Position numbers and translations under genes: made by a program | Shown: positions 1 through 35,461 of the stretch, in pieces | Numbering within the stretch: the stretch's first letter is position 1 | Layout: the number at the start of each line of letters is the position of its first letter | The notes under the pieces: generated by a model | The model's database searches: none | What the model saw: only the letters and a program-made list of their open reading frames with translations | What the model was told of the DNA's origin: nothing | IMG/VR virus record: IMGVR_UViG_3300035666_001650 | Coordinates: 1 to 35,461 of that record | Reading direction: 5' to 3' (one strand) | DNA length: 35,461 bases | Source: a virus

Positions 1-106
1 CGTCGTCTCCCCTCTCGTGGCGCACGGAACCGCCCGCCAAGGCCCGCTTGGTGGGCGTTTTCGTTTCCGGGGCCCGCGTCGGTCACGCGTGAGTCACGCC
101 GCATGT
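1..106. repeat. Terminal direct repeat, copy 1
   Basis: Bases 1-106 are identical to 34641-34746, and bases 1-96 are identical to 35366-35461, the last bases of the window. The shared block contains a Rho-independent terminator and the palindrome TCACGCGTGA (83-92). The simplest reading is that the window is a circular or circularly permuted molecule of about 35,365 bp and that copies 1 and 3 are the same locus read twice. A true terminal redundancy in the packaged DNA is the alternative. Confidence 0.95.
31..66 (+). terminator. Rho-independent terminator (copy 1)
   Basis: An 11-bp stem pairs CGCCCGCCAAG (31-41) with CTTGGTGGGCG (47-57), with one G-U pair and a 5-nt loop, followed by TTTTCGTTT (58-66). 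This is a textbook intrinsic terminator. On the circular molecule it ends transcription of the small gene at 35014-35322 and isolates the non-coding region that follows. Confidence 0.9.
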
Positions 107-138
107 CACGCGTGACGTCGGTCGTGACGCGCTCCGAT

Positions 139-193
139 TGTCACGGTTCGGTCATCCGTCGGTCATGGTTGAGTCATGGATTGGTCACGGAAC
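139..193. repeat. Five-copy 11-bp iteron array
   Basis: Five imperfect tandem 11-mers lie head to tail from base 139: TGTCACGGTTC, GGTCATCCGTC, GGTCATGGTTG, AGTCATGGATT and GGTCACGGAAC. The core GTCA begins at 140, 151, 162, 173 and 184, exactly one helical turn apart. Further GTCA cores at 82, 93 and 105 and two TCACGCGTGA palindromes (83-92, 106-115) extend the cluster upstream at 11-12 bp spacing. Such phasing places bound protein on one face of the helix. A replication origin, a packaging-initiation site or a cooperative operator are all possible. The binding protein is unknown; the ribbon-helix-helix-like product at 1806-2120 is one candidate by inference only. Confidence 0.75.
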
Positions 194-918
194 GGCGCGT
201 CAGCGATGACGAAACCGTGACTGTGCACACCGCGCGTGAGCGTGTCATCGCTCGAGTGCTGGCCGTCATCCGGTCGGCGGGGTCCCTCCGACCCAGCGGA
301 TTCCTCGCAGCTGCGTCACGGCGCTCCCGACCGGTCGGGAGGCAGACTCGCGGGTCCCGCACGCCCGTACCCCGCTGGGACCGCGAATAGCGGCACGCGG
401 GTGCCCTGCTCGCCGCGTCTCGCCCTACGCATCGTCATGGGGGCGGCCTCGCGCCGAGAGGGAAGCCGGGACCCCTGGCGGTGGACCGCCACGGGACGAT
501 GGCCGTCAGGGCCGCCGACACAGGGAGAGGGATGCGAGTCAGAGCCGGGGAGCGACCGGCGACACGCGGCGTCGGACGACGCTCCTGGACGATGCCGCGG
601 GCCGGGTCTCCATGGAGCTCGACGGCACGGCCGGGTCAGGGGCCTCGCCGGGCGGGCGGCGTGGTGTCTGGTCACGGTGGCCAGTGCAGATCGCCACGAC
701 GCGGATCGCTGGTCTGCGGATACGGCGCGTGCGCGCTTCGCTCGCCGCCTCGCGCGACCTCGCCTCGCGCCAGCCGTAGGGACCGCGACCGGGCAGCCGT
801 GGCCGGCCAACCGTGCTTGGAGCAGGTCGCTTCGCGGCCAACGGGTCACTGGCCGAAGGGAAAACATGAGGCGTCTCGGACACTTCGGCGAAAGTTGGAA
901 AAATCGACCGTCCGGGCC
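194..918. other. Long non-coding region upstream of the first promoter
   Basis: About 700 bases hold no convincing gene. Open frames on both strands read as arginine/proline-rich protein without a ribosome-binding site or recognisable motif. One local inverted repeat is visible near 348-389, where CGCGGGTCCC can pair with GGGACCGCG with a bulged G. Together with the iteron array and the flanking terminator and promoter, this is a good place for an origin or packaging signal, but no specific function is shown. Confidence 0.5.
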
Positions 919-947
919 TTGCGTTTCTCGTCGCGACGAATAATAAT
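919..947 (+). promoter_or_regulatory. Sigma70-like promoter with palindromic operator (P1)
   Basis: TTGCGT (919-924) and AATAAT (942-947) are separated by 17 bp. The palindrome CGTCGCGACG (929-938) lies in the spacer, where a bound repressor would block polymerase. The same -35, spacer length, -10 and a TGTCGCGACA core recur in the promoters at 34302-34330 and 34939-34967. P1 probably drives the small-protein genes and perhaps the structural operon. The -35 and -10 are inferred from resemblance to consensus. Confidence 0.7.
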
Positions 948-960
948 CTCCTCAAGACGA

Positions 961-975
961 CGGGCACGGAGCCCG
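961..975 (+). promoter_or_regulatory. 5' leader hairpin (copy 1)
   Basis: CGGGC pairs with GCCCG around the loop ACGGA, just upstream of the AGGAGAG ribosome-binding site at 981-987. Leaders of the two downstream modules (34339-34357 and 34976-34994) present the same ACGGAG sequence in a loop closed by different stem bases. This suggests a conserved RNA element acting on translation or stability. Confidence 0.5.
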
Positions 976-993
976 ACGCGAGGAGAGACGACG

Positions 994-1284
994 ATGCCGA
1001 TGTACACCGTGACGATCGAAGGCCGCGACGTGACCCCCCGGACGCTGCGCGTGCGCGTGACCGAGGAGCAGGTCGAGGAGCGCATGCTCGGCGTGGACGA
1101 GTGGAAGCGCAGCGCCGTGGCCGAGAACATCGCGCGCGACCGTGCCTGCGTGCGCGTGTGGGGCCGGGGCTGTCGATGGGCGCACAGCGGTCAGGGTGTC
1201 GCGCACCGCGGCCAGGTGTGGGCGCCCGGTAAGACGGGTGGCGAGGACGCTCGCACGGGCGTGATCACGATGCGGGTCGAGTGA
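994..1284 (+). CDS. Small hypothetical protein, first gene after P1
   Basis: The product has 96 residues and is not recognised. The start at 994 is chosen because AGGAGAG lies 6 nt upstream and because 16 bases of this initiation region recur exactly at 1381-1396. The N-terminal half (MYTVTIEGRDVTPRTLRVRV) alternates hydrophobic and polar residues like a beta hairpin. A charged helical stretch follows (about residues 29-50), then a glycine-rich tail ending in a hydrophobic strand. No membrane segment is visible. As the first gene behind an operator-controlled promoter it may be expressed early or under repressor control; that is inference. Confidence 0.7.
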   Translation: MPMYTVTIEGRDVTPRTLRVRVTEEQVEERMLGVDEWKRSAVAENIARDRACVRVWGRGCRWAHSGQGVAHRGQVWAPGKTGGEDARTGVITMRVE

Positions 1285-1393
1285 CCCACCACGATCCTCC
1301 GCCCACGCGGAGATGCGCGCCCCGAGAGGATCGCGCCGGCTCGCTACCGGCAGGGCGCATCGCGGCACAGGGCCGCACGAAGGAGAGACGACG
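1285..1393 (+). other. Structured leader between the first two small genes
   Basis: This 109-base gap has competing pairings. CTCCGC (1297-1302) pairs with GCGGAG (1307-1312) over a 4-nt loop. CGATCCTC (1292-1299) pairs with GAGGATCG (1326-1333) and shares bases 1297-1299 with the first stem. GCCGG/CCGGC forms a third hairpin near 1336-1352. It ends in the AGGAGAG ribosome-binding site of the next gene. No promoter or U-run is apparent, so it may be a translational control or mRNA-stability leader. Confidence 0.4.
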
Positions 1394-1621
1394 ATGGCGA
1401 CGGGATACCTCGAGATCGGACCGGCCGACGTGGCCGGCTACGTCCAGGGCACGCTGCGATCGGAGCGGACCGGCCGAGCGCTCGTGAGTCACGGGCAGCC
1501 GGCGCAGACGTGCCTCTACCCCACTGAGCACGGGATGGAGCACGCCGAGCGCCGGATCTACGAGACGGCGGTACTCTGGCACCGATGGCGCGTGACCCGC
1601 GTCGTCCTGAGGGGCGTGTGA
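1394..1621 (+). CDS. Small hypothetical protein
   Basis: The product has 75 residues and matches no family I recognise. Its start is supported by an AGGAGAG site and a 16-base initiation region identical to that of the gene at 994. It begins with an alternating stretch (MATGYLEIGPADVAGYVQGT) and is rich in Arg and Tyr afterwards, with no Cys pairs or membrane span. The stop shares one base with the next start (TGATG), so the two are probably translationally coupled. It may belong to the same early set as the 994 gene. Confidence 0.65.
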   Translation: MATGYLEIGPADVAGYVQGTLRSERTGRALVSHGQPAQTCLYPTEHGMEHAERRIYETAVLWHRWRVTRVVLRGV

Positions 1622-1809
1622 TGACCGACCGCATGCAGCGCGCGCAGGCCGCCTACGACGCGGCCGAGCCGGATGACACGGAGTGGGTCGAGTGCCCCGA
1701 GTGCGGCGGCTCGGGAGGCGTCTCGGCGTGCGACTCGGAGGGCGAGTTCCTCGGGGAGTGCCCACGGTGCGGAGGCACGGGCGAGGTGCGGCAGGAGGGC
1801 GAGTCATGA
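1621..1809 (+). CDS. DnaJ-type CxxCxGxG zinc-binding miniprotein
   Basis: This 62-residue product carries two CxxC knuckles of the DnaJ central-domain type, CPECGGSGG (about residues 24-32) and CPRCGGTG (about 47-54). They are spaced to hold one zinc ion. No J domain is present, so it is not a chaperone; free-standing knuckles of this kind are common among small phage proteins. The ATG at 1621 overlaps the previous stop by one base and follows a GAGGGG motif. The stop overlaps the next start as ATGA. A protein- or nucleic-acid-binding role is inference. Confidence 0.75.
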   Translation: MTDRMQRAQAAYDAAEPDDTEWVECPECGGSGGVSACDSEGEFLGECPRCGGTGEVRQEGES

Positions 1810-2120
1810 CAACGTGCAAGGCATGCGGCGGCGAGTACGTGGCCGGAGAGCGATGCCCCGCCCGAGGCGACGAGGTGCACACGCGCGGCCGTGGGCGGCC
1901 CCAGGCGGGCGCGAGCGACCTCCGGGCCACCGAACTACGGGTCAGGCTCTCCCCGGCCGAGTGGGCCGACGTGGGGGAGCTTGCGCGCCTCACAGGGCAG
2001 ACGGCGAGCACGGCGGTCCGGGCGGCCGTGACGCGGGCGCTGAGGGCTGCTCGAGCGAGGGCGGCGCGGGTGACGCCGGTCACGTGGGATGCGCTCGACA
2101 GAGTGCAGCCGACCGAGTAG
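1806..2120 (+). CDS. Ribbon-helix-helix-like DNA-binding protein with N-terminal CxxC
   Basis: The product has 104 residues. It opens with a half zinc ribbon (CKACGG and a later Cys) and a basic linker (RGRGRPQ). Then comes a segment like ribbon-helix-helix regulators: strand TELRVRLS (about residues 42-49), helix AEWADVGELARLTG and helix TASTAVRAAVTRAL. Such dimers bind short repeats about one helical turn apart, so the 11-bp array at 139-193 is a plausible target; this is inference. The start forms an ATGA overlap with the upstream stop. No other regulator is encoded in the first 20 kb. Confidence 0.65.
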   Translation: MTTCKACGGEYVAGERCPARGDEVHTRGRGRPQAGASDLRATELRVRLSPAEWADVGELARLTGQTASTAVRAAVTRALRAARARAARVTPVTWDALDRVQPTE

Positions 2121-2129
2121 AGTCGGGGG

Positions 2130-2303
2130 ATGGAGCGGACGGCGCACCTGGACCCCGGCGACTGGCGGGCCGATCTCGTGGACGGGCATTCTCTGACGCG
2201 GGTGTCCGTGCGAGCGCGGTCCGTCGTCGTGCGTGAGGTCGCGCGCGATGGGCGGGTCACGCTCGTCTGGCGGTGCAGGTGGGATGCGGAGGGCGAGGAG
2301 TGA
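2130..2303 (+). CDS. Small basic hypothetical protein
   Basis: The frame encodes 57 residues beginning MERTAHLDPGDW. The start lies 9 bp after the previous stop, behind a run of five G that can serve as ribosome-binding site. The stop forms a GTGA overlap with the likely small-terminase gene. The middle of the protein alternates Val and Arg (RVSVRARSVVVREVARDG), as in a beta sheet. Tight packing with both neighbours is the main reason to call it. Confidence 0.6.
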   Translation: MERTAHLDPGDWRADLVDGHSLTRVSVRARSVVVREVARDGRVTLVWRCRWDAEGEE

Positions 2304-2734
2304 GCGAGAAGAACCACACCTCGCGCGCGCGCAAGTGGAACCGCTGGCAGGACCACGCGCAAGCCATCGCCGCGCACATCGAGGGAGGCTCACCGTTCGA
2401 GCCGGCGTGCGTGCTTGAGGGCGTGAGCTTCGAGGCCGTCCGAGACGCGCTCGCGCGTCAGGACCCCGACGCGGACTGCATCGCGCGCGCTCGTGCGTCG
2501 CTTGAGATCCAGCTGGCTCGCGAGGCTCGCGAGCACGCGCGCGCAGGAACTCCGCTCGCAAGCTCGGCCGGATGGATGCTCGAGCGCATCGCACCGAAGC
2601 GGTGGCACCTCCCGTCGAAGGTCGAGGTCTCCGGCCCCGAGGGCGGCCCCGTCGTGAGCGAGCAGAAGATCGCGACCGAGGCCGAGCTGATGGCGCGCCT
2701 TGAGGCGCTCCGCGCGAAGCTGGGTGCGCCGTGA
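2300..2734 (+). CDS. terS: Probable terminase small subunit
   Basis: A 144-residue protein starting at GTG 2300, which overlaps the previous stop (GTGA). An N-terminal basic helical region (RARKWNRWQDHAQAIAAHI) is followed by a helix-turn-helix-like segment. The C-terminal half reads LERIAPKRWHLPSKVEVSGPEGGPVVSEQ, a pattern I associate with small terminases and terminase-linked DNA-binding proteins. The final helix may form the oligomerisation region. Small terminases recognise phage DNA and load the large subunit. The large subunit lies 1.2 kb downstream, separated by four small genes, which is further than usual. The assignment rests on pattern and context. Confidence 0.6.
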   Translation: MSEKNHTSRARKWNRWQDHAQAIAAHIEGGSPFEPACVLEGVSFEAVRDALARQDPDADCIARARASLEIQLAREAREHARAGTPLASSAGWMLERIAPKRWHLPSKVEVSGPEGGPVVSEQKIATEAELMARLEALRAKLGAP

Positions 2735-3033
2735 CGTGGATCATCCGATGCGCCGGATGCGGCGCCGAAACCGACCACCTGCGCACGCCGACAACCCCGG
2801 AAGGCTGGGGTCTTGACGAAGAGATCGGGCGCCACGTGTGCCCCGCCTGCAACGTGCGCGGCGCGGAGGAGAAGCTCCGCGCTCGCATGCGAGCGATGGA
2901 GGCCGAGCGCGACGCGATGCGCCACGAGCTCGCAGAGATGCGCGCCGAGTTCGAGCGCGAGCGGGTGCGCCGCGGGGCCGCCGAGGGCGCGCTCTACAAG
3001 GTCGTGCGCGAGCGCAGTTCGGACGGCAAGTGA
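2731..3033 (+). CDS. Zinc-ribbon plus coiled-coil protein
   Basis: A 100-residue protein. CAGCG (residues 7-11) and CPAC (about 37-40) form a four-cysteine zinc ribbon. The remainder (about 45-93) is a long charged helix with heptad character (LRARMRAMEAERDAMRHELA). The start is GTG 2731, in a GTGA overlap with the upstream stop. This architecture is common in phage accessory proteins and suggests a dimeric nucleic-acid or protein adaptor. Its place between the small and large terminase genes could mean a packaging accessory role, but nothing in the sequence proves it. Confidence 0.7.
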   Translation: MTWIIRCAGCGAETDHLRTPTTPEGWGLDEEIGRHVCPACNVRGAEEKLRARMRAMEAERDAMRHELAEMRAEFERERVRRGAAEGALYKVVRERSSDGK

Positions 3034-3485
3034 TCACGCTCCGCGACATGCGCGAGAGTGACCGGGCCTACGTGCTCTCCACGTGGGTCGAGAGCGAGGA
3101 AGAGCACACCGCGCTTCCGGGCGGTCGCGATCGCACGTTCGACGCGCTGCGGGCGAAGGCGGGGCGTCTGCTCGCGCGCTCGCGCGTGCTCGTCGCGGCG
3201 CCCGTGGACGATGCGATCACGGTGCTCGCGTGGCTGTGCGTCGATGCGCACGAGCCCGTCGTGCACTACGCCTACACGCGCCGCGCGGTGCGTCGCAGCG
3301 GCCTACAGCGCGACCTCGTGCGCGCGGCAGGCATCGAGGGCAAGATCAAAGCGTCATGCCGGGCACCGAAGCGCCCGGATCAGCGCGTGCACCACGATCC
3401 CGTGCTGGGGTGGATGCTCGCAGTCATGGAGCCACATGTCCGAGAAGACCGAGAAGCCGCAGCCACCGAAGCGCGAGATCAGTGA
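3030..3485 (+). CDS. GNAT-like N-acyltransferase-fold protein
   Basis: A 151-residue protein starting at GTG 3030 (GTGA overlap). The N-terminus (ITLRDMRESDRAYVLSTW) resembles the first strand and helix of GNAT acetyltransferases. VVHYAYTRRAVRRSGLQRDL (about residues 77-96) resembles their acetyl-CoA strand and pyrophosphate loop, though the usual R/Q-x-x-G-x-G/A loop is degenerate. Phages with T7-like virions often carry a divergent GNAT-like protein near the terminase or internal virion genes. Acetyltransferase activity is therefore uncertain. The 3' end overlaps the next gene by 50 bp in another frame. Confidence 0.5.
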   Translation: MITLRDMRESDRAYVLSTWVESEEEHTALPGGRDRTFDALRAKAGRLLARSRVLVAAPVDDAITVLAWLCVDAHEPVVHYAYTRRAVRRSGLQRDLVRAAGIEGKIKASCRAPKRPDQRVHHDPVLGWMLAVMEPHVREDREAAATEARDQ

Positions 3486-3702
3486 ACCGATCTCCCGCGT
3501 GGAGTTCACCACGCCGATCCGCTTCCCCGACGAACATCGCTCGACGCTCACAGCGTGGACGCGCGAGATGCACATGGAGCGCGCCATCGCGGAGTTCGGG
3601 CCGGCCGGGTCCATCGTGCTCCGAGGCATCCGAGGCGCGACGGTGATCCCCGCGGGCACGTTGCGCGTGGTCGAGTGCTTCGTGGAGCCGAAGGCCGAAT
3701 GA
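3436..3702 (+). CDS. Small hypothetical protein overlapping the GNAT-like gene
   Basis: The product has 88 residues. The first ATG of its frame in the right place is 3436, inside the previous gene, giving a 50-base overlap, unusually long for this genome. Residues 1-20 are a Lys/Pro/Glu-rich linker (MSEKTEKPQPPKREISEP). The remainder looks like a compact alpha/beta fold ending in a strand-rich segment (GATVIPAGTLRVVECFVEP). The stop forms an ATGA overlap with the next gene. No later in-frame start leaves a sensible protein, so I keep 3436. Function is unknown. Confidence 0.6.
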   Translation: MSEKTEKPQPPKREISEPISRVEFTTPIRFPDEHRSTLTAWTREMHMERAIAEFGPAGSIVLRGIRGATVIPAGTLRVVECFVEPKAE

Positions 3703-3959
3703 CCTCCGCGCCGCGGTGGCTCGACGTGCCCGGTGCGGCCGAGCAGATAGATCGGCTGTGGGCTGCGCGGAGCGCCGAGCGGCTGTCGTGGCCCGGCTTC
3801 GCCCTCGCTTCGTCGGCCGTGGTCTGCCGGAGCGAGTCCGCGCTCGTCGCGCACCACGTCGGGCTCGGTGACTACGAGACGGCGGCGCGCGCGCTCACGT
3901 CGATGGAGATCGCGGGGGCGAAGATTGCTCGCGACCTCGCGCGGTGGATCTCGTCGTGA
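3699..3959 (+). CDS. Small helical hypothetical protein upstream of terL
   Basis: The product has 86 residues and is mostly helical (AAEQIDRLWAARSAERLSW, then alanine-rich helices such as YETAARALTSMEIAGAKIAR). The start at 3699 makes an ATGA overlap with the upstream stop. The stop makes a GTGA overlap with the large-terminase start. Placement immediately before the large terminase would suit a packaging component. The domain I would expect of a small terminase is instead seen in the 2300 gene, so which of the two fills that role is open. Confidence 0.6.
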   Translation: MTSAPRWLDVPGAAEQIDRLWAARSAERLSWPGFALASSAVVCRSESALVAHHVGLGDYETAARALTSMEIAGAKIARDLARWISS

Positions 3960-5407
3960 CCGACCTCCGCGCGCTGGCCGACGAGGTGGAGGCGCTCGAG
4001 CGCGCTCTACGCGACGTGCGCCCGTGCGCGGTGCTCGACCGCGTGCCCTACTGCCCGCACGCGCCGACCGATCCGCAACGCAGGTTCTTGGAGCTCGACA
4101 CGCGCGAAGCGTTCTACGGCGGTGCCGCGGGCGGCGGGAAGTCCGACGCGCTGCTGATGGCGGCGTTGCAGTTCGCCGACCGGCCGGGCTACTCGGCGCT
4201 CCTGCTGAGGCGGACGTTCCCCGACTTGCGGCAGCCTGGCGCCCTCATGGACCGCCTAGCGAAGTGGCTCGCGCCGACGGGCGCGACGTGGCGCGAGATC
4301 GATCGGCGCTGGACGTTCCCGTCGGGCGCGACGATCACGTTCGGGTACGCGGAGAGCCTTGCCGACATCGAACGCGCCTACCAGGGCGCCGAGTATCAGT
4401 TAGTGGGCATCGACGAGCTCGGCCAGTGGCGCGAGCCGGAGTACCTCTACCTGCTCTCGCGCGTGCGTCGGCGCGAAGGCTCTCGCGTCCCGCTCCGCAT
4501 GCGCGCCGCTGGCAACCCTGGAGGCATCGGTCACGCGTGGGTCAAGCGCCGCTTCGTCGCGGCGCCGGACGCCTCGAGGCCGTTCGTGCCCGCGAAGCTC
4601 GACGACAACCCGCACCTTGATCGCGCGCAGTACGAGGGCAACCTCGCGCTCCTCGACTCGCGCACGCGCGCGCAGCTGCGCGAAGGGTCTTGGGAAGACG
4701 TTGTTGCGGGGCGCGTGTACTTCGGATTCAGCAGGTCTCGCAACGTGCGCTCCGGCCTCCCGAGCGTCGGTCGCGCGCGCTGGCACTACGTGTTGGCCGT
4801 CGATCTCGGCGCGAGCGAAGAGAAGCCAACGACGGCGTTCGTCGTGCTCGCGTGGGCGGACACCGCGCGCACGGTCTACGTGGTGCGCTCGTGGACGATG
4901 GCGAGCGGCTCGCCGCAGCGCACGAGCGACGAGATCGCGCGCACGCGCGACGTGTACCCGATCGAGCGCATCATCGTGGACGCTGGCGCCCTCGGCGCGG
5001 GCTATCTGCGCGACTTCCAGCGCAGATTCGGCGAGGCCGCTCGAGCAGCGGAGAAGCGGGACAAGGCCGGCGCGCGGCGACTGATCAACGGCGAGCTGGA
5101 GCGCGCGGCGCTCGTGCTGATCGAGGGTCAGCATCGCAGCGCCGAGACGGTCGACGGCGAGGAGCGCCACCTCGTGTGGGAGTTGGAGTCGCTGCGCTAC
5201 GACTCCGACGGCCTCGACGCCGACCCGAGCTTTCCGGACCACCTCACGGACGCGCTTCTGTACGGGTGGCGTGAGTGCTACGCGTGGGCTGCTACGCTGC
5301 CGCCCGGCCCCCCGACGACCGACGAGCGCGCCGAACGTCTCGAGGCCGAGCTTGAAGAGGCCCGCATCCGTACGCTCTCCGCGTACGACGAAGACGAGGA
5401 CTGGTGA
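3956..5407 (+). CDS. terL: Terminase large subunit
   Basis: The 483-residue DNA-packaging motor couples ATP hydrolysis to translocation of DNA into the procapsid and cuts concatemers. The ATPase domain shows a Walker A loop GGAAGGGKS (about residues 55-63), Walker B LVGIDE (149-154) and the coupling-motif-like GNP (186-188). The C-terminal RNase H-like nuclease shows acidic residues in VDLGA (Asp about 283), IIVDAGALG (about 342) and DHLTDALLYGW (about 428-432). Length is normal for the family. The start GTG 3956 is preferred over in-frame GTG 3944 because it makes the GTGA overlap typical here. The portal gene follows with the same overlap. Confidence 0.95.
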   Translation: MTDLRALADEVEALERALRDVRPCAVLDRVPYCPHAPTDPQRRFLELDTREAFYGGAAGGGKSDALLMAALQFADRPGYSALLLRRTFPDLRQPGALMDRLAKWLAPTGATWREIDRRWTFPSGATITFGYAESLADIERAYQGAEYQLVGIDELGQWREPEYLYLLSRVRRREGSRVPLRMRAAGNPGGIGHAWVKRRFVAAPDASRPFVPAKLDDNPHLDRAQYEGNLALLDSRTRAQLREGSWEDVVAGRVYFGFSRSRNVRSGLPSVGRARWHYVLAVDLGASEEKPTTAFVVLAWADTARTVYVVRSWTMASGSPQRTSDEIARTRDVYPIERIIVDAGALGAGYLRDFQRRFGEAARAAEKRDKAGARRLINGELERAALVLIEGQHRSAETVDGEERHLVWELESLRYDSDGLDADPSFPDHLTDALLYGWRECYAWAATLPPGPPTTDERAERLEAELEEARIRTLSAYDEDEDW

Positions 5408-7332
5408 TCATGGAACCGCGAACTCCGTGGTGGGAAGAGCCGAAGAACAGTGATGCGGTCGCGTGTGAGATGACGCAGGTTGTCCGACAGATCCGCTCGC
5501 AGAGCTACCACCAGCGCCACGTGACGCGCGCGCTGTCGCACCGCTCGCTCTACGAGAACATGAGCGACACGCTCTCGACGCAGACAGCAGCGGTCGACGC
5601 GGCGATCCTCGATCGCGCCGTCGCGACGCTGGCGCAGCCGAGGTTGACGTTCAACGTGCTCCGCAGCGTCGTCGACACCGCGCAAGCTCTTGTCGGCGCT
5701 CGGCAGCGGCCGAAACCGACCTTCCTCACGAGCGGCGCGCGCTTCTCGGAGCGAGACCGCACGTTGCGCGCGAACCGGCTCCTCGAGGCCGTGTTTCGCG
5801 ACGGTCGCGCGAACGAGGCGGCGCTCCGCGCGTTCCGCGATGCGTGCATCGACGAGTGTGGCTTCGTGCACGTCTACTCGCACGAGGGCCGCGTGCACTT
5901 CGAGCGTGTCGACGCGCTCTCGATCGTCGTGTCGGCCATCGAGGGCCGCAACGAGAAGCCCCGCACGATGTACCGCGCCGACATCGTCGATCGCGGCGTG
6001 CTGATGAAGCGGTTTGAGATCAGCCCGCGCAGCAAGCTCGGTCGCATGATCCTCGAGGCCAAGCCCATCTCGTGGGAGCCCGGCGATCCGCCAGAGCTCC
6101 GCGAAGAGGGCGCGAGCGCGGCCGACGTGATCCGCGTGTATGAGGCGTGGCGCCTGCCGTCGTGCTCGAGCGACGACGAGGACGACGTGATGCGCTACGC
6201 AGGGCGCCACGTGCTCTGCACCGAAGACGCGGTGATCTGTGATGAGCCGTGGACGCGCGACCGCTTCCCGATCGCCGTGTTTCGCTGGGCCTCGCGCACG
6301 CAAGGCTTCTGGGGCTACTCGCTCGCCGAAGAGGTCGCCGCGCTCCAGGGCGAGATCACCTACACGCTCCAGCGCATCCGCCGCGCGCTCAACCGCGTCG
6401 CGGTGCCGCGCGTGTTCGTCGAGAAGGGCAGCAACCCAAGCGCGATCAAGATGGACAGGACCATCGGCCAGATCATCGAGTACAGCGGCACGCAGCCGCC
6501 CGTGGTCGACGTGCCAACGGCAGTGGGCCCGGAGTGGTTCAACTTCTTCGGCCAGCTGGTGCAGCAGTCCTACGACCTGCCCGGCGTCTCGCGCATGTCG
6601 GCCACGTCGCAGAAGCCCGCGGGCCTATCGAGCGGCGAGGCGCTGCGCGAGTACAACGATCTGGCCGCGGACCGCGCCATGAGCGTCTCGCGCGCGTTCG
6701 AAGCGTTCCACGTCGAGCTCGCGCATCTGACGGTCGACGCGCTCGCAGATGACGACGACGCAGCGAAGCGAGAGCACATCGTCGAGGAGTCGCGCACGAG
6801 CACGTCAGGCGTCGCGTGGCGAGACGTCCAGCTCGACCGCGACCGCTACATCATCGCGGCGCACCCGACGTCGATGCTCGCGCGCGACTTCGCAGCGCGG
6901 AAGCAGCAGGTCGCGGAGATGGTGGAGGCTGGCTTGATCGAGCGTGATCAGGCGCGTCGACTGCTCGAGCTTCCCGACATCGACCGCGAGCTCGATCTCG
7001 TGTCCGCGGGGCGCACCGTGGTCGAGAAGGAGATCGACGAGATGATGCGCGAGGGCGTCTACATCGCGCCGGACCCGTTCCACGATCTCGCGTACGCCGT
7101 GCGCCTCGCCGCGCAGACGGTCGCGCTCGAGACGCGACTCGGCACCGACCCCGACTCGCCGGGGATGGAGTGCGTGCGGCAGTACGGCGAGGCCGCGCGA
7201 GAGATGCTCGCCGCGTCGATGCCGAAGCCCGAGGCCGCGCCCGCGCCGATGGCGCCACCGGGCGCACCACCCGAGATGATGTCCCCTGACGCGATGCCCG
7301 CGGGCCAGGGTGCAGGAGGAATGATCCAGTGA
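5404..7332 (+). CDS. Portal protein
   Basis: A 642-residue dodecameric portal (or 640 from ATG 5410) forming the DNA channel at one capsid vertex. The N-terminal half has a helical region followed by a beta-rich wing. The middle carries the typical helix-rich core (WGYSLAEEVAALQGEITYTL) and the clip/stem region with LPGVSRMSATSQKPAGLSSG, a motif pattern seen in T7-like and P22-like portals. The C-terminal roughly 30 residues are Pro/Ala/Met-rich. GTG 5404 overlaps the terminase stop. Position between terminase and scaffold is the standard morphogenetic order. Confidence 0.9.
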   Translation: MIMEPRTPWWEEPKNSDAVACEMTQVVRQIRSQSYHQRHVTRALSHRSLYENMSDTLSTQTAAVDAAILDRAVATLAQPRLTFNVLRSVVDTAQALVGARQRPKPTFLTSGARFSERDRTLRANRLLEAVFRDGRANEAALRAFRDACIDECGFVHVYSHEGRVHFERVDALSIVVSAIEGRNEKPRTMYRADIVDRGVLMKRFEISPRSKLGRMILEAKPISWEPGDPPELREEGASAADVIRVYEAWRLPSCSSDDEDDVMRYAGRHVLCTEDAVICDEPWTRDRFPIAVFRWASRTQGFWGYSLAEEVAALQGEITYTLQRIRRALNRVAVPRVFVEKGSNPSAIKMDRTIGQIIEYSGTQPPVVDVPTAVGPEWFNFFGQLVQQSYDLPGVSRMSATSQKPAGLSSGEALREYNDLAADRAMSVSRAFEAFHVELAHLTVDALADDDDAAKREHIVEESRTSTSGVAWRDVQLDRDRYIIAAHPTSMLARDFAARKQQVAEMVEAGLIERDQARRLLELPDIDRELDLVSAGRTVVEKEIDEMMREGVYIAPDPFHDLAYAVRLAAQTVALETRLGTDPDSPGMECVRQYGEAAREMLAASMPKPEAAPAPMAPPGAPPEMMSPDAMPAGQGAGGMIQ

Positions 7333-8303
7333 GCGAAGCAACCACGACCACCACGACGGCCACGTCGGCGACCGATGCGCCCGCGCCGAGCGCGATGGAC
7401 AGAGCGATCGAGGCGCTCACCACGCCGGCCGCGCCGGCACCCGCAGCGCCACCAGCACCGCCCGCGCAGCCGCCGCCCGAGGCGCCCAAGGAAGCGCCGA
7501 AGCCGGCCACGCCGCCCGCGCAGGCGCAGCCGGACCCAGAGGCCATCGCGAAGCTGCAGGCCCGCGCGCACGCCGACGCGGCTGCGAAGCTCGAGCGCGA
7601 CCGCGCAGCCCTCGAGGAGCGCGCCCGCGCTCTCGCGGCGCAGGAGAAAACCACGGTCGAGGCGCAGCGGCTCGCGCGGCTCGCGAAGGACGACCCGCAC
7701 GCGTTCTTGCGCGAGACGGGGCGCGACCCCATCGCCTTCGCGAAGCAGCTGGCCGAGCGTGACAGGCTCTCCGAGGTCGCTCGCGCCGAGCTCAACGGCA
7801 CAGCGAAAGAGGTCGAGGCGCTCAAGGCGCAGCTTGCCGAGCTTCGCACGCAGCAGGAGCGCGCCACGGTTGACGCGCAGAAGGGAGCGCGAGCACAGAG
7901 CCTCGCGGAGCTCCGCGCGATCGCGACGACGAAGCACCCGGCCGCGGCGCACTTCCTCTCAGCGCAGCCCGACGATCCGTACATCGACACGATCGCCGAC
8001 GAGATCCGCGCCGAGCGCGGCTACGTGACGCTCGACGCGGTCGCGGAGCGCCTGGACTTGCGCGTGCGCGAGCAGGCCCGTACCATCCTCGAATCCGAGT
8101 GGGGCCGCATGCTGGCGGCCGAGGTGGCCAAGCCGACCGCCGCCACTCCGCAGCAGGCACCGACCGGCCAGGCACCACGCGGCGCGCGAGCGCCGCACAC
8201 CCTGACCCGATCGGTGGCGGACGACAGAGTCACGCCACCAAGCGACTCGTCGCAGAGCCGGTTCGAGCGCGCCCTCGAGAGGATGATGGGCGGCGGCCGG
8301 TGA
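7329..8303 (+). CDS. Capsid assembly scaffolding protein
   Basis: A 324-residue protein lying between portal and major capsid genes, where scaffold genes usually are. The N-terminus is a low-complexity Thr-, Ala- and Pro-rich tail (residues 1-70). A long coiled coil follows (about 75-200, e.g. AKLERDRAALEERARALAAQ). The C-terminus has a short basic helix (SRFERALERMMGGGR), as expected for the capsid-binding hook of scaffolds. No protease motif is visible. It begins with GTG in a GTGA overlap. Scaffold guides shell assembly and then leaves the procapsid. The assignment rests on position and architecture. Confidence 0.8.
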   Translation: MSEATTTTTTATSATDAPAPSAMDRAIEALTTPAAPAPAAPPAPPAQPPPEAPKEAPKPATPPAQAQPDPEAIAKLQARAHADAAAKLERDRAALEERARALAAQEKTTVEAQRLARLAKDDPHAFLRETGRDPIAFAKQLAERDRLSEVARAELNGTAKEVEALKAQLAELRTQQERATVDAQKGARAQSLAELRAIATTKHPAAAHFLSAQPDDPYIDTIADEIRAERGYVTLDAVAERLDLRVREQARTILESEWGRMLAAEVAKPTAATPQQAPTGQAPRGARAPHTLTRSVADDRVTPPSDSSQSRFERALERMMGGGR

Positions 8304-8329
8304 CGTGAACGGGTCGCGAGGAGCGATCC

Positions 8330-9553
8330 ATGACTGTCGATCTGACGGCGTTCAACTACGCCTTGCAGGAGATGTACCCCGACATCGTCGGGCGTACGAA
8401 CGAACTGGACACCCCGTTCTTGTCGATGATCGGCAAGCGCACGGACTTCACGGGCAAAAGCTTGAACTATCCGACCGTCTACGCGAACAACGCGGGGCGC
8501 GCGGGCACTCTCACCGCGGCGCAGACGGCGAGCAACGGCAGCCGTGGCGTTCAGTGGGCGATCACGGCCGTGAAGGACTACGGCGTCATCCGCATCGACG
8601 GCGAGACGCTGCGCGCCTCGGGCGGCGCTGGCTCGATGTCGCGCGGCGAGGCAGCGGCGTTCCTCTCGGCGCGAAGCGAGGAGATGCTCAGCACCGTCAA
8701 GGCGCTGAACGAGAGCATCGCGTTCCAGCTCTTCCGCACGGGCACCGGCATCCGCGGCGTGCGCTCGAGCGCGGCGGGCAACGTGATCACGTTGACGAAC
8801 GCCAACGACGGGATCTTCTTCGACGTCGGCATGGTGATCGGCGCGGCGACCTCGGCGGACCCTCCCGTCGCGCGCACCGGCACCGCGACGATCACGGCCG
8901 TGTCGCGCGGTCCATCCACCTCGACGATCACCGTCGACAACATCGCGACCCTCATCTCGTTTGCCGACGGTGACGGCATCTACGTGAGCGGTGACCTGAA
9001 CACGCGCATGAAGGGCCTCGGCGCGTGGGTGCCCTCGAGCGCGCCCGGCGCAACGGCGTTCTTCGGCGTCGATCGCTCGGTCGACACCTCGCGTCTCGGC
9101 GGCCTGCGCTACACGGGCACGGAGCCGCTGATCGAGCGCCTCGTGCGTGCGGAGGCGTTCGCTCGCGTCCAGGGCGCCAAGCTCGACATCTTCGTGATGC
9201 ACCCGACCCAGCTGGCGCTGATCAAGAACATCCTCGCGGACAAGATCCGCTTCGTGGACACGAAGAGCGCGTCCGGGCGCTCGTCGTTCCGCATGGTCGA
9301 GATCGACACGGACAACGGCGTCTGCAAGCTCATGGCGGATCCGTTCTGTCCGAGCACCATCGCCTACGGCGTACAGCTGGACACCTGGAAGCTCGTGAGC
9401 CGCGGCGAGTGCCCCGGCCCGCTCAACCACCTCGGGGACAGCGGCTCGTTCTTCACGATGACGAGCGAGGACTCGATCGAGGGTCGCCTCGGCTACTACG
9501 CCAACGTCGCGTGCTCGGCGCCCGGCTACAACGTCTACCTCTCGCTCACGTGA
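8330..9553 (+). CDS. Major capsid protein, HK97 fold
   Basis: A 407-residue shell protein. The N-terminus reads ALQEMYPDIVGRTNELDTPF, the helix and arm region common to many HK97-fold capsids. The middle has a beta-rich insertion (about residues 145-220, Thr/Ser-rich, e.g. GTATITAVSRGPSTSTITVD) that could be an added surface domain. The C-terminal third contains the typical stretch DIFVMHPTQLALIKNIL followed by strands ending FFTMTSEDSIEGRLGYYANV. It has a strong GCGAGGAG site 6 bp before the ATG, consistent with high expression. It is one of the few genes here that do not overlap the previous one. Confidence 0.9.
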   Translation: MTVDLTAFNYALQEMYPDIVGRTNELDTPFLSMIGKRTDFTGKSLNYPTVYANNAGRAGTLTAAQTASNGSRGVQWAITAVKDYGVIRIDGETLRASGGAGSMSRGEAAAFLSARSEEMLSTVKALNESIAFQLFRTGTGIRGVRSSAAGNVITLTNANDGIFFDVGMVIGAATSADPPVARTGTATITAVSRGPSTSTITVDNIATLISFADGDGIYVSGDLNTRMKGLGAWVPSSAPGATAFFGVDRSVDTSRLGGLRYTGTEPLIERLVRAEAFARVQGAKLDIFVMHPTQLALIKNILADKIRFVDTKSASGRSSFRMVEIDTDNGVCKLMADPFCPSTIAYGVQLDTWKLVSRGECPGPLNHLGDSGSFFTMTSEDSIEGRLGYYANVACSAPGYNVYLSLT

Positions 9554-9581
9554 TCGCTGATCACGAACAGGAGGTGCGACG

Positions 9582-9947
9582 ATGAAGCACGGAACCACCA
9601 TGAACCTTGGAGGCGGCGCGAAGGTGCTCGCCTTCACGATCACCACGGACGGCAGCGGCGATCCAACGGCGACGGTCTACGGACCGAGCATCGGCGGGGC
9701 CGTCACGGTCGCGAGGACTGGCACCGGGATCTACGCGTTCACCTGGGACGTGCCGACCTACGGCGCGAACGGCCTCGCGTACTGGAACGTCAACGTCAAC
9801 CTCGGCTCGGGCGACTGGACCACGCGCGGCAGCGTGAACCGATCGACGGGCGTGCTCACGGTGACGATGGTTTCCGGAGGCTCGGCCACGAACGTCGTCT
9901 CGGGCGAGCTCACGGTGATGCTCTGCATGTGCCCGATCGGCTACTGA
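9582..9947 (+). CDS. Probable capsid decoration or minor head protein
   Basis: A 121-residue beta-rich protein directly after the major capsid gene, with AGGAGG 7 bp before its ATG, the strongest ribosome-binding site in the region. Strands alternate with Gly/Ser turns (KVLAFTITTDGSGDPTATVY, GIYAFTWDVPTYGANGLAYW). No signal peptide or membrane span is visible. Small, strongly translated genes after the capsid gene often encode decoration proteins or head fibres. No direct homology is recognised, so this is position-based inference. A hairpin and a tRNA-like gene follow it. Confidence 0.6.
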   Translation: MKHGTTMNLGGGAKVLAFTITTDGSGDPTATVYGPSIGGAVTVARTGTGIYAFTWDVPTYGANGLAYWNVNVNLGSGDWTTRGSVNRSTGVLTVTMVSGGSATNVVSGELTVMLCMCPIGY

Positions 9948-9954
9948 CGTGAGT

Positions 9955-9968
9955 GGCCCTTCGGGGCC
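9955..9968 (+). other. Stable UUCG-tetraloop hairpin
   Basis: GGCCC pairs with GGGCC around a TTCG tetraloop, an exceptionally stable RNA hairpin. It follows the probable decoration gene and precedes the tRNA-like gene. No U-run follows, so it is not an intrinsic terminator. It could protect the 3' end of the capsid/decoration mRNA or mark a processing point upstream of the tRNA. Confidence 0.6.
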
Positions 9969-9977
9969 CCGCGTCGT

Positions 9978-10049
9978 CGCAGCGATGCGCGATGGTCGCG
10001 CGCGCGGCTCATACCCGCGAGGTCGACGGTTCGATTCCGTCCGCTGCTA
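9978..10049 (+). tRNA. tRNA-like gene, anticodon CAT (Met or Ile2)
   Basis: A 72-nt cloverleaf can be drawn. The acceptor CGCAGCG (9978-9984) pairs with CGCTGCT (10042-10048), all but the first position, with discriminator A 10049. The D arm is GCGC-GATGGTC-GCGC. The anticodon arm is CGCGG-CTCATAC-CCGCG, with CAT at 10010-10012. The T arm is GACGG-TTCGATT-CCGTC. T33, A37, TTC and A58 are present. Oddities are C1 facing T72, A at position 8 and an atypical D loop. Unpaired position 1 recalls initiator tRNA, but the three consecutive G-C pairs of initiators are absent. CCA is not encoded. It lies between decoration and adaptor genes. Met, modified Ile or a decayed tRNA are all possible. Confidence 0.65.
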
Positions 10050-10061
10050 TGAGGTGCTTCG

Positions 10062-10742
10062 ATGGCCTTCTCCGTGACGCTCTCGACGCTCACGTCTCGC
10101 GTCCGCACGCTCTCCGACACCGTGTACGCGCCGACGCCCACGGACGCGACGATCGAGGGCATGCTCAACAAGGCGCTGCGCGACCTCTACGCGAAGCTCT
10201 GCGAGGGCGCGGGCGAGTTCCTCTCCGAGAACGTCTCCCTCATCACGTCGGCGGGCGTGTCGGTCTACACGTTGCCGTCCGACTTCTGGCAGCTGCGCGG
10301 CGTGACGTGGGAGCGCGATGTGCAGTTCCACGCGCCGCTCTACCGCTTCGAGTCGCGCGACCGCGCGAGGCTCGCGGGGCGACAGTGGGGATCGTGGGCG
10401 AAGTACCGGCTCGCTGACGTCGCGCTTGGCGGGGCGCCGTCGATCGAGCTTCTTCCCGCGCCCGACAGCACGTACACGATCCGCGTGGACTACATCCCCG
10501 ACCCGCCGACGATCTCGAGCACGATCCCGCTGACGTGCGCGCCCGGCATGGACGACTACATCGTGCTGGACGCAGTGTGCGCGATCCTCGCAGCCGAGGA
10601 GACCGACGCCAGCGTGTGGGAGGCCAAGCGCGCCGAGGCGCTGCGCACGTGCATGCTCTCCGTGTCGCTGCGCGACGAGAATCGCAACGCGACGATCTCC
10701 GACGGTGACGCCGACGAGATCGGCTCGTGGGTGACGTGGTGA
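10062..10742 (+). CDS. Head-tail adaptor protein
   Basis: A 226-residue protein preceded by GAGG 8 bp before the ATG. The N-terminal helical segment (TIEGMLNKALRDLYAKLCEG) is followed by VSVYTLPSDFWQLRGVTWE and by IELLPAPDSTYTIRVDYIPD. The pairing of LP-x-DF and a later Y-x-Y-IPDPP-like segment is typical of the adaptor (tail-tubular-A-like) proteins that sit under the portal of podoviruses. The C-terminus is helical. The order capsid, decoration, adaptor, nozzle, internal proteins matches T7-like genomes. The stop overlaps the next start (GTGA). Confidence 0.7.
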   Translation: MAFSVTLSTLTSRVRTLSDTVYAPTPTDATIEGMLNKALRDLYAKLCEGAGEFLSENVSLITSAGVSVYTLPSDFWQLRGVTWERDVQFHAPLYRFESRDRARLAGRQWGSWAKYRLADVALGGAPSIELLPAPDSTYTIRVDYIPDPPTISSTIPLTCAPGMDDYIVLDAVCAILAAEETDASVWEAKRAEALRTCMLSVSLRDENRNATISDGDADEIGSWVTW

Positions 10743-10990
10743 GCGGCGTTGGACGCTACACGCTCGAGGTGAGCGGTCGACCTGAGTTCGAAGGCCTCGA
10801 GGGCGCCGTGCAACGTCTGCTCGATCAGGTGCACACTGACGCGCGCACGAACGAAGCGGCGGCCTCCGACGCGTCGGCGTTCGGCGGCTCGGGATCCGTG
10901 TGGGCATCGCCGACGCCGACGACGACGCAGGACGCGATCACGCGCCTCGCGGCAGCCGTGAGCGGTCTTCTCGGAGGGCCGATCCCGTGA
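10739..10990 (+). CDS. Small hypothetical protein between adaptor and nozzle genes
   Basis: The product has 83 residues. GTG 10739 forms a GTGA overlap with the adaptor stop, and its own stop forms a GTGA overlap with the nozzle-like gene, so it is well framed. It has a short beta-type start (GVGRYTLEVSGRPEFEGLEG), a helical stretch with coiled-coil tendency (AVQRLLDQVHTDARTNEAAA), a Ser/Thr/Pro linker and a helix ending LLGGPIP. It may be a small virion or assembly component. No family is recognised. Confidence 0.65.
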   Translation: MSGVGRYTLEVSGRPEFEGLEGAVQRLLDQVHTDARTNEAAASDASAFGGSGSVWASPTPTTTQDAITRLAAAVSGLLGGPIP

Positions 10991-13900
10991 CGCTCGAGCG
11001 ACAGATCGTGAGCGTGCCGATCGGCGTCTCCATGAGCGAGGCCGAGGCGGCGCCGTACGTCCAAGGCAACACGCTCTCGACGAACGTCCGCTTCGACAAG
11101 CGCGGGCGCGCATCGAAGCGGCGCCCAGCGTCCGAGATCGCGCAGGCCACGGAGATCGGCCTCGCAAACAACGTCCTCGACGTGTCCGGGATGCTGCACA
11201 TGAACGGGCCAGGCGGCTCGATGCGCTTCGATCCGCAGGAGACGACGTTTGCGCGGCAGAACACCACCGAGCCGCGCACGAGCTCGGAGAAGATCACGCC
11301 GATCGTGCGCGGGCGCCTCATCACGGCGAACTCTTCTATCGCGGTCGTGCAGAACATCGCGTGCGTCGTGTGGACCGACATGGACGAGCCGATGATGCTC
11401 GACCGCACCGGGGACAACTTCGACGCCACCAAGGCGCAGGTCTGGTGCGCGTTCTACGACGTGTCCGGCGATCGGATCCGCGTACTCTCGGGCCCCGCGC
11501 CGCTCACCGGCTACGTGCGAAGCGCGCACGTCGTCGGCCTCGAGACGGGCAACGCTGGGCGCTGTTTCATCGTGATCGGCGAGACGTCGCGCACGGCGAT
11601 GCGATGGGACCTCTACCAGCTGGCGGACGGGGACTACACCTTCACGGGCGGCGCCGCGTTCGCCACGGGCCGCATCTTAGACGACACGCCTTACGACGTG
11701 TGCGGGACGCCCAACCACGCGGGGTACAGCGGCACCTTCCGCGCTTACGCCGTGTGGCGCACGGCGGCGGGGACGCAGCTGTACTCGGTCGCCGCGGACG
11801 GCACCGTCACGGGCTACACGGTCACGACAGCGGGCCGCGACCGCGGGCTCGCGTGCTACCTCGAGCCCGTCTCCAACACGCTGTACATCGCGCAGCTGGA
11901 CGGCGTCGTGTGGGGCATGGCGCCGAGCCTCTCCGGTGCCACGTCGGGCTACTCGACGACGGTTACGCTTCCGACGCCCGATCTCACGGTGCTCCGCGTC
12001 GCGCTCGGCTCGGCCGACGGGAGCGGCGGCGTGCTCGCAGCGTTCTCGGGCCGCTACCTCTTCGGCTACGACGGCACCGCGACGCCAACGATCTGGGGCA
12101 CCGTCACGGCAGCGATCCGCACGAGCACGGAAACGTCGTTCGTGCCCAACGTCGCCGTGATCGGAAAGCCGATCTTCTACGGCTCGGCGGGCCAGGACTA
12201 CCGCGCGATCTTGCCCGTGCAGGGCTTCGCATCGAGGCGCGGCTTCCTGCTCTCGTTCGATGACATCTCCGACTCGCTCGCGACGACGTGGACCGCCGCG
12301 CCGCACGCGGCGTTTAGTGATGCGTTGTGGTGCGAGTCGAACACGTTGAACGGCTCGGACGATCCGCTGAACGGGCCGATCTCCAACTGGACGATCCCGC
12401 TCGTCGCCGACTCGGACGGCGACCTTCACTTCGCGTACCCCGTCGTCACGTCGATCGACATCAACAATCCGGACGGCCCGGCGCAGCAGATCACGGGGCT
12501 ACAGCTGGACCACGCGCGCATCCGCACCGCGCAGCATGCGCCGTGTCGCGCGACGAAGGCGTCCGACCTCACGATCTGGGCGAGCGGATCGGGCGCCGTG
12601 TGCGCAGACACGCAGCTGACGACCGAGCTCACGCCGCAGCGCCCCGATCGCCCGTGGAACACTGGCAAGGCAGGCGATGCGATCTCGGCCATCGTCAACA
12701 CGAACAACACGCTGACCTTCTACCTCAGCGTGATCTGGGGATGGGTCGACATGCAGGGGCGCGAGCATCGCAGCGCCGAGAGCGAGCAGCTCGGCACGAT
12801 CCTCACGGGCGGAATCGGCGTGAACAGCGGGCTGACTTGGGTGCCGTTCCTCTTCGCGTGCCCGATCCCGATGCCGCTCGCGCTCTACGGCTCCGAGGTG
12901 CGCTCGTACTACATCGATGTGATCCAGTCGCAGGGCGACGACGCGAGCGATCGACGCGTGGTGGCTCGCATCTGGAACCCCGACATCGACAACGACTTCC
13001 CCGACTCGGTCGTGTTCCAGATGCCGCAGGCTGCCACGACGAGTGCGCTCTACCCGCGATCGATCGCGTACTTCGTGCGCGACTTCACCGCGACCACCGT
13101 CGCGTACCCGGAGCCGTACACGGTCGATGAGCTCGAGGCCGTCGCGCCTGGCGGGCTCGTGGACATCGTGAGCACTCAACAGCGGCTGTGGGCGCTCTCG
13201 AGCGAAGCGCGCTTCTCTGTGCTCTGCACCAAGCCGATCACGGCGAGCGTCGCGCCCGAGTTCGCCGACGAACTCTCGATCGACGTGCCGCAGGAGGGCG
13301 GCGACTGTGTCGGCCTCGCGGCGCTCGACGACAAGATCGTCGTCTTCAAGCAGACGCGGATCTACATCATCGTGGGCGACCCCGGCGACGCAGCGGGCAA
13401 CCGCTCGAGCATCCAACGCCCGCGCTTGCTCTCGTCCGACGTCGGCGCGACGAACGCGGCAGGCATCGTCGAGGGGCCTTTCGGCGTCGCGTTCCAGTCG
13501 CTGCGCGGGCCGATGCTGCTGACGCGCGGCCTCGAGCTTCGGCCCATCGGCGAGAAGGTCAAGGATCTGTCCACGGGCTACCACGCCGTGGGCTCGCTCG
13601 TGCCCGGTGAGCAGGAGGTTCGGTGGTACCTCTACGCCGACGCCGACGGCGAGCGATGGGCGACGACGAGCACGGCCGTCGTGTGGCAGTACGAGCGCGA
13701 CGAGTTCGCGTCGTGGACCGACACGCTCGCATCCGCCGAGGTCGTGAGCGGCGAGACGATCTCGCAGGCCGTCGCCCCGTTCTCGCTCTACCAGGAGACG
13801 ATCGCGCCCGACTGGACCACGGCCGGGTACAACAACGGGATCACGACGCCTTGGCTCTCGCTCGGGCAGGTCGAGGGGTACGTGCGCGTCTGGCGCGCGA

Positions 13901-14223
13901 CGCTCATGGGCTACTGGTTCAGCGGTCACGTCAACGTGTTCGTCTGCTACGACTACGACGACGCGATCGCCGAGACGCACACCTTCCTCGAGAGCGTGTG
14001 CTCGACGCTCGACGCGGCGAATGGACGGATCGAGCTCAGCATCCGCCCCAACCGCCAGAAGTGCAGCGCGATCCGGCTCCAGATCCAAGGCCAGGCGGTG
14101 CCCGGACAAGACCCGCCGTACCCCACGGTGGGCGAAGGCCTCGCGCTCGTGAGCGTGGACCTTGAGATCGGCGTGAAGAGCGGCACGGCGCGGCGTAGAC
14201 TCGCCGCGGAGGCGAAGCGATGA
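10987..14223 (+). CDS. Large tail/nozzle-like structural protein
   Basis: A 1,078-residue protein from GTG 10987 (GTGA overlap). The N-terminus (GVSMSEAEAAPYVQGNTLST, then RASKRRPASE) resembles the start of T7 gp12-type nozzle proteins, in which contact sites to viral DNA/head are followed by a beta propeller. Much of the chain is strand-rich with Trp/Tyr-Gly blades. Later segments such as DDKIVVFKQTRIYIIVGDPG and EGPFGVAFQSLRGPMLLTRG fit propeller or phage-stabilisation domains. The length is greater than T7 gp12 (about 790), so extra domains are likely. Its place after the adaptor and before internal proteins supports the nozzle call, though a tail-spike-like role cannot be excluded. Confidence 0.6.
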   Translation: MTLERQIVSVPIGVSMSEAEAAPYVQGNTLSTNVRFDKRGRASKRRPASEIAQATEIGLANNVLDVSGMLHMNGPGGSMRFDPQETTFARQNTTEPRTSSEKITPIVRGRLITANSSIAVVQNIACVVWTDMDEPMMLDRTGDNFDATKAQVWCAFYDVSGDRIRVLSGPAPLTGYVRSAHVVGLETGNAGRCFIVIGETSRTAMRWDLYQLADGDYTFTGGAAFATGRILDDTPYDVCGTPNHAGYSGTFRAYAVWRTAAGTQLYSVAADGTVTGYTVTTAGRDRGLACYLEPVSNTLYIAQLDGVVWGMAPSLSGATSGYSTTVTLPTPDLTVLRVALGSADGSGGVLAAFSGRYLFGYDGTATPTIWGTVTAAIRTSTETSFVPNVAVIGKPIFYGSAGQDYRAILPVQGFASRRGFLLSFDDISDSLATTWTAAPHAAFSDALWCESNTLNGSDDPLNGPISNWTIPLVADSDGDLHFAYPVVTSIDINNPDGPAQQITGLQLDHARIRTAQHAPCRATKASDLTIWASGSGAVCADTQLTTELTPQRPDRPWNTGKAGDAISAIVNTNNTLTFYLSVIWGWVDMQGREHRSAESEQLGTILTGGIGVNSGLTWVPFLFACPIPMPLALYGSEVRSYYIDVIQSQGDDASDRRVVARIWNPDIDNDFPDSVVFQMPQAATTSALYPRSIAYFVRDFTATTVAYPEPYTVDELEAVAPGGLVDIVSTQQRLWALSSEARFSVLCTKPITASVAPEFADELSIDVPQEGGDCVGLAALDDKIVVFKQTRIYIIVGDPGDAAGNRSSIQRPRLLSSDVGATNAAGIVEGPFGVAFQSLRGPMLLTRGLELRPIGEKVKDLSTGYHAVGSLVPGEQEVRWYLYADADGERWATTSTAVVWQYERDEFASWTDTLASAEVVSGETISQAVAPFSLYQETIAPDWTTAGYNNGITTPWLSLGQVEGYVRVWRATLMGYWFSGHVNVFVCYDYDDAIAETHTFLESVCSTLDAANGRIELSIRPNRQKCSAIRLQIQGQAVPGQDPPYPTVGEGLALVSVDLEIGVKSGTARRRLAAEAKR

Positions 14224-15035
14224 CCCAGGACTTCCGCTACTACAACCCGGCCGCGGCCATCGGCACCTCCGGACAGGACGCGCAGCGGTACGGCGCGTAC
14301 CAGAACGTCGCGAACGCGGCGCGCGATCAGCAACGGCAGGGCCTCGGCTCCGCGCGTCGCGACATGGCGCAGCAGATCGCGGGCATGACGAGCCAGGGCG
14401 CCAACCCCTTCGGCGCCGCGCGCGCCGCGGGCCGCGCGTACGAGCAGCAGGCCGGCCAGATCCGAGCGCAGGCGTCACAGCAGATGGCCGACGCGGCCGC
14501 GATGGAGGCGCAGCGCCGCGAGCAGGAGATGCTGCGCAAGCAACAGGAGGCGCGGCAGCTGATCGGCGGCGGCCTCTCGACGGCCGGCGCGGTGCTCGGG
14601 ACGGTCATCGGAGGGCCGCTCGGCGCATCGGCGGGCGGCGGCGTCGGCGGCGCGCTGGGCGGGGCCCTGGGAGGCGGCGCGACGATGGGCGTCGCGAGCA
14701 CTCCGACGCCTGGATCTGAAATCGGCGGCGTCGCTGGGTCCATGTCGCAAGCTCAGATCAGCGACGACGACAAGCGATACTCGGCCCTCGGCGCAGACGA
14801 CTTCGGTATCGTTCGGCGCAAGCGGATGCAGGGAATCGACGTGAACGGACCGCGAACGCCGCAGCAGAATCCGTTGACCCGCCATGGGGCGTATCTCGGT
14901 TCGCACGCTCGCACGTTCGGCTACGCGCAGCTTCCACCGGAGGCGTACCGCACGCCGCAGGGGCCGAGCGGCCCCGCTCCGGCGCTCGGCGCGCTCGGGC
15001 AGATGATGCCGTTCAGCTGGTTCGGGGGCCGCTGA
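14220..15035 (+). CDS. Small internal virion / DNA ejection-type protein
   Basis: A 271-residue protein. The N-terminal half is Gln/Ala-rich helix (e.g. RAYEQQAGQIRAQASQQMAD). Residues about 115-160 form a long Gly/Ala-rich hydrophobic stretch (LSTAGAVLGTVIGGPLGASA) that could insert in a membrane. A Pro-rich C-terminus follows. This architecture is typical of short-tailed phage ejection proteins that leave the capsid before DNA. ATG 14220 overlaps the nozzle stop as ATGA. It is the first of three consecutive internal-protein-like genes. Confidence 0.65.
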   Translation: MTQDFRYYNPAAAIGTSGQDAQRYGAYQNVANAARDQQRQGLGSARRDMAQQIAGMTSQGANPFGAARAAGRAYEQQAGQIRAQASQQMADAAAMEAQRREQEMLRKQQEARQLIGGGLSTAGAVLGTVIGGPLGASAGGGVGGALGGALGGGATMGVASTPTPGSEIGGVAGSMSQAQISDDDKRYSALGADDFGIVRRKRMQGIDVNGPRTPQQNPLTRHGAYLGSHARTFGYAQLPPEAYRTPQGPSGPAPALGALGQMMPFSWFGGR

Positions 15036-15036
15036 C

Positions 15037-16899
15037 ATGCCGCCCCCGATCCGCTTCCCGACGCGGCTGGCCGAGCCGACGCCGCAGAGCGTCGCGGCGT
15101 TCGCCCCCGACCCGACGACGTACGCGCAGCCGGCGCCCGGCATCTCGCAGCCGATCCCGTCCGAGCCGCTGGGCTTCGACGTGACCAGCCCGCTCGCGAT
15201 GGACATCGGCGGCAACGCGCCGCCAGCGCTCGATCCCGCGCGCACGCCTGCGTTCCTCCGAGGCCCGCTCTCGCTCGTGCCGCGCGCGCCCGCAGCGCCA
15301 GCGGGGGCCCCTGGCAGCTACGCCGACGAGCCGATGCTCGCCCACGGCGACACGGGCGGGCAGATGGTGAGACCTGACCCGTTCGCGATCCCGGAGATGC
15401 CATCGGGCCTCGTGGATCCGACGTTCACGCCGGCCGCGCCGCAGTACGGCGCCACGCTGCGCGAGCACGCACGCGCCGCGACCGCGCGCCCTCGGCTGCT
15501 CGGCGGCCGCTCGCTCGCCACGCCCACGACACCGCAGGCGCCGGAACCCAACTTCATCGATCAGATGATCGCGCGACCGGGCCCGATCTGGCAGGAGCCG
15601 CAGGAGACCGCGTACGACCGCGAGCGCCGCGCCATCGGCGAGGCCGTGGGCCTCGAGGTGCAGGGCCAGGAGATGCTCGCGCGGCAGGCCATGGAGCGCG
15701 CCGACGCCGAAGAGGCATACCGTGCGCAGCAGGCCGCGCACGAGAACGATCGCCGTCAGGTCGAGGGCGAGGCTCGCGCGTCGATCGTGCGCGCCGCGGA
15801 CCGCCTCGCGCAGATGCGCGTGGACCCCGGCCGCTACTACCGCAACGCGGGCGTCGTCGGCATGCTCGGCAACGCGATCGCGGTCGGCCTCGGCGCGATG
15901 GGTGAGGCGCTCGGGGGCGGGCCGAACGTGGCCCTGCAGCAGATCAACGCGGCGATCGATCGCGACATCGCATCGCAGGAGCAGGACATCGCGACGGCGA
16001 GCGAGGACGTCTCGAACCGACGCGGCATCCTCGGCGACGTGCAACGCGAGATGACCACGCGACAGGGCGCGATCGAGGCCACGCGCGCGATCATGTTCCG
16101 CGAACTCGCGGCGCAGGCCGAAGCGCAGGCCGCGGCCCAGGGAAGCGCCGAAGCGCAGGCGGCCGGGCGTCGTCTGCGCGATGCTCTGCTCACGCAGCAG
16201 GAGCAGGCCCAGGCCGCGGCCGAGCGCGCGGAGATCGAGGGCATGCTCGAGCTCCGGCAGACCGTCGCGCGCATCCGGCGCGACGAGGCGCGCGCGGCGC
16301 AAGAAGAGATCCGCGCAGGTCGCATGGCCGCGGCGGGCATGGGCGGCGGCGCCGCGCGGCAGGAGACCGCCACGTCCGCGCAGTGGGCAGCGTTCCGCGA
16401 TGGCATGGCGAATGGACTGCCACGCGACCTCGCTGCGCAGTCGGCCGGCATCCCAGAGCACCTTTGGCCGTCGCTCACCGGCTCGCCCGTCACGACCGAG
16501 CAGCGCAGCGCGCTCGACGCGATGGACGCAGGCCTTCGCATCATCGAGCAGGGCATCGAGGAGAGCCGCGTGTCGGGAGACATCGAGGGCGTTGGACTGC
16601 TGGACAGCAACCTCCCGGCCTTCCTCCAGAGCGATCAGGGCCTGCGCATGCGGATCGCGATCAGCAACATGATCGACTTGCTCGGCCGGCTCCGATCCGG
16701 CGCGGCGATCTCCGAGGACGAAGAGCGTCGGTTCAGCCGGCTGATCGAGGGCGGCGGCACGGAGCGCGAGTTGAGGGCCGGCATCGCGCAGATCCGCACG
16801 GAGCTCGCCGCGCGCCTCGGACTCGGCGGTCGCCGGCAGTCGGGCGCTGGCGCCGCGGATGAGGCGCTCGCCGCGACGGGCGTGCGGCAGGTGGAGTAG
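15037..16899 (+). CDS. Internal virion / ejection protein with coiled coil
   Basis: A 620-residue protein starting two bases after the previous stop. Residues 1-200 are Pro-rich and disordered. From about 200 to 480 the chain is almost entirely charged and Gln/Ala-rich helix (e.g. EAYRAQQAAHENDRRQVEGE), interrupted by a Gly-rich turn near residues 268-292 that could be membrane-active. The C-terminus is helical (about 500-615). No enzymatic motif such as a lysozyme or transglycosylase catalytic triad was noticed. By order and composition it is a T7 internal-core-like protein. Its stop shares one base with the next start (TAGTG). Confidence 0.65.
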   Translation: MPPPIRFPTRLAEPTPQSVAAFAPDPTTYAQPAPGISQPIPSEPLGFDVTSPLAMDIGGNAPPALDPARTPAFLRGPLSLVPRAPAAPAGAPGSYADEPMLAHGDTGGQMVRPDPFAIPEMPSGLVDPTFTPAAPQYGATLREHARAATARPRLLGGRSLATPTTPQAPEPNFIDQMIARPGPIWQEPQETAYDRERRAIGEAVGLEVQGQEMLARQAMERADAEEAYRAQQAAHENDRRQVEGEARASIVRAADRLAQMRVDPGRYYRNAGVVGMLGNAIAVGLGAMGEALGGGPNVALQQINAAIDRDIASQEQDIATASEDVSNRRGILGDVQREMTTRQGAIEATRAIMFRELAAQAEAQAAAQGSAEAQAAGRRLRDALLTQQEQAQAAAERAEIEGMLELRQTVARIRRDEARAAQEEIRAGRMAAAGMGGGAARQETATSAQWAAFRDGMANGLPRDLAAQSAGIPEHLWPSLTGSPVTTEQRSALDAMDAGLRIIEQGIEESRVSGDIEGVGLLDSNLPAFLQSDQGLRMRIAISNMIDLLGRLRSGAAISEDEERRFSRLIEGGGTERELRAGIAQIRTELAARLGLGGRRQSGAGAADEALAATGVRQVE

Positions 16900-19757
16900 T
16901 GCAGGACTTCGCCGCACCCGCGACGAGCACGACGGCGCCGCCCGCCACGGCGCCGCTGCGCGTCGTTGCGCGTGACGGCCGGGTGTTCGAGGCCGACGAG
17001 CAGCAGGCCGCGCAGTTGCTCTCGCAGCGCGATCCGGGCACGGGCGCTGCGCTCTTCACGCTCGACACGCCCGAGGCGGCAGCGCAGCGCGAGCGACTGC
17101 GCACGTACGGCGGCGTGGGCGGACAGATCGCGGCGGGCGCAGCTGGCGTCGCGCGCGGCGGCACGATGGGCCTCTCGGATCTTGCGGCCGAGGGCGTCGA
17201 TGCTCTCGCGGGGACCGACATCACGGCCGACCTCCAGGCGCTGCGCGAGGTCAACCCGAACGCCACGATGGTCGGCGAGCTCGGCGGCGCGCTCGCCCCG
17301 CTCTTCCTCTCGGGCGGCGGCTCCGCGGCGGCGCGCGTCGGCGCGGAGGGCCTCGCGCTCGCGGGCGAGTCACGGGCGGGCTCGAGCATCCTCGGGACGC
17401 TGCTGAGGGCCGGCACGGCGCCCGCGCGCGGCGTCGAGGGCCTGGCAACGCTCGCGGAGGGCGGCGTGCTCCGCGCGCTTGGCACGGAGGCAAGCGAGAG
17501 CCTGCTCGCGCGCGCGCTGGGGCGTGCGGCCTCGACGGGCGCGGGCGGCGCGATCGAGGGCGCGGCCATGGGGCTGCAGCAGTCGATCACAGATCAGGCG
17601 CTCCTCGACGAGCCGCTGACGGCGCAGCAGCTGCTCGCAAACATCGGGGTCAACGCTCTCCTCGGCGGCGCGGCGGGCGGCGTGCTCGGCGGCGGCCTCT
17701 CGGTCGCTGGTAGCGGCATGCGCGGCGCGCGCGACGTCGTGGGCCGGGCGTTCCGTGAGGCTACGGGCCTCGACCTTCGGCGCGGCGTCGCAGACGCGTG
17801 GGGCGCCGTGGCGCGCGGCGTGGGCGAGGGATCATCGTTCGCGACGGGCGCAGAGTCGCGCGTCGTGCGTGAGGCGCTCGGGCCGGACGGTGCCGAGGTG
17901 CGCGCGCTGCTCGCTCGCGGCGATGACGTCTACGAGGAGGCGACGCGCGAGCTCATGCCGATGCTTGACGAGGTGGAGCGAGGGTACCGCCACGCGGCCG
18001 ACTCGTGGTCGAGCGGCATGAAGCCGCAGCAGATCCGGCGCATCATCTCGAGCGAGAACCTCAACGCGCAGATCGACGCGTCAACACGGCTCGTGGAGAG
18101 CGCGCGGCGCATGGCGCAAGACGTGATCTCGGAGACCACGAGCGGCGCCACGTTCGAGGCGGCTGGAGTCGGCGCGCGGGCTCGCGATCTGCTCAAGAAC
18201 GTCCAGGCCGCGCAGGACATACTCGCTCGCACACCGATGCGCGCGGACGCGCTCGACGTGTCCACGGACTTGTTCAGCGCGCTCGACAACCTCAAGCGCG
18301 GGATGGGCAACATCCAGCGGCGCGTTGAGGCCGTCGATCGTGGCTCGTCGTTCCTCGCGCGTCTTCGCGGCGAAGAGGGCTACGAGGGGATCCGTCGCAC
18401 GCTCGAGGATGAATCGCTGTGGGGCGCGGGCGCCGCGGGCGCGCAGCGCGAGGTCAACGCCGCTTACACGCGGTTTCTTGAGCAGCGGCGTCGGTACGTG
18501 CGCGACTTCCTCGGGCACGGAGAGCGCGACGTCGTCGATCCGTTTCGCGAGCTTCCGCAGACCGACTCGGCGCACATCGACTCGTTCGTGCGCTCGACGG
18601 GCGCCGCGAGGAACGACACGCGTGCGCAGGTCTACCGTCAGACGCTCGAGGCACAGGCTGACCTCATGGGCACGATGCGGCGGCACCTCGACCTCGGCGC
18701 GGCGGACGCTGGCGCGAAGGAGGCGGCGACGCAGGCACGTCGCGCGCTCGACTCGTTCGACGCCCTCGAGGAGCGCGTCGCGCGCGTGAACCAGCTTCGG
18801 GCGCTCGAGCAAGGGACGGGCGTCGAGCGCGCTCTCGTCGCGCAGGGCGCGGGCTACGTGCTCGGGGGCCCGCTCGGCGCGGCGCTCGCAACCGCGCTTG
18901 CCTCTCCGACCGTACTTGCTCGCGGCATCGGCGCGATCGAGCGCGCGGCGGCGCGCGTGACAACGCGCATCGACCGCGGGGCGTCCTCGTTCGTGACGCG
19001 TGCTCTCAAGGCCGCACGGCGCGGAGCATCGAGGGCGCAGCGCGTCGCGAGCGTGTCGGGCCGGCGCCTCGTCGTGCGCGGCAGCGTCGCCGACTTCGAG
19101 GAAGAGGTGCAGCGCGTGATCGACGCGGCAGCACGGCCCGAAGAGACGCAACGGCGCATCGAGGAATCGACCGCGGAGATCGGACGCGTCGCGCCAGGCG
19201 TGCAGGCGCAGCTGCAGCAGCAGGCCACGGCGTCGATCGCGTTCCTCGCGGCGCGCGTCCCGCCGAACGCGCGCCCCGTGGATCCGCTCTTCCCCGGACT
19301 CACGCGGCGGCGCGACGCGTCGAACCCGGAGCGCGCGCGCTTCCTTCGCTTCGCGCGCGCGGTCAACGATCCGTTGTCCGTCATCGACGATCTCGAGGCC
19401 GGCGCGATGCCCGTCGAGAGCGTCGAGGTTCTGCGCGAACTCTTCCCGCTGCTTCACCGGCAGCTCGGCAACGCGCTCGTCGCGGAGATCACGCGCCGCA
19501 TGCGCTCGGGCGATGACATCCCGTTCACGTTCCGGCGCGACCTCGGCTCGCTGCTCGGCGCGGCGACCGACCCGATTTTCCGGCCGGATGCGATTCGCGC
19601 CTACCAGGCCGGCGCGCTAGCATCGGCGCAGCAGGCCGAGGCCATGGAGGCGCGGCAGTTCGCACCGACGCAGGACGGCGATCTCTCGGCGCTCTCGAGG
19701 AGCGTAGACAACGCGATGACGGCCACCGCTCGCCGTGAGCAGCGGCGAGGAGGATAG
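16899..19757 (+). CDS. Large internal virion / ejection protein
   Basis: A 952-residue protein from GTG 16899. After an N-terminal Ala/Thr/Pro segment there is a region with repeated Gly-Ala hydrophobic tracts (about residues 65-110, 225-280 and 650-690, e.g. YVLGGPLGAALATALASPTV). These alternate with long helices (e.g. LKNVQAAQDILARTPMRADA). This is the pattern of large T7-like core proteins that form the trans-envelope channel during DNA ejection. I see no peptidase or muramidase signature. No ribosome-binding site is obvious, so re-initiation at the TAGTG junction is likely. Confidence 0.65.
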   Translation: MQDFAAPATSTTAPPATAPLRVVARDGRVFEADEQQAAQLLSQRDPGTGAALFTLDTPEAAAQRERLRTYGGVGGQIAAGAAGVARGGTMGLSDLAAEGVDALAGTDITADLQALREVNPNATMVGELGGALAPLFLSGGGSAAARVGAEGLALAGESRAGSSILGTLLRAGTAPARGVEGLATLAEGGVLRALGTEASESLLARALGRAASTGAGGAIEGAAMGLQQSITDQALLDEPLTAQQLLANIGVNALLGGAAGGVLGGGLSVAGSGMRGARDVVGRAFREATGLDLRRGVADAWGAVARGVGEGSSFATGAESRVVREALGPDGAEVRALLARGDDVYEEATRELMPMLDEVERGYRHAADSWSSGMKPQQIRRIISSENLNAQIDASTRLVESARRMAQDVISETTSGATFEAAGVGARARDLLKNVQAAQDILARTPMRADALDVSTDLFSALDNLKRGMGNIQRRVEAVDRGSSFLARLRGEEGYEGIRRTLEDESLWGAGAAGAQREVNAAYTRFLEQRRRYVRDFLGHGERDVVDPFRELPQTDSAHIDSFVRSTGAARNDTRAQVYRQTLEAQADLMGTMRRHLDLGAADAGAKEAATQARRALDSFDALEERVARVNQLRALEQGTGVERALVAQGAGYVLGGPLGAALATALASPTVLARGIGAIERAAARVTTRIDRGASSFVTRALKAARRGASRAQRVASVSGRRLVVRGSVADFEEEVQRVIDAAARPEETQRRIEESTAEIGRVAPGVQAQLQQQATASIAFLAARVPPNARPVDPLFPGLTRRRDASNPERARFLRFARAVNDPLSVIDDLEAGAMPVESVEVLRELFPLLHRQLGNALVAEITRRMRSGDDIPFTFRRDLGSLLGAATDPIFRPDAIRAYQAGALASAQQAEAMEARQFAPTQDGDLSALSRSVDNAMTATARREQRRGG

Positions 19758-19761
19758 AACC

Positions 19762-20154
19762 ATGGGCGCGATCCGAGCGGCGACGAAGAACCTCAAGACC
19801 TCGATCGGCGGCGCGGGCTGCGGCGGCATCGGCACGGTGCAGCAAGCGGGCGTAACGACGGCCGGCGTCGCGTTCAACCTCACCGCGTGGGCGGGCCGCG
19901 AGGTCATCATCCGCGTCAACATCGAAGTGCCCTACCGATGGGCCGTGTCGGGTTCGGTCACGAGCATCGACACGACGACGACATCGGCAACGGCGGGATC
20001 ACCTGTCGCGACGGGAGGCGGATGGCTCTTCCCCAGTATGCCGAACTTCCGCGACGTGCCATTCTGCGACGAGCCGGCGAACAGCGAAGGCGTGTTCCTG
20101 ATCGTCGATCCGACGGGTGGCACAGTGGACGTCTACATCGAGCTCGTGGGCTGA
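19762..20154 (+). CDS. Small beta-rich virion protein
   Basis: A 130-residue protein with GAGGAGG 8 bp before ATG 19762, the best ribosome-binding site in this part of the operon. The 27-base extension to GTG 19735 is unlikely. Beta strands (EVIIRVNIEVPYRWAVSGSV) surround a Ser/Thr-rich loop. The C-terminus (VFLIVDPTGGTVDVYIELVG) is also strand-rich. Between internal proteins and the tail-fibre-like genes it could be a minor virion protein or a fibre adaptor. No homology is recognised. Confidence 0.6.
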   Translation: MGAIRAATKNLKTSIGGAGCGGIGTVQQAGVTTAGVAFNLTAWAGREVIIRVNIEVPYRWAVSGSVTSIDTTTTSATAGSPVATGGGWLFPSMPNFRDVPFCDEPANSEGVFLIVDPTGGTVDVYIELVG

Positions 20155-20157
20155 TCG

Positions 20158-20892
20158 ATGCAGCGCCGAGCACCAGAGCGCCGCGCCGCGATGATGGGCG
20201 GAGGACTGCTGACACCGCTCGACGTCTTTGGGCGATCGCTGATCTTCTGGCTTCCGTGGACCGCGCGCACGATGGGCTCGGGCTCCCAGGTCGCATCCAT
20301 CATCGATCGATCGCTGAACGGCAACACGGTCACGCAGGTGACCGCGCTGCAGCGGCCACTGCTCGCCAACGGGATCCACTTCGACGGCACCGACGACAAC
20401 CTCTTCGCGTCGTCGAACGCGAGCCTCAACAGCGGCGGCGTACTCGTCGTCGCGCTTCACGCGAGGCCGCACGTCACCACGAGCAACCGCGTTCCGATCT
20501 GTCGCTCGCAGAGCACCTCGGGCTCGTGGTCGCTGCAGACGAACACGACCAGTCTCCGCTTCCACGTCGGCACGCCCGGAACCAACTTCGGCGAGGTCTC
20601 GGGCGCGCTCGTCGTGAACAGCGAGCGCACCTACGTCTGGGCGTTCGACGGCGGCGGCGCGACGAACGCGGATCGGCTCAAGTGCTGGATCAACGGCACC
20701 GCGCAGACCGTGAACTTCACCGGCACGATCCCCGCGACGATCCCCACGTCGAGCAACACGCTCTCTATGGGGAGCTTCTCGGGGCCGTCGGGCCAGTACT
20801 GGGACGGAACGATCAAGTGCGCGCTCGCCGCCAACTCAACACTCTCTGACGCGCAGCGCGCCGCGATCGAGCGCTACTTCGGGTCTCTGTGA
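20158..20892 (+). CDS. LamG/concanavalin-like domain protein, probable receptor binding
   Basis: A 244-residue protein whose core (about residues 60-235) reads as a laminin-G/concanavalin-like jelly roll: GIHFDGTDDNLFASSNASLN, VVALHARPH, TYVWAFDGG, LKCWINGTAQTVNFTGT, and YWDGTIKCALAANSTLSDAQ near the end. The final helix ALAANSTLSDAQRAAIERYF is typical of LamG domains in phage tail proteins. Such domains bind carbohydrates, and here would sit on the particle surface. It lies just before the tail-fibre and lysis genes. The start three bases after the previous stop lacks a strong ribosome site; ATG 20191 is an alternative. Confidence 0.75.
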   Translation: MQRRAPERRAAMMGGGLLTPLDVFGRSLIFWLPWTARTMGSGSQVASIIDRSLNGNTVTQVTALQRPLLANGIHFDGTDDNLFASSNASLNSGGVLVVALHARPHVTTSNRVPICRSQSTSGSWSLQTNTTSLRFHVGTPGTNFGEVSGALVVNSERTYVWAFDGGGATNADRLKCWINGTAQTVNFTGTIPATIPTSSNTLSMGSFSGPSGQYWDGTIKCALAANSTLSDAQRAAIERYFGSL

Positions 20893-21275
20893 TGGACACG
20901 CTTCTACCCGTACTCATCACGGCCGGCCTCGGCGCCGCCGTCGTCGGAACGATCCACGCGATCGCCCACGCGATCCGCGTGCGCTCCGATGCCGTCAGCA
21001 CCGCGGCAGCGGTGGAGCTCCAGCGCGAGAACACCGATCACGCTCTCGTGGTGGCGCTCGTGGCGCGCGTCGAGGCGGCCGAGGCACGCGCGGCAGCAAG
21101 CGAGGCCCGCGCGTCGTCGCTCGAGGCGCGCGTGCACGTGCTCGAGGAAGAACGCGAGGCGACGCGGCGCGAGCTCGAGGAGTGCGAGCGTCGGTCGGAT
21201 GCGATGCGGATCGAGATCCGCGACCTGTACCAGATCATCCAGAGCGTCACTCCGACGCAGGAGCGCAAGCGATGA
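20892..21275 (+). CDS. Single-span membrane protein with coiled coil (holin or i-spanin-like)
   Basis: A 127-residue protein. The N-terminal 25 residues (LLPVLITAGLGAAVVGTIHA) form one membrane segment. The rest is a long alanine/glutamate-rich coiled coil (about 40-115). An N-terminal anchor plus a helical periplasmic rod is the topology of Rz-type inner-membrane spanins; a holin or pinholin is the alternative. ATG 20892 shares one base with the LamG stop (GTG 20889 is possible). The next gene is also membrane-associated and carries a lipobox-like site, which strengthens the lysis reading. The amidase is 2.9 kb downstream. Confidence 0.6.
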   Translation: MDTLLPVLITAGLGAAVVGTIHAIAHAIRVRSDAVSTAAAVELQRENTDHALVVALVARVEAAEARAAASEARASSLEARVHVLEEEREATRRELEECERRSDAMRIEIRDLYQIIQSVTPTQERKR

Positions 21276-21655
21276 AGATCGGCAAGATGGAGATCCAGCC
21301 CCTCACCCTCGGCGCGCTGATCGTGCTCGTGCTCGGCGGCGTGTTCGTGTGGTTCACCTCGAGCGAGCCGCACCGCGAGGAGATCCTTGCGGTCATGTTG
21401 CCCGTCGTCGCGACCATCCTCGCGAGCATGCCCGCGATGGTGAAGAAGGCCGCGCCGGTCCTGCTCGCGTGTGTCCTCGCGCCCGCGGTCGTCGGATGCG
21501 GTGGCTCGACGGCGGCCGGGATCGCTGGCGTGATCAGCGTCGCGAAGCCGGTCGCGGTCGGCATCTGCGAGGCTGCGCGCTTCACGACGAGCGTGTGCGA
21601 GCGACACGGCGCGTACAGCGAGAGCAGCGGCGGCGAGACGCCCGCGCGGGAGTGA
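21272..21655 (+). CDS. Membrane protein with internal lipobox (lysis candidate)
   Basis: A 127-residue product. The first transmembrane helix is about residues 9-29 (LTLGALIVLVLGGVFVWFTS). A second hydrophobic stretch runs from about 41 to 75 and ends in APAVVGC followed by GGS, a good lipobox with Cys about 75. In-frame ATG codons at 21428 and 21437 would give shorter proteins whose second product (MVKKAAPVLLACVLAPAVVG, then Cys) is a classical lipoprotein precursor. The gene may thus be a holin-like protein, or encode an outer-membrane spanin-like lipoprotein from the internal start, or both. ATGA overlap with the upstream stop. The dual-product idea is inference. Confidence 0.6.
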   Translation: MKIGKMEIQPLTLGALIVLVLGGVFVWFTSSEPHREEILAVMLPVVATILASMPAMVKKAAPVLLACVLAPAVVGCGGSTAAGIAGVISVAKPVAVGICEAARFTTSVCERHGAYSESSGGETPARE

Positions 21656-21658
21656 GCG

Positions 21659-21979
21659 GTGCAGACGCTCAGATTCAAAAGGGGCGACACGTGGACGGTC
21701 ACCGCTGACGCGTCGAGCGGCGGCGTGCCCGTCGATCTGTCGTCGGTCACCATCACGTCGCAGATCCGTGAGACGCCGGATGGATCCGTGATCGCGACGT
21801 GGACGATCACGGAGAGCCCGACCGTGACCGGCCGGTACACGATGACGATCGCAGCGGCGACCACGGCGAGCATCGCGGCTGGAACGTACCTCTGCGACGT
21901 GCAGTACGACTCGGGCGGCGTCATCTCGTCCACCGGCACCTTCGCCGTCGAGGTCTCCCTCGACATCACGCACGCATGA
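21659..21979 (+). CDS. Small beta-sandwich tail-associated protein
   Basis: A 106-residue protein from GTG 21659, three bases after the previous stop. The pattern FKRGDTWTVTADASSGGVPV, DLSSVTITSQIRET and GRYTMTIAAATTASIAAGTY is like small Ig-fold proteins encoded next to tail-fibre genes, whose strands begin with a K/R-GDT-x-x motif. They are usually structural and may mediate assembly of fibres. Its stop forms an ATGA overlap with the collagen-like fibre gene. I give no specific symbol. Confidence 0.6.
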   Translation: MQTLRFKRGDTWTVTADASSGGVPVDLSSVTITSQIRETPDGSVIATWTITESPTVTGRYTMTIAAATTASIAAGTYLCDVQYDSGGVISSTGTFAVEVSLDITHA

Positions 21980-22956
21980 TCAACACGCGGATCACGCTCG
22001 ACGGGACCTCTACCCGCTTCATCGTCTCGTCACCGACGAGCGCGACGACGATCACGCCCACGGCCGGCGAGGCGTGGATCGAGGTGTCCGAGATTCCGCA
22101 AGTGCTCTTCCTCGACCGCGGCGCCACGGGGCCGCAGGGCGCGCCCGGTGCGCCTGGCGTCGGCGTGCCCGCGGGCGGCACGACTGGGCAGGTGCTCGAG
22201 AAGGCCAGCGGCACGGACTACGACACCGCATGGGTCACGCCGTCTGGCGGCGCGGGGATCACGGAGCTCACTGGCGACGCCACGGCGGGCCCCGGCTCCG
22301 GCTCGCAGGCGGTCACCGTCGTGCAGGCGCGCGGCCTCCGTGAGACCAGCGGACCGACGACGCTCACCATGGGCGCCGTCGCCGACGGGCAGGCGCTCGC
22401 GCGCAGCGGCACGACCGTCGTCGGCGTCTCGAGCATCGCGCCGAGCGGCGCAGCGGGCGGAGACCTCTCGGGCACGTACCCGAACCCCAGCGTGGTCGAC
22501 GACTCGCACAACCACACGCCGGGCGTGTCGATCCCCTCCTACCCCACGGCGCTCCCTCCCAGCGGCGCCGCAGGCGGCGATCTCGGCGGCAGCTACCCGA
22601 GCCCCACTGTCACGCAGGCACGAGGCCTGCGCGAGACGTCGGGGCCCACGACGCTCGTCGTCGGCGCGATCGCCGATGGAGAGTACGCGCGGCGCGTGGG
22701 TGCAACGCTCGTGGGCGGCACGCCGAGCGGCGGCATCACGGAGCTCGACGTGGACGTTCTCGCGGGCCCTGGGAGCGGCGCCGCGTCGGCAACCGTGGTC
22801 GGCCTGCGCGGCGTTGTCATCGCCGCGAGCGCGTCGAGCCCGACGGACGGCGACGTCCTCACGTACGACTCTGTCAACGGCTGGGAAGCCGTGCCGCCCG
22901 CGTCGAGCGGCCTCAACGATCGCGCGGTCAAGCTGCGCGTCCTCGCTCTCTCGTGA
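21976..22956 (+). CDS. Collagen-like tail fibre protein
   Basis: A 326-residue protein. After about 50 residues of beta-type N-terminus it carries a short Gly-x-y tract (GATGPQGAPGAPG). A fibre shaft follows with two degenerate repeats: PSGAAGGDLSGTYPNPSV and, about 40 residues on, PSGAAGGDLGGSYPSPTV. Each is near an ARGLRETSGPTTL motif that is also present twice. The block GDLSGTYPNP is common in phage trimeric fibres. ATGA overlap with the previous gene. A role in host attachment is likely. The C-terminus (LNDRAVKLRVLALS) contains no obvious chaperone domain. Confidence 0.8.
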   Translation: MINTRITLDGTSTRFIVSSPTSATTITPTAGEAWIEVSEIPQVLFLDRGATGPQGAPGAPGVGVPAGGTTGQVLEKASGTDYDTAWVTPSGGAGITELTGDATAGPGSGSQAVTVVQARGLRETSGPTTLTMGAVADGQALARSGTTVVGVSSIAPSGAAGGDLSGTYPNPSVVDDSHNHTPGVSIPSYPTALPPSGAAGGDLGGSYPSPTVTQARGLRETSGPTTLVVGAIADGEYARRVGATLVGGTPSGGITELDVDVLAGPGSGAASATVVGLRGVVIAASASSPTDGDVLTYDSVNGWEAVPPASSGLNDRAVKLRVLALS

Positions 22957-22968
22957 TGAGGTGCTCTC

Positions 22969-24174
22969 GTGATCATCGGCAACGGCTCGTCACTCGTCAT
23001 GCTCGCGATCTCCGGATCCGGGATCGTCTACTGGTCCAGCAGCTACAGCGACACCGGCAGCGCCGTCACGCTCACGGCCGAGGCCGTGGGTACGAGCGCC
23101 GGCAGTGACGTCACGCTCATCGCCGACCCCGGCGCGGTCGGCGCGGCGAAGCGAGTCGCGGAGATCTGGCTTCGCAACGACGCGGGCGTGACGCAGACGA
23201 TCCAGATCAGCGTTCGCACCGCGGGCCCGACGGACAACGTCGTGCTCTCGTGCCTTCTTCGCGACGGCGACACGCTGCGATGGGGCCAGGACCAGCCGAC
23301 GCCGCTCATCACGAGCGCGAACGGAGTCCCTCGCGGCATCGAGAGCAACGCCGAATCGTCGTGCACGCTCCCGTTCTACAAGTCGGGCACGGCGGCCGAG
23401 GCGGCGGGCAACTGGTACTGCACCGCGAAGGACACGGGCGTCCCCGGCGCGATCACGGTCGGCACGCCTGGTCTCTCGGGGCGCGCGGTGACGGGATCGC
23501 CGCCGACGCCGGAGCCCGGATCGATCTGGCTGTCGGCGCCGATCGGTCAGTGGCACATGACGTATGCGAGCGCGGTCTCGAGCACCGTGCACGCACACCT
23601 CTTCTTCGATCTTCTGTGGATCAATTCAGGGATCGTCGTCACGACGACGACGGCGCAGACGATCAACAGCGTGACCCTCCCGTCGCGGTCGGTCGACGGC
23701 TCCACGAACGGGCGCGGATGCTGGATCGGACTGCTCGTCACGACCGCGACCACGAACGCCGCGGCGATCGCCAACTCCACGATCAGCTACACGAACAGCA
23801 ACGGAACGGCGGGGCAGACGGCGACGCTCGTCGCGGTCGGCGGCTCGCAGATCCCAGCGACGGCCGTGATCGGCACGCTCGTGTGGTTCTCGCTCGCGGC
23901 GGGTGACAGCGGCGTGCGGTCGATCCAGTCGATCACGCTCGGAACATCACTTGTGACCGGGACGGTCTCGCTCATCATCGCGCGCCCGCTCATCATCCCG
24001 CCGTCGTCGGCGCCGAACCTCGCTGGCTCTGCGATGATCAGCAACACCACGCTTCCGAGCGCCGACCCTGGGATCTGCGTGTGGCAGGACCCCGCGATCT
24101 TCCACTGCTACCAGGCGAGCGCGACGACGGCCTCGACGGTGGCGGGTAACCTCGTCTTCGTGGATCGCGCATGA
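22969..24174 (+). CDS. Tail fibre or receptor-binding protein
   Basis: A 401-residue protein from GTG 22969 with TGAGGTG just upstream. The chain is strand-rich with repeated Thr/Ser/Ala and Gly turns (e.g. GTSAGSDVTLIADPGAVGAA). Several later segments (about residues 220-330) contain successive beta hairpins, as in fibre tips. It has no catalytic motif or membrane segment. Position after the collagen-like fibre and before the amidase suggests a distal fibre or tip protein. Its stop overlaps the amidase start (ATGA). No homologue is named with certainty. Confidence 0.6.
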   Translation: MIIGNGSSLVMLAISGSGIVYWSSSYSDTGSAVTLTAEAVGTSAGSDVTLIADPGAVGAAKRVAEIWLRNDAGVTQTIQISVRTAGPTDNVVLSCLLRDGDTLRWGQDQPTPLITSANGVPRGIESNAESSCTLPFYKSGTAAEAAGNWYCTAKDTGVPGAITVGTPGLSGRAVTGSPPTPEPGSIWLSAPIGQWHMTYASAVSSTVHAHLFFDLLWINSGIVVTTTTAQTINSVTLPSRSVDGSTNGRGCWIGLLVTTATTNAAAIANSTISYTNSNGTAGQTATLVAVGGSQIPATAVIGTLVWFSLAAGDSGVRSIQSITLGTSLVTGTVSLIIARPLIIPPSSAPNLAGSAMISNTTLPSADPGICVWQDPAIFHCYQASATTASTVAGNLVFVDRA

Positions 24175-24845
24175 CCATCGCTCACGGGATCGTCTTCAAC
24201 GGCATCGTGGTGCCCGGCACGGAGCGCGTGATCCGCGACTCGTCGGCGTGGTGGGACGGCACGACGCACGACACGCGCTCGCGGCAGATGCGCGCGATCC
24301 GCACCGTGCGCGGGCACTGGAGCGGAGGCACGTACCGCGAGGGGCCGAGCGCGGGTGAGGTCTTCGTGCGCTACATGAACGCGCGCGAGAACAAGGAAGG
24401 CGGCGACTTGCACGTGAGCGTGCACCACTCGATCTCGGCGGACGGCCTCATCTGGCAGCACGCCGATCATGCGATCGGGTGCGTGGACGTCGGGCACCGC
24501 CCCGCGATCCTCACGGGCGTGAGCGTCGAGGTCATGTGGCCTGGCACGCTGCGCCAGGCCGCCAAGCTCGGCGCGATCGGACGACCGTTCATCACGAGGA
24601 CGTGGGACGGCGCGCGCGTCGATTGCGTGAGGCCGACCGACGAGCAGATCGAGGCGTGGCGGTGGCTCGTGGAGACGGTGTGCCGCATCCACGACCTGCC
24701 GAAGAAGTGCGCGCCGCTGCGCCGGATGAACGCGCGCGAACTCGGCGCGTTCCGTGGCGTCTGCGAGCATGGCAACATGCCGGGTACGACGAAGATCGAC
24801 GCGTGTGGGCTGCTCATGGAGGCGACGGGGTACCCGCACGTGTGA
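24171..24845 (+). CDS. N-acetylmuramoyl-L-alanine amidase endolysin (Amidase_2-type)
   Basis: A 224-residue peptidoglycan amidase. It cleaves the bond between N-acetylmuramic acid and L-alanine of the stem peptide, using zinc. Motifs in order are VRGHWSGG (His about 49), HVSVHHSISADGLIWQHADH, VSVEVMWPG, VCEHGNMPG (His about 200) and KIDACG (Lys about 208, Cys about 212), as in T7-lysozyme-type amidases where two His and a Cys bind zinc. No signal peptide is evident, so export would use the upstream membrane proteins. The stop at 24845 directly abuts the stop of the opposite-strand gene with no terminator between. Confidence 0.85.
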   Translation: MTIAHGIVFNGIVVPGTERVIRDSSAWWDGTTHDTRSRQMRAIRTVRGHWSGGTYREGPSAGEVFVRYMNARENKEGGDLHVSVHHSISADGLIWQHADHAIGCVDVGHRPAILTGVSVEVMWPGTLRQAAKLGAIGRPFITRTWDGARVDCVRPTDEQIEAWRWLVETVCRIHDLPKKCAPLRRMNARELGAFRGVCEHGNMPGTTKIDACGLLMEATGYPHV

Positions 24846-25223
24846 TCATCGGCCCTCGATGCGCTCGAGGAGCGCGGCCAGCCTCGCGTGTGCCGGGTCG
24901 CGCGAGACGATCTCGGGGTCGAGGCACGCGCGAGCGTGGGCGACGAGGTCGCTTAGGCCGCGCTCGGCCTTCTCCGCCCGCTGGTGCGCTCCATCGCGCT
25001 CGAGCTCGGCGCGCTTGCGTCGCTCGCGCTGCTCGTCGGCCTCGCGCTCTGCGCCTTCGAGTTCGCGCTCCGCGGTCTCCGCTCGCTCGCGCAACACCTC
25101 GATCGACTGGCCACGCTCCCGTCGCTCGGCCTCCTCGCGCATCGCCGTGAGCAGCGGCAGCGTCAGGCGCACGCGGCCGTCTGGCGCGATGGCGGCGCGG
25201 AGGGCTTCGTAGAGGTCGGTCAT
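24846..25223 (-). CDS. Coiled-coil hypothetical protein, last gene of minus-strand operon
   Basis: The product has 125 residues. The start at 25223 is chosen because it forms an ATGA overlap with the upstream gene. After a short N-terminal helix (MTDLYEALRAAIAPDGRVRL) the centre is an exceptionally charged coiled coil (about residues 30-85, Arg/Glu-rich). The C-terminus is helical (HARLAALLERIEGR). It abuts the plus-strand amidase with no intergenic base and no terminator hairpin. No function is recognised. Confidence 0.6.
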   Translation of the reverse strand: MTDLYEALRAAIAPDGRVRLTLPLLTAMREEAERRERGQSIEVLRERAETAERELEGAEREADEQRERRKRAELERDGAHQRAEKAERGLSDLVAHARACLDPEIVSRDPAHARLAALLERIEGR

Positions 25224-25486
25224 CGCTTGCCTCGCAGTTCGCACCACGACGGCGGCGCGGCCGACAGGTCGATCTCGCGCGCCTTGCTCTTGATGCACAC
25301 GCGGATCACGGCTCCTGTCCTCGACAGCGCCGACGCCTGCCACCCGCAGTCACCGCACGTCGGGATGACGGACAGCGCGCGCACCTCCGCAGCGAGCGCC
25401 CGCACGTCGTCGCGCCGCGAGTCTCCAGCGTCGAACGCGAACACGATCGCCTCGATTCGATCTGCGAGCGTCATCGGCGCGGTCAT
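25220..25486 (-). CDS. Small zinc-binding hypothetical protein
   Basis: The product has 88 residues. An N-terminal helix (TLADRIEAIVFAFDAGD) is followed by a C-terminal CGDCGW knuckle and later Cys residues in IRVCIKS and SWCELRG, four in all, enough for one zinc ribbon. GGAGG lies just upstream of ATG 25486 and the start forms an ATGA overlap with the previous gene. The same operon encodes another Cys-rich protein upstream. A nucleic-acid-binding role is plausible but not shown. Confidence 0.65.
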   Translation of the reverse strand: MTAPMTLADRIEAIVFAFDAGDSRRDDVRALAAEVRALSVIPTCGDCGWQASALSRTGAVIRVCIKSKAREIDLSAAPPSWCELRGKR

Positions 25487-25827
25487 CGTCCCGCCTCCGG
25501 CCACAGAGCGTCAGCGACGCGGCAGGCGACGCACGGATGGCAATCGGGCTCGTGCTCCTCGAGCGACGCGTGGTCGCACGCGCAGTCACAGCCGACGTCC
25601 TCGAGCACGCGCTCCACGTCGAGCACGCGGTCGATCTCGGCGAGCAGATCGCGCACCGCCGCTTCGTAGCCGACGCGTGCCTCGTCGCGCTGTCGCGTCG
25701 CCTCGTCGAGCGCCCCGAGCAGCGCAGCCTCGCGCCGCTCGTCGCTGTCGATGTGCTCGGCTCGCGCTCGCGCTGCCGCGCGCTCTGCGACGTAGGCGCG
25801 GATGTCCGCCAGTTCTTCGCTCGTCAT
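25483..25827 (-). CDS. Cys-rich hypothetical protein with helical N-terminus
   Basis: The product has 114 residues. ATG 25827 is supported by GGAGGTGAGACG immediately upstream, the same initiation sequence used at 28201. The first 70 residues are helical and charged. The C-terminus holds CDCACDHASLEEHEPDCHPC and a further Cys, six cysteines plus histidines within about 27 residues, probably a zinc cluster. It is the first gene after a 203-base gap, so it may have its own promoter or follow recT. No family is recognised. Confidence 0.65.
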   Translation of the reverse strand: MTSEELADIRAYVAERAAARARAEHIDSDERREAALLGALDEATRQRDEARVGYEAAVRDLLAEIDRVLDVERVLEDVGCDCACDHASLEEHEPDCHPCVACRVADALWPEAGR

Positions 25828-25967
25828 CGTCTCACCTCCGCTCGTGCCCGCGCTGAGCTCGACGCCGTGCCGCTCGCCTCCCGTGGCTCACCGGATCGCC
25901 CGGTGCCGTGGTGCCGTGGAGGGTCGTGGCTGCGGTGCTGTCGAGCGCAGCGCGCGGACGATAGGTC

Positions 25968-26022
25968 CGACGTCGCGGCGCGCTGTAAGGATCGGGCCCG
26001 GTGCCCGCGCGCCGCGACGTCG
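25968..26022. repeat. 16-bp perfect inverted repeat in the recT intergenic gap
   Basis: Bases 25968-25983 (CGACGTCGCGGCGCGC) are exactly complementary to 26007-26022, with a 23-bp spacer. The arms contain GACGTC and GCGCGC tracts. They lie just downstream of recT and upstream of the 25827 gene. There is no adjacent T-run on either strand, so an intrinsic terminator is unlikely. It may be an mRNA-stability hairpin, a protein-binding site or a recombination/replication structure. Confidence 0.7.
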
Positions 26023-26023
26023 A

Positions 26024-26040
26024 GCCCGCATCATGCGGGC
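26024..26040. repeat. Palindrome overlapping the recT stop codon
   Basis: GCCCGCAT-C-ATGCGGGC forms an 8-bp inverted repeat with one centre base, or a 6-bp RNA stem with a 5-base loop. The recT stop lies inside it (26031-26033 on the minus strand). It adjoins the 16-bp inverted repeat, giving two strong hairpins in series at the end of the recT transcript, a plausible block to 3' exonucleases or to Rho. Confidence 0.6.
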
Positions 26041-26852
26041 GTAGTCTCCGGGGCCTCGACGACCTCGCCCGTCTCGACGTCGTACGTCGGCGCGGGAAGC
26101 GAGAGACCGGCCGAGCCCTCGAGGATCTCGCGCACGTCGCTCGTGATCGCGCGCGTGGTCGCGATCCCGCGCTCGTCGGCATCCTCGATCTGCGAGGCCG
26201 CGGCCATCTCGGCGGACTTCGGGAGGAGCTTGTAGAGGCGACGGATCGCGGTCTTCCTCGCCATCTCGTCGAAGTGCGACGACCACGGGCCCTTCCCCGC
26301 GCCCATCTTGCGCGCGGCGTCGATCTCGCGGCGCGTGACCACGCGGCGGATCTTGCTGCCGTCGTCGAGCGTCGCGATCGCGTACGCGTAGCGCACCTCG
26401 CCGGGGTCGGCCGACATCGCGGGCACGTGCTCGATCTTCTCGTCGTCGCCGAGCGTGTAGACGAAGTGATCGGCCGCGTACACGACGTGAGCGGTGATGC
26501 TGCGCACCATGCCCGAGCGGCGCGCGAGATCAAGCATGCCCTGGTAGCCGATCTGAAGCGTGCACTGCCCGCCGCGCGGGATGAGGAACGCGTGTTGAAG
26601 CGGCGTGTTGGGCTCCAGCCCGAGCTGCGCGCTCTGAAGAAGGCACGCCATGAACGACAGTGGATCGCACGCCTGAAGGTCGCGGTTGCCGCGCAGCGCC
26701 GTAAACGCGATCCGGCCAAACCGCTCTCGGTTCACGTGCGTGGGCAACGCCTGCTTGATCGCGGCCTCGCTGCGCTTCAGCAGCGCGAAGCAATCGCTCT
26801 TCTCCGGCGCGTTGCCCTTCACGATCTCGCCGTTGCTCTTCGTCGTCGTCAT
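26031..26852 (-). CDS. recT: RecT-type single-strand annealing protein
   Basis: A 273-residue protein of the RecT/Redbeta-like annealing family, which coats 3' tails left by the exonuclease and pairs them with complementary strands. Family segments include FTALRGNRDLQACDPLSFMA, LLQSAQLGLEPNTPLQHAFL and CTLQIGYQGMLDLARRSGMV, then VVTRREIDAARKMGAGKGPW and the helical tail. Length is normal. ATG 26852 has GAGGAG upstream and forms an ATGA overlap with the exonuclease stop, so the pair is co-translated. The C-terminal acidic tail (VETGEVVEAPETTPA) may contact single-strand-binding protein. Confidence 0.9.
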   Translation of the reverse strand: MTTTKSNGEIVKGNAPEKSDCFALLKRSEAAIKQALPTHVNRERFGRIAFTALRGNRDLQACDPLSFMACLLQSAQLGLEPNTPLQHAFLIPRGGQCTLQIGYQGMLDLARRSGMVRSITAHVVYAADHFVYTLGDDEKIEHVPAMSADPGEVRYAYAIATLDDGSKIRRVVTRREIDAARKMGAGKGPWSSHFDEMARKTAIRRLYKLLPKSAEMAAASQIEDADERGIATTRAITSDVREILEGSAGLSLPAPTYDVETGEVVEAPETTPA

Positions 26853-27853
26853 CGGATCTCCTCTTCCTTCCGCCGCAACACGCGGCGTCCGTCACGCTGG
26901 GTCATCCAGCTGTACACCGTGCCATCGTCGAGCCGCGCCCTCGCGGCCGAGCCCATCGCGCGCTTGATCCGCGCGTCGAGGTCTTCCTTCTCCTGACGCG
27001 CGCACTGCGCCACGACTGACGCCTCGCAGCGGTGCACGTCGAGTGCGGTCCACTCGACGCCGCTGAGCTCGATCTCGCGGTCCTCCTCGCGAGGGAAGAT
27101 CGACGCGAGCGCGTCGTGGTCGCGCGTCGGCGGCGGGTCGAACCGCTGGACACGATCCCACAGCTCCGCGCCGGCTCGCACGAGGCGACGGATCGCGGCC
27201 TCGTCGCGCTCAACGTCGCACCACACGAGGCGCGAGCCTCCGAGCAGGCACACGATCGACGCGCGCGCCGCGCCGGTGACGAGCATCTGATGTTGCAGCT
27301 GCCACACGTACGCGGGCGGCGGTCCGTCGTCCCACTGGTACCCGTAGCGGTCGGAGTCGGTTTTGATCTCCAGCGGGATTGCGGTGGCCCACGTGCCGTC
27401 AGGGTACGTCCACGCGTCGAGCGTGCAGATCGCCCATGGGTGCACGAGCGAGCGCAGCAGGCGCCCGTCGCGGTGCGCGATGCGGTCCGCGTAGCGCGGC
27501 GATGCGTAGGCCTCGACGATGACGGGCTCGAGCCGGTGGCCCCATTCCATCCACTCGGCCTGATCCTCGCGCGCCGGGCGCACCTTGCGGGCGTAGACGG
27601 TGCCCGCGTCGGCGCGATGGTCCTCGCCCATGACGGCGGCCGCCTCGCTCGCGCCGATGCCAGAGCGGCGGGCCTCGAGCCACTGCGCGCGGTCGTCGGA
27701 CGATGCGCCCGTGTCCACCCACGGCGCGGAGTGGTCCTCCACGAGCGTCGGCGACGGCACGTCACGCCACGTCGTGAGCAACTCGGGCTCGAGCGGCTCC
27801 GGCGCGGGCTGCCACGCGGACACGTCGAGCATCGCGAGATCGAGGTCATCCAT
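26849..27853 (-). CDS. YqaJ/lambda-exonuclease-type recombinase nuclease
   Basis: A 334-residue PD-(D/E)XK nuclease of the YqaJ viral recombinase family, which makes 3' single strands at DNA ends. Residues 1-55 are a Pro/Glu-rich N-terminal extension. Then come RRSGIGASE (about residues 62-70), the conserved Glu in WGHRLEP (about 109), the active site LDAW (Asp 146) and LEIKT (Glu 162, Lys 164), and the VWQLQHQM helix (about 183-190). It partners with RecT downstream (4-nt overlap), the usual exonuclease-annealase pair. Its start overlaps the upstream small gene by 8 bp. Confidence 0.9.
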   Translation of the reverse strand: MDDLDLAMLDVSAWQPAPEPLEPELLTTWRDVPSPTLVEDHSAPWVDTGASSDDRAQWLEARRSGIGASEAAAVMGEDHRADAGTVYARKVRPAREDQAEWMEWGHRLEPVIVEAYASPRYADRIAHRDGRLLRSLVHPWAICTLDAWTYPDGTWATAIPLEIKTDSDRYGYQWDDGPPPAYVWQLQHQMLVTGAARASIVCLLGGSRLVWCDVERDEAAIRRLVRAGAELWDRVQRFDPPPTRDHDALASIFPREEDREIELSGVEWTALDVHRCEASVVAQCARQEKEDLDARIKRAMGSAARARLDDGTVYSWMTQRDGRRVLRRKEEEIR

Positions 27854-27995
27854 CGTCGTCCTCGTCGTCTTCGTCCCACCCGTACAGCGGCTCTTCGCGC
27901 GGCCCGTCGTCCAGCGGCACCACGTCGCCCGCGTCGTCGTAGCAGTACCGAGCGCGGCCGTTGCGGTGCGGTGTCCACGGCGTCTCTTCGTTCAC
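27846..27995 (-). CDS. Small acidic-tailed hypothetical protein
   Basis: A 49-residue frame from GTG 27995, chosen for its GTGA overlap with the upstream stop. The protein begins with Asn-Glu-Glu, has a Trp/Arg stretch (PWTPHRNGRARYCYDDAGDV) and ends in a strongly acidic tail of Asp and Glu. It overlaps the exonuclease start by 8 bp. Acidic miniproteins of this type are common in phage operons and sometimes mimic DNA; that is speculation here. Confidence 0.55.
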   Translation of the reverse strand: MNEETPWTPHRNGRARYCYDDAGDVVPLDDGPREEPLYGWDEDDEDDDG

Positions 27996-28201
27996 GACGC
28001 GGCCTCCTCGAGCTTCGCGCACAGCGCCACGCACGCCGCGGCCAGCGTCTCCGCGCGCTCCATGTAGAGAATGCCGTCGCGAACCGCGCTCACGTTCCAC
28101 AGCGGCGTTGAGCGCCTCGGCAGCAGCACCTGCAGGTCGCGCGCCTCGCAGCGCACGAGCACCTCGGCCATCTCCTCGATCGTGATCGTCTCCTCGGTCA
28201 T
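27992..28201 (-). CDS. Small hypothetical protein, first gene of minus-strand operon
   Basis: A 69-residue product. ATG 28201 has GAGGTGAGACG directly upstream; the longer frame to 28231 has no such site. It contains an acidic N-terminal helix (MTEETITIEEMAEVLVRCEA), a strand-like centre (DLQVLLPRRSTPLWNVSAVR) and a final alanine-rich helix. It lies immediately downstream of a TTGACA promoter facing this way and precedes the exonuclease and annealase genes, so it would be the first product of the recombination operon. No family is recognised. Confidence 0.6.
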   Translation of the reverse strand: MTEETITIEEMAEVLVRCEARDLQVLLPRRSTPLWNVSAVRDGILYMERAETLAAACVALCAKLEEAAS

Positions 28202-28219
28202 CGTCTCACCTCGGCGCCT

Positions 28220-28248
28220 ATGCTGGACCACCGGCCACGCTATGTCAA
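28220..28248 (-). promoter_or_regulatory. Promoter of the minus-strand recombination operon
   Basis: On the minus strand a perfect TTGACA (28248-28243) is followed after 17 bp by CAGCAT (28225-28220), which keeps the key A and T of the -10 box. Transcription would begin near 28213, close to the ribosome-binding site of the 28201 gene, giving a very short leader. It lies back-to-back with the repressor gene, 62 bp from its start. The -10 is weak, so it may need an activator or be easily repressed. Confidence 0.6.
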
Positions 28249-28279
28249 GCGCGGTCGGTCAAAAAGAATCCGCTGGCGC

Positions 28280-28293
28280 GAGTCGGCCGACTC
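28280..28293 (+). promoter_or_regulatory. 14-bp palindromic operator before the repressor gene
   Basis: GAGTCGGCCGACTC is a perfect 14-bp palindrome lying 17 bp before ATG 28310. GACTCGGCC recurs partly at 28300-28308, directly ahead of the start. A TAGGAC -10-like box (28297-28302) lies 7 bp from the ATG, implying a leaderless or nearly leaderless repressor mRNA. The palindrome overlaps the expected -35/-10 spacer, so it is a natural autoregulatory site for the encoded protein. No -35 close to consensus is present. Confidence 0.55.
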
Positions 28294-28309
28294 TGCTAGG
28301 ACTCGGCCC

Positions 28310-28534
28310 ATGACCATCGGACATCGGATCGAACAGGCAAGGAAGGCGGCGGGCCTCTCCCGTCATCGTCTCGGCGTCGCGTGCGACGTGACGCCGGACA
28401 CCATCGCGTCGTGGGAGGCGGGGCGCGTCGAGCCGCGCGCGTCGGCGATCACGAGCATCGCGGAGCGGTGCGGATGCGCACCCTCGTGGCTGCTCACGGG
28501 CGAGGGGCAGGGGCCGAGCAAGGTGGCGTCGTGA
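28310..28534 (+). CDS. Cro/CI-like XRE-family repressor
   Basis: A 74-residue helix-turn-helix protein of the XRE family. GLSRHRLGVACDVTPDTIAS (about residues 15-34) holds the two HTH helices, followed by WEAGRVEPRASAITSIAERC, the family signature, and a CAPSWLLTG turn. It lacks a C-terminal oligomerisation or cleavage domain, so it resembles Cro more than a full CI. The start at 28310 fits the family N-terminus (MTIGHRIEQARKAAG) and the adjacent -10 box; the open frame extends 30 codons further up but this looks spurious. It probably binds its own palindrome and controls the divergent promoter. The TGTCGCGACA sites are another possible target. Confidence 0.85.
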   Translation: MTIGHRIEQARKAAGLSRHRLGVACDVTPDTIASWEAGRVEPRASAITSIAERCGCAPSWLLTGEGQGPSKVAS

Positions 28535-28893
28535 CCGGGCCCGAGTGGCAGACCGAGCTCGTGCGGCTCGCGATGGAAGCTGTGGAACGGTCCGTCGAAT
28601 CGCTGTCTTGCTCGGAGGCAAGCGACCTGCGAGCGGCCATGAACGAGCGCATGGCGCAGGCCGCGCAGGCCATCGTGATCGAGATCGACGAAGCGCGCGG
28701 CGGCGAGCGCGCTCGGCTCGACCGCATCGACGCCGCGGCTCGCGAAGTGTTCAGAGTGCTCATGAAGCAGCCGAGCGACGCTCGCATCGACACGAGCGCC
28801 CTCTCGCGAGCCTACGGGCAAGCGGCGTATGTGTGCGCCGAGAAGCTCGAGGAAGCGCGCGCCGCGTGGCTCGCCAAGCGGGGGCAGCGATGA
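28531..28893 (+). CDS. Helical hypothetical protein after the repressor
   Basis: A 120-residue product from GTG 28531 (GTGA overlap with the repressor stop). The sequence is mainly charged helix (e.g. LVRLAMEAVERSVESLSCSE, DEARGGERARLDRIDAAARE). Two Cys lie far apart, so no zinc site is apparent. No homology is recognised. The gene is tightly packed between repressor and membrane peptide, so it should be co-expressed with them. Confidence 0.6.
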   Translation: MTGPEWQTELVRLAMEAVERSVESLSCSEASDLRAAMNERMAQAAQAIVIEIDEARGGERARLDRIDAAAREVFRVLMKQPSDARIDTSALSRAYGQAAYVCAEKLEEARAAWLAKRGQR

Positions 28894-28997
28894 TGACCAT
28901 CCCCGACCTGTGCGGCGCGGCCTTCCTCCTGCTTTGCGGCGCGCTTGTCGCGGCAGGCGTGGCGCGCGACCTCGCGCGAGATGCGGAGCGGCGATGA
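28890..28997 (+). CDS. 35-residue single-span membrane peptide
   Basis: The frame encodes 35 residues starting at ATG 28890, which overlaps the preceding stop as ATGA. The sequence contains the hydrophobic span LCGAAFLLLCGALVAAGVAR with a charged end (DLARDAERR), so it is probably an inner-membrane peptide with a cytoplasmic basic/acidic tail. The stop overlaps the methyltransferase start as ATGA. Function is unknown; superinfection exclusion or membrane modulation are possibilities only. Confidence 0.6.
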   Translation: MMTIPDLCGAAFLLLCGALVAAGVARDLARDAERR

Positions 28998-29899
28998 CGT
29001 GGCACGGGCCCGCACGACTCGCGCTCGAAGCGGCCGGCGTCGCGCACATCGAGACCGGCGAGCACTACCTCGTGGCGCAGTGCGACCACGCCACGCTCGC
29101 GGCTGCGCTGCGGCGCGCGGGCGCGATGGTTGACGCGCTGATCGTGGACGCGCCCTACTCGGAGCGCACGCACGACGGGCACGACGGCGGCATGGACGAC
29201 GTCAACGGTGCGCCACACGCGGACATCCGCGGCAACGTTCGCAGGCATGCGCTGGGGCTGCCACCGACGCGGCGAAAGCTGGACTATGTCGCGTGGTCGC
29301 CCGAAGACGTCGCGGCTTTCGTCGGCTTGTGGCATCCGATCGTCCGCGGGTGGATCGGCTCGCTCACGGACGCGACGCTCGCTGGCCCGTGGTCTGAGGC
29401 GATGGAGGCCGGTTATCGCTACGCGTTTTCCCCCCTCGCGTGCGTGGAGAGCGGCTCTCGCTTTCGTGCGATCGGAGACGGTCCACCGCAGTGGTCGACG
29501 TGGCTCATGCTGTCGCGTCCCAGGTCGCGCGAGTGGGTGAAGTGGGCAACGATCGAAGCGCGCGCAGCTCGCGGCGCTCGGCCTCTCCCTGGCGCGTACG
29601 TCGGGCCCTCGGATCGCAAGGACGTCGCGGGCGGGAAACCGCTGTGGCTCATGCGCGCGATCGTCGGCGACTACTCGGCACACGGCGATCTTGTGTGCGA
29701 TCCGTGCATGGGCGCGGGCACCACGCTCGTTGCCGCGGTGGAACTCGGGCGGCGCGCGATCGGCTGCGAGCCTGACGCGGGGCGCTACGCGATGGCGTGT
29801 CGGCGGCTCGTGAAGGCACGGCCTCAGCTGCGCATGCGGCTCGACGTGGAGGCGACGAGAGGCGAGCAGAGCGCGCTGGCGCTCGGAGGTGACGAATGA
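28994..29899 (+). CDS. Beta-class DNA amino-methyltransferase (N6-adenine or N4-cytosine)
   Basis: A 301-residue methyltransferase. Motif IV appears as DAPY (residues 52-55) near the N-terminus and the AdoMet-binding motif I-like segment CDPCMGAGTTLVAAVELGRR near the C-terminus (about 235-254), the order of beta-class enzymes. DAPY replaces the usual DPPY/SPPY; the Tyr is kept, so activity is plausible. Its phage context and a neighbouring C5-methyltransferase suggest protection of phage DNA from host restriction. Base specificity cannot be read from the sequence. Start ATG 28994 overlaps the previous stop. Confidence 0.85.
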   Translation: MTWHGPARLALEAAGVAHIETGEHYLVAQCDHATLAAALRRAGAMVDALIVDAPYSERTHDGHDGGMDDVNGAPHADIRGNVRRHALGLPPTRRKLDYVAWSPEDVAAFVGLWHPIVRGWIGSLTDATLAGPWSEAMEAGYRYAFSPLACVESGSRFRAIGDGPPQWSTWLMLSRPRSREWVKWATIEARAARGARPLPGAYVGPSDRKDVAGGKPLWLMRAIVGDYSAHGDLVCDPCMGAGTTLVAAVELGRRAIGCEPDAGRYAMACRRLVKARPQLRMRLDVEATRGEQSALALGGDE

Positions 29900-30153
29900 C
29901 GCAGATCGAATGCAAGCCCTACGGCTGCTCTCTCTCCGAGGAATCGTGCGCGCAGCGTCACGCACGCGCGCAGGAGCCCGGCCGCGTCGGTCGCGCTCGA
30001 GCGCCGTACGCGCTGTGCCGCGAGTGCGACGAGGGCCGCGAGCGATGGGTCAGACTCGGACGCAAGCGGTACGAGGCGCCGCAGACGATCCCCGACCTGA
30101 AGCGGATCAACGAGAAGCGACAAGAGGTCTACATCCCACGGAGGGGCCAGTGA
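29896..30153 (+). CDS. Small Cys-rich zinc-finger-like protein
   Basis: An 85-residue product. CKPYGCSLSEESCAQRH (about residues 6-22) and LCRECDEG (about 40-47) provide five Cys and one His for a zinc site. The C-terminus is basic and lacks a defined fold (RRGQ end). ATGA overlap with the methyltransferase. Such small Cys-rich proteins are frequent in the early gene blocks of phages. I cannot assign a function. Confidence 0.65.
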   Translation: MTQIECKPYGCSLSEESCAQRHARAQEPGRVGRARAPYALCRECDEGRERWVRLGRKRYEAPQTIPDLKRINEKRQEVYIPRRGQ

Positions 30154-30404
30154 GCCACAGCGATCCCATCGACCGAGAACTCTCGATCATGCGCCGCGAG
30201 GAGCGCGCGGAGCCGACGTACCCGCGTCGCGTCATCGTGACGATCCACGCGCCGAGCGAGCTCGGCGGCTGCATCGAGGTCGAGCGCGAGGCGACGGCGC
30301 TGCGCCCGCCGAACGGCATGGGCCTGCAGCGCGTTCACGTACGCGGCGAGCGCGATGCGCGCATGATCGCAGCGGAACGCGTGCGGCCTGCGGTGACGTC
30401 GTGA
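30150..30404 (+). CDS. Small hypothetical protein
   Basis: An 84-residue product from GTG 30150, a GTGA overlap with the preceding stop. The N-terminus is a polar helix (SHSDPIDRELSIMRREERAE). The middle is beta-type (RRVIVTIHAPSELGGCIEVE) and the C-terminus is short and basic. No motif was recognised. It is followed by the RuvC-like gene with the same overlap type, so it belongs to the same translational cascade. Confidence 0.6.
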   Translation: MSHSDPIDRELSIMRREERAEPTYPRRVIVTIHAPSELGGCIEVEREATALRPPNGMGLQRVHVRGERDARMIAAERVRPAVTS

Positions 30405-30910
30405 TCGTCCTCGGCATCGATCAGGCGGCCGTGTCCGGCTGGTGCATCGCGCGTCGCACGGCGACGGGCACCGCGGAGGTCATCGCGCACGGCGTCGTCA
30501 CGAAAGCGGCCGAGCGACGCGACGTCATCGCGCGGGCGCTGCTCGCGTGCGACGTGGCGAGCGGAGAGCGCATGGCCGCGGCGTACGAGGCGCACACTGT
30601 CGGTGGCGGTGACAGGTGGAACCCGGCGACCATGATCGGGATGGGCGACGCGCGCGGGCGGTGGCTCGAGGCGCTCGAGCTCGCTGGCCTGCCGCGCCGG
30701 CTGTGCATCGGCGTGGAGCCTCACATGTGGCGAGCGGCGATGATCGGTCGGCATCGATGGGGCCGCGATCAGTGGAAGGCGGCCGCCGTCCTCTCGTGCC
30801 GTGGGCGCGGCGTCACCGTCGCGAGCGACGACGAGGCCGAAGCCGTGCTGATCGCGATGTGGGGCGCGCTGTGGTGCGCCGAGATCGCGAAGATCGCTGG
30901 GAAGCGATGA
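30401..30910 (+). CDS. RuvC-like Holliday junction resolvase
   Basis: A 169-residue RNase H-fold nuclease. The catalytic pattern is VLGIDQAAVSGWCIA (Asp 7), AYEAHT (Glu 63) and SDDEAEAVLIAMWGAL (Asp 143/144, Glu 147). It resolves branched recombination intermediates, which suits a phage with RecT and YqaJ exonuclease, and would prepare concatemers for packaging. It is shorter than host RuvC and lacks obvious C-terminal extensions. Start GTG 30401 overlaps the preceding stop. It precedes the C5-methyltransferase with an ATGA overlap. Confidence 0.8.
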   Translation: MIVLGIDQAAVSGWCIARRTATGTAEVIAHGVVTKAAERRDVIARALLACDVASGERMAAAYEAHTVGGGDRWNPATMIGMGDARGRWLEALELAGLPRRLCIGVEPHMWRAAMIGRHRWGRDQWKAAAVLSCRGRGVTVASDDEAEAVLIAMWGALWCAEIAKIAGKR

Positions 30911-31677
30911 CGATCGGCTCGCTGTTCTCGGGCATTGGCGGCTTGGAGCTCGGTCTTGAGCGCGCGGGGCTTGGGCCGGTGATGTGGCAGTGCGAGATCG
31001 ACCCGTTCGCTCTCGCCGTCCTCGAGCGCCACTGGCCGGAGGCGACTCGCGTGCGTGACGTGCGCGACGTCTCACCGAAGACGGTGCGCGAGGTGTCGCT
31101 CATCTGCGGCGGGTTCCCCTGCCAAGACGTGAGTGTCGCGGGGAAAGGTGCCGGACTTGCCGGCGAGAGGTCCGGACTGTGGTCCGAGTTCAGGAGGGTG
31201 GTCGATGAGTGTCAGCCAGCAACGGTCGTCGTCGAGAACGTCGCGCAAGGGATCTCTCGATGGCTCCCAGCTGTCGTCGGAGACCTGCGAGGGCTTGGAT
31301 ACGTACCGTGTCCCATCGTGCTTTCTGCCGGAGAGTGCGGAGCTCCGCACCGCCGCGCTCGAGCCTTCGTCGTTGCCGACACCGACGGCAGCGTCTTACG
31401 GCTCATCCAACAACGGCAACCCGGGCGACCATCGCGAGGAGTACGCGACGAAGGGCAAGCCGTCGCTTTGGACGATGGCCGAGCATGGCGATCTGCCGGG
31501 GCATCCGCGTGGACCTCTCTCCCCCGAGTGGGTCGAGTGGGCAATGGGATTCCCGGAAGGGTGGACGGTGCCGGGCAACGGACAGACCGGCTTCGGGTTC
31601 TAGGCAACGCCGTGGTTCCGCATGTGGCGGAGGTCATCGGCCGGATCATCGTGGCAGCGCATGGGAGGTCATCGTGA
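30907..31677 (+). CDS. C5-cytosine DNA methyltransferase
   Basis: A 256-residue enzyme that adds a methyl to C5 of cytosine. AdoMet motif I is LFSGIGGLELGLE (about residues 6-18), catalytic motif IV GGFPCQDVS with Cys 72, motif VI VVVENVAQG (about 107-115), motif VIII CGAPHRRARAF (about 144-154) and motif X LGNAVVPHVAEVIG (232-245). The region between VIII and X (155-230), where target recognition lies, is short. This stretch, from 31205 to 31603, is also covered by a +1-frame open reading frame with its own ribosome-binding site, and host-frame third-position G+C drops there. Start ATG 30907, ATGA overlap. Confidence 0.9.
   Translation: MTIGSLFSGIGGLELGLERAGLGPVMWQCEIDPFALAVLERHWPEATRVRDVRDVSPKTVREVSLICGGFPCQDVSVAGKGAGLAGERSGLWSEFRRVVDECQPATVVVENVAQGISRWLPAVVGDLRGLGYVPCPIVLSAGECGAPHRRARAFVVADTDGSVLRLIQQRQPGRPSRGVRDEGQAVALDDGRAWRSAGASAWTSLPRVGRVGNGIPGRVDGAGQRTDRLRVLGNAVVPHVAEVIGRIIVAAHGRSS
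31205..31603 (+). CDS. Nested overprinted gene inside the C5-methyltransferase
   Basis: A 132-residue frame lies wholly within the methyltransferase gene in the +1 frame. ATG 31205 is preceded by AGGAGGG (31192-31198), a canonical ribosome-binding site 7 bp away. Third-position G+C in this frame is about 79% by hand count, against about 59% for the host frame over the same bases. The protein contains LPTPTAASYG (57-66), TKGKPSLWTMAEHG (82-95) and LSPEWVEWAMGFPEGWT (105-121). I recall that pattern from methyltransferase-associated phage proteins and from the C-terminal part of some C5-methyltransferases. Its function is unknown. A remnant of an ancestral frame or a frameshifted second product are alternatives. 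Confidence 0.75.
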   Translation: MSVSQQRSSSRTSRKGSLDGSQLSSETCEGLDTYRVPSCFLPESAELRTAALEPSSLPTPTAASYGSSNNGNPGDHREEYATKGKPSLWTMAEHGDLPGHPRGPLSPEWVEWAMGFPEGWTVPGNGQTGFGF

Positions 31678-31856
31678 ACGACGACGTGGGCAAGCAGGTT
31701 GACGAGGTGATGAGTCGGATCGCCGCGCACAGAATGGCGACGGGCCGCGTTCACCCGAGGGTCACGATCGAGTTCTACGAGTGCGTTGCGGAGCAGTGCG
31801 CGGAAGTCGCTGACGCGCTTCGTGAGGAGCACTTGGACGAGGACGAGAGCGAGTGA
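31674..31856 (+). CDS. Small hypothetical protein after the methyltransferase
   Basis: A 60-residue product from GTG 31674, overlapping the methyltransferase stop (GTGA). It is helical with a strongly acidic C-terminus (EEHLDEDESE) and one Cys pair in FYECVAEQCAEVAD. The stop overlaps the next start in the same way. A zinc site would need more ligands than visible. Function is unknown. Confidence 0.6.
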   Translation: MNDDVGKQVDEVMSRIAAHRMATGRVHPRVTIEFYECVAEQCAEVADALREEHLDEDESE

Positions 31857-32008
31857 CCGACGCGGAGCGAGCGGTGCTCGCCTCGATGCGCGGCGGTCGC
31901 GTGCTCGTGCCGTGGGCGACGGCGAGCGATGTGGTCGCGCAGCTCGAGGCGCAGGGCTGCGAGGTGGTGCGGTCGGTGTGGTGCACCGTGATCGTGTGGA
32001 TGGCATAG
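31853..32008 (+). CDS. 51-residue hypothetical protein
   Basis: The frame runs from GTG 31853 (GTGA overlap) to a TAG at 32006. It encodes a small helix (TDAERAVLASMRGGRVLVPW) followed by a second helix and a hydrophobic strand (VVRSVWCTVIVWMA). The short last strand could be a membrane-associated tail. Between it and the helicase there are 44 bases ending in the GGGGAGACGAC initiation sequence. The reading is supported mainly by its overlap. Confidence 0.5.
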   Translation: MTDAERAVLASMRGGRVLVPWATASDVVAQLEAQGCEVVRSVWCTVIVWMA

Positions 32009-32052
32009 AGACGACGACAGACAGCCGCGTAGCGTCGCGGCGGGGAGACGAC

Positions 32053-33690
32053 ATGACGAAAGTGCAGGCGCACGATCTCCGGCCCTACCAGGTCGAGGCG
32101 ATCGCGAGCATCGAGCGAGAGTGGGAATCGGGCCGACGGCGCACGCTGCTCGTGCTCGCCACCGGGCTCGGGAAGACCACCGTCTTCTCCGAGATCGTCC
32201 GGCGCCACTACAAGAGCACCGGACGGCGCGCGCTCGTGCTCGCGCATCGCATCGAGCTCGTGCAGCAAGCGGCGCAGCGCCTCGAGGCCACGGGCTGCGC
32301 GGTCGAGATCGAGAGCGGCGATCGGCGAGCGAGCAAGCTCGGCGCGCTCTTCGGGTCGGTCGCGGTCGTGGGCACGGTGCAGACGTTGAGGGGCAAGCGG
32401 CTCGCGAAGTGGCCGCGCGACGCGTTCTCGCTCGTCGTGATCGATGAAGCGCACCGCGCGACCGCGACCATGTACCGCGAGATCCTCGATCACTTCGGCG
32501 AGGCCGTCGTCCTCGGCGTGACCGCGACGCCGGACCGCGGCGACGGCATCGCGCTCGGCGGCGTCTTCGACAGCACGGCCTACACGATGACGATCCTCGA
32601 CGGCGTGCGAGGCGGGTACCTCTGCGACGTGCGCTCGCGCCTGATCCCGCTCGACTGCGTGAGCCTCGACGGCGTGCGGACGACGAAGCAGGAGCACGGG
32701 CGCGATCTGTCGGCCGAGGACATCGCGCGCGCGATGGAAGGGCTTGAGCCTATGCACGCGATCGCCGCGCCGCTCGTGCGTGAGGCCGGCGATCGGAAGA
32801 CGCTGGTCTTCATGCCGAGCGTCGCGACCGCGCACGCGCTTGCAGAGGTGCTCGCGGGCTACGTCGGCGCGGGCAAGGTGCGCTCGCTCGACGGCGGCAG
32901 CGACCCCGACGTGCGCGCGAAGGTGATCGCGGACTACTCGCGCGGTGACGTGCAGTTCTTGATCAACTGTGCCCTCTTCACGGAGGGTTTCGACGCGCCC
33001 GCAACCGCATGCGTGGCCGTCGCGAGGCCCACGAAGAGTCGGGCGCTGTACGCGCAGATGGTCGGTCGAGGAACGCGCCTCGCGCCCGGCAAGACTGACT
33101 GCCTCGTGCTCGACTTCCATCCGAGCAACACGCACCACGACCTCGCGCACGTGGTCGACATCTTCGACGGCGACGATCTCGACGCGGTGCCCGCGAAGAT
33201 GGTCGCCGAAGAACTCGCAGCCGGCGCGACCGTCATGGAGGCGCGCGAGAAGGCCCGCGAGCGTGCGGCCGAGGAGGCGCGGAAGCTGGCCGAGCGTCGC
33301 GAGCGTGCGGCGCGCGCGATGGTGCAGGCGCAGGCCACCTACCGCGCGATCGATCGGCGCATGTGGACAATCGACGACGTGTGCGGCGTCTCGTACGAGG
33401 CGTACGCGCCGACTGTGCCGCGAGCTCGCGAAGATCAGCTCGCGCGCCTCGAGGCGCTCCGCGTGCCCATCGCAATGAACGAGACGGTCCGCAGCGCCTC
33501 GGAGAAGCTGGCCGAGGCCACGCGCCGACGACGCAACGGGCTGTGCTCGGTCCGCCAGGCGCAGACGCTGATCCGGTGCGGCCTGCGCGGTGACGTGACC
33601 TACCAGGAGGCTCGCGACATCATGGACCGGCTCGCAGCCGCGAGGTGGAAGCCATCGCCCGAGATGCTGGCGCAGTACGGGCACCGATGA
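32053..33690 (+). CDS. SF2 DNA helicase (DEAH/Res type)
   Basis: A 545-residue ATP-dependent helicase. Motifs are Walker A ATGLGKT (36-42), motif Ia AHRIELVQQA, II IDEAH (130-134), III TATP (157-160), and in the second RecA-like domain IV-V (about 249-312, e.g. FLINCALFTEGFDAP) and VI QMVGRGTR (335-342). A charged helical C-terminal domain follows (about 380-545) whose end (SVRQAQTLIRCGLRGDVTYQ) resembles a small helical accessory module. ATG 32053 is supported by GGGGAG 5-10 bp upstream. It is the probable replication or recombination helicase. Confidence 0.9.
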   Translation: MTKVQAHDLRPYQVEAIASIEREWESGRRRTLLVLATGLGKTTVFSEIVRRHYKSTGRRALVLAHRIELVQQAAQRLEATGCAVEIESGDRRASKLGALFGSVAVVGTVQTLRGKRLAKWPRDAFSLVVIDEAHRATATMYREILDHFGEAVVLGVTATPDRGDGIALGGVFDSTAYTMTILDGVRGGYLCDVRSRLIPLDCVSLDGVRTTKQEHGRDLSAEDIARAMEGLEPMHAIAAPLVREAGDRKTLVFMPSVATAHALAEVLAGYVGAGKVRSLDGGSDPDVRAKVIADYSRGDVQFLINCALFTEGFDAPATACVAVARPTKSRALYAQMVGRGTRLAPGKTDCLVLDFHPSNTHHDLAHVVDIFDGDDLDAVPAKMVAEELAAGATVMEAREKARERAAEEARKLAERRERAARAMVQAQATYRAIDRRMWTIDDVCGVSYEAYAPTVPRAREDQLARLEALRVPIAMNETVRSASEKLAEATRRRRNGLCSVRQAQTLIRCGLRGDVTYQEARDIMDRLAAARWKPSPEMLAQYGHR

Positions 33691-34262
33691 TCGCCGACCC
33701 TCACTCCCTCGCGTGGCGTCTCGAACGCGTTCGCTTCCTCGGCCTCACCGTCGAGCCTCGCGGCGTGCCCGTCTGCCACGGCGACGCGTGGGTCCCCGAC
33801 CCGACGCCGTGGGCCCGCGCTCCGGCCCGCGCAGGGTGGCCCTCGCTCGACGTCGAGGCCGACTCCGCGCGCGCTCGAGCGTGGGTGATCGACGCGTGCA
33901 CGGACGACCTCCGCGCGGCGCACACGCGCGCTCTCTGGCGCGACGTCCAGCGCATCGAGGTCGCGGGGGCCGTGGACGCGATCGAGCGGTGCACGCGCCT
34001 CCACGCGATGCTAGACGCGCTCCGGCCCAGCTGGGATGAGGCCGAGCAGACGCTTCGCGCGATGATGGCCTCCGCGCGCGCTCTGGCGGCCTACGAGCCG
34101 CTCACGCACGAGCAGGCGGCCGAGGTGCTGGGGTGGACCGTCGAGGCCGTCAGAGGGGCCGTACGGCGCGGGGACGTGCGGTCGGTCAAGCACGGGGCGC
34201 GGCGTCGGATTCCGTACGAGGAGGTCAAGCGGCTCGCGCTGGAATCGTCTGGAAAAATCTGA
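33687..34262 (+). CDS. Protein with C-terminal Xis/MerR-like helix-turn-helix
   Basis: A 191-residue protein from ATG 33687 (ATGA overlap with the helicase). The N-terminal 130 residues are an unrecognised helical domain. Residues about 136-185 read LTHEQAAEVLGWTVEAVRGA, then VRRGDVRSVKHGARRRIPYE, the typical excisionase or MerR-like HTH_17 fold, with a winged turn. No integrase was found, so it is more likely a regulator than an excisionase. Its stop lies 26 bp before the first TGTCGCGAC operator. It could be the protein that acts on these sites. Confidence 0.7.
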   Translation: MIADPHSLAWRLERVRFLGLTVEPRGVPVCHGDAWVPDPTPWARAPARAGWPSLDVEADSARARAWVIDACTDDLRAAHTRALWRDVQRIEVAGAVDAIERCTRLHAMLDALRPSWDEAEQTLRAMMASARALAAYEPLTHEQAAEVLGWTVEAVRGAVRRGDVRSVKHGARRRIPYEEVKRLALESSGKI

Positions 34263-34288
34263 ACGAAACCGGCCATGTAGAAAATACT

Positions 34289-34330
34289 TGTCGCGACGCG
34301 CTTGCGTCCTGCGGTGTCGCGACAAATAAT
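34289..34330 (+). promoter_or_regulatory. Operator-controlled promoter of module A (P2)
   Basis: TTGCGT (34302-34307) and AATAAT (34325-34330) are 17 bp apart. Two palindromic sites, TGTCGCGACG (34289-34298) and TGTCGCGACA (34315-34324), flank the -35. The second occupies the spacer up to the -10. Their starts are 26 bp apart. The promoter recurs 637 bp downstream as P3 with near-identical sequence and resembles P1 at 919-947. Strong repression by a dimeric protein is the natural reading. Confidence 0.75.
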
Positions 34331-34338
34331 CACCTCAT

Positions 34339-34357
34339 GCCCAGCACGGAGTTGGGC
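34339..34357 (+). promoter_or_regulatory. 5' leader hairpin of module A
   Basis: GCCCA (34339-34343) pairs with TGGGC (34353-34357) around GCACGGAGT. The loop ACGGAG is conserved in all three promoter leaders while the stem bases change in complementary fashion in copy 1. The AGGAG site of the small gene follows at 34363-34367. Confidence 0.45.
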
Positions 34358-34374
34358 GGCACGAGGAGACGACA

Positions 34375-34599
34375 ATGCTGAAGAACAACGGATGCGGAAC
34401 GGTGCTGGCGGCGAACGGGGAGCTTCTCGGCACGTACATCACGCGCGGAGATCAGATGTTCGTCAAGCCGACGTTCGGCCCGCTCGCTGGCGAGATGCTT
34501 GCCGTGGACGATGCCGTGTGGGCGGATGCGACGTGCCGCGCGGTCACGCTCGGATGGCGCGACTCGGTGTCGGCGCAGGAGAAGATCGCGGCCCGCTGA
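34375..34599 (+). CDS. Small hypothetical protein of module A
   Basis: A 74-residue protein with GAGGAGACGACA directly upstream of ATG 34375. It begins as a beta-rich segment (VLAANGELLGTYITRGDQMF) and ends with a short acidic-basic helix (DSVSAQEKIAAR). It lies between promoter P2 and the terminator at 34671-34706, so the unit is a single-gene cassette. The equivalent gene of module B has no sequence similarity, although promoter, leader and terminator are the same. Function is unknown. Confidence 0.7.
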   Translation: MLKNNGCGTVLAANGELLGTYITRGDQMFVKPTFGPLAGEMLAVDDAVWADATCRAVTLGWRDSVSAQEKIAAR

Positions 34600-34746
34600 C
34601 TGGCACCTCGGAGCGCGACGCGGTAGGATGCCCTCCGCGTCGTCGTCTCCCCTCTCGTGGCGCACGGAACCGCCCGCCAAGGCCCGCTTGGTGGGCGTTT
34701 TCGTTTCCGGGGCCCGCGTCGGTCACGCGTGAGTCACGCCGCATGT
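34600..34746. repeat. Terminator-containing repeat, copy 2
   Basis: This 147-base block is the same as 35325-35461 except for C/T at 34609 versus 35334, and its bases 34641-34746 match 1-106. It contains the intrinsic terminator. With the matching promoter leaders upstream it shows that the two small-gene modules arose by duplication around unlike genes. After 34746 the copies diverge. Confidence 0.95.
34671..34706 (+). terminator. Rho-independent terminator (copy 2)
   Basis: Same 11-bp stem, 5-nt loop and T-rich tail as copy 1 (offset 34640). It ends the small gene of module A and isolates promoter P3 of module B. Confidence 0.9.
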
Positions 34747-34889
34747 AAGGCGATCGATGGCGGCGGATGGAGCCCGAGCAAAGACCATCGGAAGACGCTC
34801 GCTCAAGCCCGAGACCGCGCCGGCCAGCTCGCCACCATCCTACGCGGAACCAAGGACGCGTTCGACTGGCGTGACCTCCGCGCGCGCCC
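34747..34889 (+). other. Residual sequence between modules; open frame without a start
   Basis: The 143 bases hold an open frame ending at the TGA 34897-34899, with residues such as GGGWSPSKDHRKTLAQARDR and GTKDAFDWRDLRARPKI. No start codon with a ribosome-binding site is present after the upstream terminator; the open frame extends through the terminator repeat itself. It resembles the 3' end of a gene cut off by module duplication or exchange. The same AAAAATCTGA stop context precedes module A at 34253-34262. Confidence 0.4.
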
Positions 34890-34925
34890 AAAAATCTGAG
34901 CGGAACCGGCCATGTAGAAAATACT

Positions 34926-34967
34926 TGTCGCGACGCCCTTGCGTTCTGCCGTGTCGCGACAAATAAT
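34926..34967 (+). promoter_or_regulatory. Operator-controlled promoter of module B (P3)
   Basis: TTGCGT (34939-34944) and AATAAT (34962-34967) are 17 bp apart. Operators TGTCGCGACG (34926-34935) and TGTCGCGACA (34952-34961) have the same geometry as in P2. Both operator sequences are unchanged between the copies while surrounding bases differ. The leader hairpin follows at 34976-34994 with a weaker 4-bp stem that includes a G-U pair. Confidence 0.75.
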
Positions 34968-35013
34968 CACCCCATGCCTAGCACGGAGCCGGGCGGAACA
35001 AGGAGACGACAAG

Positions 35014-35322
35014 ATGACCAGCACGACGGCGAAGGCGACGGTGGAGACGGTGGCGGCGGCGCTCGAGCGCGGCGATTTCCAGGCCGCGAAGGCCGCGATC
35101 GCGGCATGGTTCGACGGGCTCACGCCCGAGATGGCCGCGGAGATGCGCGCCGCGTCTCGCGCGCCGCATGACGCCGCCGTGTCGGCGCACCGCGCGATCG
35201 TGGACCGTGCACGCACCGAGCGCGGACTGTCGGCGCATGTGATGACGGCCCAGCGCGCGGCGGACCTGTGGGGCCAGCTGTGGAGCGGGTCGGCTCGCGT
35301 GGCAAGCAAGGCGGGACTCTGA
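35014..35322 (+). CDS. Small helical hypothetical protein of module B
   Basis: A 102-residue protein. AAGGAGACGACAAG precedes ATG 35014. The sequence is Ala-rich and helical throughout (TVETVAAALERGDFQAAKAA, then VSAHRAIVDRARTERGLSAH). No Cys, membrane span or known motif is present. It is a monocistronic cassette, with promoter P3 upstream and the last terminator immediately downstream. A regulator, decoy or anti-host role is possible but unsupported. Confidence 0.7.
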   Translation: MTSTTAKATVETVAAALERGDFQAAKAAIAAWFDGLTPEMAAEMRAASRAPHDAAVSAHRAIVDRARTERGLSAHVMTAQRAADLWGQLWSGSARVASKAGL

Positions 35323-35324
35323 CC

Positions 35325-35461
35325 CTGGCACCTTGGAGCGCGACGCGGTAGGATGCCCTCCGCGTCGTCGTCTCCCCTCTCGTGGCGCACGGAACCGCCC
35401 GCCAAGGCCCGCTTGGTGGGCGTTTTCGTTTCCGGGGCCCGCGTCGGTCACGCGTGAGTCA
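35325..35461. repeat. Terminator-containing repeat, copy 3 (reaches window end)
   Basis: Bases 35325-35461 match 34600-34736 with one difference. Bases 35366-35461 are identical to 1-96, and the window ends inside the repeat. This is the evidence that the window's two ends are the same locus. Confidence 0.95.
35396..35431 (+). terminator. Rho-independent terminator (copy 3)
   Basis: Same stem-loop and T-rich tail as copies 1 and 2 (offset 35365 from copy 1). It ends the module B gene and probably is the same physical terminator as copy 1. Confidence 0.9.

Follow-up and report, generated by a model that had tools for sequence, protein, structure and literature searches.

The smaller chain of the methyltransferase M.EcoHK31I is reportedly encoded in a different reading frame within the gene of the larger chain, a finding credited to Lee, Kam and Shaw in 1995. 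Published work describes M.EcoHK31I (YGGCCR) as two polypeptides, with motifs I-VIII, X and a predicted TRD on the larger one and motif IX on the smaller one (PMC3404938), and calls it naturally split (PMC3439449). M.AquI is likewise a natural two-chain C5-methyltransferase that carries motif IX on its small chain (PMC3404938). We have analyzed a viral gene from IMG/VR record IMGVR_UViG_3300035666_001650 (the window, i.e., the whole analyzed stretch of 35,461 nucleotides) side by side with its relatives in phages and bacteria, and consider it highly likely that the locus encodes a two-polypeptide C5-cytosine DNA methyltransferase in two overlapping frames, a catalytic alpha and a nested beta.

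Two open frames at one phage locus

The window represents tailed-phage DNA, with terminase and portal genes at 3944-5407 and 5404-7332. Its alpha frame (Table 1) matches PF00145 over residues 1-161 only (E 1.9e-40; 139.7 bits, cutoff 22), TIGR00675 (114.9, cutoff 100.65) and, over residues 1-251, that is, its whole length, phrog_363 (E 2.5e-69), and a phmmer search of PDB sequences aligned it to residues 16-173 of M.HhaI. Motifs I, IV (PCQ), VI (ENV) and VIII, by which a C5-methyltransferase is recognized, all lie in this single frame, which is conserved in the relative L002 and in 322 phage records. Motif IX and a TRD were sought in the same chain as the catalytic motifs and were not found there, the motif IX-like sequence being located in the +1 frame and not in alpha. 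Three other genes of the neighborhood may be mentioned: a second methyltransferase gene (28829-29899, +) about 1 kb upstream, with a match to PF01555 (N6/N4 DNA methylase) at residues 270-321 only; an ORF immediately 5' of alpha (30401-30910, +) that begins MIVLGIDQAAVSGWCIARR and is RuvC/resolvase-like by eye, without a Pfam match; and a ResIII/DEAD-type helicase gene on the 3' side (32053-33690, +; PF04851, E 6.7e-32).

Table 1. Positions in the window of the two overlapping frames and of their motifs.
Feature	Position	Strand	Remark
Alpha, C5-cytosine methyltransferase, 256 aa	30907-31677	+	ATG start; motifs I-VIII and X
Alpha motif I, LFSGIGGLELGL	30922-30957	+	
Alpha motif IV, catalytic PCQ (GGFPCQDVS)	31108-31134	+	aligned to M.HhaI
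Shine-Dalgarno-like AGGAGGG	31192-31198	+	6 nt 5' of ATG 31205
Beta, nested +1 ORF, 132 aa (133 codons with stop)	31205-31603	+	ATG to TAG
Alpha motif VI, ENV	31225-31242	+	
Alpha motif VIII region, GAPHRRARAFVVA	31339-31377	+	aligned to M.HhaI
Beta LPTPTAASYG, start of the TRD-like stretch	31373-31402	+	PTP nearly invariant in 60 betas
VIII-X interval, alpha near-neutral and +1 constrained	31378-31587	+	
Beta motif IX-like, LSPEWVEWAMGFPEGWT	31517-31567	+	P, E, M, G, P, T invariant or nearly so in 60 betas
Alpha motif X, RLRVLGNAVVPHVAEVIGRII	31588-31650	+	

The nested frame was brought to attention by an original prediction made from the letters of the window, and most of what it described is found there: a +1 ORF within an intact methyltransferase gene (PF00145, phrog_363), a canonical Shine-Dalgarno sequence ahead of its ATG, all three quoted motifs of its product, and a third-position G+C above that of the host frame within the overlap (78.8% for beta vs. 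59.4% for alpha, in agreement with the predicted hand count of about 79% and 59%). The suggested comparison of the product with phage protein families yielded a match to phrog_1008 (E 1.9e-05). The claim of a complete gene beginning at 31205 stands as regards the frame itself, while its exact start is a plausible candidate, with initiation at or near 31205: the AGGAGGG and this ATG are common to the near-identical L001 and L216 and absent in L002, the next relative, and the ORF is open back to a GTG at 31133. Some nearer relatives of the window (L217, L220, L221 and L265) have a common candidate beta ATG of their own around 2649-2652, about 50 codons into alpha and thus earlier than the ATG of the window, with AGAGG or GAGG upstream.

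By itself, the openness of a +1 frame in one GC-rich genome is not remarkable. Among 5000 shuffles of the gene, in which synonymous codons were swapped so that neither the alpha protein nor its codon composition changed, 718 were open at least as far as the actual +1 frame, and the motif E[WLTYE].MG[FYW]P arose in 8. Because openness proves little in a single genome, the comparison with relatives is decisive.

Conservation of the +1 frame among relatives

In L002, whose alpha is ~65% identical to that of the window, both frames are open and both motif sets are present. A broader search with the nested motif yielded 120 viral loci, including 92 in which a C5-methyltransferase motif IV belongs to an ORF relative to which the nested frame is +1, 2 with both in the same frame, and 26 without such a motif IV ORF, many of which end at a contig end. 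Between motif IV and WVEW, the 92 motif-picked loci contain no +1 stops vs. 321 expected from the shuffles (0 vs. 119 for the 27 loci with GC below 45%), and their third frame contains 940 stops vs. 950 expected. Since this sample had been picked by the nested motif, the count was redone on loci chosen by the alpha frame alone. This set comprises 137 distinct genes, and the stop counts on 136 of them (L201 left out) gave 17 +1 stops vs. 432 expected, several of them past the beta end (e.g., in the window and L216), along with 1066 third-frame stops vs. 1100 expected. A motif IX-like sequence is present in the +1 frame of 107 of the 137 genes by a strict pattern and of 123 by a looser one; in the remaining genes it is seen by eye in +1 (poorly formed in L194) in all but L201, where it belongs to the main frame. 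In bacterial and archaeal genomes of GTDB, 30 of 80 alpha-like loci are two-frame, with 4 +1 stops vs. 82.5 expected; those not scored as two-frame, mostly canonical single-chain enzymes with a RLTPLECERLQGFPDGWT-type motif IX in frame, have 191 vs. 227 expected. The +1 frame is a conserved coding sequence and a genuine selected overlapping gene.

Substitution patterns were assessed in 36 pairs of related genes by classing each difference as synonymous (S) or nonsynonymous (N) per frame. Within the overlap, the SN/SS ratio for beta is 0.36 (0.31-0.43) in the 5' part and 0.37 (0.28-0.48) in the second region, the bootstrap intervals being approximate because gene pairs can share ancestry, as compared with 0.93 (36 pairs) in the +1 frame before the beta start. 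The +1 NN/NS ratio is 1.01 upstream of the overlap and 0.80 and 0.73 inside it; past the beta end, where there are little data, SN/SS is 0.71 and NN/NS 1.29. For alpha, NN/SN rises from 0.14 upstream of beta to 0.35 in the 5' part of the overlap and to 0.83 in the VIII-X interval. In this last interval (Table 1), the window and L002 differ at alpha codon positions 1/2/3 by 39/21/25 per 105 codons, and past the beta end by 6/4/17 per 24 codons. Constraint on the 5' part of beta is weak in the window clade (NN/NS 1.5 for the window compared with L002). From these per-frame ratios it follows that both frames are selected, with selection in the VIII-X interval acting mainly on beta. Purifying selection acts on both frames and the +1 constraint is confined to the overlap, which is the pattern looked for in an overprinted gene pair.

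Overprinting with selection in both frames, as originally proposed, is thus in agreement with stop counts and SN/SS ratios across relatives, and the +1 stops in homologous loci that were named as an argument against it have turned out to be absent or scarce (0 vs. 321 and 17 vs. 432 expected). The description of the case as rare is not supported: nearly every sampled gene of this methyltransferase subfamily has the nested frame.

Nature of the nested product and alternative readings

Alignment of 60 beta products revealed conserved SSWRTSQ-like, PTP and LNPxWVEWLMGFPxGWTDL parts, and all 60 match PHROG 1008 (329 positions, labeled DNA methyltransferase). The beta motif LxPxWVEWxMGFPxGWT is motif IX, with a TRD-like stretch before it. 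A comparison of beta with Pfam matched no family, and a search of PDB sequences with a beta profile returned nothing credible and no solved structure. Folded alone, beta gave a low-confidence model (pLDDT 59, pTM 0.27), from which no fold was derived; such a model is as expected for a part that would fold on a partner and counts as no evidence. Since this model is unconfident and the PDB profile search was empty, the assignment of the TRD is based on its position, on constraint and on motif IX.

The placement of the segment was established with single-chain relatives (the L201 clade and Mycobacterium phage ShiLan gp70), beta fragments being misplaced in a mixed alpha and beta alignment. In these proteins, motifs VIII and X flank a beta-type segment that belongs to the main frame. 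L201 is 57-68% identical to two-frame alphas over motifs I-VIII; its segment aligns with motif IX-X of DRM methyltransferases (LxPDxVExLxGxPxxxT, E 0.016); and its AlphaFold2 model, with a pLDDT of ~92 over motif IX-X, matches M.HhaI end to end (Z 24.5, 241 residues). The main-frame C-terminus of the ShiLan protein matches PHROG 1008 over 196-388. The +1 frame of the single-chain relatives is stop-free in 0 of 37 cases (200 stops vs. 315 expected), and a tree built on the catalytic part requires two changes to the single-chain state among two-frame genes. Based on these relatives, beta carries the motif IX that alpha lacks and, by position and constraint, probably provides the TRD as well. The statement, in the original prediction, that WVEW-MGFP-GWT proteins occur fused to C5-methyltransferases is borne out in the single-chain relatives. 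Nor is the nested frame an unrelated second gene: all indications are that it encodes what alpha itself is missing from the enzyme, motif IX and the recognition part.

In the proposed mechanism, frame 0 would be translated into alpha, comprising the SAM-binding/catalytic domain (motifs I-VIII) and motif X, and an internal start near 31205 in frame +1 would give beta, a small-domain part with motif IX that most likely also brings a target-recognition stretch ahead of it. The two chains would then assemble into one active enzyme, predicted to methylate a specific sequence on phage DNA, e.g., for restriction evasion. An overlapping protein with some other job (an anti-restriction factor or a regulator), next to an alpha working alone, would fit with the lack of a Pfam family match for beta, but beta ends in the very motif IX that is missing from alpha, and single-chain relatives retain the segment within the enzyme and lose the open +1 frame, making this alternative unlikely.

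Two frames could also be joined into a single chain with TRD and motif IX by recoding, through a +1 shift after motif VIII and a shift back after motif IX. Conserved sequences do mark the junctions of the two frames (VADTDG/LPTPTA and the stretch preceding LGNAVVP), and the segment order in single-chain relatives is identical. Nevertheless, this route requires two shifts in opposite directions; in all 111 scored beta ORFs the +1 frame is already open ahead of motif VIII, and it is constrained well 5' of the TRD (SN/SS 0.36); and in enterobacterial members the beta ATG overlaps the alpha start. Independent initiation is favored over frameshifting because of this upstream openness and constraint and the enterobacterial ATG, so that two separate chains are the most likely products and recoding appears quite improbable.

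The two remaining explanations are refuted. A compensated frameshift or sequencing error in the window genome, suggested by the resemblance of the second half of the +1 frame to the normal C-terminus of single-chain enzymes, is hardly credible, since L002 shares the arrangement, as do hundreds of independent sequences from phages and bacteria. A by-product of codon bias, by which alpha motifs with GC-rich third positions would read as WVEW-MGFP in +1, draws on the GC-rich window and its 718 equally open shuffles and is just as implausible in view of the stop depletion relative to shuffles, which holds at low GC, the rarity of the motif among shuffles (8/5000) and the deficit of +1 nonsynonymous relative to +1 synonymous changes in the overlap.

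Spread, annotation and relation to known systems

Judging by motifs and open frames, this double reading is shared by hundreds of phages and by bacteria from many phyla, at loci spanning ~32% to 68% GC. Only alpha is listed in RefSeq-style records of E. coli PT62, Acinetobacter and Dolichospermum, and only beta in that of Virus Rctr197k. Because annotation shows one half only, a methylation specificity predicted from it leaves out the component that most probably determines it. On a P. aeruginosa plasmid (L132, NZ_CP124656.1, 958-1644), an annotated hypothetical protein is the beta-type frame, with the overlapping methyltransferase frame unlisted. In an E. coli prophage (L131, NZ_CM129871.1, 1001-1762), both frames have stops at nearly the same point (alpha ENSPLLV*IGL, beta LFE*DLQ), and alpha is annotated as a pseudogene.

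A long open +1 frame that includes repeated WPTPT segments and LNPAHSRWLMGLPHAWD is seen, too, in a C5-methyltransferase of a different type, from Klebsiella phage ST13-OXA48phi12.5 (L009, 1174-2322), and the two-frame habit may therefore extend beyond the present subfamily. The evidence leaves evenly balanced a broader proposition, namely that a phage and prophage C5-methyltransferase subfamily found across many phyla keeps its catalytic and recognition/IX subunits in two frames over most of the gene as a long-lived state, from which single-chain enzymes would arise repeatedly when the recognition segment enters the main frame.

To our knowledge, few gene pairs of prokaryotes or their viruses are long, fully nested on the same strand and clearly under selection in both frames. 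In the present case, the two products resemble interlocking halves of a single enzyme, and the family, with its two-frame and single-chain members, offers natural controls for the start and the end of dual coding. Our literature search found no description of the two-frame arrangement in phages, a weak indication given that most subscription papers and REBASE were outside its coverage, and the label of PHROG 1008 reads DNA methyltransferase only, with the arrangement absent from it.

A comparison with known systems places the locus as follows. Alpha aligns to motifs I-VIII of M.HhaI and M.HaeIII, which differ in being monomers that hold motif IX and the TRD in one chain. The single-chain phage enzymes (L201 clade, ShiLan gp70) have the same catalytic domain and the same WVEWLMG-type segment, but in the main frame, and their +1 frame is closed. 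M.AquI is split within the variable region and has motif X also on the small chain, whereas X is on the large chain here. The likeness is greatest in kind to M.EcoHK31I, described as a bacterial enzyme while the present gene is a phage gene: by published description its large chain carries motifs I-VIII and X and a smaller chain motif IX, as alpha and the presumably separate beta would, and its small chain is reportedly nested, as beta is within alpha in +1. In M.EcoHK31I the predicted TRD has been placed on the large subunit, whereas the segment preceding motif IX is here constrained in beta and near-neutral in alpha, which suggests a location on the small chain. Likened by description, the present system probably functions like M.EcoHK31I and belongs with it; and, since M.EcoHK31I has been reported with motif IX only in its small subunit, it looks like a variant of the M.EcoHK31I kind, and a very widespread one.
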